Assembly: GCA_030418545.1 (NCBI GenBank)
Contig: QAIB01000001.1
Location: 248,001 to 312,000, forward strand
Length of the DNA stretch: 64,000 nucleotides
From: Xenophilus aerolatus
GTDB lineage: Bacteria > Pseudomonadota > Gammaproteobacteria > Burkholderiales > Burkholderiaceae_C
Direction: 5' to 3'
Shown here: positions 1-64,000 of the stretch, in pieces
Layout: every line of letters starts with the position of its first letter
Numbering within the stretch: position 1 is the first letter of the stretch
The notes under the pieces: model-generated
Databases searched by the model: none
What the model saw: only the letters and a program-made list of their open reading frames with translations
What the model was told of the DNA's origin: nothing
Translations under genes and position numbers: made by a program

Positions 1-46
1 CGGCCTTGAGGATGGCCGGAGCCAGCTTCAGTTCGTCGAAGTTCAT
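1..46 (-). CDS. rhlE: DEAD-box RNA helicase, N-terminal fragment (RhlE-like)
   Basis: Only the first 15 codons are in the window; the gene runs off the left edge. The reverse complement from base 46 reads MNFDELKLAPAILKA. This matches the usual start of beta-proteobacterial RhlE-type DEAD-box helicases, just before the Q motif. Such helicases unwind RNA duplexes in ribosome assembly and cold adaptation. The call rests on this short N-terminus, so another DEAD-box paralogue is possible. The gene is divergent from the toxin-antitoxin pair. Confidence 0.6.
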   Translation of the reverse strand, partial: MNFDELKLAPAILKA

Positions 47-280
47 TGAGATGAAAGAGCGCCTTGCACGGCGCGGTGTTCTTTGGGTATCGGCCTGCCG
101 CGGTGCGCTCGCTGGGAGCGGCCGGGCCAGTCAAAGGCTGATGCAATCGAGGGAGAGTGGGAGCCAGGAAGGGTTTCCGTCGTCCCCGGCAGGAAGCCGG
201 TGTTGCGGGTAACTGCGCCCGGCAACGTCGCGATTGTCGCACGATCGGCCACCGGCGGGGCGGCAAGCTCGTCAGACGCA

Positions 281-293
281 ATTGTCATACAAT
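281..293. promoter_or_regulatory. Inverted repeat ATTGT-CAT-ACAAT, putative VapB operator
   Basis: A perfect 5-3-5 palindrome lies immediately before the antitoxin gene. It overlaps a possible -10 hexamer (TACAAT, 288-293), and CATAC recurs at 286 and 296. Ribbon-helix-helix antitoxins usually bind short palindromes or repeats over their own promoter, so autoregulation is the natural reading. No good -35 box was found at 17 bp. If the -10 is real, transcription would begin at about the ATG at 301 and give a leaderless mRNA. Confidence 0.45.
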
Positions 294-300
294 GGCATAC

Positions 301-585
301 ATGAAGAACTCCCCCGCTTCGGCCACCGAATCGCGCATCAATGCGCGGCTCGATGCCCACGCCACCGCGCAGCTGGAGTACCTGACGGCGACCACCGGCC
401 TGGGTGTCAGCGAGGTCGTGCGCGCCAGTCTGGCGCACTACTACCAGGCCCAACGTGCGCAACAGGCGCCCGTGCTGCGCCACCTCGCGCCCCTGGTGGG
501 CCGCTACCGCAGCGGCCGGGCAGACACCTCGGCACGGGTCAAGGAGGTCGTGGCCGAGCACCTGGCGCGCAAGGTGGCGCCTTGA
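301..585 (+). CDS. Ribbon-helix-helix (CopG/VapB-type) antitoxin
   Basis: A 94-residue protein whose N-terminal half (ESRINARLDAHATAQLEYL followed by GVSEVVRASLAHYY) has the strand-helix-helix pattern of ribbon-helix-helix DNA-binding antitoxins. The C-terminus is the likely toxin-binding tail. An in-frame ATG at 292 would add MAY. I prefer 301 because neither start has a Shine-Dalgarno sequence and a possible -10 box overlaps 292. Its TGA (583-585) overlaps the TTG start of the toxin gene, so the pair is translationally coupled as in type II toxin-antitoxin operons. It should neutralise the PIN toxin and repress its own promoter. Confidence 0.75.
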   Translation: MKNSPASATESRINARLDAHATAQLEYLTATTGLGVSEVVRASLAHYYQAQRAQQAPVLRHLAPLVGRYRSGRADTSARVKEVVAEHLARKVAP

Positions 586-1007
586 TCATCGTGGATTCGG
601 GCTTCTTCTACGCCTGCCTCGACGCCTCGGATGCCCACCACGCGCGTGCCGTCGGCTTCCTGCCCAGCGTGGCCGAAGGCTGGATCACCACCTGGCCCGT
701 GGTCACCGAAACCACCTACCTTCTGCAGGCCCGCCTGGGCCAGGATGCCGCCACCGCTTTCGTGGCGGAGGTCGGGGAGGGTAGCATCCACGTCTGGGAC
801 ATCCCGCAGGCGGCCGGCCAGCGCATGGCGCAACTCATGGCCCAATACCGCAAACTGCCGATGGACCTGGCCGACGCATCGCTCTTGCTGCTGGCCGAAC
901 ACCTGAACCACGGCCGCATCCTCACCACCGACAAGCGCGACTTCGGCGCCTACCGTTGGAAGGCTCGCAAACCCTTCGTCGACCTGATGGCCGGCGCCGG
1001 CGCCTGA
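582..1007 (+). CDS. vapC: PIN-domain ribonuclease toxin (VapC-like)
   Basis: A 141-residue PIN-domain protein, the usual size for VapC toxins. The conserved acidic residues are visible: D5 in IIVDSG, E43 in VTETTY, D98 in DLADAS and D117/D120 in LTTDKRDF. Together they form the Mg2+-dependent nuclease site. I chose the TTG start at 582 because it overlaps the antitoxin stop, is preceded by AAGGTGG and keeps the IIVD strand. A GTG at 591 would cut into that strand. VapC toxins cleave specific RNAs, often initiator tRNA; the target here is unknown. Confidence 0.8.
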   Translation: MIIVDSGFFYACLDASDAHHARAVGFLPSVAEGWITTWPVVTETTYLLQARLGQDAATAFVAEVGEGSIHVWDIPQAAGQRMAQLMAQYRKLPMDLADASLLLLAEHLNHGRILTTDKRDFGAYRWKARKPFVDLMAGAGA

Positions 1008-1046
1008 GATCGCGCCGTATCGAATCCTTCGAAACCTGGAAAACAC

Positions 1047-2708
<1,662 letters not shown>

Positions 2709-2737
2709 GCAAGCCGCGCACCGCGCGCTGCCCGTGC

Positions 2738-2768
2738 AAGGCCCGTCGACGACGGGCCTTTTTTCTTT
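2738..2768 (+). terminator. Rho-independent terminator after ettA
   Basis: A 10-bp perfect stem (AAGGCCCGTC / GACGGGCCTT) with a three-base loop is followed by TTTTCTTT, about 30 bp after the ettA stop. This is a canonical intrinsic terminator on the plus strand. Confidence 0.9.
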
Positions 2769-2880
2769 GGCCGCGACCCGTGCTGGCGGCCGTGCAGGAC
2801 AGCGCCGCGAGTTGCGGCCTCGCCCTTGGCAGCGAAGGGCGCCGCGCACACACTGCAGCCGATCTACGACGGAGAACCGC

Positions 2881-4191
2881 ATGACCCTTGCCGCTGCGCG
2901 TCCCTGGGGCTGGAGCCTCGTCCTGCTGGTCGCCGGTTGCGGCGGCGGGGGCGGAGGCGGCGGCGGCGGGTTTCCGATCGCGGCGCTGCCAGGCGCGCCG
3001 GCACCGGCACCAAGCCCTGCGCCCTCACCCGCGCCCGCACCGTCGCCGGCACCCGCTCCGGCACCTGCGCCCGCGCCCGCGCCCGCGCCCGGTCCCCTCA
3101 AGGTGGTCGAGCTGGCCACCGATCTGGTCAACCCGTGGAGCCTGGCCTTCCTGCCCGATGGCCGCATGCTCGTCACCCAGCGCGGCGGCCAGCTGCGCCT
3201 GCGCAATGCAGACGGCAGCGCGGTCAACGGCGGGTCCGACGCGGTGTGCTGCGTGCCCGCCGTCGACACGGGCGGGCAGGGCGGCCTGCTCGATGTCGCG
3301 CTCGACCCGGCCTTCGCCAGCAACCGGCGCATCTATTTCAGCTTCTCCGAGCGCGACGGCAGCGGCGCCAACGGCACCGCGGTCGGGCGGGCGGAAATCG
3401 ACCTGGCCACGCGCACCCTGTCCAACGTCACCGTCATCTACCGGCAGACGCCGAAGGTCACGGGCAGCAGCGGCCACTATGGCTCGCGCCTGGTGTTCGA
3501 CCGCGGCGGCGCGCTCTTCGTGACGATGGGCGAGCGCCAGATCGACAGCCAGCGCGGCTTCGCGCAGGACCTCACGCGCGGCAACGGCAAGGTGGCGCGC
3601 ATCACCACCGACGGTGCGCCTGCGCCCGGCAACCCCACGTGGAGCGTGGCCGGCGCACAGCCCGAATTCTGGAGCTACGGCCACCGCAACCCGCAGGGCG
3701 CGACGCTGCATCCGACCACCGGCGAACTGTGGACCAGCGAGCACGGGCCGCAGGGCGGCGACGAGGTCAACCGCACGCTGCCGGGCCTGAACTACGGCTG
3801 GCCCGTCATCAGCTGGGGCCAGGAGTACGGCACGACCACGCAGATCGGCGAGGGCACGGCCAAGGCGGGCATGGAGCAGCCCGCCACCTACTGGGAGACG
3901 ATCGACGGCTCGGCCTGGACGCCGGGCACCCAGAAGTCGTCGATCGCGCCCAGCGGGCTGGCCTTCTACACCGGCGACAAGATGCCGGAGTGGCAGGGCA
4001 GCCTGTTCAGCGGCGCGCTGGCCGGCGCGGCCCTGTGGCGCCTCACGCTCAGCGGCAGCGCGGTGGTTGCGCGCGAGCGCCTGCTGGCCGGGCGCGGCGA
4101 GCGCATCCGCGACGTGCGCCAGGGCCCGGACGGCTGGCTGTACCTGCTCACCGATGGCGCCAACGGCAAGCTGCTGCGGCTGGAGCGCTGA
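2881..4191 (+). CDS. PQQ-dependent sugar dehydrogenase-like lipoprotein (GSDH family)
   Basis: 436 residues from the ATG at 2881, which follows GGAG. The N-terminus is a lipoprotein signal ending in LLVAGC, then about ten glycines and an Ala/Pro/Ser linker (about residues 40-75). The rest is a glucose/sorbosone dehydrogenase beta-propeller: NPWSLAFLPDGRMLVTQRGG, GGQGGLLDVALDP, GHYGSRLVFD, SEHGPQGGDEVN and LNYGWPV are typical of soluble PQQ aldose dehydrogenases such as YliI. Known members oxidise aldoses to lactones in the periplasm with PQQ and Ca2+. The substrate here is not readable. It stands alone, facing a LysR gene across a dispersed repeat. Confidence 0.82.
   Translation: MTLAAARPWGWSLVLLVAGCGGGGGGGGGGFPIAALPGAPAPAPSPAPSPAPAPSPAPAPAPAPAPAPAPGPLKVVELATDLVNPWSLAFLPDGRMLVTQRGGQLRLRNADGSAVNGGSDAVCCVPAVDTGGQGGLLDVALDPAFASNRRIYFSFSERDGSGANGTAVGRAEIDLATRTLSNVTVIYRQTPKVTGSSGHYGSRLVFDRGGALFVTMGERQIDSQRGFAQDLTRGNGKVARITTDGAPAPGNPTWSVAGAQPEFWSYGHRNPQGATLHPTTGELWTSEHGPQGGDEVNRTLPGLNYGWPVISWGQEYGTTTQIGEGTAKAGMEQPATYWETIDGSAWTPGTQKSSIAPSGLAFYTGDKMPEWQGSLFSGALAGAALWRLTLSGSAVVARERLLAGRGERIRDVRQGPDGWLYLLTDGANGKLLRLER
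3000..3092 (+). repeat. Ala-Pro-Ser coding repeat (linker)
   Basis: A low-complexity stretch built on GCACCG/GCGCCC units encodes alternating Ala-Pro with some Ser. It separates the lipid anchor from the dehydrogenase domain, probably as a stiff extended spacer. Such tracts tend to vary in length between strains by slippage. Confidence 0.8.
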
Positions 4192-4208
4192 GCCGCGTAC
4201 TTTTCCCG

Positions 4209-4265
4209 TTTGCTATCGATTTCGTAGCGGCGCGCGCAGGCAGGACGGGCGCTGCAGACGTATTC
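4209..4265 (+). repeat. Dispersed Comamonadaceae-type repeat, copy A
   Basis: Copy A of a roughly 55-bp element: a GCTATC...GTAGC short dyad, a GCGC...GCGCTG dyad, then a tail. It lies between the convergent sugar dehydrogenase and LysR genes, 17 bp after the first stop. Five other copies are annotated at 14230, 17111, 39284, 55798 and 62862. The order of modules is shared while the bases between them vary. Confidence 0.75.
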
Positions 4266-4276
4266 GCCCCTTGTTG

Positions 4277-5164
4277 TCAGTCGGCGAACTCGGCCAGCAC
4301 GGCCAACACGCTGGACACGGCCGAGCCTGCTGCCGGCGATGCGCGGGAGGCCACGGCCATGGGGCGCATCAGCGGCGGGGAGAGATGGCGGACCTGCACG
4401 CCGGGCGTGTCCTGGTGCTCGGCCACCTCTTCGAGCGGCAGGATGGCGGCACTCTGGCTGGCCAGGGCCAGGCTCTTGAGGGCGCCCGGGTAGCTCATCG
4501 TCAGGAAGGGCCGCGGGTGGAAGCCTGCCTGCCCGAACCAGGCGGCGACGAGGCCGTGCATCTGCGTGGCCGGCCCGAAAGACGCCCAGCGGCGGCTGGC
4601 CAGCCACTCGGGCGTGACGTCCTGGGGCGCGTCCCATGAGGCCGGGAGCAATGCGACCATCGGATCGTTGCGCCATGGGACCACCCGGACCTGGGCCGTG
4701 GCAGGCTGGGGGCTGGCCACGATGGCGATGTCCAGCGAGCCGGCCTGCAGCCGCAGCATGGATTCGGCCGAGCCCACCGCTTCCAGCTTGACCTCCACAC
4801 CGGCGTGCCGTTGCGCCAGCGACTCGAGCATCAAGGGCAGCAGGCGCGTGCTGACGCCCGCCGACACCCCGATCCTCACCCGAGCCTCACGCCCGCTTGC
4901 GCGGCGTTGCACCCGGTCCACGAGCTCGTCCCCGGCGGACAGGAGCTTGCGTCCTTCCTCGACCAGCGCCTCGCCGGCCGGCGTCAACGCGGCATGCCGC
5001 CGGCCCCGCAGGACGAGCGCGGCCGACATGCGCGACTCCAGTTCCTTGATGTGCAGGCTCACCGTGGGCGGGGCGAGATGCAATGCCTGCGCCGCAGCGG
5101 CGAAGGTGCCCAGGTCCGCGATGGCGACGAGCGTCTGGACTTGGTCGAGATTGAGGTTACGCAT
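4277..5164 (-). CDS. LysR-family transcriptional regulator
   Basis: A 295-residue LysR protein. The N-terminal winged helix-turn-helix is clear (LDQVQTLVAIADLGTFAAAA, then LHLAPPTVSLHIKELESRM). The rest is a periplasmic-binding-fold effector domain beginning near RVRIGVSAG. The start at 5164 gives the usual LysR opening MRNLNLDQVQTLV. A perfect TTGAATTCAA palindrome lies 25 bp upstream. The divergent small reading frame at 5238 and the sugar dehydrogenase are possible targets. The effector is unknown. Confidence 0.88.
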   Translation of the reverse strand: MRNLNLDQVQTLVAIADLGTFAAAAQALHLAPPTVSLHIKELESRMSAALVLRGRRHAALTPAGEALVEEGRKLLSAGDELVDRVQRRASGREARVRIGVSAGVSTRLLPLMLESLAQRHAGVEVKLEAVGSAESMLRLQAGSLDIAIVASPQPATAQVRVVPWRNDPMVALLPASWDAPQDVTPEWLASRRWASFGPATQMHGLVAAWFGQAGFHPRPFLTMSYPGALKSLALASQSAAILPLEEVAEHQDTPGVQVRHLSPPLMRPMAVASRASPAAGSAVSSVLAVLAEFAD

Positions 5165-5188
5165 CAGAAATCGTGACGATGGAAGTCA

Positions 5189-5198
5189 TTGAATTCAA
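5189..5198. promoter_or_regulatory. Palindrome TTGAATTCAA upstream of the LysR gene
   Basis: A perfect 10-bp palindrome sits in a locally AT-richer stretch just before the LysR start codon. It is a plausible autoregulatory site or part of one. The assignment is positional only. Confidence 0.3.
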
Positions 5199-5237
5199 CT
5201 TTACAGAAGTCTGGTCGCGCAAGAGCATGGCTGTCCC

Positions 5238-5522
5238 ATGCAACCAGACCTTCCTTCTCGCTCCTTGCCTGCCAGCGCATCGCCAGCGGCAGCGCGCCTC
5301 GCCTCACCGACTGAGCGCTTGCCGGTGTCCCGCGTGTTCCCGGTCGACGCCGCCGGCGCGCAGGTGCCCACGACGGCGCCCACTTGCGCGACCGGCCTGC
5401 GGCGCCTCGTGATGGCGATGGGGGGACGGCTGCGCCACATCGCCGAGGGGGCCGCGTGCGCACTGGAGCGCGCCGAGCGGCGCATCACCGAGGGCATCCG
5501 CGTCCCTCCGGGCGGCGGGTGA
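5238..5522 (+). CDS. Small hypothetical protein
   Basis: A 94-residue frame starting at an ATG 73 bp from the divergent LysR start. Third-position GC is high along the frame, as in neighbouring real genes. The second half (GLRRLVMAMGGRLRHIAEGA, then ALERAERRITEGI) looks like a single amphipathic helix with basic and acidic faces. The first half is Pro/Ala-rich and looks disordered. I recognise no family, and there is no good ribosome-binding site, so it may be a chance frame in GC-rich DNA. It occupies most of the 384-bp gap between LysR and the next gene. Confidence 0.35.
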   Translation: MQPDLPSRSLPASASPAAARLASPTERLPVSRVFPVDAAGAQVPTTAPTCATGLRRLVMAMGGRLRHIAEGAACALERAERRITEGIRVPPGGG

Positions 5523-5548
5523 GGGCGCCACGCCGGGGCGGCGCCTGC

Positions 5549-6997
5549 CTAGGATCGGGCGATCACGGATGCCGTTGCCACTCGGGCATCGACGCCTGTG
5601 CCTGCCGGCCGCGCCGCCAGCAGCCGCTTGCGCACCGCGTGGATGTTGTTGCGCAGCGCGTAGAGCTCCTCGGCGTACGACAGCGGCACCGTCACCCGGT
5701 TGGCGACGCGGTCGAGCTCGTCCAGCTCGTCGAGCAGCTCGTTGCGATCGCCTTCGCCCGAGGCCACCTTGGCCTCGATCTCGCGCAGCCGCGCGTACCA
5801 GCGGAACACGCGCCGCCGCACGCGGAAGGTGTAGAGCGGCGGCACGATCCGCGACAGCGGCAGCAGCAGCACGATCAGGCCGCCGATCACCAGCCACATG
5901 CGCTCGATGAGGTTGCTGGCCCAGAAGGGCAAATAGCGCTGCCAGAAGGCCGGCGTGCCGTTGATGGCACGGTCGCCCTCGGCGCTCACCGGCAGCTCGC
6001 TGGTGCGGGTGTTGGGAAACTCGCGCGCACGGTTGAACCAGTGCGCGCCGCCATGGATGGTCTGTGCCGCCTGCGCGAAGAGCTGGCGCAGCGCGGGGTG
6101 CGTGGCCTCGCGCGTGACCAGCGAGGTGGTCGCCGCGAGCATGGCCACGTCGTGCGTCGGCACGTCGCCGGCCAGGTCCACGATGCCGCGCGGCAGGCTC
6201 ACCGACGAGAAGAAGGGAAAGATGCGCGTGTACGCATCGACCTGGCTCAGGTCCACCAGCGCGATGCCCGGCGTGCGCAGCAGGCGCTGCACCAGCGGCG
6301 ACTGCGGTGCCGAGGCCAGCACCACGGCGTCGAGCAGGCCGGCCTCCAGCGCCTCGGTCGCGGGCGCCTGTTCGAGCTGCGAGAGCTTGAGCTTCGACGC
6401 GTCGAGCCGGTTGGCGGCGAACATCTTCTCCATGATCTCCGGCACGCCGCTGCCGGGCTTGTCGACGTTCACGCGCAGCCCTTCCAACTGCGCCAGCGAG
6501 GTGATGGGCGCGGGCGTGGGCGGTTCGGGCGGCGGCTCGCCGCGGCGCCGCTTCGGCGCCTTCGGATCGGGCGCGGGCACGGGCAGTGCATCGGTGCGAT
6601 AGAAGATCCACAGCGGCTCGAAGAACAGGGCGCCCAGCGAGCTGAGGCCGGCCTCCTCGTCGGCCGCCGGGTCGGCCGCGCCGCCGCGCACGAATCCCAC
6701 GTCGGCCTGGCCCTCGCGCAGCAGTCGCAGGTTGTCGAGCGAGCCGCTGGTGGGCTTGAGCTCCACCTCGATGCCGTTGGCCTTCAACGCATCGGCATAG
6801 CGCTTGCCGAACTCGGCATACGCACTGCCGGCCGGCCCCGTGGCCAGCGACACCTTCTTCGGCGGCTGCGGGTCGAGCCAGATGTAGGCCGCCACCAGCA
6901 CGCCGATGACGATGAACACCACCGGACCGGCCGAGGCGATCAGGTCGCGGATGGCCAGCAGCACCAGCTTCACGGGGCGCGGCAGCCCGAGCTTCAT
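5549..6997 (-). CDS. TAXI-family TRAP transporter solute-binding protein, membrane-anchored
   Basis: 482 residues. An N-terminal membrane segment (about residues 22-41) is followed by a TAXI-type binding domain (VSLATGPAGSAYAEFGKRYA; then LRLLREGQADVGFVRGG). A second membrane helix lies near residue 370 (VIGGLIVLLLPLSRIVPPLY), and a charged, probably coiled-coil cytoplasmic tail ends the protein. Classical TAXI proteins are free periplasmic receptors for DctM-type permeases. This two-helix version has no permease gene nearby. Its ATG overlaps the stop of the upstream P1 peptidase gene (ATGA), so the two are co-translated. It may sense or bind an anionic product of that hydrolase, which is inference. 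Confidence 0.82.
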   Translation of the reverse strand: MKLGLPRPVKLVLLAIRDLIASAGPVVFIVIGVLVAAYIWLDPQPPKKVSLATGPAGSAYAEFGKRYADALKANGIEVELKPTSGSLDNLRLLREGQADVGFVRGGAADPAADEEAGLSSLGALFFEPLWIFYRTDALPVPAPDPKAPKRRRGEPPPEPPTPAPITSLAQLEGLRVNVDKPGSGVPEIMEKMFAANRLDASKLKLSQLEQAPATEALEAGLLDAVVLASAPQSPLVQRLLRTPGIALVDLSQVDAYTRIFPFFSSVSLPRGIVDLAGDVPTHDVAMLAATTSLVTREATHPALRQLFAQAAQTIHGGAHWFNRAREFPNTRTSELPVSAEGDRAINGTPAFWQRYLPFWASNLIERMWLVIGGLIVLLLPLSRIVPPLYTFRVRRRVFRWYARLREIEAKVASGEGDRNELLDELDELDRVANRVTVPLSYAEELYALRNNIHAVRKRLLAARPAGTGVDARVATASVIARS

Positions 6998-8037
6998 GGC
7001 GCGCCCCCGAGGTCGTTCATCGCCGGCACGCGCCAGTCGCCCACCTGCACCGTGCGCGCCGCGCGCACGGCGCGCACCGTCGCGCGTGCCACCACCTCGG
7101 CGGCCATGGTCGAGAGCACCGTCATGCCGGGGGCGTCGCCCTGCAGCGGCACGCGGCCGGTGGCCAATGCGAACAGCGTGTCGCCGTCGCTCATGGTGTG
7201 CACCGGGTTGATGGCGCGGGCCAGGCCGTCGTGCGCCACCGCGGCCAGGCGGTTGGCCTGCACCTTGGTCAGCACCGCGTCGGTGGCGACCACGCCGATG
7301 GTGGTGTTGGTGCCGGCCAGCAGCGGCTGCGGCAGCTCGCCGCGCAGCAGCGAGCGCCGCGTGTCGCGCAGCGCGCGGCCGTCGTCGGTGCGCGCACCGG
7401 CCAGCACCGCGCCGGTGTCGGGGTCGACCACGTCGCCCAGCGCGTTGCAGGCGATCAGCGCGCCGACGGTGACGCCGCCCACCGTGACCGACGCGGTGCC
7501 GATGCCGCCCTTCATCGCGTGCTGCGCGCCGAAGAGCTTGCCCACCAGCGCGCCCGCGCCGGCGCCCACGTTGCCTTCGGCCGGCGCCTCGCGTGATGCG
7601 GCCTCGCAGGCCGCGTAACCGGCGGCCGCATCGGGCCGCACGCGCGCGCCGTCGGCATGGCTCAGCGGCAGGTCGAAGAGCACGGCGGCGGGCACGATCG
7701 GCAGCGTGCCGTAGCGCACGTCGAGGCCCACGCCGCGCTCCTCCAGCCAGCGCACCGCGCCGTCCGCCGCGGCCAGGCCCCAGGCGCTGCCGCCCGCGAG
7801 CACGATCGCATGCACCTGCTGCACGAAGTTGCCGGGGGCGAGCAGGTCGGTCTCGCGCGTGCCGGGCGCCGCGCCGCGTACGTCGACGCCGCCCACCGCG
7901 CCTTCACGCGCGAGGACCACGGTGCAGCCGCTGGGCCGCCGCTCGTCGGTGAAGTGGCCGACCTCGATGCCGGCGATGTCGGTGATGGCGCCGTCGCTGT
8001 GCAGCGAGCGCGGGGAGCGGGCAGGTGCGTGGGACAT
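6994..8037 (-). CDS. P1 (S58) family peptidase, NylC/DmpA-like N-terminal nucleophile hydrolase
   Basis: 347 residues with the P1/DmpA fold. Motifs include GIEVGHFTD, a Gly/Ala-rich LAGGSAWGLAA and the self-cleavage region AGTNTTIGVVATDA. By analogy with 6-aminohexanoate oligomer hydrolase NylC, autoproteolysis should fall between N244 and T245, freeing a catalytic Thr. Family members cleave N-terminal amino acids or amide-linked oligomers; the substrate is not predictable. It is coupled by a 4-base overlap to a downstream TAXI binding protein. A promoter should lie in the 200-bp gap shared with the divergent DadA-like gene. Confidence 0.85.
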   Translation of the reverse strand: MSHAPARSPRSLHSDGAITDIAGIEVGHFTDERRPSGCTVVLAREGAVGGVDVRGAAPGTRETDLLAPGNFVQQVHAIVLAGGSAWGLAAADGAVRWLEERGVGLDVRYGTLPIVPAAVLFDLPLSHADGARVRPDAAAGYAACEAASREAPAEGNVGAGAGALVGKLFGAQHAMKGGIGTASVTVGGVTVGALIACNALGDVVDPDTGAVLAGARTDDGRALRDTRRSLLRGELPQPLLAGTNTTIGVVATDAVLTKVQANRLAAVAHDGLARAINPVHTMSDGDTLFALATGRVPLQGDAPGMTVLSTMAAEVVARATVRAVRAARTVQVGDWRVPAMNDLGGAP

Positions 8038-8238
8038 CGGGCGGCATCATAGGCGCGGCTTCCGCCATCCGAGCCCTGGTGCTCGTGACGCTTTGCATCC
8101 GCCTTTCCTGTTCGTGGCAGATGCCGTGGAATTGGTAACGAATGTGATGAATTTGCCCGCCGTGCCCGCCGGACGGGGGCTGCGGTCCGATTGCACTCGG
8201 CGTGTCCGCGGCAGGGGCGAGGCCCTTACGATCCCCGC

Positions 8239-9528
8239 ATGACCGTGGATGGACAGATGAATGCGCGTCGCCACGTGGTGGTGATCGGTGCCGGCGCGAT
8301 CGGCTGCGCGAGCGCGATCGAGGCCCTGCGCGCCGGCCTGCGGGTGACCGTGGTCGAGCCCGGCGAACCCGGTGGCGAACAGGCCACAAGCTATGGCAAC
8401 GCCGGCTGGCTGTCCTCGCACTCGGTGGTGCCACCCGCCTTGCCCGGCGCCTGGCGCAAGGTGCCGGGCTGGCTGGCCGATCCGCTCGGGCCGCTGGCGG
8501 TGCGCTGGACCTATCTGCCGCGCGCCTTGCCCTGGCTGCTGCGCTACCTCGCCTCGGGCCGCACGGAGGCCCGCGTGCAAGCCACCGCCGACGCGCTGCG
8601 CACCTTGCTCGTCGATGCGCCCGCGCTGCATGCGCGACTGGCCGCGGCGGCGGGCGTGCCCGAGCTGATCGAGCAGCGTGGCCTGTTGCATGTGTACCGC
8701 TCGCGCGAGGAATTCGAGGGCGAGGCGCTGGCCTGGCGCGTGCGGGCGCGAACCGGCGTGCGGTGGGAGGAATGGAACGCCGCGATGCTGCGTGCCCGCG
8801 AGCCCGCGCTGGATGCCGGCTACACGCTGGGCATCCACGTACCCGAAGCGGGCCACTGCCGCCAGCCCGGCGCCTACGTGGCGGCGCTGGCACGGCATGC
8901 GTCGGTGCTCGGTGCCGAGTGGCACGCGGGCCGCGCCACCGGCTTGCGCATCGAAGCCGGCCGCCTGCGCGCCGTGCGGACCCAGCGCGGCGAGATCGCG
9001 GCCGACGCCGCCGTGATCGCGGCGGGCGCGCGTTCGGCCGCGCTGGCCGCGGCCGCCGGCACGCCGGTGCCGCTGGAGTCCGAGCGCGGCTACCACGTGA
9101 TGCTGCAAGGCGCCGCCGCCGGACCGCGCACGCCCATGATGGCGGCCGACGGCAAGCTCATCGTGCACGCCATGCGTGACGGCCTGCGCGCCGCGGGCCA
9201 GGTCGAGATCGCCGGCCTGGCCGCCGCGCCCGACTGGCGCCGCGCCGAGATCCTGCGGCGGCACCTGCTGCGCATGTTTCCGGCGCTCGCGGCGCAGGCC
9301 GATGCGGTCGAGGTGCGCCAGTGGCTGGGCCACCGCCCGAGCCTGCCCGACGGGCTGCCGTGCATCGGCCTGTCGCGCGCCAGCGAGGACGTCGTGCTCG
9401 CCTTCGGCCACGGCCACGTGGGGCTGGGCGCCTCGGCGCGCACCGGCCTGTGGGTGGCGCGGCTGCTGACCGAAGGCCGCGCCTGGCCGGCGCTGGCCCC
9501 CTTCGATCCGCGGCGCTTTGGGGCGTGA
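8239..9528 (+). CDS. FAD-dependent oxidoreductase, D-amino-acid dehydrogenase (DadA)-like
   Basis: 429 residues from the ATG at 8239; an in-frame ATG at 8257 (MNARRHVVVIG) is an equal candidate. The N-terminal Rossmann motif VVVIGAGAIGCASAIEAL binds FAD. It is followed by GEQATSYGNAGWLS, typical of the DadA branch, and a C-terminal LAFGHGHVGLGAS motif closes the FAD site. DadA-type enzymes deaminate D-amino acids and pass electrons to quinone. The sequence is compatible with other N-substituted amino acid substrates. No alanine racemase or transporter is adjacent. Confidence 0.82.
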   Translation: MTVDGQMNARRHVVVIGAGAIGCASAIEALRAGLRVTVVEPGEPGGEQATSYGNAGWLSSHSVVPPALPGAWRKVPGWLADPLGPLAVRWTYLPRALPWLLRYLASGRTEARVQATADALRTLLVDAPALHARLAAAAGVPELIEQRGLLHVYRSREEFEGEALAWRVRARTGVRWEEWNAAMLRAREPALDAGYTLGIHVPEAGHCRQPGAYVAALARHASVLGAEWHAGRATGLRIEAGRLRAVRTQRGEIAADAAVIAAGARSAALAAAAGTPVPLESERGYHVMLQGAAAGPRTPMMAADGKLIVHAMRDGLRAAGQVEIAGLAAAPDWRRAEILRRHLLRMFPALAAQADAVEVRQWLGHRPSLPDGLPCIGLSRASEDVVLAFGHGHVGLGASARTGLWVARLLTEGRAWPALAPFDPRRFGA

Positions 9529-9540
9529 GCACCGGCCCGC

Positions 9541-10902
9541 TCAGGGGCGCCGGGGCGGCGCGCCGGACGTGGGCAGCAGGTCGGCGTCCGTCAGCGTCTT
9601 CAGGAAGGCCACGATGTCACGCACCTCGGCATCGCTCAGCGACGGCTTGCCGCCCGGTTCGCCGCCGAAGGGCGGCTCCACGTTGACGTTGTCGTGGTAG
9701 GCGGCCGGCAGGTCGTCGAACCTCTGCACCCGGCCCCTGGCGTCGCGCGGGTACCAGCGCTCGGAGCGCGTGTCGCGCTGCGCATAGAAGCGCACCACCT
9801 CCTCGAGCGAATGGAAGCGACCGTTGTGGAAAAAGGCGCCGCGCAGCGCCACGTTGCGCAGCGTGGGGGTGCGAAATAGGCCGCAGTACTCCGGGTGGTC
9901 GGCGAGGTCTGTGCGCAGCGGGCCGCACAGGCCCAGGTCATGGTGCGCGGGATCGGCGTTGGCCGGCAGCTGGCGGTTGCGCGGCACGCCCAGCGCGACG
10001 TGCCCGAAGTCGGTGAAGAGCGGGAACGCGCCATCGGCCGTCACGCTGCTGATGTGGCAGGCCGCGCAGTTGCCGCGGCGCTCGTCGTTGAAGGCCGCGA
10101 GGCCGCGCGCTTCGGCGGCCGACAACTTCGCCTGCCCGCGCAGCACGGCGTCGTACTTGCTGCTGAAGGGATAGAAGTCTTTCGGCGACTGCTGGAAGGT
10201 TTCCAGCGCGAGGCCTGCCGCAGCAAAGGCGGTCCGGGGCCTGTCGAACACATCGGTGCCGAAGGCCTCGCGCATCTGCGCCGCATAGCCGCTCGCGGCG
10301 AGCTTGCGGGCCACGTCGTCCACCGAGGCGTTGGCCATCTCGTCGGGCGACAGCAGCGGCATGCCCGCCTGCGCGTGCGCGGAGCCGGCGCGCCCGTCCC
10401 ACATGTGGCCGCCGGTCGGGCCGGCGTCGATGCTGTCGTCGCCGTCGTTGTCGTGGTGGTGCTCGGTGAAGGGCGCGAGCGTCTCCAGGTAGCGCAGCGC
10501 GGGCGTCGCACGCGGGCCGGGCCGGTCCAGTGCGGGGCCACCCAGCTGCACGGACAGGGTGTTGGGCGGCCCGTAGGCATGGGCCGGGTCGTGGCAGCTC
10601 GCACAGGACATACGGCCCGAGGCCGAGAGCGAGGCGTCGAAGAAGATCTGCCGGCCCAGGTCGGTGAGCACGCGGGCGGAGGGCAGGGGATGGCCGTCGC
10701 GCGGCGCGTAGGTGGCGCCGAGGTGGGCCGGCGCAGGCGCGCGCTCGGCGGCGGGCGCGGCACCGACGTCGGACGCTGCGGCGCCCGCGGTCGGGGCATC
10801 GGCCGTGCCGTGGCAACCCGCCAGCAGCGGCGAAGCCAGGAGCGCGGCACAGACCACTGCGGCCAGGCAGGTGCGGCGGAGGGAGCGGGGAAGAACGCGC
10901 AC
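9541..10902 (-). CDS. Di-haem cytochrome c peroxidase family lipoprotein
   Basis: About 453 residues with two c-type haem motifs, CASCH and CAACH, in the order typical of bacterial CcpA/MauG proteins. The signal peptide ends in LLASPLLAGC, a lipobox. Hallmarks include GRQIFFDASLSASGRMSCASC, TPALRYLETLAPFTEHHH and RTPTLRNVALRGAFFHNG. An unusual His/Asp-rich insert (HHHDNDGDDS) follows the first haem domain. Activity would be periplasmic H2O2 reduction or a MauG-like oxidation. The start is uncertain: a GTG at 10902 gives a compact signal peptide, and GTG 10920 or TTG 10917 are alternatives. Confidence 0.85.
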   Translation of the reverse strand: MRVLPRSLRRTCLAAVVCAALLASPLLAGCHGTADAPTAGAAASDVGAAPAAERAPAPAHLGATYAPRDGHPLPSARVLTDLGRQIFFDASLSASGRMSCASCHDPAHAYGPPNTLSVQLGGPALDRPGPRATPALRYLETLAPFTEHHHDNDGDDSIDAGPTGGHMWDGRAGSAHAQAGMPLLSPDEMANASVDDVARKLAASGYAAQMREAFGTDVFDRPRTAFAAAGLALETFQQSPKDFYPFSSKYDAVLRGQAKLSAAEARGLAAFNDERRGNCAACHISSVTADGAFPLFTDFGHVALGVPRNRQLPANADPAHHDLGLCGPLRTDLADHPEYCGLFRTPTLRNVALRGAFFHNGRFHSLEEVVRFYAQRDTRSERWYPRDARGRVQRFDDLPAAYHDNVNVEPPFGGEPGGKPSLSDAEVRDIVAFLKTLTDADLLPTSGAPPRRP

Positions 10903-11114
10903 GGCGTGGAGCGACAACACGAGGGGCCGCACCCTACGCCGCGCGCATGTCAGGGACGTGACGAACGCGACGGGCAGGCCCGCGGCGCGCACTTCCTGAC
11001 TCGGATGGTCAGTTTTCTGCCACGTCTTCGTCACCGCCCGCGACGAGCATCGGCGCGCTGGCGGCAGGGCCCACTGGGACTGCCGCACCGCCTTCCTCCC
11101 CTCACGACACCTTG

Positions 11115-13388
11115 ATGATGAACCCCACACCCTCGACCGCGCCGACGGCGCCGCGCGCACGCCGGCCTCTGCGCCGCTTCTCTCCCTGGCCCACGGCATT
11201 GGCCGCGGCCGCCCTCGTGGTGGCCTGCGGCGGCGGGGGTGGGGGTGGCGGCTTCCTGCCGATCGTCGGCAGCGGCAGCGGCTCGAACAACGGTTCGGGC
11301 GGCGGCACGGGCACGGGCGGCACGTCGTCCCCGACGACCCGCGGCGTCGTGACCGGCAGCTACTACCGCCAGGCCACGGTGTGCATCGACGCCAACGGCA
11401 ACGGCCGTTGCGACAGCGGCGAGGCCCGCGCCACCACCGACGACCACGGCGCCTTCACCCTGCAGGGCCAGGGCCCGGTGGTGGCCGAGATCGGTACCGG
11501 CGCGCAGCGCTACGACCCGGCGACCGGCAGCGTCACGCCCGTGACGCGGCCGATGGTCTTCCGCGCACCGGCGCAGGCCAACGCGGTGGTCAGCGGCGTG
11601 AGCACCGAGCTGGTCGCGCTGATGGACACCAACGGTGGCAACTTCGATGCGGCAAGCAGCGCGCTGGCGGCGCGCATCGGCGTCACGCCCGCCCAGCTGC
11701 TGAGCGACTTCAACACGCTGGCCGACGCATCGGCCCAGGCCGCGCTGCAGAACGAGAGCGACCAGTCGCTCGAACGCATCGCCGAGGCGGTGGACGAGGC
11801 CGGCGACAGCGGCAGCCGCGTGGCGGCGCTGCGCAACCGCTTCGCGCTCGATGGCATCGAGAACGTGGTCGTCATCTACGCCGAGAACCGCGGCTTCGAC
11901 AACCTCTACGGCCTGTTCCCCGGCGCCAACGGCATTCCGGGCGTGAACCCGAGCGCCATCGGCAGCGTCGCACCGCAGAAGGACTTCGACGGCAGCGTGC
12001 TGCCGGTGCTGCCCCCGGTGTGGGGCGGCGTGACGGCCGCGGGCCAGACCACCACCGTGACGCAGGCGCAGACGGTGGGCATGCCCAACGCGATGTTCCG
12101 CATCGACGACCCCAAGGGCTTCTTCAACACCGGCACGGTGGTCGACCAGGGCGTGATCACGCGCGACCTGGTGCACCGCTTCTACAACAACCAGATGCAG
12201 ATCGACGGCGGCGCGAACGACAAGTTCGCCGCGTACTCGGACGCGGGCGCGCTGAGCATGGGCTACTTCGACGGCAGTGCGATGAAGATGTGGAAGATCG
12301 CCCAGCAGTACACGCTGGCCGACAACTTCTTCATGGGCGCCTTCGGCGGTTCCTTCCTCAACCACCAGTACCTGGTCTGCGGCTGCGCGCCCATCTACCC
12401 GAACGCCGACGCAGCCAGCTCGCCGGCCAAGGCCTCCATCTCGGCCATCGACACCGATGCGGCCGGCAACTTCGTGCGCCTCACGCCCGCGGCCAGCGCG
12501 CCGGCCTCGGTGCTCGACGGCGCGCCCACCTACGCCAACGACAGCACGCTCACGCCGAAGGACGCCGACGGCCGCTTCTACGCTGTCAACACGATGCAGC
12601 CGCCCTTCCAGCCGAGCAGCAATGCGCCGGCCACCACTGACGCCTCGCATGCCTATGCCGACCCGTCCAAGGCCACCACGCTGCCCGCGCAGACGCAGGC
12701 CACCATCGGCGACCGCCTGAGCGCCAGGGGCCTGGGCTGGGCCTGGTACGCCGGCGCGTGGAACAGCACCCTGGCCACCGCCGAGGGCGACCGCAAGTTC
12801 CCGGCCGCGGTGCCGCCCGCGGCGCAGACGCCCAACTTCCAGTTCCACCACCAGCCCTTCAACTACTACGCACGCTTCGACCCGGCCACCCACGCCGACG
12901 AGCGCGCCGCGCACCTGAAGGACTTCGACGCCGACTTCCTCAACGACCTGGCCAAGGGCACGCTGCCGGCCGTGAGCTTCTACAAGCCCCAGGGCAACCT
13001 GAACCAGCACAACGGCTACGCCAACGTGAGCGACGGCGACCGGCACATCGCCGACCTCATCGCCAAACTGCAGGCCAGCCCGCAGTGGAAGCACATGCTG
13101 GTCGTCGTGACCTACGACGAGAACGGCGGCTTCTACGACCACGCCACGGTGCCCAAGGGCGACCGCTGGGGCCCGGGCACGCGCATTCCCGCACTGGTGA
13201 TCTCGCCCTTCGCGAAGAAGGGCTTCGTCGACAGGACGCAGTACGACACCGCGTCGATCCTGCGCTTCATCAGCCACCGCTGGTCGCTGCCCATGCTCGA
13301 CGGCGTAGCAGCACGCGATGCGGCACTGGTGAAGAACGGCGGCCGACCGATGGGCGACCTCACGGGCGCGCTGGACTTCGGCGCCTGA
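11115..13388 (+). CDS. AcpA/phospholipase C-type phosphoesterase, lipoprotein
   Basis: 757 residues. The lipoprotein signal ends in ALVVAC followed by eight glycines. A short N-terminal domain contains VCIDANGNGRCDSGEA, a dockerin/EF-hand-like calcium motif. The main domain is the alkaline-phosphatase-superfamily phosphoesterase (PF04185 type): NVVVIYAENRGFDNLYGLF near the metal/nucleophile site and VVTYDENGGFYDHA with GPGTRIPALVISPFAKKGFV near the end. Family members include acid phosphatase AcpA and non-haemolytic phospholipase C. It is probably surface or periplasmic phosphate scavenging. ATG codons at 11115 and 11118 are both possible starts. Confidence 0.85.
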   Translation: MMNPTPSTAPTAPRARRPLRRFSPWPTALAAAALVVACGGGGGGGGFLPIVGSGSGSNNGSGGGTGTGGTSSPTTRGVVTGSYYRQATVCIDANGNGRCDSGEARATTDDHGAFTLQGQGPVVAEIGTGAQRYDPATGSVTPVTRPMVFRAPAQANAVVSGVSTELVALMDTNGGNFDAASSALAARIGVTPAQLLSDFNTLADASAQAALQNESDQSLERIAEAVDEAGDSGSRVAALRNRFALDGIENVVVIYAENRGFDNLYGLFPGANGIPGVNPSAIGSVAPQKDFDGSVLPVLPPVWGGVTAAGQTTTVTQAQTVGMPNAMFRIDDPKGFFNTGTVVDQGVITRDLVHRFYNNQMQIDGGANDKFAAYSDAGALSMGYFDGSAMKMWKIAQQYTLADNFFMGAFGGSFLNHQYLVCGCAPIYPNADAASSPAKASISAIDTDAAGNFVRLTPAASAPASVLDGAPTYANDSTLTPKDADGRFYAVNTMQPPFQPSSNAPATTDASHAYADPSKATTLPAQTQATIGDRLSARGLGWAWYAGAWNSTLATAEGDRKFPAAVPPAAQTPNFQFHHQPFNYYARFDPATHADERAAHLKDFDADFLNDLAKGTLPAVSFYKPQGNLNQHNGYANVSDGDRHIADLIAKLQASPQWKHMLVVVTYDENGGFYDHATVPKGDRWGPGTRIPALVISPFAKKGFVDRTQYDTASILRFISHRWSLPMLDGVAARDAALVKNGGRPMGDLTGALDFGA

Positions 13389-13403
13389 ACGGCGCGGCCA
13401 GCG

Positions 13404-13697
13404 TCAGGGCTTCGCCGGCTCCATCGACATCACGGTGAGGTTGCCGTCGACCTTGTCGGCGGTGATCAGCACCTTGTCGCCGGCCTTGACCTTGTCGAGC
13501 AGGGCGGGGTCCTTGACGCGGAACACCATCGTCATGGCGCCCATGTCGATGTTGGGGATGTCGCCGTGCTTGAGCGTGATCTTCTGCGTGGCGGTGTCGA
13601 CCCGTCGCACTTCGGCCTCGACCTTCGGCAGTGCCGCCTGGGCGAATGCGGCGGAAGCGAGGAGGGCGGCGGCGAGGGAGATGGTCAGTCGTTTCAT
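13404..13697 (-). CDS. CusF-like periplasmic copper-binding protein
   Basis: A 97-residue secreted protein: signal peptide (MKRLTISLAAALLASAAFAQA), then a CusF beta-barrel. The metal ligands are visible as H44, M55 and M57 (LKHGDIPNIDMGAMTMVF). The tryptophan that caps Cu(I) in E. coli CusF is replaced by methionine (M52), so a His/Met-only site is expected. It is the last gene of the copper run, 35 bp after the DUF411 gene. The family delivers Cu(I)/Ag(I) to efflux pumps; here the partner may be the multicopper oxidase or the TolC-type protein. Confidence 0.85.
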   Translation of the reverse strand: MKRLTISLAAALLASAAFAQAALPKVEAEVRRVDTATQKITLKHGDIPNIDMGAMTMVFRVKDPALLDKVKAGDKVLITADKVDGNLTVMSMEPAKP

Positions 13698-13732
13698 GGT
13701 CGGTCCTTGGATGGGTGTTCGCTCACGCCTTC

Positions 13733-14209
13733 TCAGGCCTCGCGCTGGAACACGCGCGTGCTGCCGTCGGCCAGCACCAGCAGCACGTCGTACGGGTCGC
13801 GGCGGCCGCCGTAGGCCGGGCCGTCCATGCCGGGCGAGCCGATGGGCATGCCGGGGACGGCGAGGCCGATGGCCTGCGGCTTTTCCTTGAGCAGGCGATG
13901 GATGGCACCGGCGGGCACATGGCCCTCGATGGCGTAGCCGCCGACGCTTCCGGTGTGGCAGGAGCCGAGCTTGGCGGGGATGCCCAGGCGCGCACGCGCC
14001 TCGGCGTTTCCGCTGTCGTGCACGCGGGTGGCGAGCTTGTTCATGTTCAGGTGCTTGACCCAGTCCTGGCAGCAGCCGCAGTTCGGGTCCTTCCAGATCT
14101 CGACCATTGGCGCGGCGGCGAAGGCCTGGCGCGATAGCAGCGGCGGGACGAGCAGCGCCGCGGCGCCCTGCAGCACGAGCCGGCGGCGGTTCGAAGTCGG
14201 TGTGTTCAT
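13733..14209 (-). CDS. DUF411 metal-binding protein, secreted
   Basis: 158 residues. A signal peptide with RRR and a hydrophobic core (LVLQGAAALLVPPLLSRQAF) is followed by the DUF411 domain. It contains the hallmark KDPNCGCCQDW cysteine cluster, SCHTGSVGGYAIEGHVPA, and a GLAVPGMPIGSPGM segment rich in Gly/Pro/Met. DUF411 proteins are repeatedly found with copper resistance genes and probably bind or pass Cu(I) through the CxCC and Met residues; the exact role is unproven. It lies between the multicopper oxidase (with a dispersed repeat in the gap) and the CusF-like gene. Confidence 0.87.
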   Translation of the reverse strand: MNTPTSNRRRLVLQGAAALLVPPLLSRQAFAAAPMVEIWKDPNCGCCQDWVKHLNMNKLATRVHDSGNAEARARLGIPAKLGSCHTGSVGGYAIEGHVPAGAIHRLLKEKPQAIGLAVPGMPIGSPGMDGPAYGGRRDPYDVLLVLADGSTRVFQREA

Positions 14210-14229
14210 GGGATCGGATTCTCCAGGGA

Positions 14230-14287
14230 TAAAAGGGCTGCAGCGCCCGCAGGACGGGCGCCGGCAGCTATGAAAAGAATAGCAAAC
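14230..14287 (-). repeat. Dispersed Comamonadaceae-type repeat, copy B
   Basis: The best-preserved copy. On the minus strand it reads TTTGCTATTC...CATAGCTG, then GGCGCCCGTCCTGCGGGCGC (a near-perfect hairpin), then GCAGCCCTTTTA. It fills the 89-bp gap between the multicopper oxidase and DUF411 genes. The GC stem followed by TTTT could attenuate transcription between the two genes. Confidence 0.85.
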
Positions 14288-14298
14288 GACATCGGGCG

Positions 14299-15678
14299 TC
14301 AATGGTCGTGGCCACCTGTGGGCTTGCGCACCGCGTTGGCTGCAGGCGTCGCCCCGGCGCCCGGCGCGCGCGGCGCCGGCGGTGCGCGGTCGTCCGGCAC
14401 TTCGCGCGCTACCGTGCCGGCCGGGTGCCTGAACCAGCCCGGGTCGCGGTAGTCGCCCGGCTTCTGATCGCGGCGCACCTTCAGCAGCGTGAACATGCCG
14501 CCCATCTCCGCCGGGCCGAAGGGACCCTGGCCGGCCATCATGGGCAGCGTGTTGTCGGGCAGCGGCATTTCCATGGCGCCCATGTCGGCCATGCCCTTGT
14601 CGCCCATCACCATGTAGTCGGGCACCAGCTTCTGGATCTTGGCGACCAGGTCCTTCTGCTCGACGCCGATCATGGTCGGCACCTCGTGGCCCATCGGCCC
14701 CATGGTGTGGTGCGACTTGTGGCAGTGGAAGGCCCAGTCGCCGGCCTCGTCGGCGACGAACTCCACCTGCCGCATCTGGCCCACCGCGATGTCGGCCGTC
14801 ACCTCCGGCCACCGGGCGGAGGGCGGCACGGGCCCGCCGTCGGTACCCGTCACCTCGAACTCGTGGCCGTGCACGTGGATCGGGTGGTTGGTCATCGTGA
14901 GGTTGCCCACGCGGATGCGCACCCGGTCGCCCTGGCGCACGTTCATCGAGTCGATGCCGGGAAACACGCGGCTGTTGAAGGCCCAGGTGTTGAAGTCGGT
15001 CATGGTGTTGACCCTGGGCGTGGCGCTGCCCGGCTCGACATCGAAGGCGCCGAGCAGGAAGCAGAAGTCGCGCTGCACCCGGGCAATGGCCGGATGCGCG
15101 CGATCTCGCGGGTGCGTGACCCAGAAGCCCATCATGCCCATCGCCATCTGCACCATCTCGTCGGCGTGCGGGTGGTACATGAAGGTGCCGGGGCGCCTTG
15201 CCGTGAACTCGTAGACGAAGGTCCTGCCCGGCGGGATGTGCGGCTGCGTGATGCCGCCCACGCCGTCCATGCCGTTGGGCAGGCGCTGGCCGTGCCAGTG
15301 CACCGTGGTGTGCTCGGGCAGCCGGTTGGTCACGAAGATGCGCACCCGGTCGCCTTCGACCACCTCGATGGTCGGGCCCGGCGACTGGCCGTTGTAGCCC
15401 CACATGTTGACCTTGAAGCCCGGTGCCATCTCGCGCACCACGGGTTCGGCCACCAGGTGGAATTCCTTGACCTTGCCGTTCATGCGCCAGGGCAGCGTCC
15501 AGCCGTTGAGCGTGACCACCGGGTCGTAGGGCCGGCCGTCGGGCGGCAGCAGCGGCGGCGCGGTGGCGGCGGAAGTCTGCGCGGGTGCCTCGGGCACGGC
15601 CGCGAGCGCGACACGGCTGACGGCCGCGGCAGCGACCGCACCGCCCACGGCACCGGAGAAGAAGCGTCGGCGGTCCAT
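14299..15678 (-). CDS. Multicopper oxidase, Tat-exported (copper resistance type)
   Basis: 459 residues. The N-terminus MDRRRFFSGAVGG is a twin-arginine signal. Cupredoxin domains carry all the expected copper clusters: H127-W-H129 (VHWHG), H169-P-H171 (YHPHADE), HPIHVHGHEF, and HCHKSHHTMGPM with the type 1 His-Cys-His...Met set. The tail is Met-rich (MGDKGMADMGAMEMPLP), as in cuprous oxidases that detoxify periplasmic Cu(I). The TGA of the upstream TolC-type gene overlaps the ATG (TGATG). Substrate beyond copper is not predictable. Confidence 0.9.
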   Translation of the reverse strand: MDRRRFFSGAVGGAVAAAAVSRVALAAVPEAPAQTSAATAPPLLPPDGRPYDPVVTLNGWTLPWRMNGKVKEFHLVAEPVVREMAPGFKVNMWGYNGQSPGPTIEVVEGDRVRIFVTNRLPEHTTVHWHGQRLPNGMDGVGGITQPHIPPGRTFVYEFTARRPGTFMYHPHADEMVQMAMGMMGFWVTHPRDRAHPAIARVQRDFCFLLGAFDVEPGSATPRVNTMTDFNTWAFNSRVFPGIDSMNVRQGDRVRIRVGNLTMTNHPIHVHGHEFEVTGTDGGPVPPSARWPEVTADIAVGQMRQVEFVADEAGDWAFHCHKSHHTMGPMGHEVPTMIGVEQKDLVAKIQKLVPDYMVMGDKGMADMGAMEMPLPDNTLPMMAGQGPFGPAEMGGMFTLLKVRRDQKPGDYRDPGWFRHPAGTVAREVPDDRAPPAPRAPGAGATPAANAVRKPTGGHDH

Positions 15679-17204
15679 CAGTGGCTCCCTCCTGCGGTGG
15701 CGACCGCGTCGCCGTCGCCGCCCTGCAGCGCCGACAGCCCGGCGGGCGAGGCGCCCGTGAGCGCGAGCAGCAGGTCGGTGTCGGCCAGCCAGAAGTCGCG
15801 CTGCGCGCCCATCGCGGCGTTCACGGCCAGGGCGCTGGCGCGCGCCTCGGCCAGCAGTTCCCAGACGCTGGCCAGCATGCCGTTGTAGCGCAGCAGCATC
15901 TCGTCGTTGAGCTTCTGGCGCAGCGGCAGCACCTCGGCCTGGTAGCGGTGCGCCACCTGCCAGGTGGTCTGCCAGGCGGCGTGGGCTTCCCGTGCCTCGC
16001 TCGCGGCCTGCACGGCGGTGGCTCGCACCCGAGCGGCCGACTGCAGGTAGAGCGCCTCGGCCCGCGCGCTGCGCGCCTGGCCCCAGTCGAAGAGGGGGAT
16101 CGGCAGCGACAGCTCGACGCCGCGCTCGGTGCTGCGTCCGCGCTCGGCGTCGTTGGCGAAGCTGCTGTTGCGCACGGCGCCGATCTCCAGCGCATCGACG
16201 AAGCGCGTGGCCCGCGTGAGCCCCTGGGCGTCGGCCGTGGCCTGCAACTGCGCCTGCGCTGCGCGCACGTCCAGGCGCTCGCGCAGCGCCGTCGCCTGCA
16301 CCTTGGTGCGCTCGGGCAGCGACGCGGGCAGCGGCGGCAGGCGGTCGGGCAATCGAAAGGAGGCAGCCTGTTCCTGCGACAGGCCGAGCAGGCGCGTGAG
16401 CTGCTCGCGGCTGGCGATGGCTGCCTGCTCGGCGCGCGCGAGTTGCGCCGCCGCGTCGGCCTGCAGCAGTTCCTCGCGCGTGCGTCGCACCGCGCTCCAG
16501 TTGCCGGCCTTGGCCATGCGCTGTGCCAGCGCGGCGCCGGTGTCCGCGGCGTCGCGGGCATCGCTCAGGTAGGCCACGCCCTGCTGCGCCGCCACGGCGC
16601 GCACCCAGGCGCGGCGCGTGTCGGCCGCCACCTGCGCGATCTGCTGCGCCGCTTCCAGCCGTGCCACCTCGTGGCGCTGTCCCGCCCAGCGCGCCTGCCA
16701 GGGCAGGGTGAGCAGGCCCAGCACGTCGAAGCCGAGGGCACGGTCGATCTCCAGGCGACGGCCCTCGCGCAGCCTGCCGAAGCTGAACACGGGGTTGGGC
16801 AGGGTGGCCGCCTGCACGCGCTCGGCGTCGCTCAGCTGCAGCGTGGCGAAGGCCTGCTGCACGCGCGGGCTCTGCAGCAGCGCGATGCGCACCGCGGCCT
16901 GCGCGTCGAGTGGCTCGCGCAGCAGCGCATCGACGGTCGCGCGGCTCGCGTCGTCGGGCGCCGCCTGGGGCTGTGCGTCGCCCGTCAGCGCGCCCGTGAT
17001 CGATGGCGCGAGGAGCTTGTGCAGCGCGGCGCGGTCGGCCTGGGGCGACACGCTGGCGCAGCCCGCCACCAGCGCCACCGCCAGGGCGATCAGCCCGAAT
17101 CTTGTGAACGAAATCGGCCGCCAACGCCCGTGGCGCGGCGGCGGACAGCTATGAATTCGATAGTGCGCGCGGCCCGTGGCGGCGCGCGAAGGAAGGGGAC
17201 ACAC
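15678..17204 (-). CDS. TolC/CusC-type outer-membrane efflux lipoprotein
   Basis: About 508 residues. The hydrophobic signal FGLIALAVALVAGC ends in a lipobox Cys. Long alpha-helical hairpins rich in Ala, Gln and Arg follow, with two outer-membrane-factor repeats (ERVQAATLPNPVFSFGRL; ELSLPIPLFDWGQARSARAE). No inner-membrane pump or adaptor gene is adjacent. The start is unusual: GTG at 17204 has GGAGAG five bases before it, while ATG at 17228 lacks a clear ribosome-binding site. Either way codons from about 17164 to 17111 are a dispersed repeat, which encodes the stretch just before the hydrophobic core. Confidence 0.85.
   Translation of the reverse strand: MCPLPSRAATGRAHYRIHSCPPPRHGRWRPISFTRFGLIALAVALVAGCASVSPQADRAALHKLLAPSITGALTGDAQPQAAPDDASRATVDALLREPLDAQAAVRIALLQSPRVQQAFATLQLSDAERVQAATLPNPVFSFGRLREGRRLEIDRALGFDVLGLLTLPWQARWAGQRHEVARLEAAQQIAQVAADTRRAWVRAVAAQQGVAYLSDARDAADTGAALAQRMAKAGNWSAVRRTREELLQADAAAQLARAEQAAIASREQLTRLLGLSQEQAASFRLPDRLPPLPASLPERTKVQATALRERLDVRAAQAQLQATADAQGLTRATRFVDALEIGAVRNSSFANDAERGRSTERGVELSLPIPLFDWGQARSARAEALYLQSAARVRATAVQAASEAREAHAAWQTTWQVAHRYQAEVLPLRQKLNDEMLLRYNGMLASVWELLAEARASALAVNAAMGAQRDFWLADTDLLLALTGASPAGLSALQGGDGDAVATAGGSH
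17111..17164 (-). repeat. Dispersed Comamonadaceae-type repeat, copy C (within coding sequence)
   Basis: On the minus strand: ACTATCGAATTCATAGCTG, then a CCGCGCCACGGGCG dyad, GGCGGCCG and ATTTCG. It lies in the 5' end of the TolC-type gene in the sense orientation and is translated as HYRIHSCPPPRHGRWRPIS. The terminal GRWRP matches copy D in glpQ in the same frame. Confidence 0.75.
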
Positions 17205-17279
17205 GGCAACTCTCCAGCGTCGGGACATCGGCGCCGAGGCGCTCGGGCGCCTGCGGCGGACGGACTACGGGTGGGGAGT

Positions 17280-17696
17280 TCAGGAAATGGGCGGCTCGGG
17301 CAGGCGGCGTGCCTCCGCACTTGCGAAGTGCGGCAGCGCCGCCTGCGGTGCGGCATGCGGCAGGGCCTCGCCAGCCAGCGTGGCGAAGGTTTCGGCCATC
17401 GCGACCGAATGGCAGACCTGGCAGGCCGTGCAGGCCAGGTGGCCGACGCCGTGGCCGGCCTGGCTCTCGGCTGCATCCTCGGTGGCACCGTGTGCTGCAT
17501 GCCCATGGCCCGCATGCGCATCGTGCTTCGCATGGCCGTCGCCGTGGTGGACGTGCGACGAGGGCTCGGGCGCGGCCGGTGCCTGCGTGTGCACGGCCTG
17601 CAGCGCCGGCTGCATGAGTTCCATCGCCATCGCATCGCCGATCCAGCCGCGCAGGGGCAGCAGGAGGATCATGAGGGCGACGAGGAGGCGGCGCAT
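17280..17696 (-). CDS. His-rich secreted protein with CxxCxxCH motif, probable copper-cluster component
   Basis: 138 residues. A strong signal peptide (MRRLLVALMILLLPLRGWIGDAMA) is followed by a His-rich stretch (HVHHGDGHAKHDAHAGHGHA) and a Cys/His motif, CTACQVCH. I do not recognise a named family with certainty; it resembles small DUF2946-like proteins that accompany metal-efflux genes. The His clusters suggest buffering of Cu or Zn in the periplasm. It is the first gene of the copper run, just downstream of the AraC gene. Confidence 0.65.
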   Translation of the reverse strand: MRRLLVALMILLLPLRGWIGDAMAMELMQPALQAVHTQAPAAPEPSSHVHHGDGHAKHDAHAGHGHAAHGATEDAAESQAGHGVGHLACTACQVCHSVAMAETFATLAGEALPHAAPQAALPHFASAEARRLPEPPIS

Positions 17697-17731
17697 GGGC
17701 CGATGATAGACCGCGAGGCGGGGCCGGACGT

Positions 17732-18706
17732 TCAGGAGGGCATCGCGTGCTGCACCGCACGCTGCCGCCGCCACGTCGCCGGCGGCGCCCCGAACTCGCG
17801 CCGGAAGGCGCGGCTGAAGGCGGTGTCGGTCTGGTAGCCCACGTCCTGGGCGATGCGCAGCAGCGGCGCGTTGCTGCGCGCGAGCAGGTTCGACGCCAGC
17901 AGCATGCGCCACTGGGTGAGGTACTGCATCGGCGACTGGCCGACCAGCTGCTGGAAGCGCTCGGCCAGCACCGAACGCGAGGTGTTCGCCTCGCGCGCCA
18001 GTTCCTCGAGCGACCAGTTGCGCGCCGGCTCGCGGTGCATTGCCTTGAGTGCACCACCGACGATCCGGTCGCCCACGCCGGCCAGCCAGCCGGTGCGGCC
18101 CTCGGCCTGCTCGTTCATGTAGAGGCGCAGCACCTCGATGAAGACGACTTCCGACAGCTTGGCCAGCACGCCGGCACCGCCCGGCCGCGGCGAGCGCGCC
18201 TCCGCCAGCGCGTAGCGCACCGAGGCCTCCAGCCAGGCACCGGCGTCGGAGCCGCGCACGTTCACGCGCACCAGCGGCGGCAGGCCGGCCAGCAGCATCT
18301 GCCCGAGACGCGCGTCGCAGGCCAGGTAGCCGCACACCAGGCGCGTGGCCGGACCGCCACCGCCGTAGGACAGCAGCCGCGGGCGGCGCGCCAGCACCTC
18401 GCTCAGGCGCGCGCCACGCGCGGGCGGCAAGCCGGGCTCGGAACCCATGCGGTGCGCATGGCCCTGCGGAAAGAGCAACGCGTCGCCGGCCACCAGCCGC
18501 ACCGGCGCTTCGCCCGGCAGCTCGACGAAGCACTCGCCCTCGGTGATGAGGTGGAAGATCACCAGCCGTTCGGCGCCGGGCTCCAGCACGGGCGCCACGC
18601 TGTCGGCCGGGGGCGACTGATAGCACCAGGGCGCCGTGAAGCGGCCCTGGATGAAGATCGAGCCGATCAGCCGCACCACGCGCAGCGTCTGCGACAGCGC
18701 GTCCAT
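17732..18706 (-). CDS. AraC-family transcriptional regulator with cupin domain
   Basis: 324 residues. The N-terminal part is a cupin-type sensor (VIFHLITEGECFVELPGEAP; GDALLFPQGHAHRM). The C-terminus has the two AraC helix-turn-helix motifs (LAREANTSRSVLAERFQQLV and IAQDVGYQTDTAFSRAFRRE). Its ATG overlaps the OsmC stop (TGATG), so the two are co-expressed. The copper genes begin 36 bp downstream and could be in the same transcript, but related cupin-AraC regulators often control adjacent redox or detoxification genes, so OsmC is an equally likely target. Confidence 0.87.
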   Translation of the reverse strand: MDALSQTLRVVRLIGSIFIQGRFTAPWCYQSPPADSVAPVLEPGAERLVIFHLITEGECFVELPGEAPVRLVAGDALLFPQGHAHRMGSEPGLPPARGARLSEVLARRPRLLSYGGGGPATRLVCGYLACDARLGQMLLAGLPPLVRVNVRGSDAGAWLEASVRYALAEARSPRPGGAGVLAKLSEVVFIEVLRLYMNEQAEGRTGWLAGVGDRIVGGALKAMHREPARNWSLEELAREANTSRSVLAERFQQLVGQSPMQYLTQWRMLLASNLLARSNAPLLRIAQDVGYQTDTAFSRAFRREFGAPPATWRRQRAVQHAMPS

Positions 18707-19245
18707 CAGGTCTGCTCCAGCACCTCGACGTGCACCGCCAGCGGCAGGGCGTCGCGCAGGGCGCGGGCCATGGGCGAGCCCTCGCAGCCCGCGGCGGCGA
18801 GCTCTTCCAGGCGCCGGGCCGGCACCCCTTGCGCAGCGATGCGCACCGCCATGCGCAGGTCGAAGGGCGCGGGGCTCACCGGCCCGCCATCGTCGCCGGG
18901 CAGGTCGAACAGGCCGCGCGCATCGGAGCGGCTCGCGGTGCTCACCTCCAGCGTGTCGAGCGTGATGCCGGCGCGTGCGGCCTCCATGGCGATGCGTGTG
19001 GCGGTGCAGGCCGCGACGCTCGCGCGCAGCAGCCAGCCGGGCGTGGGCTGGGTCGCGCCACCGCCGAGCTCGACGGGCATGTCGCTCTCGAGCACATGGC
19101 CGTGCGGGTGGGCGATGCGGGTGCGCAGGCCGCCGTCCCAGCGCGCGGTGGCGCTCGGGTCGGCGTCGATGCCGGCTTCGGGCCGGCGGCGCAGCACGGC
19201 CTCGACGCGCGCGAGCGCGTCGGCAACGGAGGGCGACGATGGCAT
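18706..19245 (-). CDS. OsmC-family protein
   Basis: 179 residues from the ATG at 19245, preceded by AGGAGG. The OsmC fold is indicated by the glycine-rich turn before a Cys helix (GGGATQPTPGWLLRASVAAC) and, further on, a second Cys (LAAAGCEGSPMARAL). These two cysteines are the peroxidatic/resolving pair of thiol peroxidases that reduce organic hydroperoxides. It is translationally coupled to an AraC regulator downstream. A longer upstream frame lacks a ribosome-binding site. Confidence 0.83.
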   Translation of the reverse strand: MPSSPSVADALARVEAVLRRRPEAGIDADPSATARWDGGLRTRIAHPHGHVLESDMPVELGGGATQPTPGWLLRASVAACTATRIAMEAARAGITLDTLEVSTASRSDARGLFDLPGDDGGPVSPAPFDLRMAVRIAAQGVPARRLEELAAAGCEGSPMARALRDALPLAVHVEVLEQT

Positions 19246-19429
19246 GGGCAGGCCTCCTCGGTTCGTGCGATCGGGCATTGTCCGGCGCGGCACCGGCGCC
19301 GGCCAGTGGACAGGTGGCCTATGCCGCGGCGCGGACGCTCGGTCAGGCCGCGCCGACGATCGGGCAGGACGTCGTGGCAGGCCGAGGCGGACAGTGCAGG
19401 CCTTTCCCATCCACCCTGGAGCCCGCGCC

Positions 19430-20245
19430 ATGAATGCACCCGCCATCGATTTCGACGCCATCAAGACCCGCCAGCAGGCTGCCTGGGCCAGCGGCGACTA
19501 CGCCGTCATCGGCACCACGCTGCAGATCGTCGGCGAGCAGCTGGCCGAGGCCTGCGACCTGCACTGCGACGAGCAGGTGCTGGACGTGGCCGCCGGCAAC
19601 GGCAACGCCACGCTGGCCGCGGCCCGCCGCGGCGCCCGGGTCACCTCGACCGACTACGTCGGCGCGCTGCTCGAGCGTGGCGCCGAACGTGCCCGCGCGG
19701 AAGGGCTGCAGGTGCAGTTCCAGACCGCCGACGCCGAGGCGCTGCCCTTCGCCGATGCGAGCTTCGACGTGGTGCTGTCCACCTTCGGCGTGATGTTCGC
19801 GCCCCACCATGCGCAGGCGGCGGCCGAGATGCTGCGCGTGTGCCGGCCGGGCGGGCGCATCGGCCTGGCCAACTGGACGCCCGAGGGCTTCATCGGCCAG
19901 CTGTTCAAGACCCTGGGCCGGCATCTGCCGCCCCCGGCGGGTCTGCAGCCGCCGCCGCTGTGGGGGCAGCCCGCGCATCTGCAGGCGCTGTTCGGTCCGG
20001 GCGCGGCGCGCATCGACGTCACGCTGCGCGACTTCATGTTCCGCTACCGCTCGCCGGCGCACTTCGTCGACGTGTTCCGCCGCTGGTACGGGCCGGTGCA
20101 CAAGGTCTTCGGTGCGCTGCCGGCCGAGGGCGCCGCGGCGCTGGAGGCCGACCTGCTCGCGCTCCTGGAACGCAGCAACCGCGCGGGCGAGGCCTCGCTG
20201 GTGGTGCCCAGCCAGTATGCGGAGGTGGTCGTCACGCGGGCCTGA
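19430..20245 (+). CDS. Class I SAM-dependent methyltransferase (UbiE/Methyltransf_11 type)
   Basis: 271 residues. SAM motif I is VLDVAAGNGNATLAAA, followed by an acidic end of strand 2 (TSTDYVGALL), motif II (ASFDVVLSTFGVMFAP) and motif III (RVCRPGGRIGLANWTPEGFI). The C-terminal cap (FRYRSPAHFVDVFRRWYGPV) resembles small-molecule methyltransferases. The substrate is unknown. It is convergent with the P-type ATPase gene, and the two coding ends overlap by 14 bp. Confidence 0.83.
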   Translation: MNAPAIDFDAIKTRQQAAWASGDYAVIGTTLQIVGEQLAEACDLHCDEQVLDVAAGNGNATLAAARRGARVTSTDYVGALLERGAERARAEGLQVQFQTADAEALPFADASFDVVLSTFGVMFAPHHAQAAAEMLRVCRPGGRIGLANWTPEGFIGQLFKTLGRHLPPPAGLQPPPLWGQPAHLQALFGPGAARIDVTLRDFMFRYRSPAHFVDVFRRWYGPVHKVFGALPAEGAAALEADLLALLERSNRAGEASLVVPSQYAEVVVTRA

Positions 20246-22364
20246 GCGGCGCCACGCCTGCCGCGGCCGGCGGCGCGTCCAGCGCCTTGAGCAGCCGCAG
20301 CCCGTTCGCCACCACCAGCAGGCTGGCCCCCATGTCGGCGAACACGGCCATCCACATCGTGGCCTGGCCGAAGATTGCCAGGCCGAAGAAGACGGCCTTG
20401 ATGCCCAGCGCCAGCGCGATGTTCTGCCACAGCACCGCATGCGTGCGGCGCGACAGGCGGATCGTCTCGGCGATGCGGCCGAGGTCGTCGTTCATGATGA
20501 CCACGTCGGCCGCCTCCATCGCGATGTCGGTGCCCGCCGCGCCCATCGCGAAGCCCAGGTCGGCCTGCGCCAGGGCGGGTGCGTCGTTGATGCCGTCGCC
20601 GGTCATGCCGGTCGCGCCGTAGCGCTGGCGCAGCGCCTGCACGGCCTGCAGCTTGTCCTCGGGCAGCAGGCCGCCGCGGGCGTCGTCGATGCCGGCCTCG
20701 CGCGCCACGGCCTGGGCAGTGCTCGGGTTGTCGCCGGTGAGCATGACGGGTGTCACGCCCAGCGCCTTCAGCGCGGCGACGGCCTGAAGCGAACCGGGCT
20801 TGACGGTGTCGGCCACCGCGAAGAGGCCGAGCACGACGTGTTCGTCGGCGAGCAGCGTCACGGTGCGGCCCTGCTGTTCGTGGGCGGCCAGCGCGGCCTC
20901 GAGCTCGGGCGTGCACAGGCCGCGCTCCTCGATCAGCCGGTGGTTGCCCAGCACCAGCGTGCGGCCGTCGACCCGGCCTTCGACGCCGCGGCCCACCACG
21001 GCACGGAAGCCCTCGATGGCCGCATTGCCGCGCGGCACGTCGTGCAGGCCGCTCGCGATCGCGGCCGACACCGGGTGGTCGGAGCGGCCCGCCAGTTGCG
21101 CGGCATCGGCCGCCGTGCCCGCGCGGTCGGCACCGCCCCAGGGCTGCCAGTCGACCAGCACCGGCTTGCCGGCCGTGATGGTGCCGGTCTTGTCGAGCGC
21201 CACGGCACGCAGCCTGCGCGCGGTCTCCAGGTGCACGCCGCCCTTGACGAGGATGCCGCGCCGCGCCGCCGCGGTGAGGCCGCTGACGACCGTGACCGGC
21301 GTCGAGATCACCAGCGCGCAGGGGCAGGCGATGACCAGCAGCACCAGCGCCTTGTAGACCGACGCCAGCCAGGCCGCGCCCAGGAAGAGCGGCGGCACGA
21401 CGGCGACCAGCACCGCCAGCACGAACACCGTGGGCGTGTACACGGCCGCGAAACGCTCGACGAAGCGCTGCGTCGGCGCGCGCGAGGCCTGGGCGCGCTC
21501 CACCGATTCGATGATGCGGTCGAGCGTGGTGTGCCCGACGGCCGCGCTGACGCGGACCTCCAGCTCGCCGCCCTGGTTGACGGTGGCCGCGAAAACGGCG
21601 TCGCCCACCGTCTTGTCCACCGGGATGCTCTCGCCGGTGACGCTGGCCTGGTCGATGCTGCTGCTGCCGGCGGTGACGGTGCCGTCCAGCGGCACGCGTT
21701 CGCCGGGGCGCACCCGCAGCACCTGGCCGACCGCCACCTCGGCCGCCGGCACGCGGCGCCACTGACCATCGGCACCGCGCACCTCGGCCTCGTCGGGCGC
21801 CAGCGCCATCAGGCCCGAGATCGCGTTGCGCGCGCGGTCGGCGGCCTTGTGCTCGATCAGCTCCGCCAGCGCGTAGAGCGCCATCACCATGGCCGCCTCG
21901 GGCCACTGGCCGATCACGAAGGCGCCGGTCACCGCGACCGCCATCAGCGTGTCGATGCCCAGGCGCCCCTTGAGCAGCGACTTCAACCCGCTCCGGTAGA
22001 TGCCGATGCCGGCCAGGGCGATCGCCACCGCGGCCAGGGCCATGCCGACGCCGCGCCACACGGCCGTCTCGGGCAGCAGCAGGTGGCTCAGTTCGGCGGC
22101 CAGCGCCACCACGAGGGCGGCCGCCAGGCGCGGCCAGCCGGGCAGCGGGCCATGGTCGTGGCCGTCGCCGGCCGCATGGCCTTCGGGGCCATGGTCGTGG
22201 TCGTGCCCGCCCTCATGGTCGTGGGCATGCGCCCGGGGTTTGGCCGCGGCCGGGCGCAGCGTCACCGGTCCGCCGCAGCAACCGTCGCCGCACGACGAGG
22301 CGGCCGCACGGTCGGGGTCGGCGAGTGGGAGCAGGGCGGCGGGCTGGCGGGGGGAGGCGGACAT
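20232..22364 (-). CDS. Heavy-metal P1B-type ATPase (ZntA/CadA-like)
   Basis: 710 residues. The cytoplasmic N-terminus lacks a full HMA domain. It carries SSCGDGCCGG and a His-rich run (HDHEGGHDHDHGPEGHAAGDG), as in some Zn/Cd exporters. Core motifs are all present: CPC in VIACPCALVISTPVTV, phosphorylation site DKTGTIT, TGES, and MTGDGINDAPALAQADLGFA in the hinge. Six to eight membrane helices are apparent. The divergent MerR gene with a Cd/Pb-type Cys set and the intervening promoter support Zn2+/Cd2+/Pb2+ efflux. Confidence 0.92.
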   Translation of the reverse strand: MSASPRQPAALLPLADPDRAAASSCGDGCCGGPVTLRPAAAKPRAHAHDHEGGHDHDHGPEGHAAGDGHDHGPLPGWPRLAAALVVALAAELSHLLLPETAVWRGVGMALAAVAIALAGIGIYRSGLKSLLKGRLGIDTLMAVAVTGAFVIGQWPEAAMVMALYALAELIEHKAADRARNAISGLMALAPDEAEVRGADGQWRRVPAAEVAVGQVLRVRPGERVPLDGTVTAGSSSIDQASVTGESIPVDKTVGDAVFAATVNQGGELEVRVSAAVGHTTLDRIIESVERAQASRAPTQRFVERFAAVYTPTVFVLAVLVAVVPPLFLGAAWLASVYKALVLLVIACPCALVISTPVTVVSGLTAAARRGILVKGGVHLETARRLRAVALDKTGTITAGKPVLVDWQPWGGADRAGTAADAAQLAGRSDHPVSAAIASGLHDVPRGNAAIEGFRAVVGRGVEGRVDGRTLVLGNHRLIEERGLCTPELEAALAAHEQQGRTVTLLADEHVVLGLFAVADTVKPGSLQAVAALKALGVTPVMLTGDNPSTAQAVAREAGIDDARGGLLPEDKLQAVQALRQRYGATGMTGDGINDAPALAQADLGFAMGAAGTDIAMEAADVVIMNDDLGRIAETIRLSRRTHAVLWQNIALALGIKAVFFGLAIFGQATMWMAVFADMGASLLVVANGLRLLKALDAPPAAAGVAPLRPA

Positions 22365-22397
22365 GGAACTCGGTGTGGTTTTCGAAGCTGTGCCAGC

Positions 22398-22428
22398 ATT
22401 GGAAAGGTTGAAGTCACTTCAAGGTCAA
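22398..22428 (-). promoter_or_regulatory. MerR-type promoter of the metal ATPase gene
   Basis: Reading on the minus strand: -35 TTGACC, a 19-bp spacer, then TCCAAT as -10. The spacer contains the perfect dyad TTGAAGT-G-ACTTCAA (22408-22422). An overlong spacer with a central dyad is the signature of MerR-family activation, where metal-bound regulator untwists the DNA. It sits 34 bp upstream of the ATPase start and 3 bp before the MerR start. Confidence 0.85.
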
Positions 22429-22431
22429 GCC

Positions 22432-22905
22432 ATGCCCGCCATCCACCCGCCCGGCCCGCAGGGTTATCGCATCGGCGAAGCCGCCGCCGCCAGCGGCGTG
22501 AGCGCCGCCAACATCCGCTACTACGAGAAGCAGGGCCTGATCGCGCCGCAGGGCCGCGGCGACAACAGCTACCGCTTCTACAGCGACGCCGACGTGCACG
22601 CGCTGCGCTTCATCCGCCTGTGCCGGGCCATGGACATGTCGCTGGACGAAGTGCGCACGCTGCTGGCGCTGGACCTGCGCCGCAAGGCCGATTGCGACGC
22701 CGCCTGCGTCGCGCTGGATGCGCACCTGGGCCACGTGCGCGAGCGCCTGCGCGAGCTGCGCACGCTCGAGAAGGACCTGCTGGCGCTGCGCAACAGCTGC
22801 GACGGCAGCGACACCGAGTGCCACATCATCGGCACGCTGCACGCGCGGGCCGACGCACAGCCGGTCGCCGGCGAGCGCGGCTCACCGGCCTCGCGGCACG
22901 TCTGA
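22432..22905 (+). CDS. MerR-family metal-responsive regulator (CadR/PbrR/ZntR-like)
   Basis: 157 residues. The N-terminal helix-turn-helix (YRIGEAAAASGVSAANIRYY) is followed by a wing with NSYRFYSDADV and a dimerisation helix. Cysteines at 88, 92, 123 and 130 (DCDAAC and NSCDGSDTEC) match the effector-site pattern of Cd/Pb/Zn sensors. It is divergent from the P-type ATPase and should activate it from the dyad at 22408-22422. Its 3' end overlaps the convergent FAD oxidase gene by 24 bp. Confidence 0.9.
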   Translation: MPAIHPPGPQGYRIGEAAAASGVSAANIRYYEKQGLIAPQGRGDNSYRFYSDADVHALRFIRLCRAMDMSLDEVRTLLALDLRRKADCDAACVALDAHLGHVRERLRELRTLEKDLLALRNSCDGSDTECHIIGTLHARADAQPVAGERGSPASRHV

Positions 22906-24321
22906 CGCGGCGGGGTCCATCCTCAGCATCTTGCCGGGGTTGAGGATGCCCTTGGGGTCCAGCGCGCGCTTGATCTCGCGCATGACCTCGATCGCCTCGC
23001 CGTGCTCGACCTCGATCTGGCCCATGCGGTGCAAGCCGACGCCGTGCTCACCGGTGCAGGTGCCGCCCAGGCGGATGGCCCGCAGCGCCACGCGCTCCGC
23101 GAGCGCCTCGGCGGCAGCGCGGGCCGCGGCGTCGGCGTCCTCGTAGATGATGCCCAGGTGGAAATTGCCGTCGCCCACGTGGCCGACGATGGGCGCGTAC
23201 AGGCCGCTGGCCGCGATGTCGGCCTGGGTCTCGGTGATGCATTCGGCCAGCGCCGAGATCGGCACGCAGGCATCGGTGCCCATGGAGCTCCAGCCCGGGT
23301 GCATCGCCAGGTTGGCGTGGTAGCAGGAGTGGCGCGCCTTCCACAGGCGCGTGCGCTCCTCGGGCTTGTGGGCATAGCGGAAGCCGCTGCCGCCATGGTC
23401 GGCGGACAGCGCCTCCAGCGTGGCCACCTGCTCGGCCACCGCCGCCTCGCTGCCGTGGAACTCGATGAAGAGGGCGGGGCGCGCCTCGAACTCGTCCAGG
23501 CGCGAGTAGCGGATGCAGGCGTCCATCTGCGCGTCGTCGAGCAGCTCGATGCGCGCCACCGGCACGGCCAGCTGCAGCGCGGCGATGACGGTGTCGACGG
23601 CCGCGCGCAGGCTGTCGAACTGGCACACCGCGGCCACCACGTGCTCGGGCAGCCCGAAGAGCCGCAGCTGTACCTCGCAGATGATGCCCAGGAGGCCCTC
23701 GCTGCCCACGTACAGCCGCGTGAGGTCGAGGCCGGACGATGACTTGCGGGCCCGCGTGCCGGTGCGGATGATGCGCCCGTCGGGCGTGACGACCGTCAGG
23801 CCCATCACGGCCTCGCGCATGGTGCCGTAGCGCACGGCGGCGGTTCCCGACGCACGGGTGGCCGCCATGCCGCCGAGCGAGGCGTTGGCACCCGGGTCGA
23901 CGGCGAAGAACAGGCCGATGCTGCGCAGGTGGGCGTTGAGCTGTTCGCGCGTGACGCCGGCCTGCACCCGGCAGTCGAGCGCCTCGGGCGACACCTCCAG
24001 GATGCGGTCCATGCGCGACAGGTCGATGCACACGCCACCGTGGATGGCCGCGACGTGACCCTCCATCGACGTGCCGGTGCCGAAGGCGATCACCGGCACC
24101 TCGGCGGCGTGGCACAGCTTCATCGCCGCCGCGACTTCCTCCGTCGAGAGCGGGAACAGCACCACGTCGGGCTGCCCCGGGTCGGGCAGGCCCTCGCCGT
24201 GGCTGTGGTGGGCCCGCACCGCGGCCGAGGTCACGGCGCGCTCGCCGAAGATCGCCTGCAGGGCCGGCAGCAGCCGTTCGACGTCGGCGGCGGTTTCTTC
24301 GAGGGTCTTGGAGAAGGACAT
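22882..24321 (-). CDS. FAD-linked 2-hydroxy-acid dehydrogenase (D-lactate/glycolate type, GlcD/Dld)
   Basis: 479 residues with an N-terminal FAD_binding_4 (PCMH) domain (PVIAFGTGTSMEGHV; FFAVDPGANASLGGMAATRA) and a C-terminal FAD-oxidase domain with the metal/flavin motif VGHVGDGNFHLGI and the terminal GTCTGEHGVGLHRM. Family members oxidise D-2-hydroxy acids to 2-keto acids and pass electrons to a quinone or cytochrome. It is the last gene of the minus-strand catabolic run and fits feeding a 2-keto acid to the lyase encoded at 31763. No Shine-Dalgarno sequence is obvious before its start. Confidence 0.88.
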   Translation of the reverse strand: MSFSKTLEETAADVERLLPALQAIFGERAVTSAAVRAHHSHGEGLPDPGQPDVVLFPLSTEEVAAAMKLCHAAEVPVIAFGTGTSMEGHVAAIHGGVCIDLSRMDRILEVSPEALDCRVQAGVTREQLNAHLRSIGLFFAVDPGANASLGGMAATRASGTAAVRYGTMREAVMGLTVVTPDGRIIRTGTRARKSSSGLDLTRLYVGSEGLLGIICEVQLRLFGLPEHVVAAVCQFDSLRAAVDTVIAALQLAVPVARIELLDDAQMDACIRYSRLDEFEARPALFIEFHGSEAAVAEQVATLEALSADHGGSGFRYAHKPEERTRLWKARHSCYHANLAMHPGWSSMGTDACVPISALAECITETQADIAASGLYAPIVGHVGDGNFHLGIIYEDADAAARAAAEALAERVALRAIRLGGTCTGEHGVGLHRMGQIEVEHGEAIEVMREIKRALDPKGILNPGKMLRMDPAASDVPRGR

Positions 24322-24345
24322 GGCCGGAGGAAAGGAGGATTCGGT

Positions 24346-25101
24346 TCAGGCGCCCAGGTAGGCGGCGCGCACGTGGTCGTCGCGCATCAGCTGCGCGGCC
24401 GGGCCTTCGAGCGCGACGCGCCCGCCCTCCAGCACGTAGCCATGGTCGGCGACGCTCAGGGCCGCGAAGGCGTTCTGCTCCACGATCACCACCGTGCGGC
24501 CGGCGCGCGCGATGCGCCGGATGTCCAGGAACATCTCGGTCGTGAGCTTGGGCGACAGGCCCATCGACGGCTCGTCCAGCAGCAGCAGCCGCGGGCCGGC
24601 CATCAGCCCGCGGGCGATGGCCAGCATCTGCTGCTCGCCGCCGGAGAGCACGCCGCCCATCTCGCCGGCCTTGCGCTCGAGCACCGGGAACAGCTCGAAC
24701 ACCTCGTCCAGCGTGGCCTGCACCGCGCCCTTGTCGTGCCGCCGCACGTAGGCGCCGACGTCGAGGTTCTCGCGCACCGTGAGGGTGGAGAAGATGCGTC
24801 GGCGCTGCGGCACGCAGGCGATGCCGCTGGCCACGATCTGCTCCACGCTGCGCTGCTGCAGGCTGCGGCCGCGAAAGCTCACCTCGCCCGCGCTGGGGCG
24901 CAGGCGCCCGACGATGAGGTTCAGCGTGGTCGACTTGCCGGCGCCGTTGGCGCCGATCACCGCCACGATCTGCCCCGGCATCGCGCGGATCGACAGGTCG
25001 AACAGGATCTGCACCTTGCCGTAGAACACGTCCACGTGCGAGAGCTCCAGCTCGGCCGTGCCGGCCTGCACGTCGGGAGGGGTGAGGACCGCCTGCATCA
25101 T
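24346..25101 (-). CDS. livF: Branched-chain/amide-type ABC transporter ATPase (LivF-like)
   Basis: 251 residues. Walker A is GANGAGKSTTLN, the signature VLSGGEQQMLAIARGLM and Walker B LLLLDEPSMGLSP. The pattern and small size match LivF. Together with LivK, LivH and the fused LivM-LivG protein it completes a HAAT-type importer. The start is one of two tandem ATG codons (25101 or 25098). The true substrate could be an organic acid, sugar acid or amide rather than leucine, judging by the surrounding catabolic genes. Confidence 0.88.
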   Translation of the reverse strand: MMQAVLTPPDVQAGTAELELSHVDVFYGKVQILFDLSIRAMPGQIVAVIGANGAGKSTTLNLIVGRLRPSAGEVSFRGRSLQQRSVEQIVASGIACVPQRRRIFSTLTVRENLDVGAYVRRHDKGAVQATLDEVFELFPVLERKAGEMGGVLSGGEQQMLAIARGLMAGPRLLLLDEPSMGLSPKLTTEMFLDIRRIARAGRTVVIVEQNAFAALSVADHGYVLEGGRVALEGPAAQLMRDDHVRAAYLGA

Positions 25102-25120
25102 GGTGCGCGCCGTGCTCCGG

Positions 25121-26251
25121 TCAGTAGCGCACGGCCGAGAGCACGACCGGCTTGCCGCCCTTGATCTCGACGATGTTGACCTGCTTGTTGCAGTCGCCGG
25201 CCTTGTCGCACTTGTAGTCGGCCAGCAGGCCCTTGTACTGCACCTGGCCGAAGGCGGCACGTACCTTGTCGACGTCGGTGCTCTTCGCCTCGTTGATGGC
25301 CTTGGCGGCAAGGATCGTGGCGTCGTAGTAGGTGGCCGACCAGACGTCCGGCGCCATCTTGAACTTCGCCTCGTACTTCTTGACGAAGTCCTGCACGGCC
25401 GGGTTGGGGTCGGTCGGCACGAAGTAGGAGGCGCTCATCGCGCCCTCCGCGGCACCGCCGGCCAGCTTGAGGAAGGCGTCTTCCGACAGCACGGCCCCCG
25501 CGAACTTGAACTTCAGGCCGAACTGCTTGGCCTGGCGCAGGATCAGGGCCGCGTCGGTGTCGTGGGCCCACAGGATCACGAGCTGCGCGCCGGTCTTCTC
25601 CAGCTTGGCGAGCTGGGCGGAATAGTCCTTGTCGCTGGGGTTGTGGCTTTCGACCGCGACGGGCTTGAGTCCCAGCGCGGCCATCTGCGCCACCACGCGC
25701 GCCTGGCCCGACTTTCCGAAGTCGTCGTTGGCGTAGAAGATGGCCGTCTTCTCGCCGGCCTTCAGTTCCTTCTGGGCGTAGTCGATCAGGGCCTTGGCCT
25801 GCACGTCGTCGTCCGAACGCGTGCGGATCACGTAGTTGCAGCCGCTGTGCGTGATCGCCACCGAGGTCCCGCCGGTGAGCGACACCACCTTGCCGTTGCA
25901 GTAGGTCTTCTGCGTGGCCATCTGCGTCACGGAGTAGTGAGGCCCGATCATCACGGGCACCTTGTCGACCTGCATCAGCTTGTTCACGGCGTTGATGGCG
26001 CCGTTGGGGTTGTCGCCCTGGTCGTCCTGGAACACCACCTCCAGCGGCTTGCCCAGCACCCCGCCGGCAGCGTTGATCTCGCTCACGGCCAGCTCCACGC
26101 CCTGCTTGTAGTTGCGGCCCACCAGGGCCTTGGGGCCGGTCATCGGCAGCGACACACCGATGACGGCTTCGGCCATGGCCGAGCCGGCCAGCATCAGGGC
26201 GACGGCGCCGGCGACGGCCCGGCGCGAGGAACGAGGGAAGGAATCACGCAT
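25121..26251 (-). CDS. livK: ABC transporter periplasmic substrate-binding protein (LivK-like)
   Basis: 376 residues from the ATG at 26251, which follows GGAG. A signal peptide (RRAVAGAVALMLAGSAMAEA) is followed by a type I periplasmic-binding fold: GVSLPMTGPKALVGRNYKQG, VVFQDDQGDNPNGAINAVNK, and RTRSDDDVQAKALIDY. Two cysteine pairs may form disulphides. It lies between livF and the livM-livG fusion. The ligand is unknown; LivK-type proteins bind hydrophobic amino acids, amides, urea or aromatic acids. Confidence 0.88.
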   Translation of the reverse strand: MRDSFPRSSRRAVAGAVALMLAGSAMAEAVIGVSLPMTGPKALVGRNYKQGVELAVSEINAAGGVLGKPLEVVFQDDQGDNPNGAINAVNKLMQVDKVPVMIGPHYSVTQMATQKTYCNGKVVSLTGGTSVAITHSGCNYVIRTRSDDDVQAKALIDYAQKELKAGEKTAIFYANDDFGKSGQARVVAQMAALGLKPVAVESHNPSDKDYSAQLAKLEKTGAQLVILWAHDTDAALILRQAKQFGLKFKFAGAVLSEDAFLKLAGGAAEGAMSASYFVPTDPNPAVQDFVKKYEAKFKMAPDVWSATYYDATILAAKAINEAKSTDVDKVRAAFGQVQYKGLLADYKCDKAGDCNKQVNIVEIKGGKPVVLSAVRY

Positions 26252-26315
26252 GGCAGAGGTCTCCGTTTTGATGTGCCTGGGCACGTTGTGTTGAAGCGAG
26301 AGTGAGAAAAGCGTG

Positions 26316-28178
26316 TCAGGCCACCGCAATGGCCTTCGGCGCGTCGGCCGCGCCCGGCGGTTCGGTGGGTGGCGCCGCAGCCTGCGGTGCCTCGGGCGGG
26401 ATGCGCTCGCCCAGGTAGGCCTCGACCACGGCTGGCGAGGTCATCACCTCGACGGGCCGGCCGTCGGCGATCTTGTCGCCGAGGTTGAGCACCACCACGC
26501 GGTCGCACATGTCCATGACCAGCCGCACGCGGTGCTCCACGACCAGGATCGACATGCCCTCCGCACGCAACTGCTTGAGGATGAGCGCCAGCTCCTCGAT
26601 CAGGCCGCCGCGCAGGCCGGCTGCGGGCTCGTCCAGCAGCAGCAGGCGGGGCCGGCTCACGATGGCGCGCGCCATCTCCACCAGCCGGCTCTGACCGAAG
26701 GAGAGGTCGCCGGCACGCCGGTGCGCCAGGTGCCCCACGCCCATGTGGACCAGCGCCTGCAGCGCGGCCTCGCGTCGGCGGGCCTCGCGGGCGCCGGGTC
26801 CGGCGCCGTCGGCCGCGCGCGGGCAGGCGACCATCACGTTCTCCAGCACGCTCATCGACTCCCACAGGCGCACGTTCTGGAAGATGCGGGCCACGCCCTT
26901 GGCATGGATCTCCCAGGGCCGGTGGTTGTCCAGCCGCGTGTCTTCGAGTGCGATGGCGCCATCCACGTCCACCACGCCGGAGCAGGCGTTGATCATGGTC
27001 GACTTGCCGGACCCGTTGGGCCCGATCAGGCCCAGGATCTCGCCGCGGCGCAGTTCGAAGCGTACGTCGTTCAGCGCCTTGACGCCGCCGAAGGCGCGCG
27101 AGACACCCTCGACGCGCAGCAGCGCCGCCGCCTGCGGCGCATGCACCTGGCCCGCGAGGGCCGCGCTGGCGGCTTCGGCGGCCTCGCGCAGGTTGAGCGG
27201 GCTGGCCGGTGCCTCGGGCACGGGCGGCTGCGGCCCCGTCAGGAAGCGGCCGAGCATCCAGTCGCCGATCACGCCCAGGCCGCGCGGCGCGACCAGCAGG
27301 ATCAGCACCACGCCCAGTCCGAAGGCGGCCAGGTAGTAGGTCTGCAGGTCGCGCAGCGCCTCGGGCAGCACGGTGATGACCACGGCGCCCAGGAAGGTGC
27401 CTGCGATCGAGCCCAGCCCGCCCATCACCACCATCAGCATCATCTTGATGCTCTCGAAGACCGTGAAGTTGTTGGGCGCCGCGAAGCCGGCCAGCAGCAC
27501 GTACAGGCCGCCGGCCAGCGCGCCGCAGGCGCTGCACAGCATGAAGGCGATGGTCTTGGCCTTGCGCGAGTCCACGCCCATGGCTTCGGCGGCGATCTCG
27601 TCGTCGCGCACGGCGCGCAGCGTGCGGCCGATGCGGCTGCGGTGGACATGCACGGCCAGTGCATAGACGACGGCGCACACCGCCAGCAGCGGGACGTACA
27701 GCTGCTGGTCGATGCTGCCGCCCATGCCCGGGATCTGCAGCGTCGGGATGTCGCGCAGGCCCATGGGCCCGCCGGTGAGCCATTCCTCGTTGATGGCGAC
27801 CATGCGGAAGATCTCGTTCAGGCCCAGCGTCACGATCGCGAGGTAGTGGCCCTTGATGCGCGTGCTCACGGCCCCGAGCAGGGCGCCGACGGCGGTGGTC
27901 AGCAGCACGGCGGCGGGCAGCGCCACGAACCACGGCAGCTGCACACGCATCATCAGGAGGGCGGTGGCGTAGCCGCCGAAACCCACCAGCGCAGCCTGGC
28001 CGAGCACGATCTGCCCGGCCACGCCGGTGACGATCTGCAGGCCCAGCGCCGCGATGGCGAAGACCCAGGCGAGGTTGAGGACGCGCAGGTAGTAGTCGTT
28101 CAGGCCGAAGGCGATGGGCGCGGCCAGGGCGGCCAGCACGACCAGCCAGGCCAGCGGGCGCAGGAGTCGGTGCGACAT
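26316..28178 (-). CDS. Fused ABC permease-ATPase (LivM-LivG)
   Basis: 620 residues from the ATG at 28178, with GAGGGAG upstream. Residues 1 to about 320 form a LivM-type permease with about ten helices ([20 protein letters not shown]; the EAA-like [16 protein letters not shown]). A proline-rich linker leads to a LivG-type ATPase: Walker [12 protein letters not shown], signature [16 protein letters not shown] (SFGQ in place of SGGQ) and Walker [12 protein letters not shown]. Permease-ATPase fusions of this type occur in Burkholderiales. An in-frame ATG at 28208 overlaps livH. Confidence 0.9.
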
Positions 28179-28191
28179 CGTGCCGGCTCCC

Positions 28192-29064
28192 TCAGGCGCG
28201 GTCCGCATGGCGTTCGGGCAGCAGGCCCTGCGGCCGCACCAGCAGGAACACCAGCAGCAGCACGAAGGCCAGCGCGTCCTTGTAGGTGGACGAGATGGTG
28301 AAGGCGCCCACGTTCTCGGCGATGCCCAGCAGCACGCCGCCCAGGATGGCGCCCGGCATGCTGCCGAAGCCGCCGATGATCATGGCCACGAAGCCCTTCA
28401 GGCCCACCAGCGTGCCCATCTCCGTCGTGACGTAGAAGAGCGGCGCGAGCAGGATGCCGGCCAGCGCCGCCAGCACCGACGAGAAGGCGAAGGTGCCGGC
28501 CAGCACGCGGTTGACCGGGATGCCCATGAGGCGTGCGGTCTCGCGGTCCAGCGCGGTGGCGCGCATCATCTTGCCGATGGTGGTGTAGCGCAGCGCGAGG
28601 TACTGCAGCACCATGATCACGAGCACGATGGCCATGATCACCAGCTGCTGCACAGGGATGCGGAAGGCGCCGAAGTCCAGCACGCCGTCGCCGAAGGGGC
28701 TGAGGTACAGCAGCGGCTCCGGGCCGTAGATGATGCGGGCCATCTCCTTGAGGAAGATGCCGAAGCCCACCGTCGCGATGATGGCCACCAGCGCCTTCTG
28801 CCGCTGCAGCCGCGCGAAGACCAGCACCGAGAAGAGGGCGCCCATGAGCGCCATGGCCGCGGCCGTGGCCAGCGCCGCCAGCCAGAAGGGCAGATTCAGG
28901 CTGGTGGTGAAGGTGGCCACGAACACGAAGGCGGCGAAGGTGAGGAACTCGCCCGCCGCGAAGTTCACGATCGCCATCGTGTTCCACACGTAGGCGTAGC
29001 CCAGCGCGATGAGCGCGTAGATGCAGCCCATGGCCAGGCCGCTGATGATCACTTGTCCCAGCAT
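28192..29064 (-). CDS. livH: Branched-chain-type ABC transporter permease (LivH-like)
   Basis: 290 residues, strongly hydrophobic, with about eight membrane segments and the LivH hallmark near the end (GFVAMIIGGFGSMPGAILGG), the coupling loop for the ATPase. The start MLGQVIISGLAMGCIYALIA is typical of the family. It lies 58 bp after dhaL and 14 bp before the livM-livG fusion, so it is probably part of the same long transcript. Confidence 0.9.
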   Translation of the reverse strand: MLGQVIISGLAMGCIYALIALGYAYVWNTMAIVNFAAGEFLTFAAFVFVATFTTSLNLPFWLAALATAAAMALMGALFSVLVFARLQRQKALVAIIATVGFGIFLKEMARIIYGPEPLLYLSPFGDGVLDFGAFRIPVQQLVIMAIVLVIMVLQYLALRYTTIGKMMRATALDRETARLMGIPVNRVLAGTFAFSSVLAALAGILLAPLFYVTTEMGTLVGLKGFVAMIIGGFGSMPGAILGGVLLGIAENVGAFTISSTYKDALAFVLLLVFLLVRPQGLLPERHADRA

Positions 29065-29122
29065 TGCGTTTGTCTCCGGTGTCGTGAACCGTCCCTTCTG
29101 CGAGGGACGTCGGGTGGCGGGT

Positions 29123-29722
29123 CTACAGGCTCTGTGCCATGCGCAACAGTGCGACCATGCCGGGGTCGTCCATGCCGATGGTCTTGTCGGCGAACATGCG
29201 TGCGCGGCCGATGCGGTTGGGGCGGTCGCGGAAGCTGTCGAGCGCGGCCTGCGCCGCGTCGCACGCCACGGGGCGCAGGGGCGTGCCGTCCGGCGCCTCG
29301 GCCAGCGCCTGGCGCACGGCGTGCAGGCTGTCGAGCACGGTCTTGTCGCCCGGGCTCGCGCCGCCGCGGGCGGCCAGCGTGTCGCCGATCTCGCCGAGCA
29401 GGGCGGCCAGGGCGGGGCGGTCGAGTGCGTCGGTGCCGGCGCAGCGCTTGGCGGCGGTCATCAGCGCCACCGTGAGCAGGGTGCCGAAGCTCGAGCCCGA
29501 GGCCTTGGCGCAGGCCTGCGCGCAGCGTCGCAGCATGGCGTCCAGCGGCATGCCGGCCATCTCGGGCAGGGCCTGTTCGACCAGCGTGGCGCACTTGTCC
29601 AGCGTGGCGCCCAGGTCGGCGTCGCCCAGGCGGCCGTCGAGCTCGTTGAGCTCGGGCGCCGCGTGGTGCACGCCGGCGCACCACTTCGGCAGCGCCGCAG
29701 CGAGGGTGTCGGCGTCGAGCAT
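29123..29722 (-). CDS. dhaL: Dihydroxyacetone kinase subunit L (nucleotide-binding)
   Basis: 199 residues, all-helical DhaL fold. The Mg-ADP binding motif is LNELDGRLGDADLGATL, with GDAD replacing the commoner GDGD. Further marks are SGSSFGTLLTVALM and the C-terminal GRARMFADKTIGMDDPG. It pairs with DhaK encoded just upstream, whose stop overlaps its start (TGATG). No DhaM phosphotransferase gene is nearby, so an ATP-dependent kinase for a C3-C4 ketose is more likely than a PTS-driven one. Confidence 0.88.
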   Translation of the reverse strand: MLDADTLAAALPKWCAGVHHAAPELNELDGRLGDADLGATLDKCATLVEQALPEMAGMPLDAMLRRCAQACAKASGSSFGTLLTVALMTAAKRCAGTDALDRPALAALLGEIGDTLAARGGASPGDKTVLDSLHAVRQALAEAPDGTPLRPVACDAAQAALDSFRDRPNRIGRARMFADKTIGMDDPGMVALLRMAQSL

Positions 29723-30720
29723 CAGCGCACGCTCCAGAAGGGGCAGTCGGCCGGGGCGGCCAGCAGCTGCGCCAGTTCGTCGTCCAGCTTCATCACGCTG
29801 ATCGAGGCACCGGCCATCTCCATCGAGGTGGCGTAGCGGCCCACCAGCGGGTGGGCGATGGCGATGCCGCGTTCGTCCAGCACCTGCCGCGCGCGGCGGT
29901 AGAGGATGTACAGCTCCTCCAGCGGCGTGGCGCCCAGGCTGTTGACCAGCAGGGCGATGCGGTCGCCGCGCGCCAGCTGCAGTTCGGGCAGCACGTGGCC
30001 CAGCATCTCGTCGACCAGCGCGTCGGCGCTCTTGAGCGGCCCGCGCCAGATGCCGGGCTCGCCGTGGATGCCCATGCCGAACTCGACTTCGGTGTCGGCG
30101 ATCTCGAAGGAGGCCTTGCCCGATTCGGGCACGACGCAGGGCGTGAGGGCCACGCCGATGGAGCGCACGGCGTCGTTGGCCTTGCGTGCCAGCGCCGTGA
30201 CCTCCTCGAGCGACGCCCCGGCCGCCGCCTTGGCGCCCACCGCCTTGTAGACGAAGACCAGGCCGGCCACGCCGCGGCGCTTCTCGCGCTGGTCGACGGG
30301 CGCGCTGGCCACGTCGTCCGACACGCGCACCGAGGCGACCTGCAGCCCGTCCATCTCCAGCATCTCGGCCGCCATGTCGAAGTTCATGCGGTCGCCGCCG
30401 TAGTTGCCGTACAGCTGCAGCACGCCGGCGCCGCCGTCGGCCGCGCGCGCGGCCGTCATGCAGTCGTCCATGCGCGGGCCGGCGAACACGTTGCCCACGG
30501 CGCAGCTGTCGAGCAGGCCGTCGCCGACGTAGCCCAGGAACACCGGCAGGTGTCCCGAGCCGCCGCCGGTCACGATGCCGACCTTGCCCGCCACGGGGCC
30601 GTGGCTGCGCACGATGACGCGGCCGTCGTCACCGGCACGGGCGAGTTCGGGATGGCACAGCACCAGCCCGTCGAGCATCTCGTCGACGTAGGCCTTGGGG
30701 TCGTTGAGGATTTTCTTCAC
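29722..30720 (-). CDS. dhaK: Dihydroxyacetone kinase subunit K (substrate-binding)
   Basis: 332 residues. The DhaK domain shows VTGGGSGHLPVFLGYVGDGL, AVGNVFAGP, LYGNYGGDRMNFDMA, and H219 in GMGIHGEPG, the histidine that holds dihydroxyacetone as a hemiaminal. The C-terminal part contains LLVNSLGATPLEELYILYRR. It is overlapped with dhaL. In this lyase-containing operon the substrate is more likely a triose or tetrulose made from a sugar acid than glycerol-derived dihydroxyacetone. Confidence 0.9.
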   Translation of the reverse strand: MKKILNDPKAYVDEMLDGLVLCHPELARAGDDGRVIVRSHGPVAGKVGIVTGGGSGHLPVFLGYVGDGLLDSCAVGNVFAGPRMDDCMTAARAADGGAGVLQLYGNYGGDRMNFDMAAEMLEMDGLQVASVRVSDDVASAPVDQREKRRGVAGLVFVYKAVGAKAAAGASLEEVTALARKANDAVRSIGVALTPCVVPESGKASFEIADTEVEFGMGIHGEPGIWRGPLKSADALVDEMLGHVLPELQLARGDRIALLVNSLGATPLEELYILYRRARQVLDERGIAIAHPLVGRYATSMEMAGASISVMKLDDELAQLLAAPADCPFWSVR

Positions 30721-30745
30721 GTGGCGGTTTCCGCAGGCGTCGGGA

Positions 30746-31729
30746 TCAGTCGGCCTTCAGGCGGCCGTCCTTCACGGACTGGCTCGCCAGCGCGTACTCG
30801 GCGTCGAGGATGCGGGCGAACTCCTGCGGCGTGCTGCTGACGGCGACGCTGCCCAGCTCGCGGGCGTTCTGCACCGTGTACGGGTCCTTCACCGCCTGCG
30901 CCAGCGAAGCGGCCAGCTTGTCCTGCAGGTCCTTGGGCATGCCGGCCGGGCCGAGCACGCCGACGTAGGTGGTGCCGTCGAGATTGCCGAAGCCCAGCTC
31001 GGCCACGGTCTTCACCCCGGGCAGCGACGGGTCCTGCGCCGGGCCGAGCACCGCAAGCGGCTCGAGCTGGCCGGACTTGATGTAGGGCAGGGAACTGGTG
31101 ACCTGGTCGAAGTGCACGTCCACCTGGCCGCCCATCAGGTCGACCAGCGCCGGCGCCGAGCCCTTGTAGCTGACGCTGGTGAAGCGCGCCTTGAGCAGGT
31201 TCTCCAGCTGGATGAGCGCCAGCTGGTTGGGCGTGCCGGGGCCGGAGTGCGCGGCCATGACCTTGCCCTCGGCCGCGCGGGCGTAGGTGGCGAAGTCCTG
31301 GAAGTTCTTGAAGCGGGCGTCGTTCTTGCGCGCCAGGATCACCATCGAGCTCTTGTTCACCAGGCCGATGGGCGCGAAGTTGGCGCGCGTGTACTGGGTC
31401 TTGACGATCTCGGGCACCGTGACGATCACGCCCGCGCCGCACAGCAGCAGCGTGTAGCCGTCGGGCTGCGCGCGCGACACCAGCGAGGCGCCGATGGAGC
31501 CGCCCGCGCCGGCGCGGTTGTCCACCACCACCGACTGGCCCAGCACCTTGCCCAGCGACACCGCGACGCTGCGCGCCACGATGTCGGTGTTGCCGCCGGG
31601 CGCGAAGGGCACGATGAGCGTCACCGGCTTGGTCGGGAAGCCGCCCTGCGCGAAGGCGCGCGGCCCCACGGCGAGGCCGGCGGCGGCCAGCGCGCCGGCT
31701 TTCATCAGGTTGCGTCGTTGGATGTTCAT
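30746..31729 (-). CDS. Bug/TctC-type tripartite tricarboxylate transporter receptor
   Basis: 327 residues. A signal peptide (RRNLMKAGALAAAGLAVGPR) with a twin-arginine-like start leads to the Bug fold: PVTLIVPFAPGGNTDIVARS, VVDNRAGAGGSIGASLVSRA, and PDGYTLLLCGAG. Bug receptors bind carboxylated solutes and are vastly expanded in Burkholderiales, usually without linked TctAB. It lies between the lyase gene and dhaK and may sense or bind the operon's substrate. Confidence 0.88.
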   Translation of the reverse strand: MNIQRRNLMKAGALAAAGLAVGPRAFAQGGFPTKPVTLIVPFAPGGNTDIVARSVAVSLGKVLGQSVVVDNRAGAGGSIGASLVSRAQPDGYTLLLCGAGVIVTVPEIVKTQYTRANFAPIGLVNKSSMVILARKNDARFKNFQDFATYARAAEGKVMAAHSGPGTPNQLALIQLENLLKARFTSVSYKGSAPALVDLMGGQVDVHFDQVTSSLPYIKSGQLEPLAVLGPAQDPSLPGVKTVAELGFGNLDGTTYVGVLGPAGMPKDLQDKLAASLAQAVKDPYTVQNARELGSVAVSSTPQEFARILDAEYALASQSVKDGRLKAD

Positions 31730-31762
31730 GGGTGTCTCCGTCGTTGTCGGGTTGCGCTGCGC

Positions 31763-32653
31763 TCAGGCCTCGAAGGCCAGCACGGCGTCCAGGGTCTTGC
31801 GGATGCGCGCGGTCTGCGCTTCGCTGGTCGCGGGCATCGGCGCGCGGGGCAGGCCGGTGGGGCAGCCCTGCAGCGCGATGGTGGTCTTGAGGTTGGCCGG
31901 CAGGTTGTCGCCCACCACGGCGTTCCAGAAGGTCAGCATGGCGCGGTGGATCTCCAGGCCCTTGGCATGGTCGCCGGCCTGCACGGCGTTCCACAGGGCC
32001 ACGCACACGCCCGGCAGCGCGGCCGGCGTGGCGGCGATGGCGCCGTGCGCGCCGAGCGCGAAGGACGAGTACATGAGCGCGTCGACGGCCGAGAACACCT
32101 TGCAACCTTCGGGCACGCCCAGCACCAGGTCGGCCATCAGCTTGAGGTCGCCCTGGCTCTGCTTGATGCCCTGCACGCCGGGCAGCTCCTGCATCAGGCG
32201 GATCATCTGCGCCGGGTTCAGGTAGTTCCAGGGCACGACGTTGTAGATGATGACCGGGATGTCGACGGCCTCGGTCAGCGCCTTGAAGTGGTTGAAGGTC
32301 GCTTCCTCGTCGGGCTTGAAGAGGTAGTGCACGGGCGTGACCTGCAGGCCGGCGATCGGCAGGTGCGCGACCGATTTCGCACGGCGGATCGCGTCGCGGG
32401 TGCTGTTGGAGATGATGCCGGCGACGACCGGCACCTTGCCCGCCACTTCGTCCACGGTGATCTCCATGACCCGGGCGAATTCCTCGGCCGTAAAGGTGTG
32501 GCCCTCGCCGGTGCTGCCGCCGGGGCACACGCCGTGCACGCCCTTGGACAGGTTGAAGCGGATGACGTTGCGGAACGCCGCTTCGTCGATCTCGCCATCG
32601 GCGGTGAAGGGGGTGACGAGGGGCGGGATGATGCCGTTGAGTTCGAGGGCCAT
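31763..32653 (-). CDS. DHDPS/N-acetylneuraminate lyase family aldolase
   Basis: 296 residues with the class I aldolase (DapA) fold. The Schiff-base lysine is K164 (GIKQSQGD) and the catalytic tyrosine Y137 (VIIYNVVPWN). The substrate loop is GGSTGEG rather than the GTTGE of true DapA. That, together with the location, argues for a catabolic 2-keto acid aldolase releasing pyruvate and an aldehyde. It heads the minus-strand run and is divergent from a GntR regulator across a 172-bp gap with a perfect palindrome. Confidence 0.85.
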   Translation of the reverse strand: MALELNGIIPPLVTPFTADGEIDEAAFRNVIRFNLSKGVHGVCPGGSTGEGHTFTAEEFARVMEITVDEVAGKVPVVAGIISNSTRDAIRRAKSVAHLPIAGLQVTPVHYLFKPDEEATFNHFKALTEAVDIPVIIYNVVPWNYLNPAQMIRLMQELPGVQGIKQSQGDLKLMADLVLGVPEGCKVFSAVDALMYSSFALGAHGAIAATPAALPGVCVALWNAVQAGDHAKGLEIHRAMLTFWNAVVGDNLPANLKTTIALQGCPTGLPRAPMPATSEAQTARIRKTLDAVLAFEA

Positions 32654-32750
32654 GGACGTGTGGTTTCCGGTGGGATGCGGGGACGCGGTGAGGGGTGGAG
32701 TGAAGTGCGCGGAGGCAGGGCCCGTGCGCTGAGCCCGGACTATACGCTCA

Positions 32751-32762
32751 CTGACATGTCAG
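32751..32762. promoter_or_regulatory. Perfect palindrome CTGACATGTCAG, putative GntR operator
   Basis: A 12-bp perfect palindrome lies in the intergenic region between the DHDPS-like gene and the divergent GntR gene. On the minus strand GTATAGT follows 12 bp later and could be a -10 element for the catabolic operon. AGTAC is also repeated at about 32773-32787. The palindrome is a good candidate binding site for the FCD-type GntR protein. Confidence 0.5.
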
Positions 32763-32825
32763 ATAGATGTTAGTACTATCCCTAGTACACCTTCAGGGTG
32801 CGCGTCCCCGTCCGGCCCCGATACC

Positions 32826-33581
32826 ATGCCCCCCATGAATCCCACAGCCACCGCCCGCGCCTCCAACCGGCCAAGCCGCGCAACGCCGGCGGCCGTGCAG
32901 GCCGTCGAGCCGGTCACGCAGCGCAACCTCGCCTACCAGGGCTTTCGCCAGCAGATCATCGATGCGCGCATCCGGCCGGGCCAGTTCGTCTCGCAGCGCG
33001 AGCTGATGCAACTGCTGGCGATGCCGCTGGCCGCGGTGCGCGAGCTGGTGCCGCGGCTGGAGGCGGCGGGGCTGATCAAGGCGGTGCCCAAGCGCGGCCT
33101 GCAGGTGGCGACGGTGGACATGAAGCTCATCCGCAACGCCTGGCAGGTGCGCGCGATGGTCGAGCGCGAGGCCGTGCAGCGCTTTGCCGAGGTGGCGACG
33201 CCGGCCACGCTGGAGCGGCTCATTGCCGACCACGAGGCCATCCTGGAGCGCGCGCTGCAGCCCAAGCCCGATGCGGCCCTGGAGAAGGACGCGCAGGCCG
33301 TCGACTGGGGCCTGCACGACCTGATGGTCGACAGCATCGGCAACGAGATCCTGTCGGAGATCTATCGCGTCAACAGCCTGCACGTGCGGCTGATCCGCTA
33401 CGACGCCGACTCGATGCGGCCGGTGCAGGTGGTGCCTGCCATGCGCGAGCACCTGGCCTTTCTGCGCGCGCTCGCTGCCGGCGAACGCGAGGCGGCGCTG
33501 GCGCAGATGATGGCGCACATCGAGCAGTCCAAGCACCGGGTGCTGGCCGGCATGCTGGGCATGCCGCCCCCCGCGTCCTGA
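32826..33581 (+). CDS. GntR-family (FCD) transcriptional regulator
   Basis: 251 residues. A short disordered start is followed by a GntR winged helix ([40 protein letters not shown]) and an FCD ligand domain with metal-binding His residues ([22 protein letters not shown]). ATG codons at 32826 and 32835 are both possible. It is divergent from the DHDPS-like operon and probably represses it until a sugar-acid or hydroxy-acid ligand binds. Effector unknown. Confidence 0.87.
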
Positions 33582-33588
33582 ACCGCGC

Positions 33589-34491
33589 TCAATCCGCGTA
33601 GCGGTCGGCCAGCAGCGTCCGCAGCCACTGGCTGGCCGGCGTGCGGTGCTGGCGGGCGTGCCAGAACATGTTGATGGCGATCGGCGGCAGCGCGGCCGGG
33701 TGCGGCACGCTCACCAGGTCGAAGGGCGCCCCCACGCGCTGCGCGAAGCGCTCGGGCACCGTGGCGATCATGTCGCTGGCCTGCAGGATGTGGCCCACCG
33801 CCACGAAGTGCGGCACCGTCAGCCGCACGTCGCGCACGACGCCCTGGCGCGCGAGCAGCTCGTCGACCTGCCCGTGGCCGGTGCCGGCCGCGACCACCAC
33901 CACGTGTTCGGCCGCCTGGAACTCGCGCAGGCTGATGCGCCGCTTGTCCAGCGCATGGCCGCGGCGCATCAGGCACACGTAGCGCTGCGTGAACAGGCGC
34001 CGCTGGAAGAAGCCGGCGCGCAGGTCGGGCAGCAGCCCGAGGGCCAGGTCGACGTGGCCGGCCTCCATCTCGTCCTTCAGGTTCACGGCCGTGTTGCGCA
34101 CCGTGCTCACGCGCACGCCGGGCGCCGATTCGCGCAGTGCCGCCATGAGCCCGGGCAGGAAGTAGATCTCGCCGATGTCCGTCATGCCGATGGTGAAGGC
34201 GCGCCCGCTGGTGGCGGGGTCGAAGCCGTCGCGCTGGTTCAGCGCGCCGTGCAGAAGGCCCAGCGCATTGGCCACCGGCTCTGCCAGCTGCTCGGCCAGC
34301 GGCGTCGGCACCATGCCTTGCGAGGTGCGCAGGAACAGCTCGTCGCCGAAGGCCTTGCGCAGGCGGGCGAGGGCGTTGCTCACCGCCGGCTGGCTCAGGC
34401 CCAGCGTCTGCGCGGCCGCCGACACCCGCCGCTCGATCAGCAACTGGTTGAGCACCACCAGCAGGTTCAGGTCGATCTCGTGCAGGTTCAT
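33589..34491 (-). CDS. LysR-family regulator, NahR/NodD-like branch
   Basis: 300 residues. The start [20 protein letters not shown] and helix-turn-helix ([20 protein letters not shown]) are characteristic of the NahR/NodD/LeuO branch rather than the CbbR branch. The effector domain follows from about residue 95 ([20 protein letters not shown]). It is divergent from the nagG-like oxygenase gene. By analogy with NahR and NagR, which respond to salicylate, it should activate those genes; the effector is inferred. Confidence 0.88.
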
Positions 34492-34600
34492 CCGGCGTTA
34501 TTGATGATGGTGATGTGGCGTATTCACAAGATTCTATTGATGGATAACGCTGCGGGCGCGACCATCGCCCTCCCGAGAACGACAGAGACAAGGACGGCCC
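34492..34600. promoter_or_regulatory. Divergent LysR/oxygenase promoter region
   Basis: A 109-bp gap that is locally AT-rich for this genome (TATTCACAAGATTCTATTGAT at about 34521-34541 in an otherwise GC-rich setting). TCACAAGATTCTA fits T-N11-A. It also contains ATTCAC and TGAT half-motifs reminiscent of the NahR/NagR site, but with a longer gap than the one I recall. GGATAAC at 34542 could be a -10 for the oxygenase operon. This reading is tentative. Confidence 0.4.
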
Positions 34601-35884
34601 ATGGACGCCATGGAGACCCCACGACCCGCCAGGCCCGACGTGCCGGCGCAGACCCTGCACTGGGAAGGCGCCGGCAGCAGCCGCATCCCCTTCGCCGCCT
34701 ACACCGACGAGGCCCTGCACCGGCGCGAGCTGGAGCGCTTCTTCTACCGCGGCCACTGGTGCTACGTGGGCCTGGAGGCGGAGATACCCAACCCGGGCGA
34801 CTTCAAGCGCACGGCGGTGGGCGAGCGCTCGGTGATCCTCACGCGCGCCGTCGACGGCAGCGTGCACGTGGTCGAGAACGTCTGCGCGCACCGCGGCATG
34901 GCCTTCTGCCGCGAGCGGCACGGCAACCGCAAGGAATTCGTCTGCCCCTATCACCAGTGGAACTACACGCTCAAGGGCGACCTGCAGGGCGTCCCCTTCC
35001 GCCGCGGCGTGAAGCAGGACGGCAAGGTGCAAGGCGGCATGCCGGCGGACTTCAAGACCGAGGACAACAGCCTCAACAAGCTCAAGGTGGCGGTGCGTGG
35101 CGGCGTGGTGTTCGCGAGCTTCGACCATGGCGTGGAGTCGCTCGAGGACTTCATGGGGCCGGCCATCCTGCGCTGGTTCGACCGCCTGTTCGACGGCCGC
35201 CAGCTCAGGATCCTGGGCTACAACCGCCAGCGCATTCCGGGCAACTGGAAGCTGATGCAGGAGAACATCAAGGACCCGTACCACCCGGGCCTGCTGCACA
35301 CCTGGTTCGTCACCTTCGGGCTCTGGCGGGCCGACAACAAGTCGCAGCTGGTCATGGACGAGCGGCACCGCCACGCGGCCATGATCTCCACCCGCGGCGC
35401 GCAGGGCAAGGCGGCGCAGGTCACGCAGGTGTCGAGCTTCAAGGAAAGCATGCAGCTCGAGGACGCGCGCTTCCTGGACATCGTGCCGGAGCCGTGGTGG
35501 GGCGGTCCGACTGCTGTCATGACCACCCTGTTCCCCAGCGTCATCCTGCAGCAGCAGGTCAACAGCGTGTCGACGCGCCACATCCAGCCCGACGGCCATG
35601 GCGCCTTTTTCTTCGAATGGACGCATTTCGCCTTCGAGGACGACACCGAAGAGATGGTGCAGCGCCGCCTGCGCCAGGCCAACCTCTTCGGACCGGCGGG
35701 CTTCGTCTCGGCCGACGACGGCGAGGTGATCGAGCTCTCGCAGATGGGTTTCGAGTCCAGGCCCTGGCATCGCACGCTGGCCGAACTGGGGGGCCGCACG
35801 GTCGAGGACACCGACCACATGGTGACCGAGACGCTCATCCGCGGGATGTACCACTACTGGCGTCAAGTCATGGAAAGCGAGTGA
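34601..35884 (+). CDS. nagG: Rieske non-haem iron oxygenase large subunit, salicylate 5-hydroxylase (NagG)-like
   Basis: 427 residues. The Rieske [2Fe-2S] ligands are C95-x-H97 and C115-x2-H118 ([19 protein letters not shown]). The mononuclear iron site uses H228 and H233 in [12 protein letters not shown], plus a later Asp. The sequence agrees, from memory, with NagG of Ralstonia salicylate 5-hydroxylase over long stretches ([37 protein letters not shown]). That enzyme converts salicylate to gentisate. It needs the small subunit, ferredoxin and a reductase; the reductase gene is not in the cluster. A second ATG lies at 34610. Confidence 0.85.
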
Positions 35885-35886
35885 CC

Positions 35887-36360
35887 ATGTTGAACGCCGA
35901 AGAATGGTTCGAGCTCACGCAGCTCTATGCCGACTACGCCGCCGCGCTCGACGCCGCCGACTGGGACCGCTGGCCCGAGTTCTTCACCGAGGTGTGCAGC
36001 TACCGCCTGCAGCCGCGCGAGAACCACGAGCGCGGCTTTCCGCTCGCCACCTTGTCCTTCGAGAGCCGGGGCATGCTGCGCGACCGGGTCTACGGCATCC
36101 GCGAGACGCTCTTCCACGACCCCTACTACCAGCGCCACGTCGTCGGCACGCCGCTGGTGCGGCGCGTTGAGGACGGCCGCATCCACTGCGAGGCGAACTA
36201 CGCGGTGTTCCGCACCAAGCTCTCGCAGCTCACCACCGTCTTCAACGTCGGCCGCACCATCGACGAGGTGGTGCGCACGCCCCAGGGCCTGAAGTTCGCC
36301 GCGCGCCTGGTCGTGTACGACAGCGAAATGATCCCGAATTCCATCATCTACCCGATATGA
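35887..36360 (+). CDS. nagH: Ring-hydroxylating oxygenase small subunit, salicylate 5-hydroxylase (NagH)-like
   Basis: 157 residues with the NTF2-like beta-subunit fold. Typical segments are [37 protein letters not shown] and [14 protein letters not shown] ending ([16 protein letters not shown]), which match the small subunit of salicylate 5-hydroxylase from memory. It starts two bases after the large-subunit stop, and its own stop overlaps the next start (ATGA). It gives structure to the alpha3beta3 oxygenase. Confidence 0.83.
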
Positions 36361-36737
36361 GCGAACAAGAGTCAAGAGAACCCGATCCCCATGGCCCGGC
36401 GCTGCGCCGCTTCGTCGACCCGGCCTACGTGCCGCTGTGCGATTCACTGGCCGAGGTGCGCGAGCGCATCGACGCGCTGGACGTGCAGATCGTGAAGCTG
36501 CTGGCCGAGCGCGGCCGCTACGTGCGCGACGCGGCCCGCTTCAAGCGCGACGCCTTCCAGGTGTCGGCGCCCCAGCGGCAGCAGCAGGTCTTCGACAAGG
36601 TGCGGCGCCTGGCCGAGGCCGAAGGCGCCTACCCCGAGGTGGTGGAGGCCTGCTACCGCGCGATGGTGGCCGGCTTCATCGCGCGCGAGCAGCAGGACCA
36701 TGCGCAGATGGTGCCGGTCGGGGAGGGCCGCCGGTGA
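36357..36737 (+). CDS. Chorismate mutase type II-fold protein, PchB (isochorismate pyruvate lyase)-like
   Basis: 126 residues. After a 30-residue leader comes an AroQ-type helical domain: [37 protein letters not shown], and a C-terminal [12 protein letters not shown] helix. It aligns well, from memory, with PchB of Pseudomonas. Arg in VRERID, the second Arg before YV, and the active-site Lys of ARFK are kept; the Q90 position appears as Glu/Gln. PchB converts isochorismate to salicylate and pyruvate. Coupled by ATGA to nagH and by GTGA to the next gene, it may supply salicylate to the hydroxylase. Chorismate mutase activity is the alternative. Confidence 0.72.
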
Positions 36738-37693
36738 AGCCCGTTCTCGTCGCGCTCGCCGTCGGCCTGCTGGCCACCGGCGCCCAGGCGCAGGACTGGC
36801 CGCAGCGCCCGGTGCGCATCGTGGTGCCCTTCGCCGCCGGCTCGTCGCCCGACATCCTGGCGCGCATCGTCAACGACCGCCTGGCGCAGCGCCTGGGCCA
36901 GCCGCTGATCGTCGACAACAAGGCCGGCGCGGGCGGCAACGCCGGCACCGACGGGGTGGCCAAGGCGGCGCCCGACGGGCAGACCTTCCTGCTGTCGGTC
37001 AACGCGCCGCTGGTCTACAACACGGTGCTTTACCGCAACCTGCCCTACGACCCCTTCCGCGACCTCGTCCCGGTGTCGCTGGCGGCGACCACGCCCAACG
37101 TGTGCGCAGTGAATGCGCAGCTGGGCATCGATTCGGTGAAGGGCTGGCTCGACGCACTGCAGCGCAGCCCGGGCAAGTACAACTTCGCGTCCACCGGCAA
37201 CGGCTCGATCTCGCACCTGGGCGTCGAGCTCGTCAAGGCGAAGACGCAGTCCTTCGCGGTGCACATCCCCTATGCCTCGTCGGCGCAGGCCGTCACGGCG
37301 CTGGTGCAGGGGGATGTGCAGTTCGCCTGCCTGCCGCCCGTCACCGTGATGCCGCAGGTCAAGGCGGGCAAGCTCAAGGCGCTGGCCGTCACTTCGGCGC
37401 AGCGCTCGGCGCTGCTGCCCGAGCTGCCCACGCTGCGCGAATCGGGGCTGCCCGACATCCAGGCCGTGCCCTGGTTCGCCTACATGGCGCCCAAGGGCAC
37501 GCCGCAGCCCATCGTCGAGCGCATGAGCCGCGAGATCGCGGCGGTGCTGGCCGAGCCGGAGACGAAGCAACGCCTGCTCACGGCCTACTTCGATCCCGTC
37601 GGCAGCTCGCCGAAGCAGCTGGCGGACTTCATGCGCGACGAACTGCAGCGCTGGAAGCCGGTGATCGAGCGCGCGGGTCTGAAGCCCGATTGA
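36734..37693 (+). CDS. Bug/TctC-type tripartite tricarboxylate transporter receptor
   Basis: 319 residues from a GTG at 36734 that overlaps the upstream stop (GTGA). Signal peptide [20 protein letters not shown] is followed by Bug motifs PVRIVVPFAAGSSPDILARI, IVDNKAGAGGNAGTDGVAKA and GQTFLLSVNAPLVYN. In the oxygenase operon its ligand may be an aromatic carboxylate such as salicylate or a related acid. No TctAB membrane genes are present. Confidence 0.88.
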   Translation: MKPVLVALAVGLLATGAQAQDWPQRPVRIVVPFAAGSSPDILARIVNDRLAQRLGQPLIVDNKAGAGGNAGTDGVAKAAPDGQTFLLSVNAPLVYNTVLYRNLPYDPFRDLVPVSLAATTPNVCAVNAQLGIDSVKGWLDALQRSPGKYNFASTGNGSISHLGVELVKAKTQSFAVHIPYASSAQAVTALVQGDVQFACLPPVTVMPQVKAGKLKALAVTSAQRSALLPELPTLRESGLPDIQAVPWFAYMAPKGTPQPIVERMSREIAAVLAEPETKQRLLTAYFDPVGSSPKQLADFMRDELQRWKPVIERAGLKPD

Positions 37694-37709
37694 GCCGCAA
37701 GGAGCCACG

Positions 37710-38039
37710 ATGACCGACACCTCCCTGGCCTGGACCGATGCCGGCGCTGCCGAAAGCCTCGCGCCCGAAGACGTGGTGGCCCTCGAGGTCGAGGGCCGCG
37801 AGATCGCGGTCTTCGGCGTCGACGGCCAGTTCTATGCCACCGACAACATCTGCACCCACGGCCATGCCAGGCTGTGCGACGGCTTCCTGCTCGGCGAGGA
37901 AGTCGAATGCCCGCTGCACCAGGGCCGCTTCGACGTGCGCACCGGCCGGCCGACCTGCGATCCGGTGACCGAGCCGCTGCGCACCTACCCGATCCGCATC
38001 GAGGGTGGGCGGGTGTTCGTGGCGCTCAGCGGCGGCTGA
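37710..38039 (+). CDS. Rieske-type ferredoxin for the ring-hydroxylating oxygenase
   Basis: 109 residues. Rieske ligands are C48-x-H50 (ICTHGHARLC) and C67-x2-H70 (ECPLHQGRFD). Size and sequence fit the naphthalene/salicylate oxygenase ferredoxin (NagAb type), which carries electrons from an NADH reductase to the NagGH-like oxygenase. It closes the operon, 16 bp after the Bug gene. A ferredoxin reductase is missing and must be encoded elsewhere. Confidence 0.88.
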   Translation: MTDTSLAWTDAGAAESLAPEDVVALEVEGREIAVFGVDGQFYATDNICTHGHARLCDGFLLGEEVECPLHQGRFDVRTGRPTCDPVTEPLRTYPIRIEGGRVFVALSGG

Positions 38040-38055
38040 ACGAACAGGGCCGGCT

Positions 38056-38328
38056 TCAGAGCTGCGCCCGCGCCTTGTCGACCCACATCTGGAGGCTGTC
38101 CAGCAGATCCTTCTGGCTGAAGGAACAGCTCTCCTCGCTGAACAGCGCGCTGGACTCGAGCCGGTCCAGCAGGTTGAGCAGCACCTCGTGGTAGCGCGCG
38201 GGCAGGGCGCCGAGCAGGGCGTCGCTGGCGCGCGCGGTGTCGGACAGCGCGGCGATGCGACCGCTGCCCTCGCGCAGGGCGTTCAGCGCCGACGCGATGG
38301 CATCGAGCTGCAGGACCGGCGTCCTCAT
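38056..38328 (-). CDS. Small helical hypothetical protein
   Basis: 90 residues, no signal peptide. Likely two or three amphipathic helices (LQLDAIASALNALREGSGRI; ALLGALPARYHEVLLNLLDR) and a Ser/Cys-containing end. I do not recognise the family. Its ATG overlaps the glpQ stop (ATGA), so it is co-translated with that gene. It faces the ferredoxin gene with a 16-bp gap. Confidence 0.65.
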   Translation of the reverse strand: MRTPVLQLDAIASALNALREGSGRIAALSDTARASDALLGALPARYHEVLLNLLDRLESSALFSEESCSFSQKDLLDSLQMWVDKARAQL

Positions 38329-39350
38329 CGTGCAGGCACTCCGGCGGGCAGCGGCAGGCCGCGCTCGGCCATCACGCTGCGCAGCACGTCGGGGTAGTCG
38401 GTGATGAGGCCGTCCACGCCCCAGTCGAGCAGGCGGGCCATGTCGGCCCGCTGGTTCACCGTCCAGGGCAGCACGGCGAGGCCGAGCGCATGCGCCTCGC
38501 GCAGGGCCTCGGGCGTGAGGTCGGCGAAGGCGGGCGACCAGATGACCGGGCCGGGCCCGCCGGCCGCGGCGGCCTTCACAAGACGCGGCGTCGAGGCGAA
38601 GTCGGCGGCGGCGAGCCCGGCCGTCCAGCGGCTGTCGCGCAAGGTGCGGGCGCTGGTGAGGTAGGCGCGCGGCAACTGCGGTGCCAGCCGCCCGACCAGC
38701 GCCAGCGTGCGCCAGTCGAAGCTCTGCACCGTCACCCGCGGGCCGACGCCGGCGCGCTCTATCTCGGCCAGCAGGGCGCGCACCATGGGCTCGGGGGCGG
38801 CGGTCTCGTCGGGCCTGGTGGGGTCGATCTTGGTCTCGATGTTGAAGCGCACCCGCGTGGCGCCCTGCGCCTGCATCCGCGCGAAGAGCTGGGCCAGCGT
38901 GGGAATGCGCTCGCCGTCGCGCGGCTGCTGCGTGGCGAACTGGCGGCCGTAGGCGGTGGCCGGGTTGAGCCGGCCCACGTCGTAGGCCTGCAACTGCGCC
39001 ACGGTGAGGCTGCGGATCGGCGCGCCCTGTGCCGGCAGCCACTGGCCCTGCGCATCGCGCGTGTGGTCGGGGTTGAGGCGCGTGTCGTGCGAGACGACGA
39101 CGGCGCCGTCTGCGCTCAGGCCGATGTCCAGCTCCAGCGTGTCCACGCCCAGCGCCGCGGCCTGCGAGAAGGCCGCCAGGGTGTTCTCCGGCGCGAGGCC
39201 GCGTCCACCCCGATGGGCCTGCAGGTCGAAGGAGCGGCTGCCGGGCGCGCTGCCGGCGCAGCCGGCCAGCACCAGGCTTGCAAGGAAAAACGGCCGCCAG
39301 CGCCCTCCAAGCGGGCGCGAGGTGCTATCGAAAAAGGAGCGGATGGTCAT
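38325..39350 (-). CDS. glpQ: Glycerophosphodiester phosphodiesterase, lipoprotein (GlpQ-like)
   Basis: 341 residues. The lipoprotein signal ends in LASLVLAGC. The GDPD domain shows the catalytic HRGGRGLAPENTLAAF, VDTLELDIGLSADGAVVVSH with Glu/Asp metal ligands and the second His, and NIETKIDPTRPDE later on. It hydrolyses glycerophosphodiesters to glycerol 3-phosphate in the periplasm. Residues 6-22 of the signal region are encoded by a dispersed repeat (copy D), ending GRWRPFF directly before the hydrophobic core. Confidence 0.9.
   Translation of the reverse strand: MTIRSFFDSTSRPLGGRWRPFFLASLVLAGCAGSAPGSRSFDLQAHRGGRGLAPENTLAAFSQAAALGVDTLELDIGLSADGAVVVSHDTRLNPDHTRDAQGQWLPAQGAPIRSLTVAQLQAYDVGRLNPATAYGRQFATQQPRDGERIPTLAQLFARMQAQGATRVRFNIETKIDPTRPDETAAPEPMVRALLAEIERAGVGPRVTVQSFDWRTLALVGRLAPQLPRAYLTSARTLRDSRWTAGLAAADFASTPRLVKAAAAGGPGPVIWSPAFADLTPEALREAHALGLAVLPWTVNQRADMARLLDWGVDGLITDYPDVLRSVMAERGLPLPAGVPAR
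39284..39336 (-). repeat. Dispersed Comamonadaceae-type repeat, copy D (within glpQ)
   Basis: On the minus strand: TTTTTCGATAGC, ACCTCGCGCCCG, AGGGCGCTGG, CGGCCG, TTTTTC. The first GCTATC arm has eroded. It lies in the sense orientation in the 5' coding part of glpQ and is translated as FFDSTSRPLGGRWRPFF, in the same frame as copy C in the TolC-type gene. Confidence 0.75.
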
Positions 39351-39405
39351 GGCGGCGTGCGTGTGGAACGGCGGTCGGCGCTCGAGGCACCGGCGAGGCG
39401 GTCTT

Positions 39406-40026
39406 TTACTTCAGTTCGACCTTGATGCCGTCGGCGAGGACGGTGATGGCGCCGATCTCGTAGGTCTTGCGGCCCACGGTCAGTTCCTCCCGCGTGAAGG
39501 TGCGCAGCGCCTGACCCTGCAGTGCCTCCTGTGCCACGGCACCACCGATGCGCTGCAGCCGCACCGCGTCCTGGCCCGTCACGCCGTCCAGGGCGATCTG
39601 CTCGGCCCGCGGCTGTTCCAGCCGCAGCGTGAGCGAGCCGGCGTCGTATCGCAGCGCGCTGCTGACGGTGATCGATCCGCCCACGCGCGGCGGTTGCAGG
39701 AACGGGCTGGCGATGGACACCCGCGTCGCGATGGCCGCGCGGTTGTTGGCCGCATCCAGGCCGAGCACGGGGTCCGTGAGCGTCACGGTGAAGAGCTCGC
39801 CCTGGCCCTGCTGAAGGGGAAAGCGGCGCAGCAGCTGGGCCTGCAGTTCCTCGCGCGAGGCGGTGTATTCGCTGGTGAAGAAGTTGAAGCCTGCCAGTGC
39901 AGGCCAGGCAGGGAGCATGCTCGCCGCGGCCAGCAGGCGCACGAACTGCCTTCGTCCGGGAACCGCCGGGCGGGCCTCGCGAAGGAGGATGTTTCCACCA
40001 CGACGGCGGTCGGGATTTACAAGCAC
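39406..40026 (-). CDS. DUF1439 family secreted protein
   Basis: A YceB/DUF1439-like lipid-binding-fold protein. Visible blocks are FNFFTSEYTASREELQAQLL, VTLTDPVLGLDAANNRAAI, ALRYDAGSLTLRLEQPRAEQ and LTVGRKTYEIGAITVLADGI. The signal region is RRQFVRLLAAASMLPAWPAL, with a twin-arginine-like RRQF. The start is unclear: GTG at 40026 keeps the RR motif, while GTG at 39942, with GAAGG six bases before it, gives a plain signal peptide. An ATG at 40125 would lie in AT-rich intergenic-type DNA and is unlikely. Confidence 0.68.
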   Translation of the reverse strand: MLVNPDRRRGGNILLREARPAVPGRRQFVRLLAAASMLPAWPALAGFNFFTSEYTASREELQAQLLRRFPLQQGQGELFTVTLTDPVLGLDAANNRAAIATRVSIASPFLQPPRVGGSITVSSALRYDAGSLTLRLEQPRAEQIALDGVTGQDAVRLQRIGGAVAQEALQGQALRTFTREELTVGRKTYEIGAITVLADGIKVELK

Positions 40027-40258
40027 AGTTTTTTGGAACCTTTGGCCTAAGAAAGCGGTTGATAGCGCAAATTCGTGAAAAAAGTCTCGCAAATGCAGGT
40101 AGGACGCTGCTGATTTTTTAAGCAAAAAACGTCAAACAAATGTGACTAAGCCGTAAAACCCGCTTCATGTACCGAGCTGGCGCTTGGCGCATGAGACGAA
40201 CGGGGTGTCGCCGGTGAGTCGCGTCCCGATGTGCAAACGCAATCACGAGGAGTGGATC
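40027..40258. promoter_or_regulatory. AT-rich intergenic region between divergent genes
   Basis: 232 bp with clearly lower GC than its surroundings, including A/T runs (TTTTTTGG, GAAAAAAG, GATTTTTTAAGCAAAAAAC at 40112-40131). It must hold the promoters of the DUF1439 gene and the glycine-rich lipoprotein gene. GAGGAG precedes the latter's ATG. No clear operator dyad stands out. Confidence 0.5.
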
Positions 40259-41638
40259 ATGGCAGTCAGACAAGGTTCGGAATGGCGGCGCCTCGCAGGC
40301 GTTGCCGCGGTGGTGGCAGCGCTCGGCACGCTTGGCGCGTGCTCATCGGGCGGCGGCCATGTGGGCTTCGGGCTCGGAGGCGGCGGACGCGGCGGTGACG
40401 TCGGCGGCGGCGTCGGGGGCGGCACGGGCGGCGGCAGTGGCGGCGGGGGCGGGGGCGGGGGCGGCGGCACCGACGTGGGCGGCAATCCAGGCGGCGGCAA
40501 CCCCGGCGGCGGCAACCCGGGGGGTGGCAACCCGGGCGGCGGCGACGGCGGTGGTACCCGCAACGCATCGGCCACCGGCAACATCATCAACGGCGTCGGC
40601 CAGACGGTGACCGGCGTCGGCACGACGGTGGGGGGCCTGGGCACGGGCACCCCCGCCAGCGGCGTGCTCACCAACGCCGGCAATACCGTCGGCAGCACCG
40701 GCACGGCCGTGAGCAACGGGCTGGGCCAGCTGGGCAAGAGCGACGACGCGGTCGGCGGGACGCTGGGCGGCCTGCCGCCGGTGGTCGACAACGCGGGCAA
40801 GACGGTGTCGAGCACCGGCGAACTGGTCACCGCCGTCGGAAGCAACACGCCGCTGCGGCCCGTGACGGGCGCGGCCGGTGGGTTGGTGGACAAGGTGGGC
40901 GACGGCGTGAGCGGTCTCTCGGGCCAACTGGCCAACGTGACCGACAACGGCAGCGTGCGCCAGGTGACGGGCCAGCTCAACAACGTGATCGTGCCCATCG
41001 ACCGTAACGTCGGCACGCTGACGCAGCGCGTGGGCGACGGCCTGGGTGTCGGCGAGCCGGTCGCGAACCTCACGAACCAGCTCGGCACGGGCATCAAGGG
41101 CGACGGCAGCAACGGCATCACCAGCGGCCTGGGCAACACCGTGGCGTCGGTCGGCGGCGTGGTCCATGCCACCGACGGTCAGCAGGGCAGCCTGTTGGGC
41201 GGCCTGACGGGCGGCCTCACCGGAGGCAACGGCGGCTTGACGGCCGGCCTCGGCGTCGGTGCCGGCGGCGGCGTGAGCGCGGGCAGCGGTGGCATTGCCG
41301 CCGGTGCAGGCGCCGGTGCCGGGGCGGGCCTGGTCGGCAGCACGGTCAGCGGCCTGGGCAGCACCGTCGGAAGCGTGACGGCCGGCCTGGGGCTGGGCGC
41401 CGGCGTGGCGGCCACGCCTTCCGGCACGGGCGCCGGCGTCGGGGCCGGCGCGGGCGTGGGCGGCGTGGTGGGCAACGTCGTCAACGGCGTGGGCACCACC
41501 GTCGGCGGCATCACCGGCGGGCTGGGCCTGGGTGCCGGGGTCGGCACCACGGGTGGCACCACGACCGCCAGCGCCGGGACGGGCGGCGGCTTGCTGGGCG
41601 GGCTCCTGAGTCCGGTGACCGGCGCGCTCGCCAAGTAG
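40259..41638 (+). CDS. Glycine-rich repetitive lipoprotein (collagen-like/low complexity)
   Basis: 459 residues. The signal ends in [13 protein letters not shown], a lipobox. Residues about 30-100 are a Gly-rich tract with GNPGG repeats. The remaining 350 residues repeat a degenerate motif of the type NxVxxxGxTVGGLG (for example [55 protein letters not shown]). This gives regularly spaced Val/Gly with Thr, Ser and Asn, as expected of a beta-helix or beta-roll surface fibre. Similar proteins are called collagen-like in Comamonadaceae. Its function is unknown; a cell-surface or biofilm role is inference. Confidence 0.75.
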
Positions 41639-41665
41639 TCGCCACAGCGGCTTCGCTGCAACAAA

Positions 41666-41700
41666 CAACGCCCGCCAGTGCGATGCACCGGCGGGCGTTG
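41666..41700. terminator. Bidirectional hairpin terminator between convergent genes
   Basis: An 11-bp perfect stem (CAACGCCCGCC / GGCGGGCGTTG) is extended by an inner GTGC-GAT-GCAC stem. TCTC follows on the plus strand, and TTGTTTGTTG follows on the minus strand. It lies between the glycine-rich lipoprotein gene and the ABC ATPase gene and probably terminates both. Confidence 0.8.
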
Positions 41701-41731
41701 TCTCGTGGCGGCCGCGGGGGGGACGGCCGGC

Positions 41732-42517
<786 letters not shown>

Positions 42518-42548
42518 GGCGGTGTGGGAAGAGGGGGAGGGGAGGGGC

Positions 42549-43199
42549 TCAACGCGTGCTGCGCGTGCGGCGTTCGAGGTGCCTGGCGTACAGGCTCACC
42601 GGGAAGCACAGCGCGAAGTACAGCAGCGCGACGCAGCTGAACACGGTGAAGGGCGCGAAGGTGACGTTGGCAATCATGCTGCCGGCCTTGGTGAGCTCGA
42701 CGAAGCCGATCACCGAGGCCAGCGCCGTGCCCTTGATGACCTGCACCAGGAAGCCCACCGTGGGTGCGATGGCGATCTTCACTGCCTGCGGAAGGATCAC
42801 GTGGCGCATCTGTTCGCCGAAGGACAGGGCCAGGCTGCCCGAGGCCTCCCATTGGCCCTTGGGGATGGACGCCACGCAGCCGCGCCAGATCTCGGTGAGG
42901 AAGGCGCTGGTGTAGAGCGTGAGCGCGACGGACGCGGCGGTCCATGCCGACACGTCGATGCCGAAGAGCGCGATGCCGAAGTAGGCCAGGAAGAGCTGCA
43001 TCAGCAGCGGCGTGCCCTGGAAGAGCTGCACGTAGCCGGAGATGAGCTTCTGCAGCAGCGGCCCGGCGCGCAGCCGCAGCGCCAGCAGAAGCCCGCCCAC
43101 GATACCGCCGCCGACGAAGGCGATCAGCGACAGCACCACTGTCCAGCGCAGCGCCAGCAGCAGGTTGCGCAGGATGTCCCAGAGGGTGAATTCAGTCAT
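42549..43199 (-). CDS. Polar amino-acid ABC transporter permease
   Basis: 216 residues, about five membrane helices, with the HisM/GlnP loop (EASGSLALSFGEQMRHVILP) that contacts the ATPase and QLFQGTPLLMQLFLAYF. It starts three bases after the end of the previous permease gene, so the two should form a heterodimer. Confidence 0.9.
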   Translation of the reverse strand: MTEFTLWDILRNLLLALRWTVVLSLIAFVGGGIVGGLLLALRLRAGPLLQKLISGYVQLFQGTPLLMQLFLAYFGIALFGIDVSAWTAASVALTLYTSAFLTEIWRGCVASIPKGQWEASGSLALSFGEQMRHVILPQAVKIAIAPTVGFLVQVIKGTALASVIGFVELTKAGSMIANVTFAPFTVFSCVALLYFALCFPVSLYARHLERRTRSTR

Positions 43200-43201
43200 C
43201 T

Positions 43202-43855
43202 TCAACGTCCAAAGTACTTGGGCCCGGCCCAGTTGAAGAAGCGGCGCGCGAGAACCGACAGCGCCAGGTAGATCAGCGTGGCGACGATGAAGGCCTCGAA
43301 GGCGCGGAAGTTGCGGCTCTGGATGAGGTTGGCGGCATAGCTCAGTTCCTCGACCGAGATCTGGCCGCACACCGCGGAGCCCAGCATCACGATGATGATC
43401 TGGCTCACCATCGCGGGCCAGACCTTCTTCATGGCTGGCGGCAGCACCACGCGCAGGAAGACCTGCGCCCGGGTGAGCGCGAGGCTCACGGCGGCCTCGA
43501 TCTGCCCCTTGGGCGTGGCCTCGATGCCGGCGCGGATGATCTCGGTGGCGTAGGCTCCGAGGTTCAGCACCATCGCGATGATCGAGGCCACCTCGGGCGT
43601 GAGCTTGATGCCCGAGGCCGGCAGCCCGAAGAAGATGAAGAACAGCTGCACGATGAAGGGCGTGTTGCGGATCAGCTCCACGTACGTGCCCACCATCCAG
43701 CGCAGCCACGGCGCGCCGTAGGCCCGGGCCCAGGCGCAGGCCACGCCGACGACCATGCCGATCACGGTGGCGATGGCCGTGAGGCCGAGCGTCCATGCCA
43801 CGCCCTTGGCGAGCAGCCGCCAGTCGACGAGGATGGCCCAGAAATCGAAGGTCAT
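43202..43855 (-). CDS. Polar amino-acid ABC transporter permease
   Basis: 217 residues, five membrane helices. Family marks are YVELIRNTPFIVQLFFIFFG and the coupling loop AAVSLALTRAQVFLRVVLPP. It pairs with the downstream permease. A 166-bp gap carrying a hairpin-rich repeat separates it from the upstream binding-protein gene, which may set a lower expression level for the membrane parts. Confidence 0.9.
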   Translation of the reverse strand: MTFDFWAILVDWRLLAKGVAWTLGLTAIATVIGMVVGVACAWARAYGAPWLRWMVGTYVELIRNTPFIVQLFFIFFGLPASGIKLTPEVASIIAMVLNLGAYATEIIRAGIEATPKGQIEAAVSLALTRAQVFLRVVLPPAMKKVWPAMVSQIIIVMLGSAVCGQISVEELSYAANLIQSRNFRAFEAFIVATLIYLALSVLARRFFNWAGPKYFGR

Positions 43856-43943
43856 GGAAGTGGCGTGTGAGAGGCAGAGTGCAGGTGCCGTTCAAGGGCA
43901 AGCGAAGCGAGGCCTGTTCGGGAGCACCCGCGGAACCGGCTTT

Positions 43944-44005
43944 GCCGGGCCGCTGGGTGCGCCCCCTTGAGGGGGTATGGGACGGCCACACGCAGTGAGG
44001 CCGTC
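43944..44005. repeat. Hairpin-rich dispersed repeat, second family (copy 1)
   Basis: Between the binding-protein and permease genes. It contains GCCGGGCCGCT, a CCCCCT-TG-AGGGGG hairpin (43962-43975) and a GACGGCC...GGCCGTC hairpin (43981-44005) around ACACGCAGTGA. The core GCCGGGCCGCT recurs at 60774. I recall similar intergenic elements in Variovorax and Acidovorax genomes. Placed inside an operon, it may act as an mRNA processing or stability element. Confidence 0.6.
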
Positions 44006-44021
44006 CAAACGGGGGTGAGCC

Positions 44022-44815
44022 TTACACCGGAAGGTCGCCGATGCCCTTGCCCAGCCACTGCTTGGACATCTTGTCCAGCGTGCCGTCCTTCTTGGCAGCC
44101 GCGATGATCTCGTTGACCTTGGCCTTGAGCGCGTCCTCGCCCTTGGCGATGCCCACGAAGCAGGGGCTGTCCTTGAGCAGCAGCTTGTATTCGGCGTTGA
44201 TCTTCGGGTTCTTGCGGATCATCTCGGCCGCGACCGCGCCGCTCATGGCAATGGTCTGCGTCTGGCCGGCGACGAAGGCGGCCACGGTGGCGTTGTTGTC
44301 CTCGAAGCGGCGGTAGTCGACGTTGGGCGGCGCCACCTTGTTCAGTTCCTGGTCTTCCATCGCGCCGCGGGTCACGGCCACGGTCTTGCCGGCCATGTCC
44401 TTGAAGTCGGTGAGCTTGAGCGACTTGGCCGCGAACACGCCCTGGAAGAAGGGCGCGTAGGCGGACGAGAAGTCGATCACCTTCTCGCGCTCGGCGTTCT
44501 TGCCCAGGGTGGAGATGACCAGGTCGGCCTTCTTGGTCTGCAGATAGGGAATGCGGTTGGCGCTGGTCACGGGCACCAGCTCGAGCTTGACGCCCATCTT
44601 TGCGGCGATCAGCTTGGCCATGTCGATGTCCAGGCCTTGCGGCGCCATGTCGGTGCCGACGAAGCCGTAGGGCGGGTAGTCGGTGGGCACGGCGACCTTC
44701 AGCGTCTTCGACTTCATGATGTTGTCGAGCGCGCTCTGCGCCTGGGCGGCGCCGGCGGCGGCCAGGGCGGCGGCGGCGAGCAGGCCGGTGGTGAAGAGGC
44801 GTTTGGAAATCAGCG

Positions 44816-44819
<4 letters not shown>
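44022..44819 (-). CDS. Polar amino-acid ABC transporter substrate-binding protein (family 3)
   Basis: 265 residues. A signal peptide ([20 protein letters not shown]) leads to a family 3 binding domain: VAVPTDYPPYGFVGTDMAPQ, GLDIDMAKLIAAKMGVKLEL and SANRIPYLQTKKADLVISTL. The ligand is probably a polar amino acid or related compound. Its start overlaps the stop of the GntR gene (ATGA), an unusual coupling of regulator and binding protein. Confidence 0.9.
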
Positions 44820-46849
<2,030 letters not shown>

Positions 46850-46963
46850 ACGCCGCGCGGGCGGGGTGGCCGCGCCGTCGCGCACGTGACGCCTGCGGGG
46901 CTTCCCCCATTCGGCGCTGCGGCCTCGCGTCGTACCCTTGCTGTCTTTCCGGAGACAGCCTGC

Positions 46964-48676
46964 ATGCCCACACCCGCCGATCGCCCGCATTTCAAGTTCT
47001 GGCCCAAGCGCATCCCGCACGACATCCTGCTGCCCGCCACCTCGCTGTGGCACAACCTCAAGACCTCGGCCGAGCGCTACCCCGACAAGCCGGCGCTGGT
47101 GTTCTTCGACCGCGTGACGACGTACCGCGAGCTGGCGGCGCAGGTCGATGCGCTGGCCGGCGCCCTGCATGCGATGGGCGTGCAGCGTGGCGACCGCGTG
47201 GTGCTCGACATGCAGAACACGCCGCAGCTGGTGATCGCGCATTTCGCCATCCTGCGCGCCAACGCCGTCGTGGTGCCCGTCAACCCGATGAACAAGGCCG
47301 AGGAGCTCAAGCACTACATCACCGACCCCGACGCCAAGGTCGCCATCACCACCGGCGACCTGGCACCGGAACTGGCCAAGGCCAGCAACGCGCTGCCCGC
47401 GGGTGAGGGCCTGAAGCACCTGGTCGTCACGCAGTTCACCGATGCCTTCGACACGGCCGCCGCCGACTCGCCCGCGATGGCGAACGCCTGGCGCGACTGG
47501 CTGCTCACGCGACACCCGCTGCCGTCGCTCGACGGCGGCGAGGTCCACGCCTGGACCGAGGTGCTGGCCGCCGGCGAGCCGCCGCCCGAGCACGTGGTGG
47601 GCCGCGACGACATGGCACTGCTGCCCTACACCAGCGGTACCACCGGCCTGCCCAAGGGCTGCATCCACCACCACTCGAGCCCCATGCACAACGCCATCTC
47701 CGGCAAGATGTGGGGCTGCGCCTCGGCCGAGACTGTGGTGCTGGCCGTGGTGCCGATGTTCCACATCACCGGCATCGTGAGCATGATGCACACGGCCATC
47801 CTGAGTTCGGCCAGCCTGGTCATCATGCCGCGCTGGGACCGTGACGTGGCCGGGCACCTGATCTCGAAGTGGAAGGTCACGAGCTGGACCAACATCCCCA
47901 CGATGGTCATCGACCTCATGGCCAGCCCGAACTTCAAGAACTACGACCTGTCCAGCCTCATCTACATCGGCGGTGGCGGGGCGGCCATGCCGCAGGCCGT
48001 CGCCCAGCGCCTGCTCGAAGAGTTCGGTTTGAGCTACCAGGAAGGCTATGGCCTGACCGAGACCGCCGCGCCCTCGCACGCCAACCCGCCCGACCATGCC
48101 AAGCAGCAGTGCCTGGGCATGCCCTTCGAGGGCGTCGACGCGCGCGTGGTCGACCCCGAGACCCTGCAGGAACTGCCCGTGGGCGAATCGGGCGAGATCA
48201 TCATCCACGGCCCGCAGGTCTTCCAGGGCTACTGGAAGCGGCCCGACGCCACCGCGGCCGCCTTCGTCGAGTTCGAGGGCAAGCGCTTCTTCCGCTCGGG
48301 CGACATGGGCCGCATGGACGAGGAGGGCTACTTCTTCATCACCGACCGCCTCAAGCGCATGATCAACGCCAGCGGCTTCAAGGTCTGGCCGGCGGAGGTC
48401 GAGCTGCTGATGTTCAAGCACCCGGCCATCCAGGAGGCGTGCGTCATCTCGACCAGGGACGCCTACCGCGGCGAATCGGTCAAGGCCATGGTCGTTCTGC
48501 GCCCCACGCACAAGGACACGAAGGCCGAGGACATCATCGCCTGGTGCCGCGAGAACATGGCGGCCTACAAGGTGCCGCGGCAGGTGCAATTCCTCGATGC
48601 GCTGCCCAAGAGCGGGAGCGGCAAGGTGATGTGGCGGCTGCTGCAGGAGGCGGAGGACGCGCCCAAGGCCGGTTGA
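46964..48676 (+). CDS. Acyl-CoA synthetase (AMP-forming), long/medium-chain type
   Basis: 570 residues. Adenylation motifs are YTSGTTGLPKGCIHHHSSPM (P-loop), YQEGYGLTETAAPSHANPPD, RSGDMGRMDEEGYFFITDRL and the C-terminal lysine region PKSGSGKVMWR. It activates a carboxylic acid through an acyl-adenylate to its CoA thioester. A KFWPKRIPHDILLPATSLWH N-terminus is typical of the long-chain-fatty-acid-CoA ligase group in Burkholderiales. GGAG precedes the ATG. The chain length is not predictable. Confidence 0.88.
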   Translation: MPTPADRPHFKFWPKRIPHDILLPATSLWHNLKTSAERYPDKPALVFFDRVTTYRELAAQVDALAGALHAMGVQRGDRVVLDMQNTPQLVIAHFAILRANAVVVPVNPMNKAEELKHYITDPDAKVAITTGDLAPELAKASNALPAGEGLKHLVVTQFTDAFDTAAADSPAMANAWRDWLLTRHPLPSLDGGEVHAWTEVLAAGEPPPEHVVGRDDMALLPYTSGTTGLPKGCIHHHSSPMHNAISGKMWGCASAETVVLAVVPMFHITGIVSMMHTAILSSASLVIMPRWDRDVAGHLISKWKVTSWTNIPTMVIDLMASPNFKNYDLSSLIYIGGGGAAMPQAVAQRLLEEFGLSYQEGYGLTETAAPSHANPPDHAKQQCLGMPFEGVDARVVDPETLQELPVGESGEIIIHGPQVFQGYWKRPDATAAAFVEFEGKRFFRSGDMGRMDEEGYFFITDRLKRMINASGFKVWPAEVELLMFKHPAIQEACVISTRDAYRGESVKAMVVLRPTHKDTKAEDIIAWCRENMAAYKVPRQVQFLDALPKSGSGKVMWRLLQEAEDAPKAG

Positions 48677-48709
48677 TCCGTCCTCGAGCTGGGGCGGCAG
48701 GTAGCTGGG

Positions 48710-49690
48710 TCAGTCGGGCCGGATACCCGTGGCCTTGGCCAGCGCGGCGAAGCGCGCCGATTCGGATTGCACCCGCGCATGGAGCGCCGCGCCGGGCTCG
48801 CCGGTGATGTCGACGCCCTGCGCGCCGAACTCCGCGCGCAGGGCCGGGTCGGCCAGGGCCCGGGTGCTGGCTGCCTCGATGAGGCGCAGCGTGGCGGGTG
48901 GCGTGGCGGCGGGCGCGAACAGCCCGAACCAGGTGCCGGCTCGCAGGTCCGGGTAGCTTTCCGCCAGCGCCGGCGTGTTCGGCAGCAGCGGGTGGCGGCG
49001 CGCGCCGCCGCTGGCCAGCGCCACCAGGCGACCGGCCTGGATCTGCGGCAGTGCGGCACCGACGGCGATGAACATGGCGTCGATGCGGCCGGCCAGCACG
49101 TCCTGCAGGCCGGCGGGCGCGGCGCGGTAGGGGATGTGCGTCACGTAGATGCCCGCGCGCTGCTTGAGCAGTTCGGCCGCCAGCTGCTGCGGGCTGCCGT
49201 TGCCGCCGGACGCGTAATTCAACTGCCCCGGGCGCGCCTTGGCCGTGCGCACGAAGTCGCCCAGCGTGCGCCAGCCGGTGCCGGGATGCGTCACCAGCAC
49301 GAACTCCGTCTCGCCGAGCGCGGCGACCGGTGCCAGGTCGCGTTGCGCGTCGTAGGGCAGCGTGGCGCCCAGGGCGGGCAGGATGGTGATCGGCCCGTCG
49401 GCGCCGATCAGCAGGGTCCGGCCGTCCGGTGCGGCCTTGGCCACGGTGTCCGCCGCGATGGCGCCGCCCGCGCCGGGCTTGTTCTCGACCACCACGGGTG
49501 ACTTCCATTCCGCCGCCAGCTTCGCACCCAGGCGCCGGGCCAGCAGGTCGGGCGGACTGCCCGCCACGTTGAGCACGACCAGCCGCACGGGGCCGTTGGG
49601 AAAGGGATGGGGCTGCGCCTGCGTCGCCGTGGCGGCCAGCAGGCCGGTGAACGAGAGCAGGGCGGAAAGAAAGAGGCGGCGTTGGCGCAT
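48710..49690 (-). CDS. Bug/TctC-type tripartite tricarboxylate transporter receptor
   Basis: 326 residues. Signal peptide MRQRRLFLSALLSFTGLLAA is followed by the Bug fold: PVRLVVLNVAGSPPDLLARR, VVENKPGAGGAIAADTVAKA, PDGRTLLIGADGPITILPAL. It is the third Bug receptor in the window. It is convergent with the acyl-CoA synthetase gene, and its upstream side faces the restriction-modification locus. Confidence 0.88.
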   Translation of the reverse strand: MRQRRLFLSALLSFTGLLAATATQAQPHPFPNGPVRLVVLNVAGSPPDLLARRLGAKLAAEWKSPVVVENKPGAGGAIAADTVAKAAPDGRTLLIGADGPITILPALGATLPYDAQRDLAPVAALGETEFVLVTHPGTGWRTLGDFVRTAKARPGQLNYASGGNGSPQQLAAELLKQRAGIYVTHIPYRAAPAGLQDVLAGRIDAMFIAVGAALPQIQAGRLVALASGGARRHPLLPNTPALAESYPDLRAGTWFGLFAPAATPPATLRLIEAASTRALADPALRAEFGAQGVDITGEPGAALHARVQSESARFAALAKATGIRPD

Positions 49691-49737
49691 GGGCGCGCAT
49701 TGTCAAAGCGCCACCGCGTGCGGCCAACGAAGATCGG

Positions 49738-49753
49738 GGCATATCCATATGCC
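49738..49753. promoter_or_regulatory. Palindrome GGCATAT-CC-ATATGCC
   Basis: A perfect 7-2-7 inverted repeat lies 48 bp upstream of the Bug gene start and 152 bp before hsdM. It may be an operator for either gene. It marks the border between core-type genes and the decayed restriction locus. Function is not established. Confidence 0.4.
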
Positions 49754-49904
49754 TGCAGCGAAGGTTGCCGCCGCGGTGCTGCAGTCGTGGCGGAGCGGCT
49801 TGCTAGACTGCCGCGCCCGCGCCCGCGCAGCCCGGCGTGATCGGCCCGGCAACGCCGTGCCTTTTGCCTTCCGGGCGCCAGCGCTTTTCCGGCTTCTCGC
49901 TCGC

Positions 49905-51748
49905 ATGACCCCTCAAGCCCTCTCGTCCTTCATCTGGTCCGTCGCCGATCTGCTGCGCGGCGACTACAAGCAGTCCGAATACGGTCGCGTCATCCTGCCC
50001 TTTACCGTGCTGCGCCGGCTCGACTGCGTGCTGGAAGCCACCAAGCCCAAGGTGCTGGCAGAAAAGGCCTCGCGCGAGAAGAAGGGCATCAACCCCGAGC
50101 CCTTCCTGTACCGCGCCGCAGGCAACCTGGGCTTCTACAACGATTCGCCGCTGGACCTGCCCACGCTGCTGGGTGACCAGGACCACATCCGCCAGAACCT
50201 CTACGCCTACGTCAAGGCCTTCTAACCCGAGGCGCGCGACATCTTCGAGCGCTTCGACTTCCATGCCCAGGTCGAGCGCTTGGCCAAGGCCAATCTGCTG
50301 TACCTGGTCACCGAGAAATTTGCGGGCATCGACCTGCACCCGGGCTCGGTCGACAACGCCAGCATGGGCGGGGTGTTTGAAGAGCTGATCCGCAAGTTCG
50401 CCGAAATCAGCAACGAGACGGCTGGGGAGCACTTCACCCCACGCGAAGTCATCCGCCTGATGGTAAACCTGCTCTTCATCGAAGACGACGACGTGCTCAC
50501 ACCGGGCAACGCCGTGGTGCGTACCGTGTACGACCCCACTGCGGGCACGGGGGCATGCTGTCGGTGGCAGGCGAGCACCTGCTGGCCCACAACCCGCAGG
50601 CCCGGCTCACGCTTTACGGCCAGGAACTCAACGACGAGAGCTATGCGATCTGCAAGGCCGACATGCTCATCCGTGGGCAGGACGTGGGCAACATCGTGGC
50701 CGGCAACACGCTGAGCGACGACGGCTACGCGGGCCGCAAGTTCGACTACATGCTCTCCAACCCGCCCTTCGGCGTGGAGTGGAAGAAGGTCGAAAAGGCC
50801 GTGCGGCAGGAGCATGAGCAGAAAGGCTTTGCCGGGCGCTTCGGCCCCGGACTGCCGCGGGTGAGCGACGGCTCCATGCTTTTCCTAATGCACCTGGTGG
50901 CCAAGATGCGGCCCGCGCAGGACGGCGGCAGCCGCTTCGGCATCGTGCTCAACGGCTCGCCCCTGTTCACGGGCGGCGCCGGCAGCGGCGAGAGCGAGAT
51001 CCGCCGCTACGTGCTGGAGAACGACCTGGTGGAGGCCATCGTGGGCCTGCCCACCGACATGTTCTACAACACCGGCATCGCCACCTATGTGTGGGTGTTG
51101 TCGAACAAGAAGCCGGCCGCGCGCAAAGGCCAGGTGCAGCTCATCGACGCCAGCGGCTTCTGGCAGAAGATGCGCAAGAGCCTGGGCAGCAAGCGACGGG
51201 AAATGAGCGAGGCCCACATCGCCACCGTCACGCGGCTGTTCGGTGACTTCACCGAGGCCGAGCTCGTCACCGTGTTCGACGCCGCCGGCCAGGCGCTGGG
51301 TGAGCCGCAGTTGGTGACGCACACCGACAACTCGCCCGTGGCGCCGGAGGGCGGCCGCCTCAGGCGCGCGCCCATCGCGCGCATCTTCCGCAACGAGGAC
51401 TTCGGCTACACCACCATCACCGTCGAGCGCCCGCTGAAGGACGCCGCGGGCCAGCCGGTGCTGGGCGCCAAGGGCAAGCAAAAAGGCAGGCCCCAGCCCG
51501 ACAGCGCGCTGCGCGACACCGAGAACGTGCCGCTGGGCGAAGACATCCGCGCCTACTTCGCACGCGAGGTGCTGCCGCATGCACCCGATGCGTGGATTGA
51601 CGAGGAGAAGAGCAAGGTGGGGTACGAGATCCCGTTCAACCGGCACTTCTACGTGTTCGAGCAGCCGCGCAGCTTGCAGGTGATCGATGAGGAGTTGAAG
51701 ACGGTGACGGCCAGCATCATGCGGATGCTGGGAGGGTTGGCGGAATGA
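49905..51748 (+). pseudogene. hsdM: Type I restriction DNA methyltransferase HsdM, disrupted twice
   Basis: Start MTPQALSSFIWSVADLLRGD is typical of HsdM. The frame stops at a TAA (50223-50225) in a place where the family reads ...KAFSPEARDIFERFDFHAQV; codons just after it encode PEARDIFERFDFHA in frame. It continues open until a G run at 50549-50553 (ACGGGGGCATG). One more G would give the SAM motif DPTAGTGGML, so a 1-base deletion shifts the frame. The rest runs cleanly from about 50555 through the catalytic NPPFGVEWK to 51748. The stop overlaps hsdS (ATGA). Without repair, no full methyltransferase can be made. Sequencing error in the G run is possible; the nonsense codon is harder to dismiss. 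Confidence 0.88.
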
Positions 51749-53008
51749 CGCTGCCGAGGTATGGGGAGTACAAGGACAGTGGCGTAGCGTGGCTGGGGCG
51801 AGTGCCTGTCCACTGGAACGTTGGCCGCCTCAAGTCAAAGGTATCGCTGGTTACTGAGAAGGCTTTTCGACGTACTCGCGCTGTGGCGTTGGAGCACATT
51901 GAAAGCTGGTCCGGGAGATTTGTACCGACTGAAGGCGAGTTCGAAGGCGAAGGCGTAGCGTTCTTGGCGGGCGACGTCCTGTTTGGGAAGCTGCGTCCTT
52001 ACCTGGCCAAGGTCTACGTTGCAGAAGACTCTGGTGAAGCCGTTGGTGATTTCCACATCCTCCGGCCCAGCGCAGCGGTGAGTCCGCAATTCCTGCAGTA
52101 TCAGATCCTGAACAGAGCATTCATCGATGTCGTTGATGGATCGACTTTCGGGTCGAAGATGCCAAGAGCCAGTTGGGAGTCGCTAGGGAACATGCCATTG
52201 GTGCTCCCGTCATTCGGTGAGCAAACTCTCATCGCCGCCTTCCTCGATCACGAAACCGCCAAGATCGACGCGCTGATTGCCGAGCAGGAAAAGCTCATCG
52301 CCCTGCTGGCCGAAAAGCGCCAGGCCACCATCTCCCACGCCGTCACCCGCGGCCTCGATCCCGATGCGCCGACGAAGGATTCCGGCGTGGCGTGGCTGGG
52401 GGGAGGTGCCGGCGCACTGGGAGGTCGTTCGTTTGGGCGCTGTACTTCGCGAAGTAGATGAACCTGGAAGTGCCGAACTCCCCGTGCTGAGTGTCTCCAT
52501 TCACGATGGGGTGTCAGACAAAGAATTGGACGAAAAGGAGATGGATCGGAAAGTTTCCCGAAGTGAGGACCGATCCAAGTACAAGGCGGTTCTGCCGGGA
52601 GATCTGACGTACAACATGATGCGTGCTTGGCAAGGTGGTTTTGGTGCGGTCACAGTTGCAGGAATGGTGAGTCCCGCATATGTTGTCGCGCGACCGGTTA
52701 GAGACCTTCTAACCATGCATCTCGAACTGCTCCTGCGAACTGCCGGGGCAGTGACGGAGATGAAGCGACATTCGCGCGGTGTCACTGATTTTCGTCTCCG
52801 CTTGTATTGGGACGAGTTCAAGACGATCGCGGTCGCACTCCCCTCCAAAGATGAGCAATCGCGCATTGCTGCGTTTCTCAGCGATGAGCTGAAGAAGTTC
52901 GACGCCTTGGGTAACGAAGGGGAACGCGCCATTGCATTGCTCAAAGAGCGCCGCTCCGCCCTCATAGCCGCGGCCGTCACCGGCAAGATTGACGTGCGCG
53001 GCGCATGA
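51745..53008 (+). pseudogene. hsdS: Type I restriction specificity subunit HsdS, frameshifted
   Basis: First target-recognition domain starts at [20 protein letters not shown], followed by the central conserved helix ([20 protein letters not shown]). The second half would begin [17 protein letters not shown], but six Gs at 52398-52403, where five are needed, shift the frame. The first frame ends at 52461, and the second half continues in another frame to 53008 with the conserved RIAAFLSDELKKFDAL. Both recognition domains have lower GC and atypical codons, as expected for exchanged domains. The truncated 238-residue product resembles a half-HsdS, which in some systems dimerises; here hsdM is also broken. 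Confidence 0.87.
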
Positions 53009-53030
53009 AGAAACAAGATCAGACAGAAAA

Positions 53031-55247
53031 ATGACACCTACGCTCACCGCCAAGGAGCAGTCGCTCGCCAAAATTTTCAGCGACGACTATGTCTTCACGA
53101 TTCCCGGCTACCAGCGCCCTTATGCCTGGGGCCGCGACCAGGCGCAGGAACTATTGGACGACCTGCTGGGCGCACTGGCCTCGGCGCCTGCACAGCTCAG
53201 CGAGGCGGCGCCTTACTTCCTCGGCAGCATCGTCCTTATTAAGGCCGAGGGAGGGCCAGAAGCCACGGTGGTGGATGGCCAGCAGCGACTGACGACGCTG
53301 ACGCTTCTGCTGTCGGCAATCCGGGCTACGGTGCAGGATTCAGCCGTCCAAGTGGGCATCACCAGGCGCATCTATGAGCACGGAGATGTAGTCTCGGCGA
53401 CGCAGGCGCGCTACCGGCTGCTGCTGCGCGAGCGTGACCGCGACTTCTTCCGCCAGTACGTGCAGCACGAGAACGGCCTGCAGGCGATGGCGCAGCTCAA
53501 CACCGTACTGCCCGACGCGCAAGCTCGCCTGCGAGTCAACGCCCAGGTATTCATGGACGGACTTGCCAAGCTGGGGCAGGCTGACCTCGTGCGGCTGGTG
53601 CAGTTCGTCATCACCCGCTGCTACTTGGTCACGGTGGCCACACCGGATCTGGATTCGGCGTACCGCATCTTCGGCGTCCTCAACAGCCGCGGCCTTGACC
53701 TGAGCGCCACCGACATCCTCAAGGCCGAAGTCATCGGCGGCATCGAGCCCGCGCTGCGTGACGCTTATACAAAGAAGTGGGAGGACGAGGAGGAGGACCT
53801 GGGCCGCGACGAGTTCGGGGATCTCTTCAGCCACATCCGCATGGTCTATCGAAAGGCCAAGCCCCAGGGCACGCTGCTGAAGGAGTTCAAGGAGCACGTG
53901 GCGCCCGCCAGCCGCAAGGAGGCGGTGCGCTGGCAGAAGGCCATTCGCGGCTACATCACGCGGCAGGGCTATGCGCTCGGGGTGCTGGTGGCGTTCTCCG
54001 GTGAGGTGCTGGACGAGGAGACTTATCCCGAGGCGGTGACGGAGACGAGTCAGGCGCTCAATCCCGGACTGAAAGGTCGTGACATCCGCGAAGTGTTCAA
54101 GGAGCCGGAGCACCACCTGCTGTTGGTCGCCAACAAGTTCCAGACCGGCTTCGACCAGCCGCTGCTGTGCGGCATGTACGTGGACAAGCAGCTCGGCGGC
54201 ATTCAGGCGGTGCAGACGTTGTCGCGCCTGAACCGCGCGTATCCGGGCAAGGACACCACCTACATCCTCGATTTCGTGAACGAGCCGGCCGAGATTCTCA
54301 AGGCCTTCAAGGCCTACCATGAGACGGCGGAGCTGGAGAGCGCGACGGACCCGCATCTCGTCTACGACCTGCGCGCCAAGCTGGACGCGACCGGCCATTA
54401 CGACGAGTTCGAGGTGGAGCGCGTGGTGCAGGTGGAGGTCGTCCCAAATGGCACACAAAAGGCGCTGGACGCCGCCATCACGCCGGTCGCAGACCGCTTG
54501 CTGAAGAAGTACAAGGCGGCGCAGGCGAACAAATTGGCGGCCGAGGAGGGCGGCGACGCGAAGGCGGCGCAGATGGCAAAGGACGAGATGGACGCACTGC
54601 TGCTCTTCAAGAGCGACATGGGCGCGTACCAGCGGCTTTATGCCTTCCTGGGCCAGATATTCGACTACGGGAACACGGCCATCGAGAAGCGCTTCATGTT
54701 CTTCCGCCGCCTGCTGCCTTTGCTGGACTTCGGCCGGGAGCGCGACACGGTGGATCTGAGCAAGGTCGTGCTCACGCACCACACGCTCAAGAGCCGTGGC
54801 AAGCAGCCGATGGGGCTGAACGCCGACGGCACTTACAAGCTGCCGCCCATGGATGCGGTGGGCAGCGGCAGCGTGCAGGAGAAAGAGCGAGCCTACCTCG
54901 TGGAAATCATCGAAAAGGTAAACGGCCTGTTTGAGGGCGATCTCAGCGACGGCGACCAACTGGTCTATGTGAACGGTGTTCTCAAGGGCAAGCTCCTGGA
55001 GAACGAGACCCTGGTGCAGCAGGCCGCCAGCAATAGCAAGGAGCAGTTCGCCAACTCCCCCGATCTGAAGACGGCCCTGGTGGACGCCATCATGGACACG
55101 CTGGAGGCTTATGGGTCGATGGGCACCCAGGCGCTGAATTCCGAGCGGGTGCGCGATGGACTCAAGGACGCGTTGCTGGGCCCGGCTCACCTTTACGAGG
55201 CCCTGCGCTCGCGCTCGGCGGCCCAGGGGCCGGGTGCCTCGCTGTAG
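53031..55247 (+). CDS. Chimeric ORF: DUF262 (GmrS) N-terminus joined to C-terminal half of HsdR
   Basis: 738 residues in one open frame. Residues 1 to about 290 are a DUF262/GmrS NTPase domain: IPGYQRPYAWGRDQ, TVVDGQQRLTTLTLLL (DGQQR motif) and FGVLNSRGLDLSATDILKAE. From about residue 291 (SRKEAVRWQKAIRGYI) it becomes the second helicase domain and C-terminal part of a type I HsdR: LVANKFQTGFDQPLLCGMYV, motif VI QTLSRLNRAYPGKDTTYIL, and FMFFRRLLPLLDFGRERDTV. The junction is near 53895-53912. DUF262's DUF1524/HNH part and HsdR's nuclease and first helicase domain are absent. A deletion between neighbouring DUF262 and hsdR genes explains this best. Whether it is expressed or functional is unknown. 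Confidence 0.85.
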   Translation: MTPTLTAKEQSLAKIFSDDYVFTIPGYQRPYAWGRDQAQELLDDLLGALASAPAQLSEAAPYFLGSIVLIKAEGGPEATVVDGQQRLTTLTLLLSAIRATVQDSAVQVGITRRIYEHGDVVSATQARYRLLLRERDRDFFRQYVQHENGLQAMAQLNTVLPDAQARLRVNAQVFMDGLAKLGQADLVRLVQFVITRCYLVTVATPDLDSAYRIFGVLNSRGLDLSATDILKAEVIGGIEPALRDAYTKKWEDEEEDLGRDEFGDLFSHIRMVYRKAKPQGTLLKEFKEHVAPASRKEAVRWQKAIRGYITRQGYALGVLVAFSGEVLDEETYPEAVTETSQALNPGLKGRDIREVFKEPEHHLLLVANKFQTGFDQPLLCGMYVDKQLGGIQAVQTLSRLNRAYPGKDTTYILDFVNEPAEILKAFKAYHETAELESATDPHLVYDLRAKLDATGHYDEFEVERVVQVEVVPNGTQKALDAAITPVADRLLKKYKAAQANKLAAEEGGDAKAAQMAKDEMDALLLFKSDMGAYQRLYAFLGQIFDYGNTAIEKRFMFFRRLLPLLDFGRERDTVDLSKVVLTHHTLKSRGKQPMGLNADGTYKLPPMDAVGSGSVQEKERAYLVEIIEKVNGLFEGDLSDGDQLVYVNGVLKGKLLENETLVQQAASNSKEQFANSPDLKTALVDAIMDTLEAYGSMGTQALNSERVRDGLKDALLGPAHLYEALRSRSAAQGPGASL

Positions 55248-55260
55248 TGCGGGTTTCCCG

Positions 55261-56625
55261 CTACGACTCCCCCGCCCCCTTCACATCCGCCACCACCCGC
55301 GCGTTGCGCCGGAAGCTCAGGTAGGCGCTTGCCCAGTCCATGAGCACGATGAGCCGGTTGCGAAAGCCGATGAGGAAGTAGATGTGCACGAAGAGCCAGA
55401 ACCACCACGCCAGGCGGCCCGAGAAGCGCAGCGGGCCGAAGGGGGTGGGCAGGTCGACCACGGCGGCGTTGCGGCCGATGGTGGCGAGGTTGCCGTAGTC
55501 CCGGTAGCGAAAGGGCAGGGTGGGCTGGCCGGCGATGCGGCGCAGCACGTTCTCGGCGGCGGTGCGGCCCATCTGCTTGGCGCCGGGTGACACGCCGGGC
55601 ACGGGCCGCGGCGGCTGGCCCGGCACGTGGCTCATGGCGGCCGCGAGGTCGCCGACGACGCTGATCTCCGGGTGGCCGGGCAGGCTCAGGTCGGGCTCGA
55701 CCTTGACGCGGCCGGGGCGGTCGGTCTCGGCACCGGTGGCGGCCGCCACCAGGCGACCCAGGGGCGAGGCGGCGACGCCAGCCGCCCAGACGATGCAGTT
55801 GCTATCGATTCGATAGCTGGTCGCGCCCGCCCCGTCTGGGCCGGAGGCCAATTTGACCTCCAGTCCCGAGGCATCAATGTGCGTGACCATGGCGTTCAGC
55901 CGCACCTGCACGCCGAGCTTTTCCAGCTGTTCCCTGGCGCGCTGGCTCAGCGATTCGGGCATGGCCTGCAGCACACGCGGCCCACCCTCGACCAGCAGCA
56001 CCTCGGCGTCGGCCGGCACGATGTGGCGGAACTCGCCCGACAGCGTGTGGCGCGCGATCTCGGCCAGCGTGCCGGCCATCTCCACGCCGGTGGGGCCGGC
56101 GCCGATCACGACGAAGGTCATCAGGGCCTTGCGCCGCAGCGGGTCGGCTTCGAGCTCGGCCATCTCGAAGGCCATCAGCACGCGGCGGCGGATGTCGAAG
56201 GCGTCGGCCAGGGTCTTCAGGCCCGGCGCGAGGGGCGCCCACTGGTCGTTGCCGAAGTAGCTGTGCGTGGCCCCCGCCGCGACGATCAGGTGGTCGTAGG
56301 GCAGCGCCGTGCCGTCCGCCAGGTGCACCTGGCGCGCCGTGGCGTCGATGCCCGTGACCTCGCCCAGCAGCGTGGTGACGTCCTCGTCGCCGTGGAAGAG
56401 CAGCCGCGCCGGCGCCGCGATCGACGGCGCCGCCAGGCCGGCGGTGGCCACCTGGTAGAGCAGGGGCTGGAACAGGTGGTGGTTGGTCTTCTCGACGACC
56501 GTCACGTCGACCTCGTGGCCGACGAACTTGCGCGCGGCTTCCAGGCCGCCGAAACCGCAGCCGACGATCACCACCCGGGGGCGCGGGGCCGGCTCGCCCG
56601 GCGGCGTGGAGGACGAAGCGTTCAT
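55261..56625 (-). CDS. ndh: Type II NADH:quinone dehydrogenase (NDH-2)
   Basis: 454 residues. FAD site VVIVGCGFGGLEAARKF, quinone/FAD motif NHHLFQPLLYQVATAGLA, NADH site VVIGAGPTGVEMAGTLAEIA, second FAD motif SVVGDLAAA and AKQMGRTAAENVLRRI. The C-terminus has two amphipathic/hydrophobic segments (RLAWWFWLFVHIYFLIGF) that anchor it to the membrane. A dispersed repeat (copy E) lies inside the gene antisense and encodes KLASGPDGAGATSYRIDSN in the beta-hairpin just before IVWAAG, a region that is shorter in the relatives I remember. Confidence 0.92.
   Translation of the reverse strand: MNASSSTPPGEPAPRPRVVIVGCGFGGLEAARKFVGHEVDVTVVEKTNHHLFQPLLYQVATAGLAAPSIAAPARLLFHGDEDVTTLLGEVTGIDATARQVHLADGTALPYDHLIVAAGATHSYFGNDQWAPLAPGLKTLADAFDIRRRVLMAFEMAELEADPLRRKALMTFVVIGAGPTGVEMAGTLAEIARHTLSGEFRHIVPADAEVLLVEGGPRVLQAMPESLSQRAREQLEKLGVQVRLNAMVTHIDASGLEVKLASGPDGAGATSYRIDSNCIVWAAGVAASPLGRLVAAATGAETDRPGRVKVEPDLSLPGHPEISVVGDLAAAMSHVPGQPPRPVPGVSPGAKQMGRTAAENVLRRIAGQPTLPFRYRDYGNLATIGRNAAVVDLPTPFGPLRFSGRLAWWFWLFVHIYFLIGFRNRLIVLMDWASAYLSFRRNARVVADVKGAGES
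55798..55856 (+). repeat. Dispersed Comamonadaceae-type repeat, copy E (inside ndh, antisense)
   Basis: Plus strand: TTGCTATCGATTCGATAGCT (perfect GCTATCGATTCGATAGC dyad), GGTCGCGCCCGCCCCGTC, TGGGCCGGAGGCCAATTTG. It lies entirely within the ndh reading frame on the opposite strand, adding coding sequence without breaking the frame. Confidence 0.85.
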
Positions 56626-56786
56626 GCGGCATTATGGGCAGCCCCGAAAGAGGGAAACCCGCACCGCCGCCGGGGTCGGCAGGCCGGAGCCCGCGACGCG
56701 TCACGCGCTGCGGGCAGAGTGCGGCTTCTCGTCCTACGCCGTCCGCCCCTCGCCAACGCGTACAAGAACCGGGCTAAAGGAGATCT

Positions 56787-58046
56787 ATGACAACACCCAC
56801 TCCGGTCGCATGTGCCGTCGCATGCGACGCCAGCAGTCTGCACGCGCGTTTTCGCTCCGTGCGTGCGCACAGCCTGGCCCTGGCCGCGCCACTCTCGGCG
56901 GAGGACCAGTGCATCCAGTCGATGCCCGACGCCAGCCCGACCAAGTGGCACCTCGCGCACACCACCTGGTTCTTCGAGACGGTGCTGCTGGAGCGCCACG
57001 CCACCGGGTATCGCGCCTTCGACCGGCGCCTGCATTACCTCTTCAACTCCTACTACGAGGCGCTCGGCCCGCGCCACCCGCGGCCGCAGCGCGGCCTGCT
57101 CACGCGGCCCTCGCTCGACGAGGTGATGGCTTATCGCCAGCATGTCGACGCGGCGGTGGAATCGCTGCTCGCCTCGGCCGATGCGGCCGGCCTCGCGGCC
57201 ATCGAGCCCATCGTCACCCTGGGCCTGAACCATGAGCAACAGCACCAGGAACTGCTGCTGACCGACATCCTGCATGCCTTCTCGTGCAACCCGCTGCTGC
57301 CGGCGTATCGCAGTGCCGCCCAGCCCGCGCTGCGCCTGGCGACGCAGGCGCCGGCGGCGCAATGGCTGGCGCACCCGGGCGGCCCGGTCGAGGTCGGGCA
57401 CGGCGGCGAAGGTTTTGCCTTCGACAACGAAGGGCCGCGCCACACGGCGCTGGTGCCGGCTTTCTCGATCCAGGACCGGCTGGTCAACTGCGGCGAATTC
57501 GCGCAGTTCATTGCCGACGGCGGCTATCGCCGGCCGGAACTCTGGCTGTCCGACGGCTGGGCGGCCGTGCAGGCGCAGGGCTGGCAGCACCCGGCGTACT
57601 GGCTGGCCCCGGACGATCCGCGCCTGGCGCATCTGCAGGGCGGCCACGGCGGCGGCTGGCAGGTCTTCGGGCTGCACGGCGTGCGGCCGCTCGAGCCCGA
57701 GGCGCCGGTGTCGCAGCTGAGCTTCTACGAGGCCGCTGCATACGCCGAATGGGCGGGTGCTCGCCTGCCGACCGAGTTCGAGTGGGAGGCGGCCAGTTCG
57801 CTGCCGGGCATGACGCAGCTCACGGGCCATGTGTGGCAGTGGACGCGCTCCTCCTACGACCCGTACCCGGGCTTTCGCCCGCTGCCGGGCGTGGCGGCCG
57901 AGTACAACGGCAAGTTCATGGTGGGGCAACTGGTGCTGCGCGGCGGCAGCGTGGCCACGCCCGAGGGCCACACGCGGCCCACCTACCGCAACTTCTTCCC
58001 GCCCGCTGCGCGCTGGCAGTTCACCGGGCTGCGCCTCGCGCGCTGA
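56787..58046 (+). CDS. egtB: Ergothioneine biosynthesis sulfoxide synthase EgtB
   Basis: 419 residues. An N-terminal DinB-like domain supplies the iron ligands (WHLAH at 54-58; LNHEQQHQE with H149 and H153), and a C-terminal formylglycine-generating-enzyme/sulfatase-modifying fold follows (FSIQDRLVNCGEFAQFI; RLPTEFEWEAASS; VLRGGSVATPEGHTRPTYRN). EgtB joins a thiol to hercynine using O2 in ergothioneine synthesis. It is followed 39 bp later by egtD, as in many proteobacteria. No egtA, egtC or C-S lyase gene is adjacent, suggesting direct use of cysteine and a lyase elsewhere. Confidence 0.9.
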   Translation: MTTPTPVACAVACDASSLHARFRSVRAHSLALAAPLSAEDQCIQSMPDASPTKWHLAHTTWFFETVLLERHATGYRAFDRRLHYLFNSYYEALGPRHPRPQRGLLTRPSLDEVMAYRQHVDAAVESLLASADAAGLAAIEPIVTLGLNHEQQHQELLLTDILHAFSCNPLLPAYRSAAQPALRLATQAPAAQWLAHPGGPVEVGHGGEGFAFDNEGPRHTALVPAFSIQDRLVNCGEFAQFIADGGYRRPELWLSDGWAAVQAQGWQHPAYWLAPDDPRLAHLQGGHGGGWQVFGLHGVRPLEPEAPVSQLSFYEAAAYAEWAGARLPTEFEWEAASSLPGMTQLTGHVWQWTRSSYDPYPGFRPLPGVAAEYNGKFMVGQLVLRGGSVATPEGHTRPTYRNFFPPAARWQFTGLRLAR

Positions 58047-58085
58047 GTGCCCTCCCACCCACCCCGTTCACGAGACAGACCGACG

Positions 58086-59066
58086 ATGGCACCCCCTTCC
58101 CACTCTTCCAGCGCCGCAGAGCGCGAATGCAGCGCCGACACCGACTGCGCCTTCGGCCACGACCTCGCGCGCGCGCTGGCCGAGCGGCCGCGCCGCATCT
58201 CGCCCAAGTACTTCTACGACGTGCGCGGCTCGCAGCTCTTCGACCGCATCTGCGAGCTGCCCGAGTACTACCCCACGCGCACCGAGCTGGGCATCCTCAC
58301 GCAGCGTGCCGGCGAGATCGCCGCGCAGATCGGCCCGCGGGCCGAGATCGTGGAGTTCGGCGCGGGCTCGCTGGTCAAGGTGCGGCTGCTGCTCGATGCG
58401 CTGCAGTCGCCGCAGCGCTATTTGCCCATCGACATCTCGGGCGAGCACCTCGAGGCCGCCGCCGATACCCTGCGTGCCGATTACCCGGGCCTCGCGGTGC
58501 AGCCCATCGTGGCCGACTACACCCGGCCCTTCGCGCTGCCGCCCAAGCTCGAAGGCGCCGGGCGCCGCGTGGGCTTCTTCCCCGGCTCGACGCTGGGCAA
58601 CTTCGACCCCGACGAGGCGTTGGCCTTCCTGCAGCAGGCGGCGCGGCTGCTGCGCGGCGGCGGGCTGCTGCTGGGTGTCGACCTTGTCAAGAAGCCCGCA
58701 TTGCTGCATGCGGCCTACAACGACGCGCAGGGCGTGACGGCGGCCTTCAACCTCAACCTGCTGGCGCGTGCGAACGCGGAACTGGGCACGGACTTCGACC
58801 TCGACGGCTTCGACCACGCGGCCTTCTACAACGCGCCCCTGCGCCGCATCGAGATGCATTTGGTCAGCCGCCGCGCGCAGGCCGTCACGCTGAACGGGCA
58901 GCGCCACACGATCGACGAAGGCGAGGCCATCCACACCGAGAACTCGCACAAGTTCACCATCGAAGGGCTGCGTGCACTGGCGGTGCGCGCGGGCTTCGGC
59001 ATCGGGCCGGTGTGGACCGATCCCGATCGCCTCTTCAGCGTGCATTGGCTACCAACGGCACAATAA
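58086..59066 (+). CDS. egtD: L-histidine N(alpha)-methyltransferase EgtD
   Basis: 326 residues from the ATG at 58086; a GTG at 58047 directly after egtB is an alternative. The EgtD fold shows PKYFYDVRGSQLFDRICELP, PTRTELGILTQRAGEIAAQI, the SAM site IVEFGAGSLVKVRLLLDAL, YLPIDISGEHLEAAADTL and FFPGSTLGNFDPDEALAFLQ. The C-terminal part contains IHTENSHKFTIEGL, lining the histidine site. It trimethylates histidine to hercynine, which EgtB then sulfurises. Confidence 0.92.
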   Translation: MAPPSHSSSAAERECSADTDCAFGHDLARALAERPRRISPKYFYDVRGSQLFDRICELPEYYPTRTELGILTQRAGEIAAQIGPRAEIVEFGAGSLVKVRLLLDALQSPQRYLPIDISGEHLEAAADTLRADYPGLAVQPIVADYTRPFALPPKLEGAGRRVGFFPGSTLGNFDPDEALAFLQQAARLLRGGGLLLGVDLVKKPALLHAAYNDAQGVTAAFNLNLLARANAELGTDFDLDGFDHAAFYNAPLRRIEMHLVSRRAQAVTLNGQRHTIDEGEAIHTENSHKFTIEGLRALAVRAGFGIGPVWTDPDRLFSVHWLPTAQ

Positions 59067-59107
59067 GTGCCCCGCCCGCCGCATGCGGGCGTGAAAGGCA
59101 AGCCGAA

Positions 59108-59389
59108 ATGAAAGCAACCTGGAACGGCGTCACCATCGCCGAGAGCGACGACACCGTGCTCGTCGAAGGCAACCACTACTTCCCCGCCAGTTCGCTCAAC
59201 CGCGACTACGTCACCTTCAGCAACAACCACACCGTGTGCCCATGGAAGGGCACGGCCAGCTACTACTCGCTGCTGGTCAACGGCGAGCTGAACCCCGAAG
59301 CCGTCTGGTACTACCCCGATCCCAAGCCCGAGGCCGAGATGGTCAAGGACCGCGTCGCCTTCTGGAAGGGCGTGAAGGTCGAGGCGTGA
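59108..59389 (+). CDS. DUF427 domain protein
   Basis: 93 residues, a compact DUF427 protein: MKATWNGVTIAESDDTVLVE, YFPASSLNRDYVTFSNNHTV, CPWKGTASYYSLLVNGELNP and VKDRVAFWKGVKVEA. The function of the family is unproven. The conserved CPWKG and Trp/Tyr cluster may form a ligand pocket. It lies 41 bp after egtD and 16 bp before an oxygenase gene, so it is probably part of the ergothioneine transcript. Confidence 0.85.
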   Translation: MKATWNGVTIAESDDTVLVEGNHYFPASSLNRDYVTFSNNHTVCPWKGTASYYSLLVNGELNPEAVWYYPDPKPEAEMVKDRVAFWKGVKVEA

Positions 59390-59405
59390 CGACGGGTTGC
59401 GTGCG

Positions 59406-60143
59406 ATGAGCGGCACCGACTACAGCCCGCCCTTCACCCCGCCCGAGGAAGTGGCCACCGCCCTGCGGCAGGAGGGCTATGCCGTCCTGAGCCCCAAGGG
59501 CACGGGCGACTGGCTGGGCATGCCGCTGGCCGAGCTCGAGGCCATGCGCCCCGACTGGGACCATCTGCCGCCCGACGAATACCTGAAGGACGGCGGGCGC
59601 TACCGCACGCGCCGCCATGCCTGCTTCGTGGCCGAGGGCGAAGCGCTCACGCAGGCGCCGCACCGCGCGCACTGGCAGCCGGTGGAATACAACGCGCTGC
59701 ACGGCGGCATGCAGCGCTGGTTCGCGCCGATGGAGGATGCGACGGTGTCGCGCCCGGTGTGGCACCGGCTGTTGCAGCGCCTGGCCGAGGCGGCGAGCGC
59801 GCTGCGCGGCCCGCAACCCTGGTACATCGAAGCGCACCAGTTCCGCATCGACACCGCCGAGGGCATCGGCCGTCCGACGCCCGAGGGCGCGCACCGCGAC
59901 GGCGTCGACCTCGTGGCGGTGGCGCTGGTGGGGCGCGAAGGCATCAAGGGCGGCGAGACCCGCGTCTTCGAGGGCCGCCGCGGCGAGCGCTTCACCATGA
60001 CCGAGCCGTGGACGCTGCTGCTGCTCGACGACGCGCGCGTGATCCACGAATCCACGCCCATCCAGCCGCGCGACGAGGGCCACGCGGGCTGGCGCGACAC
60101 CCTGGTGATCACCTGCCGCGCGCAGGGTTTCCAGGGCGCTTGA
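59406..60143 (+). CDS. 2-oxoglutarate/Fe(II)-dependent dioxygenase (2OG-Fe_Oxy_2 type)
   Basis: 245 residues. A facial triad is visible: H163-x-D165 (GAHRDGVDLV) and H214 (RVIHESTPI), with R230 in WRDTLVI as the likely 2-oxoglutarate anchor. This resembles the small family that includes L-isoleucine/leucine hydroxylases (PF10014 type). It is the fourth gene of the ergothioneine run. A role in hydroxylating an amino acid or an ergothioneine-related compound is inferred from context. ATG at 59406 is preferred over TTG at 59397. Confidence 0.8.
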   Translation: MSGTDYSPPFTPPEEVATALRQEGYAVLSPKGTGDWLGMPLAELEAMRPDWDHLPPDEYLKDGGRYRTRRHACFVAEGEALTQAPHRAHWQPVEYNALHGGMQRWFAPMEDATVSRPVWHRLLQRLAEAASALRGPQPWYIEAHQFRIDTAEGIGRPTPEGAHRDGVDLVAVALVGREGIKGGETRVFEGRRGERFTMTEPWTLLLLDDARVIHESTPIQPRDEGHAGWRDTLVITCRAQGFQGA

Positions 60144-60297
60144 GCGCGCGCAAACCCGGGGCCCGGCGTCCTACAGGGGGCGCCGGCCCGCCGAGGTACA
60201 GTCGCACGGCAATCCATCGCCTGCCGACTGCGGGCGCATGGTTCCTTCGGCGACCTGCCCCGGCGGGTCGCGTGGCACAAGATTCGAGGGCAGCGCC

Positions 60298-60741
60298 ATG
60301 TTCAATCACATCCTGGTTCCGATCGACGGCTCCGAGACCTCCATGCTCGCGGTGAGCAAGGCCAGCGGCCTCGCACTGGCCTTCGGCAGCCGCATCACGC
60401 TGATCCATGTGATCGACAACTACCCCTTCATCGGCGTCGGCGCCGACTATGCGCTGGGGCAGAACGAGTACCTGGCCGCGGCCACCTCCAGCGCCAACGC
60501 GGCGCTGGCCCGCGGCGTGGCCGCCCTGGCCGCAGAGGGCCTGCACAGCGACCAGCGCGTGATCGACGGCCATGTGGTGCACGAAGGCATCGTGGACACG
60601 GCCGTGGCGCTGCGCGCCGACCTCATCGTGATGGGCTCGCACGGCCGCAGCGGCATCGAGAAGCTGCTGCTGGGCAGCGTGACGCAGCGCGTGCTGCAGG
60701 AAGCACCGATGCCGGTGCTCGTGGTCAAGAGCGAAGCCTGA
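60298..60741 (+). CDS. Universal stress protein (UspA family)
   Basis: 147 residues. Single Usp domain: NHILVPIDGSETSMLAVSKA at the start and the ATP-binding G-x2-G-x9-G-S/T motif in MGSHGRSGIEKLLLGSVTQR near the end. ATP-type Usp proteins respond to starvation and redox stress. It is monocistronic, and a hairpin-rich repeat follows. Confidence 0.92.
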   Translation: MFNHILVPIDGSETSMLAVSKASGLALAFGSRITLIHVIDNYPFIGVGADYALGQNEYLAAATSSANAALARGVAALAAEGLHSDQRVIDGHVVHEGIVDTAVALRADLIVMGSHGRSGIEKLLLGSVTQRVLQEAPMPVLVVKSEA

Positions 60742-60765
60742 TCCGATCGGGCGCCAGCGCGCTCA

Positions 60766-60838
60766 CAAGAAAACGCCGGGCCGCTCCAAGTTTTCTTGCC
60801 CCCCGCGGGCGGGGGGCTGGGCGCAGCCCGGCCCTGGG
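60766..60838. repeat. Hairpin-rich dispersed repeat, second family (copy 2)
   Basis: A compound of three hairpins: CAAGAAAAC...GTTTTCTTG (60766-60798), CCCCCC-GCGGGC-GGGGGG (60799-60816) and GGGC-GCA-GCCC. It contains GCCGGGCCGCT, shared with 43944. It lies between the convergent UspA and RluA genes and probably doubles as a terminator for both. Confidence 0.65.
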
Positions 60839-60843
60839 GGCGC

Positions 60844-61488
60844 TCAGAAGGGCGCCGGACTCTCGAAACGCACCGCGGCGCCCGTCGCCGGGTGCCTGAA
60901 CTGCAGCACCGTCGCGTGCAGCAGCAGGCGCGGGGCCGCAGCCTGCACGCGCGCGTCGCCGTACAGCGCGTCGCCCAGGATCGGATGCCCGATGTGCGCC
61001 AGGTGCAGGCGCAACTGGTGCGAGCGCCCGGTCTGCGGTTCGAGCAGCAGGCGCGTGCTGCCGCGTTCCCCGCGCTCGGGCCAGGCCTCGAGCGTCCGCC
61101 AGCGCGTGACGCTCGGCTTGCCGGCGGCGTCGATCTTCTGCAGCGGGCGGCGCGGCCAGTCGGCCATCATCGGCGCGTCGATCACGGACCAGCTCTTGCT
61201 CTGTGCCAACCCGTCCACCACCGCCTCGTAGCGCTTCCACACCTGCCGCTGCGCGAAGGCATCGCCCAGCGCGCGCTGCACCTCGGCACTGCGTGCCATC
61301 AGCACGAGTCCGCTGGTCGCCATGTCGAGGCGGTGGACGACCAGCGACCCGGGCCAGCGCGCCTGCACGCGCGCGCTCAGGCAGTCCTGCTTGTCCTCGC
61401 CGCGGCCGGGCACGCACAGCAGGCCGGCGGGCTTGTCGAGCACGAGCAGGTCGGCGTCTTCATGGACGAGGCGGAAGTCGTCGGTCAC
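60844..61488 (-). CDS. RluA-family pseudouridine synthase
   Basis: 214 residues from a GTG at 61488 (the frame is open upstream but no better start is seen). Motifs: EDADLLVLDKPAGLLCVPGR, catalytic Asp in VVHRLDMATSGLVLMARS, and the RluA tail TGRSHQLRLHLAHIGHPILG. No S4 domain is present, as in RluA-type enzymes that modify 23S rRNA and tRNA. Substrate site unknown. Confidence 0.88.
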   Translation of the reverse strand: MTDDFRLVHEDADLLVLDKPAGLLCVPGRGEDKQDCLSARVQARWPGSLVVHRLDMATSGLVLMARSAEVQRALGDAFAQRQVWKRYEAVVDGLAQSKSWSVIDAPMMADWPRRPLQKIDAAGKPSVTRWRTLEAWPERGERGSTRLLLEPQTGRSHQLRLHLAHIGHPILGDALYGDARVQAAAPRLLLHATVLQFRHPATGAAVRFESPAPF

Positions 61489-61575
61489 GGCGCGCAGTGT
61501 AGGGAGCGCAGGCACGCGCCGCGCCGCTAAGTCGACGATAAGACCGGGCGGGGCGCCTCGGCTATCCTCGAACGG

Positions 61576-62877
61576 ATGCCTGCCGCCGACCCCGCGCCCG
61601 ACCCGGGCGCCGCGGGCGCACCCCTCGCAGGGGCGCTCGCCGACCCTCCCCGCTACAGCTTTTCCGACCTCACGCGCGAGCGCGCCTTCATGCGCCTGTG
61701 GGGTGCGCGCATGCTGGGCACCGCGGCGCAGCAGATGCTGATGGTGGCGGTGGGCTGGCACATGTACGACATCACCGGCAGCGCCTGGGACCTGGGGCTG
61801 GTGGGCCTGTTCCAGTTCGTGCCCGCGCTGCTGCTGGCGCTGTACGCCGGCCACGTGGTCGACCAGCACCACCGCGGCCGCATCCTGGCGATGTGCCTGG
61901 CGGCGCAGGGCGGCGTGGCGGCGGTGCTGCTTGGCGCGCACCTGGGCGGCCACGATTCGCGCGCGCTGCTGCTGGGCCTGTCGCTGGTGCTCGGGGCGGT
62001 GCGCGCCTTCCAGATGCCGGCGCAGCAGTCGCTCACGCCGCTGCTGGTGCCGCCGCTGATGCTGCCGCGGGCGATGGCCTTCAGCTCGGCGGGGCAGCAG
62101 GCCTCGATCATCGGCGGGCCGGCGCTGGGCGGGCTGCTGTTCGTCGCCGGCATGGGGGTGGTCTACGGGGCCAGCCTGCTGCTCTTCGCGGCCGCCTGCG
62201 TGCTGGTGGCGCGCCTGCGCTACGCGCACAACGCGCCACAGCGCGAGCCGGTGACGGCCGCCACGCTGCTGGCGGGCGTGCGCTTCATCTGGCAGCGCAA
62301 GCCGGTGCTCGGCGCGGTGTCGCTCGACCTGTTCGCCGTGCTGCTCGGCGGCGCGGTGGCGCTGCTGCCCATCTACGCCAAGGAGATCCTGCACACCGGC
62401 CCCTGGGGCCTGGGCCTGCTGCGCAGCGCGCCGGCGGTGGGGGCGCTGGCCATGTCGATCACGCTCACGCGCACGCCGGTCGAGCGGCACGTGGGCCGCA
62501 CGCTGCTGCTGGCGGTGGGTGCCTTCGGGCTGTGCATGGTGGTGTTCGGGTTGTCGACCAGCTTCATCGTCTCGCTGGTGGCGCTGGCCGTGTCGGGCGC
62601 GGCCGACATGGTCAACGTCGTCATCCGCCAGACGCTGGTGCAGCTCGAAACGCCCGATGCCATGCGCGGCCGGGTGAGCGCCGTCAACTCGATCTTCATC
62701 GGCGCCAGCAACCAGCTCGGCGAGTTCGAGTCGGGCGCCACCGCGGCACTGCTCGGGCCGGTGGGCTCGGTGGTCGCGGGCGGCGTGGGCACGGTGCTGG
62801 TGGCGCTGGCCTGGTTCCGGCTCTTTCCGGGGCTGGCGCAGCGGGACCGCATCGAGACCTCGGTTGCTATCAAATAG
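61576..62877 (+). CDS. MFS transporter (MFS_3/EntS-like)
   Basis: 433 residues, 10-12 membrane helices. Typical segments are RLWGARMLGTAAQQMLMVAV, GHVVDQHHRGRILAMCLAAQ (MFS loop A) and QLETPDAMRGRVSAVNSIFI (late loop). It resembles enterobactin exporter EntS-type proteins; the exported compound is unknown. The last codons GTT GCT ATC AAA TAG belong to a dispersed repeat (copy F), which supplies the stop codon. Confidence 0.88.
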   Translation: MPAADPAPDPGAAGAPLAGALADPPRYSFSDLTRERAFMRLWGARMLGTAAQQMLMVAVGWHMYDITGSAWDLGLVGLFQFVPALLLALYAGHVVDQHHRGRILAMCLAAQGGVAAVLLGAHLGGHDSRALLLGLSLVLGAVRAFQMPAQQSLTPLLVPPLMLPRAMAFSSAGQQASIIGGPALGGLLFVAGMGVVYGASLLLFAAACVLVARLRYAHNAPQREPVTAATLLAGVRFIWQRKPVLGAVSLDLFAVLLGGAVALLPIYAKEILHTGPWGLGLLRSAPAVGALAMSITLTRTPVERHVGRTLLLAVGAFGLCMVVFGLSTSFIVSLVALAVSGAADMVNVVIRQTLVQLETPDAMRGRVSAVNSIFIGASNQLGEFESGATAALLGPVGSVVAGGVGTVLVALAWFRLFPGLAQRDRIETSVAIK

Positions 62878-62919
62878 ATAGCTGATCGCGCCGGCCGGCG
62901 GGCGCCGCGGCCACTTTTC
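62862..62919 (+). repeat. Dispersed Comamonadaceae-type repeat, copy F (supplies MFS stop codon)
   Basis: Plus strand: TTGCTATCAAATAGATAGCT, GATCGCGCCGGCCGGCGGGCG, CCGCGGCCACTTTTCG. It overlaps the last codons of the MFS gene, whose TAG stop is inside the first dyad, and runs up to the convergent ferredoxin gene. Confidence 0.85.
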
Positions 62920-62923
62920 GTTG

Positions 62924-63217
62924 TCAGTCGAACAGCGAGCGCGCGTGCGGCACGTCCAGCACCACGTCGCTGCGTGCCTCGGCCACGCAGGGCAGCACGC
63001 AGCCCTCGGCCTTCTCGTCGGCCGACAGGCCCGGCCATTCGATGGTGTGCACGATGCGCCCGCTCACGACCCGGGCGAGGCAGGTGCGGCACGTGCCATT
63101 GCGGCAGGAACTGGGCAGCTCGACGCCGGCGTCCTGCGCGGCCAGCAGCAGGCTGCGCCCGGTGTCGGGCGCCTCGAAGGCGAGGCCTGCCGGCACGACG
63201 TCGATCCGATGGCTCAT
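62924..63217 (-). CDS. Plant-type [2Fe-2S] ferredoxin
   Basis: 97 residues. Cluster ligands: C in PSSCRNGTCRTCLARV (C-x4-C-x2-C) and the fourth Cys in GCVLPCVAEARSDVVLD. It matches stand-alone ferredoxins related to oxygenase reductase C-terminal domains. No reductase or oxygenase is adjacent; it might serve the oxygenase at 34.6 kb, but that complex has its own Rieske ferredoxin. Confidence 0.88.
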   Translation of the reverse strand: MSHRIDVVPAGLAFEAPDTGRSLLLAAQDAGVELPSSCRNGTCRTCLARVVSGRIVHTIEWPGLSADEKAEGCVLPCVAEARSDVVLDVPHARSLFD

Positions 63218-63295
63218 GGGGCGCGATTGTCGGGGCCGGCGCCGGCGCCCAGCGGCGACAATGGGCCGCTTTCCGATTCGTCCGCTTTCCTGCCC

Positions 63296-63817
63296 ATGTC
63301 TCCCTACGAAGTCCTCCCTGCCGAGCTGCGCGATGCCAAGGCCATCGCCGACATCCACGCCGCGTCCGCCCGCGCCGCCTACCAGGGCATCGTGCCCGAC
63401 GACCAGCTCGACGCACTCGCCCCCTCCACCCGCGAAGCCAAGTGGCGCCAGGCCATCGAATTCGCCGAGCCCCAGGTGCATGTGGCGGTGCAGGGCGACA
63501 CGGTGGTCGGCTTCGTCGGCTTCGACCGCTCGCGCGACCCCAAGACCAAGCCGGTGGACGGCGAGGTGTGGTCGCTCTACGTGCACCCCGACCATTGGGG
63601 CAAGGGCGTGGCCCAGCAACTTTGGGAGGCCGCCGAAGAGGGCCTCGAGGACGAGGGCTGCACCACCGTGACCGCGTGGGTGCCGCTGAAGAACGAGCGC
63701 GCGCTGCGCTTCTTCGAACACACGGCCGGCTTCAAGCGCGACATGAAGACCGCCAAGACCACGGCGCTGGGCGCCATCCGCATCGAGGAAGTGCGCCTCA
63801 AGCGCGACCTGGGCTGA
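63296..63817 (+). CDS. GNAT-family N-acetyltransferase
   Basis: 173 residues. GNAT motif A is VWSLYVHPDHWGKGVAQQLW (acetyl-CoA pyrophosphate loop), with the beta-bulge strand and the late NERALRFFEHTAGFKRDMKT typical of the family. An early segment AASARAAYQGIVPDDQLDAL is common in this subgroup. The acceptor substrate is unknown. Confidence 0.88.
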   Translation: MSPYEVLPAELRDAKAIADIHAASARAAYQGIVPDDQLDALAPSTREAKWRQAIEFAEPQVHVAVQGDTVVGFVGFDRSRDPKTKPVDGEVWSLYVHPDHWGKGVAQQLWEAAEEGLEDEGCTTVTAWVPLKNERALRFFEHTAGFKRDMKTAKTTALGAIRIEEVRLKRDLG

Positions 63818-63905
63818 CACCGGCGCGGGCCGGCATTCCCCTTGCAAGGCCTGCCGCGGCAGCGCATCGTCCTGCCGCTCCTCCCAACTCAAGAAAGAAC
63901 CCCGC

Positions 63906-64000
63906 ATGGCCTCCAGCCTGCTGCTGCTGCTCGACGACATCGCCACGGTGCTGGACGACGTGTCCGTCCTCACCAAGGTCGCCGCCAAGAAGACCGCCGG
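63906..64000 (+). CDS. DUF808 family membrane protein, N-terminal fragment
   Basis: The gene runs off the right edge; about 31 residues are seen, MASSLLLLLDDIATVLDDVS followed by VLTKVAAKKTAG. This is the characteristic N-terminus of DUF808 (YedI-like) inner-membrane proteins of unknown function. The ATG at 63906 follows AAGAAAG. Confidence 0.85.
   Translation, partial: MASSLLLLLDDIATVLDDVSVLTKVAAKKTA

Follow-up and report, generated by a model that had tools for sequence, protein, structure and literature searches.

A chimeric DUF262-HsdR reading frame in Xenophilus aerolatus, very probably a pseudogene within a recently dead type I restriction-modification locus

Xenophilus aerolatus, of the Xenophilus group, is a soil-type bacterium, and in the 64,000-nucleotide stretch of its genome analysed here (the window) a long open frame begins like a DUF262 protein and ends like the type I restriction subunit HsdR. 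Such a frame raises the question of whether it is a relic or a new GmrS-helicase protein, and an earlier note, made from the sequence alone, left both readings standing. As argued below, we hold it very probable that the window contains a recently dead type I restriction-modification (R-M) locus with a chimeric pseudogene, the frame of which was kept by chance.

The frame occupies window positions 53031-55247 and, as the earlier note stated, its translation is uninterrupted over 738 codons from an ATG start. Pfam profiles place GmrSD_N at residues 13-234 (E 3.6e-36) and a T1R_D3-like domain at residues 350-415 (E 3.6e-10), and both VVDGQQR and QTLSRLNR are found in the translation, in agreement with a DUF262/GmrS start that retains its DGQQR motif. 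The N-terminal half (53031..53901, + strand; about 290 residues) corresponds to the N-terminal part of a GmrSD/RloF-type protein and lies in the position of RloF; it has lost GmrSD_C and DUF4357. The second half, from residue ~293 onward (53907..55247, + strand), consists of the C-terminal ~446 residues of a type I HsdR, namely the rest of the second helicase domain with motif VI (QTLSRLNR) and the C-terminal helical region. Both the HSDR_N nuclease and the SWI2_SNF2 motor domain are lost from this half, and the Pfam comparison of the fusion with its parents agrees with the earlier view that the nuclease, the first helicase domain and the DUF1524/HNH part are gone. The fusion therefore has the N-terminal DUF262 with DGQQR of a GmrSD type IV enzyme but not its C-terminal DUF1524/HNH, which is absent from both the fusion and the genome, fused or as a partner; of the domains of a type I HsdR, it lacks HSDR_N and the full pair of RecA-like motor domains and shows only the T1R_D3-like match. 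Residues 350-409 align with residues 639-698 of EcoR124I HsdR (2w00), compared with which the fusion lacks ~600 residues from the N-terminus of the HsdR parent.

An open frame of this length is in itself weak evidence of function, because GC content is 70% and the six frames of the 64 kb contain 30 stop-to-stop runs of at least 600 codons. The chance of an in-frame joining is one in three; the two alternative junction frames would reach a stop within 32 or 44 codons. The AlphaFold model of the fusion is poor (mean pLDDT 49.3, pTM 0.28, from a 28-sequence alignment with some DUF262 rows apparently misaligned), and values above 70 are confined to parts of the HsdR half, chiefly residues ~440-570.

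Loci in relatives reveal where the two halves came from. Their gene order is hsdM-hsdS-DUF262-hsdR, with DUF262 and hsdR as separate neighbours, which implies that a deletion of ~3.0 kb joined the two. In L047 and L049, only two bases separate the DUF262 stop from the hsdR start, and by DNA matches the upstream genes are again hsdM and then hsdS. Open frames were examined in four relatives; the domains of the DUF262 parents are GmrSD_N, GmrSD_C and DUF4357, and those of the HsdR parents are HSDR_N, SWI2_SNF2/ResIII and T1R_D3-like. Both halves are present in 17 of 80 loci from GTDB contigs (80 kept of 128 found), and lie 2,679-4,945 bp apart in 16 of them; the exception, L054 from the near-identical Xenophilus sp. 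E41, has no gap between the halves, as in the window. Six of the 17 (L063, L064, L066, L079, L094 and L095), and also L104, have only distant DUF262 matches (25-31% identity) and thus support the gene order, not membership in the same subfamily. The size of the deletion is taken from L057, L059, L062 and L067, four loci that lack an extra gene and match the DUF262 part closely; their gap is 3,027-3,054 bp. As in a pseudogene formed by deletion, then, the parents are separate and adjacent in relatives, and the segment between them is present there and missing here, just as the earlier note had supposed.

The junction itself lies at 53900..53910, with ~3.0 kb missing relative to loci of simple gene order. 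DUF262 proteins of relatives cover residues 1-290/291 and their HsdR proteins start at residue 293/294, while at the DNA level DUF262 homology stops and HsdR homology starts within about 53899-53910; the homology switch at about 53900-53909 falls inside the interval predicted earlier (53895-53912). Compared with the relatives, which stand in for the true ancestor, the junction shows at most a few bases of repeat. Counted from the L047 parents, the lost segment comprises ~415 residues of DUF262 (GmrSD_C and DUF4357) and ~600 residues of HsdR. The HsdR breakpoint therefore corresponds to parent residue ~602, such that motif VI is kept and the ATP-binding first motor domain is not. A weak, non-significant alignment stretch (-0.6 bits) puts this breakpoint near residue 545 of EcoR124I, inside the second helicase domain, which we take to begin near residue 470. 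The start of that domain was thus probably lost too, judging from the alignment, so that the switch near residue 291 into an HsdR with motif VI stands, and a complete second helicase domain, as first proposed, probably does not.

The two genes upstream are themselves broken. The hsdM pseudogene (49906..51748, + strand) has a TAA at 50223-50225, where the five aligned relatives all encode serine (TCG/TCT), and a one-base deletion after 50548 inside the DPTAGTG methyltransferase motif; all five relatives have one base more at this site, and their frames are open over 612-621 codons. The hsdS pseudogene (51745..53008, + strand) reads six G in a row at about 52398-52403, one too many for the frame; four of five relatives have one base fewer here (the alignment of the fifth, L045, stops before the site). 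The hsdS pieces have no Pfam match, and the name rests on their position and similarity to relatives' loci. The single-base indels of hsdM and of hsdS may be sequencing errors; a second assembly (G006) shares them, but its reads may not be independent. As they stand, the intact hsdM and hsdS frames of a working type I R-M system are absent. The origin of the parents as adjacent genes in one operon is thus borne out by the loci of relatives, but not by an intact hsdM and hsdS next door.

Could the missing domains be supplied from elsewhere in the genome? HSDR_N has no match in the whole genome, although the same search was positive in nine of 14 control genomes, and GmrSD_C likewise has none (positive in six of the 14). 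There is no GmrSD_N match besides the fusion and no N6_Mtase match besides the two hsdM pieces, and we therefore rejected a second system, or further copies of these domains, that would complement the fusion.

Nor is the fusion widespread. Matches to the fusion protein occur in nine of 15 genomes of the genus, with both halves only in its own genome and in G006, marked as the same species. G006 shows no difference across 19,001 bases that span the junction and 100% identity over a separate 20 kb stretch, and hence represents the same lineage, not independent evolution. In the family, 241 of 399 genomes match, and among the matches listed its own genome alone spans the junction. A single-protein fusion is present in just one of the 80 GTDB-contig loci, again that of Xenophilus sp. 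E41, and none of the 856 plasmid records or three phage records that match the fusion holds 80% of the query in one place. The search for the same fusion in other genomes that the earlier note had called for thus yielded, among the matches listed, only this near-identical strain. A known conserved single family, which would have spoken against a fusion altogether, was not found either, as the halves match separate genes. With no diverged lineage among the matches listed from the genus, family, GTDB contig, plasmid and phage collections, a conserved DUF262-HsdR family was rejected.

The main alternative is that the chimera is a new functional protein, in which a DUF262 NTPase or sensor is tethered to the C-terminal region of HsdR, and which works with a nuclease encoded elsewhere or acts by binding. 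We consider this quite improbable, and equally so the variant that it is made and was kept after loss of the R-M system as a defence or regulatory protein with a GmrS-type nucleotide switch. A 2.2 kb frame that remains open, the retained DGQQR and residues conserved as in relatives all speak for a new protein, as does the reported occurrence of DUF262 without DUF1524 in the Menshen, Dazbog and PD-T4-2 systems (PMC10952713). Against it, HsdM, the assembly partner of HsdR, is itself broken, the fusion lacks the SWI2_SNF2 motor domain of its parents, the genome offers no GmrSD_C, HSDR_N or second GmrSD_N match, and a second lineage was not found in the collections searched; the lack of a sigma-70-like promoter in 52700-53200 adds weak evidence. 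We favour a relic over a new protein because hsdM and hsdS have lesions of their own, the first motor domain is gone, neither of the two nuclease-domain profiles (HSDR_N and GmrSD_C) matches anywhere in the genome, and no diverged lineage with the fusion was met in the collections searched. Of the two readings in the earlier note, the relic is accordingly retained and the new GmrS-helicase protein is not.

Against a relic speak the absence of any excess of amino-acid changes in the kept parts, the chance that the hsdM and hsdS indels are sequencing errors, and the still open hsdR frame of a sister species (G014). In the DUF262 part, none of 218 columns invariant in five relatives is changed (controls 0-20), and in the HsdR part, four of 276 columns invariant among seven relatives are changed (controls 2-13). 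In pairwise comparisons with the relatives, dN/dS lies at 0.04-0.17; one DUF262 pair gives no defined value, and several dS exceed 1. This lack of a sign of decay is explained by recent death, which is our reading, but would also follow from retained function; nothing favours function over recent death of the locus.

That the junction stems from wrongly joined reads is the least probable explanation, a very slim chance at best: the second assembly may come from the same strain, but it has the identical junction, is divided into ~40 contigs versus 47, and the junction shows no long repeat.

We therefore propose the recent death, in this Xenophilus lineage, of a type I operon that harboured a GmrSD-like gene (hsdM-hsdS-DUF262-hsdR). 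A single ~3 kb deletion between the adjacent DUF262 and hsdR genes, possibly by illegitimate recombination, would have created the in-frame chimera, while a frameshift would have arisen in each of hsdM and hsdS, and in hsdM a stop codon as well; the order of these lesions, their recency and the lack of function are what we infer. The chimera, if made, should neither cut nor translocate DNA.

The surroundings suggest that the locus may have been acquired horizontally, as its presence at the site is patchy. In four genomes of the genus (G001, G007, G009 and G010), both flanks lie 0.8-1.5 kb apart and the fusion protein is unmatched (the left flank of G001 matches only to about 48658), so the locus was inserted or lost at this site. 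A TctC-family receptor gene (window 48710-49690, - strand) adjoins the R-M locus and forms part of the left flank that persists in G007, G009 and G010, all of which lack the R-M genes at this site. Farther along the window, at 56787-59066, an FGE-sulfatase/DinB_2 gene adjoins a Methyltransf_33 gene, as would be expected of the genes for EgtB and EgtD in ergothioneine synthesis.

In a sister species (G014), probably Xenophilus sp. Marseille-Q4582, the locus occupies the same site; its hsdM is interrupted by a DDE_3 transposase gene, an IS21-type pair lies nearby, and its hsdR frame is open over 1,089 codons. The damage to the locus thus differs between two sister species. In G014, the 3' half of hsdM is found at both C6:34505-35452 and C6:493190-494137, ~459 kb apart; the two matches agree in length, identity and score, and the region next to the transposase gene is apparently present in a second copy. 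Between hsdM and hsdR the same genome encodes a 298-residue DUF4357 protein (L046 9360-10256, - strand); DUF4357 is the C-terminal domain of the DUF262 parents, and G014 itself has no DUF262 match there. In G011, a related operon is on another contig than its copies of these flanks, and its DUF262 and hsdR genes are separated by an extra gene whose product has an M78/IrrE-like domain (L045 6875-8023, - strand).

According to PMC4619093, DUF262 genes between hsdS and hsdR are termed RloF, and type I systems are the commonest defence neighbours of GmrSD genes; PMC11411939 describes tgvAB of Vibrio cholerae as an active example. The rloF of Campylobacter jejuni and tgvAB occupy the same position in type I operons and have the N-terminal DUF262 with DGQQR (PMC4619093 and PMC11411939). 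Their products, however, are separate from HsdR, and TgvB has DUF1524, whereas here the DUF1524 part is deleted and the rest is joined to HsdR. The T1RM cluster of V. cholerae DRC193A, with hsdS disrupted by IS256 (PMC11411939), resembles the present locus in that a type I system was inactivated through mutation of a subunit; unlike it, the present locus combines a chimeric deletion with small mutations in hsdM and hsdS. Among the matches listed in the open-licence literature, none names a DUF262-HsdR fusion in its accessible text.

Were the chimera functional, it would represent a DUF262 architecture met nowhere else in the collections searched. This case documents how a GmrSD gene embedded in a type I R-M operon can disappear along with that operon, and cautions that in a GC-rich genome two good domain matches in one open frame do not always mean a new multidomain protein.
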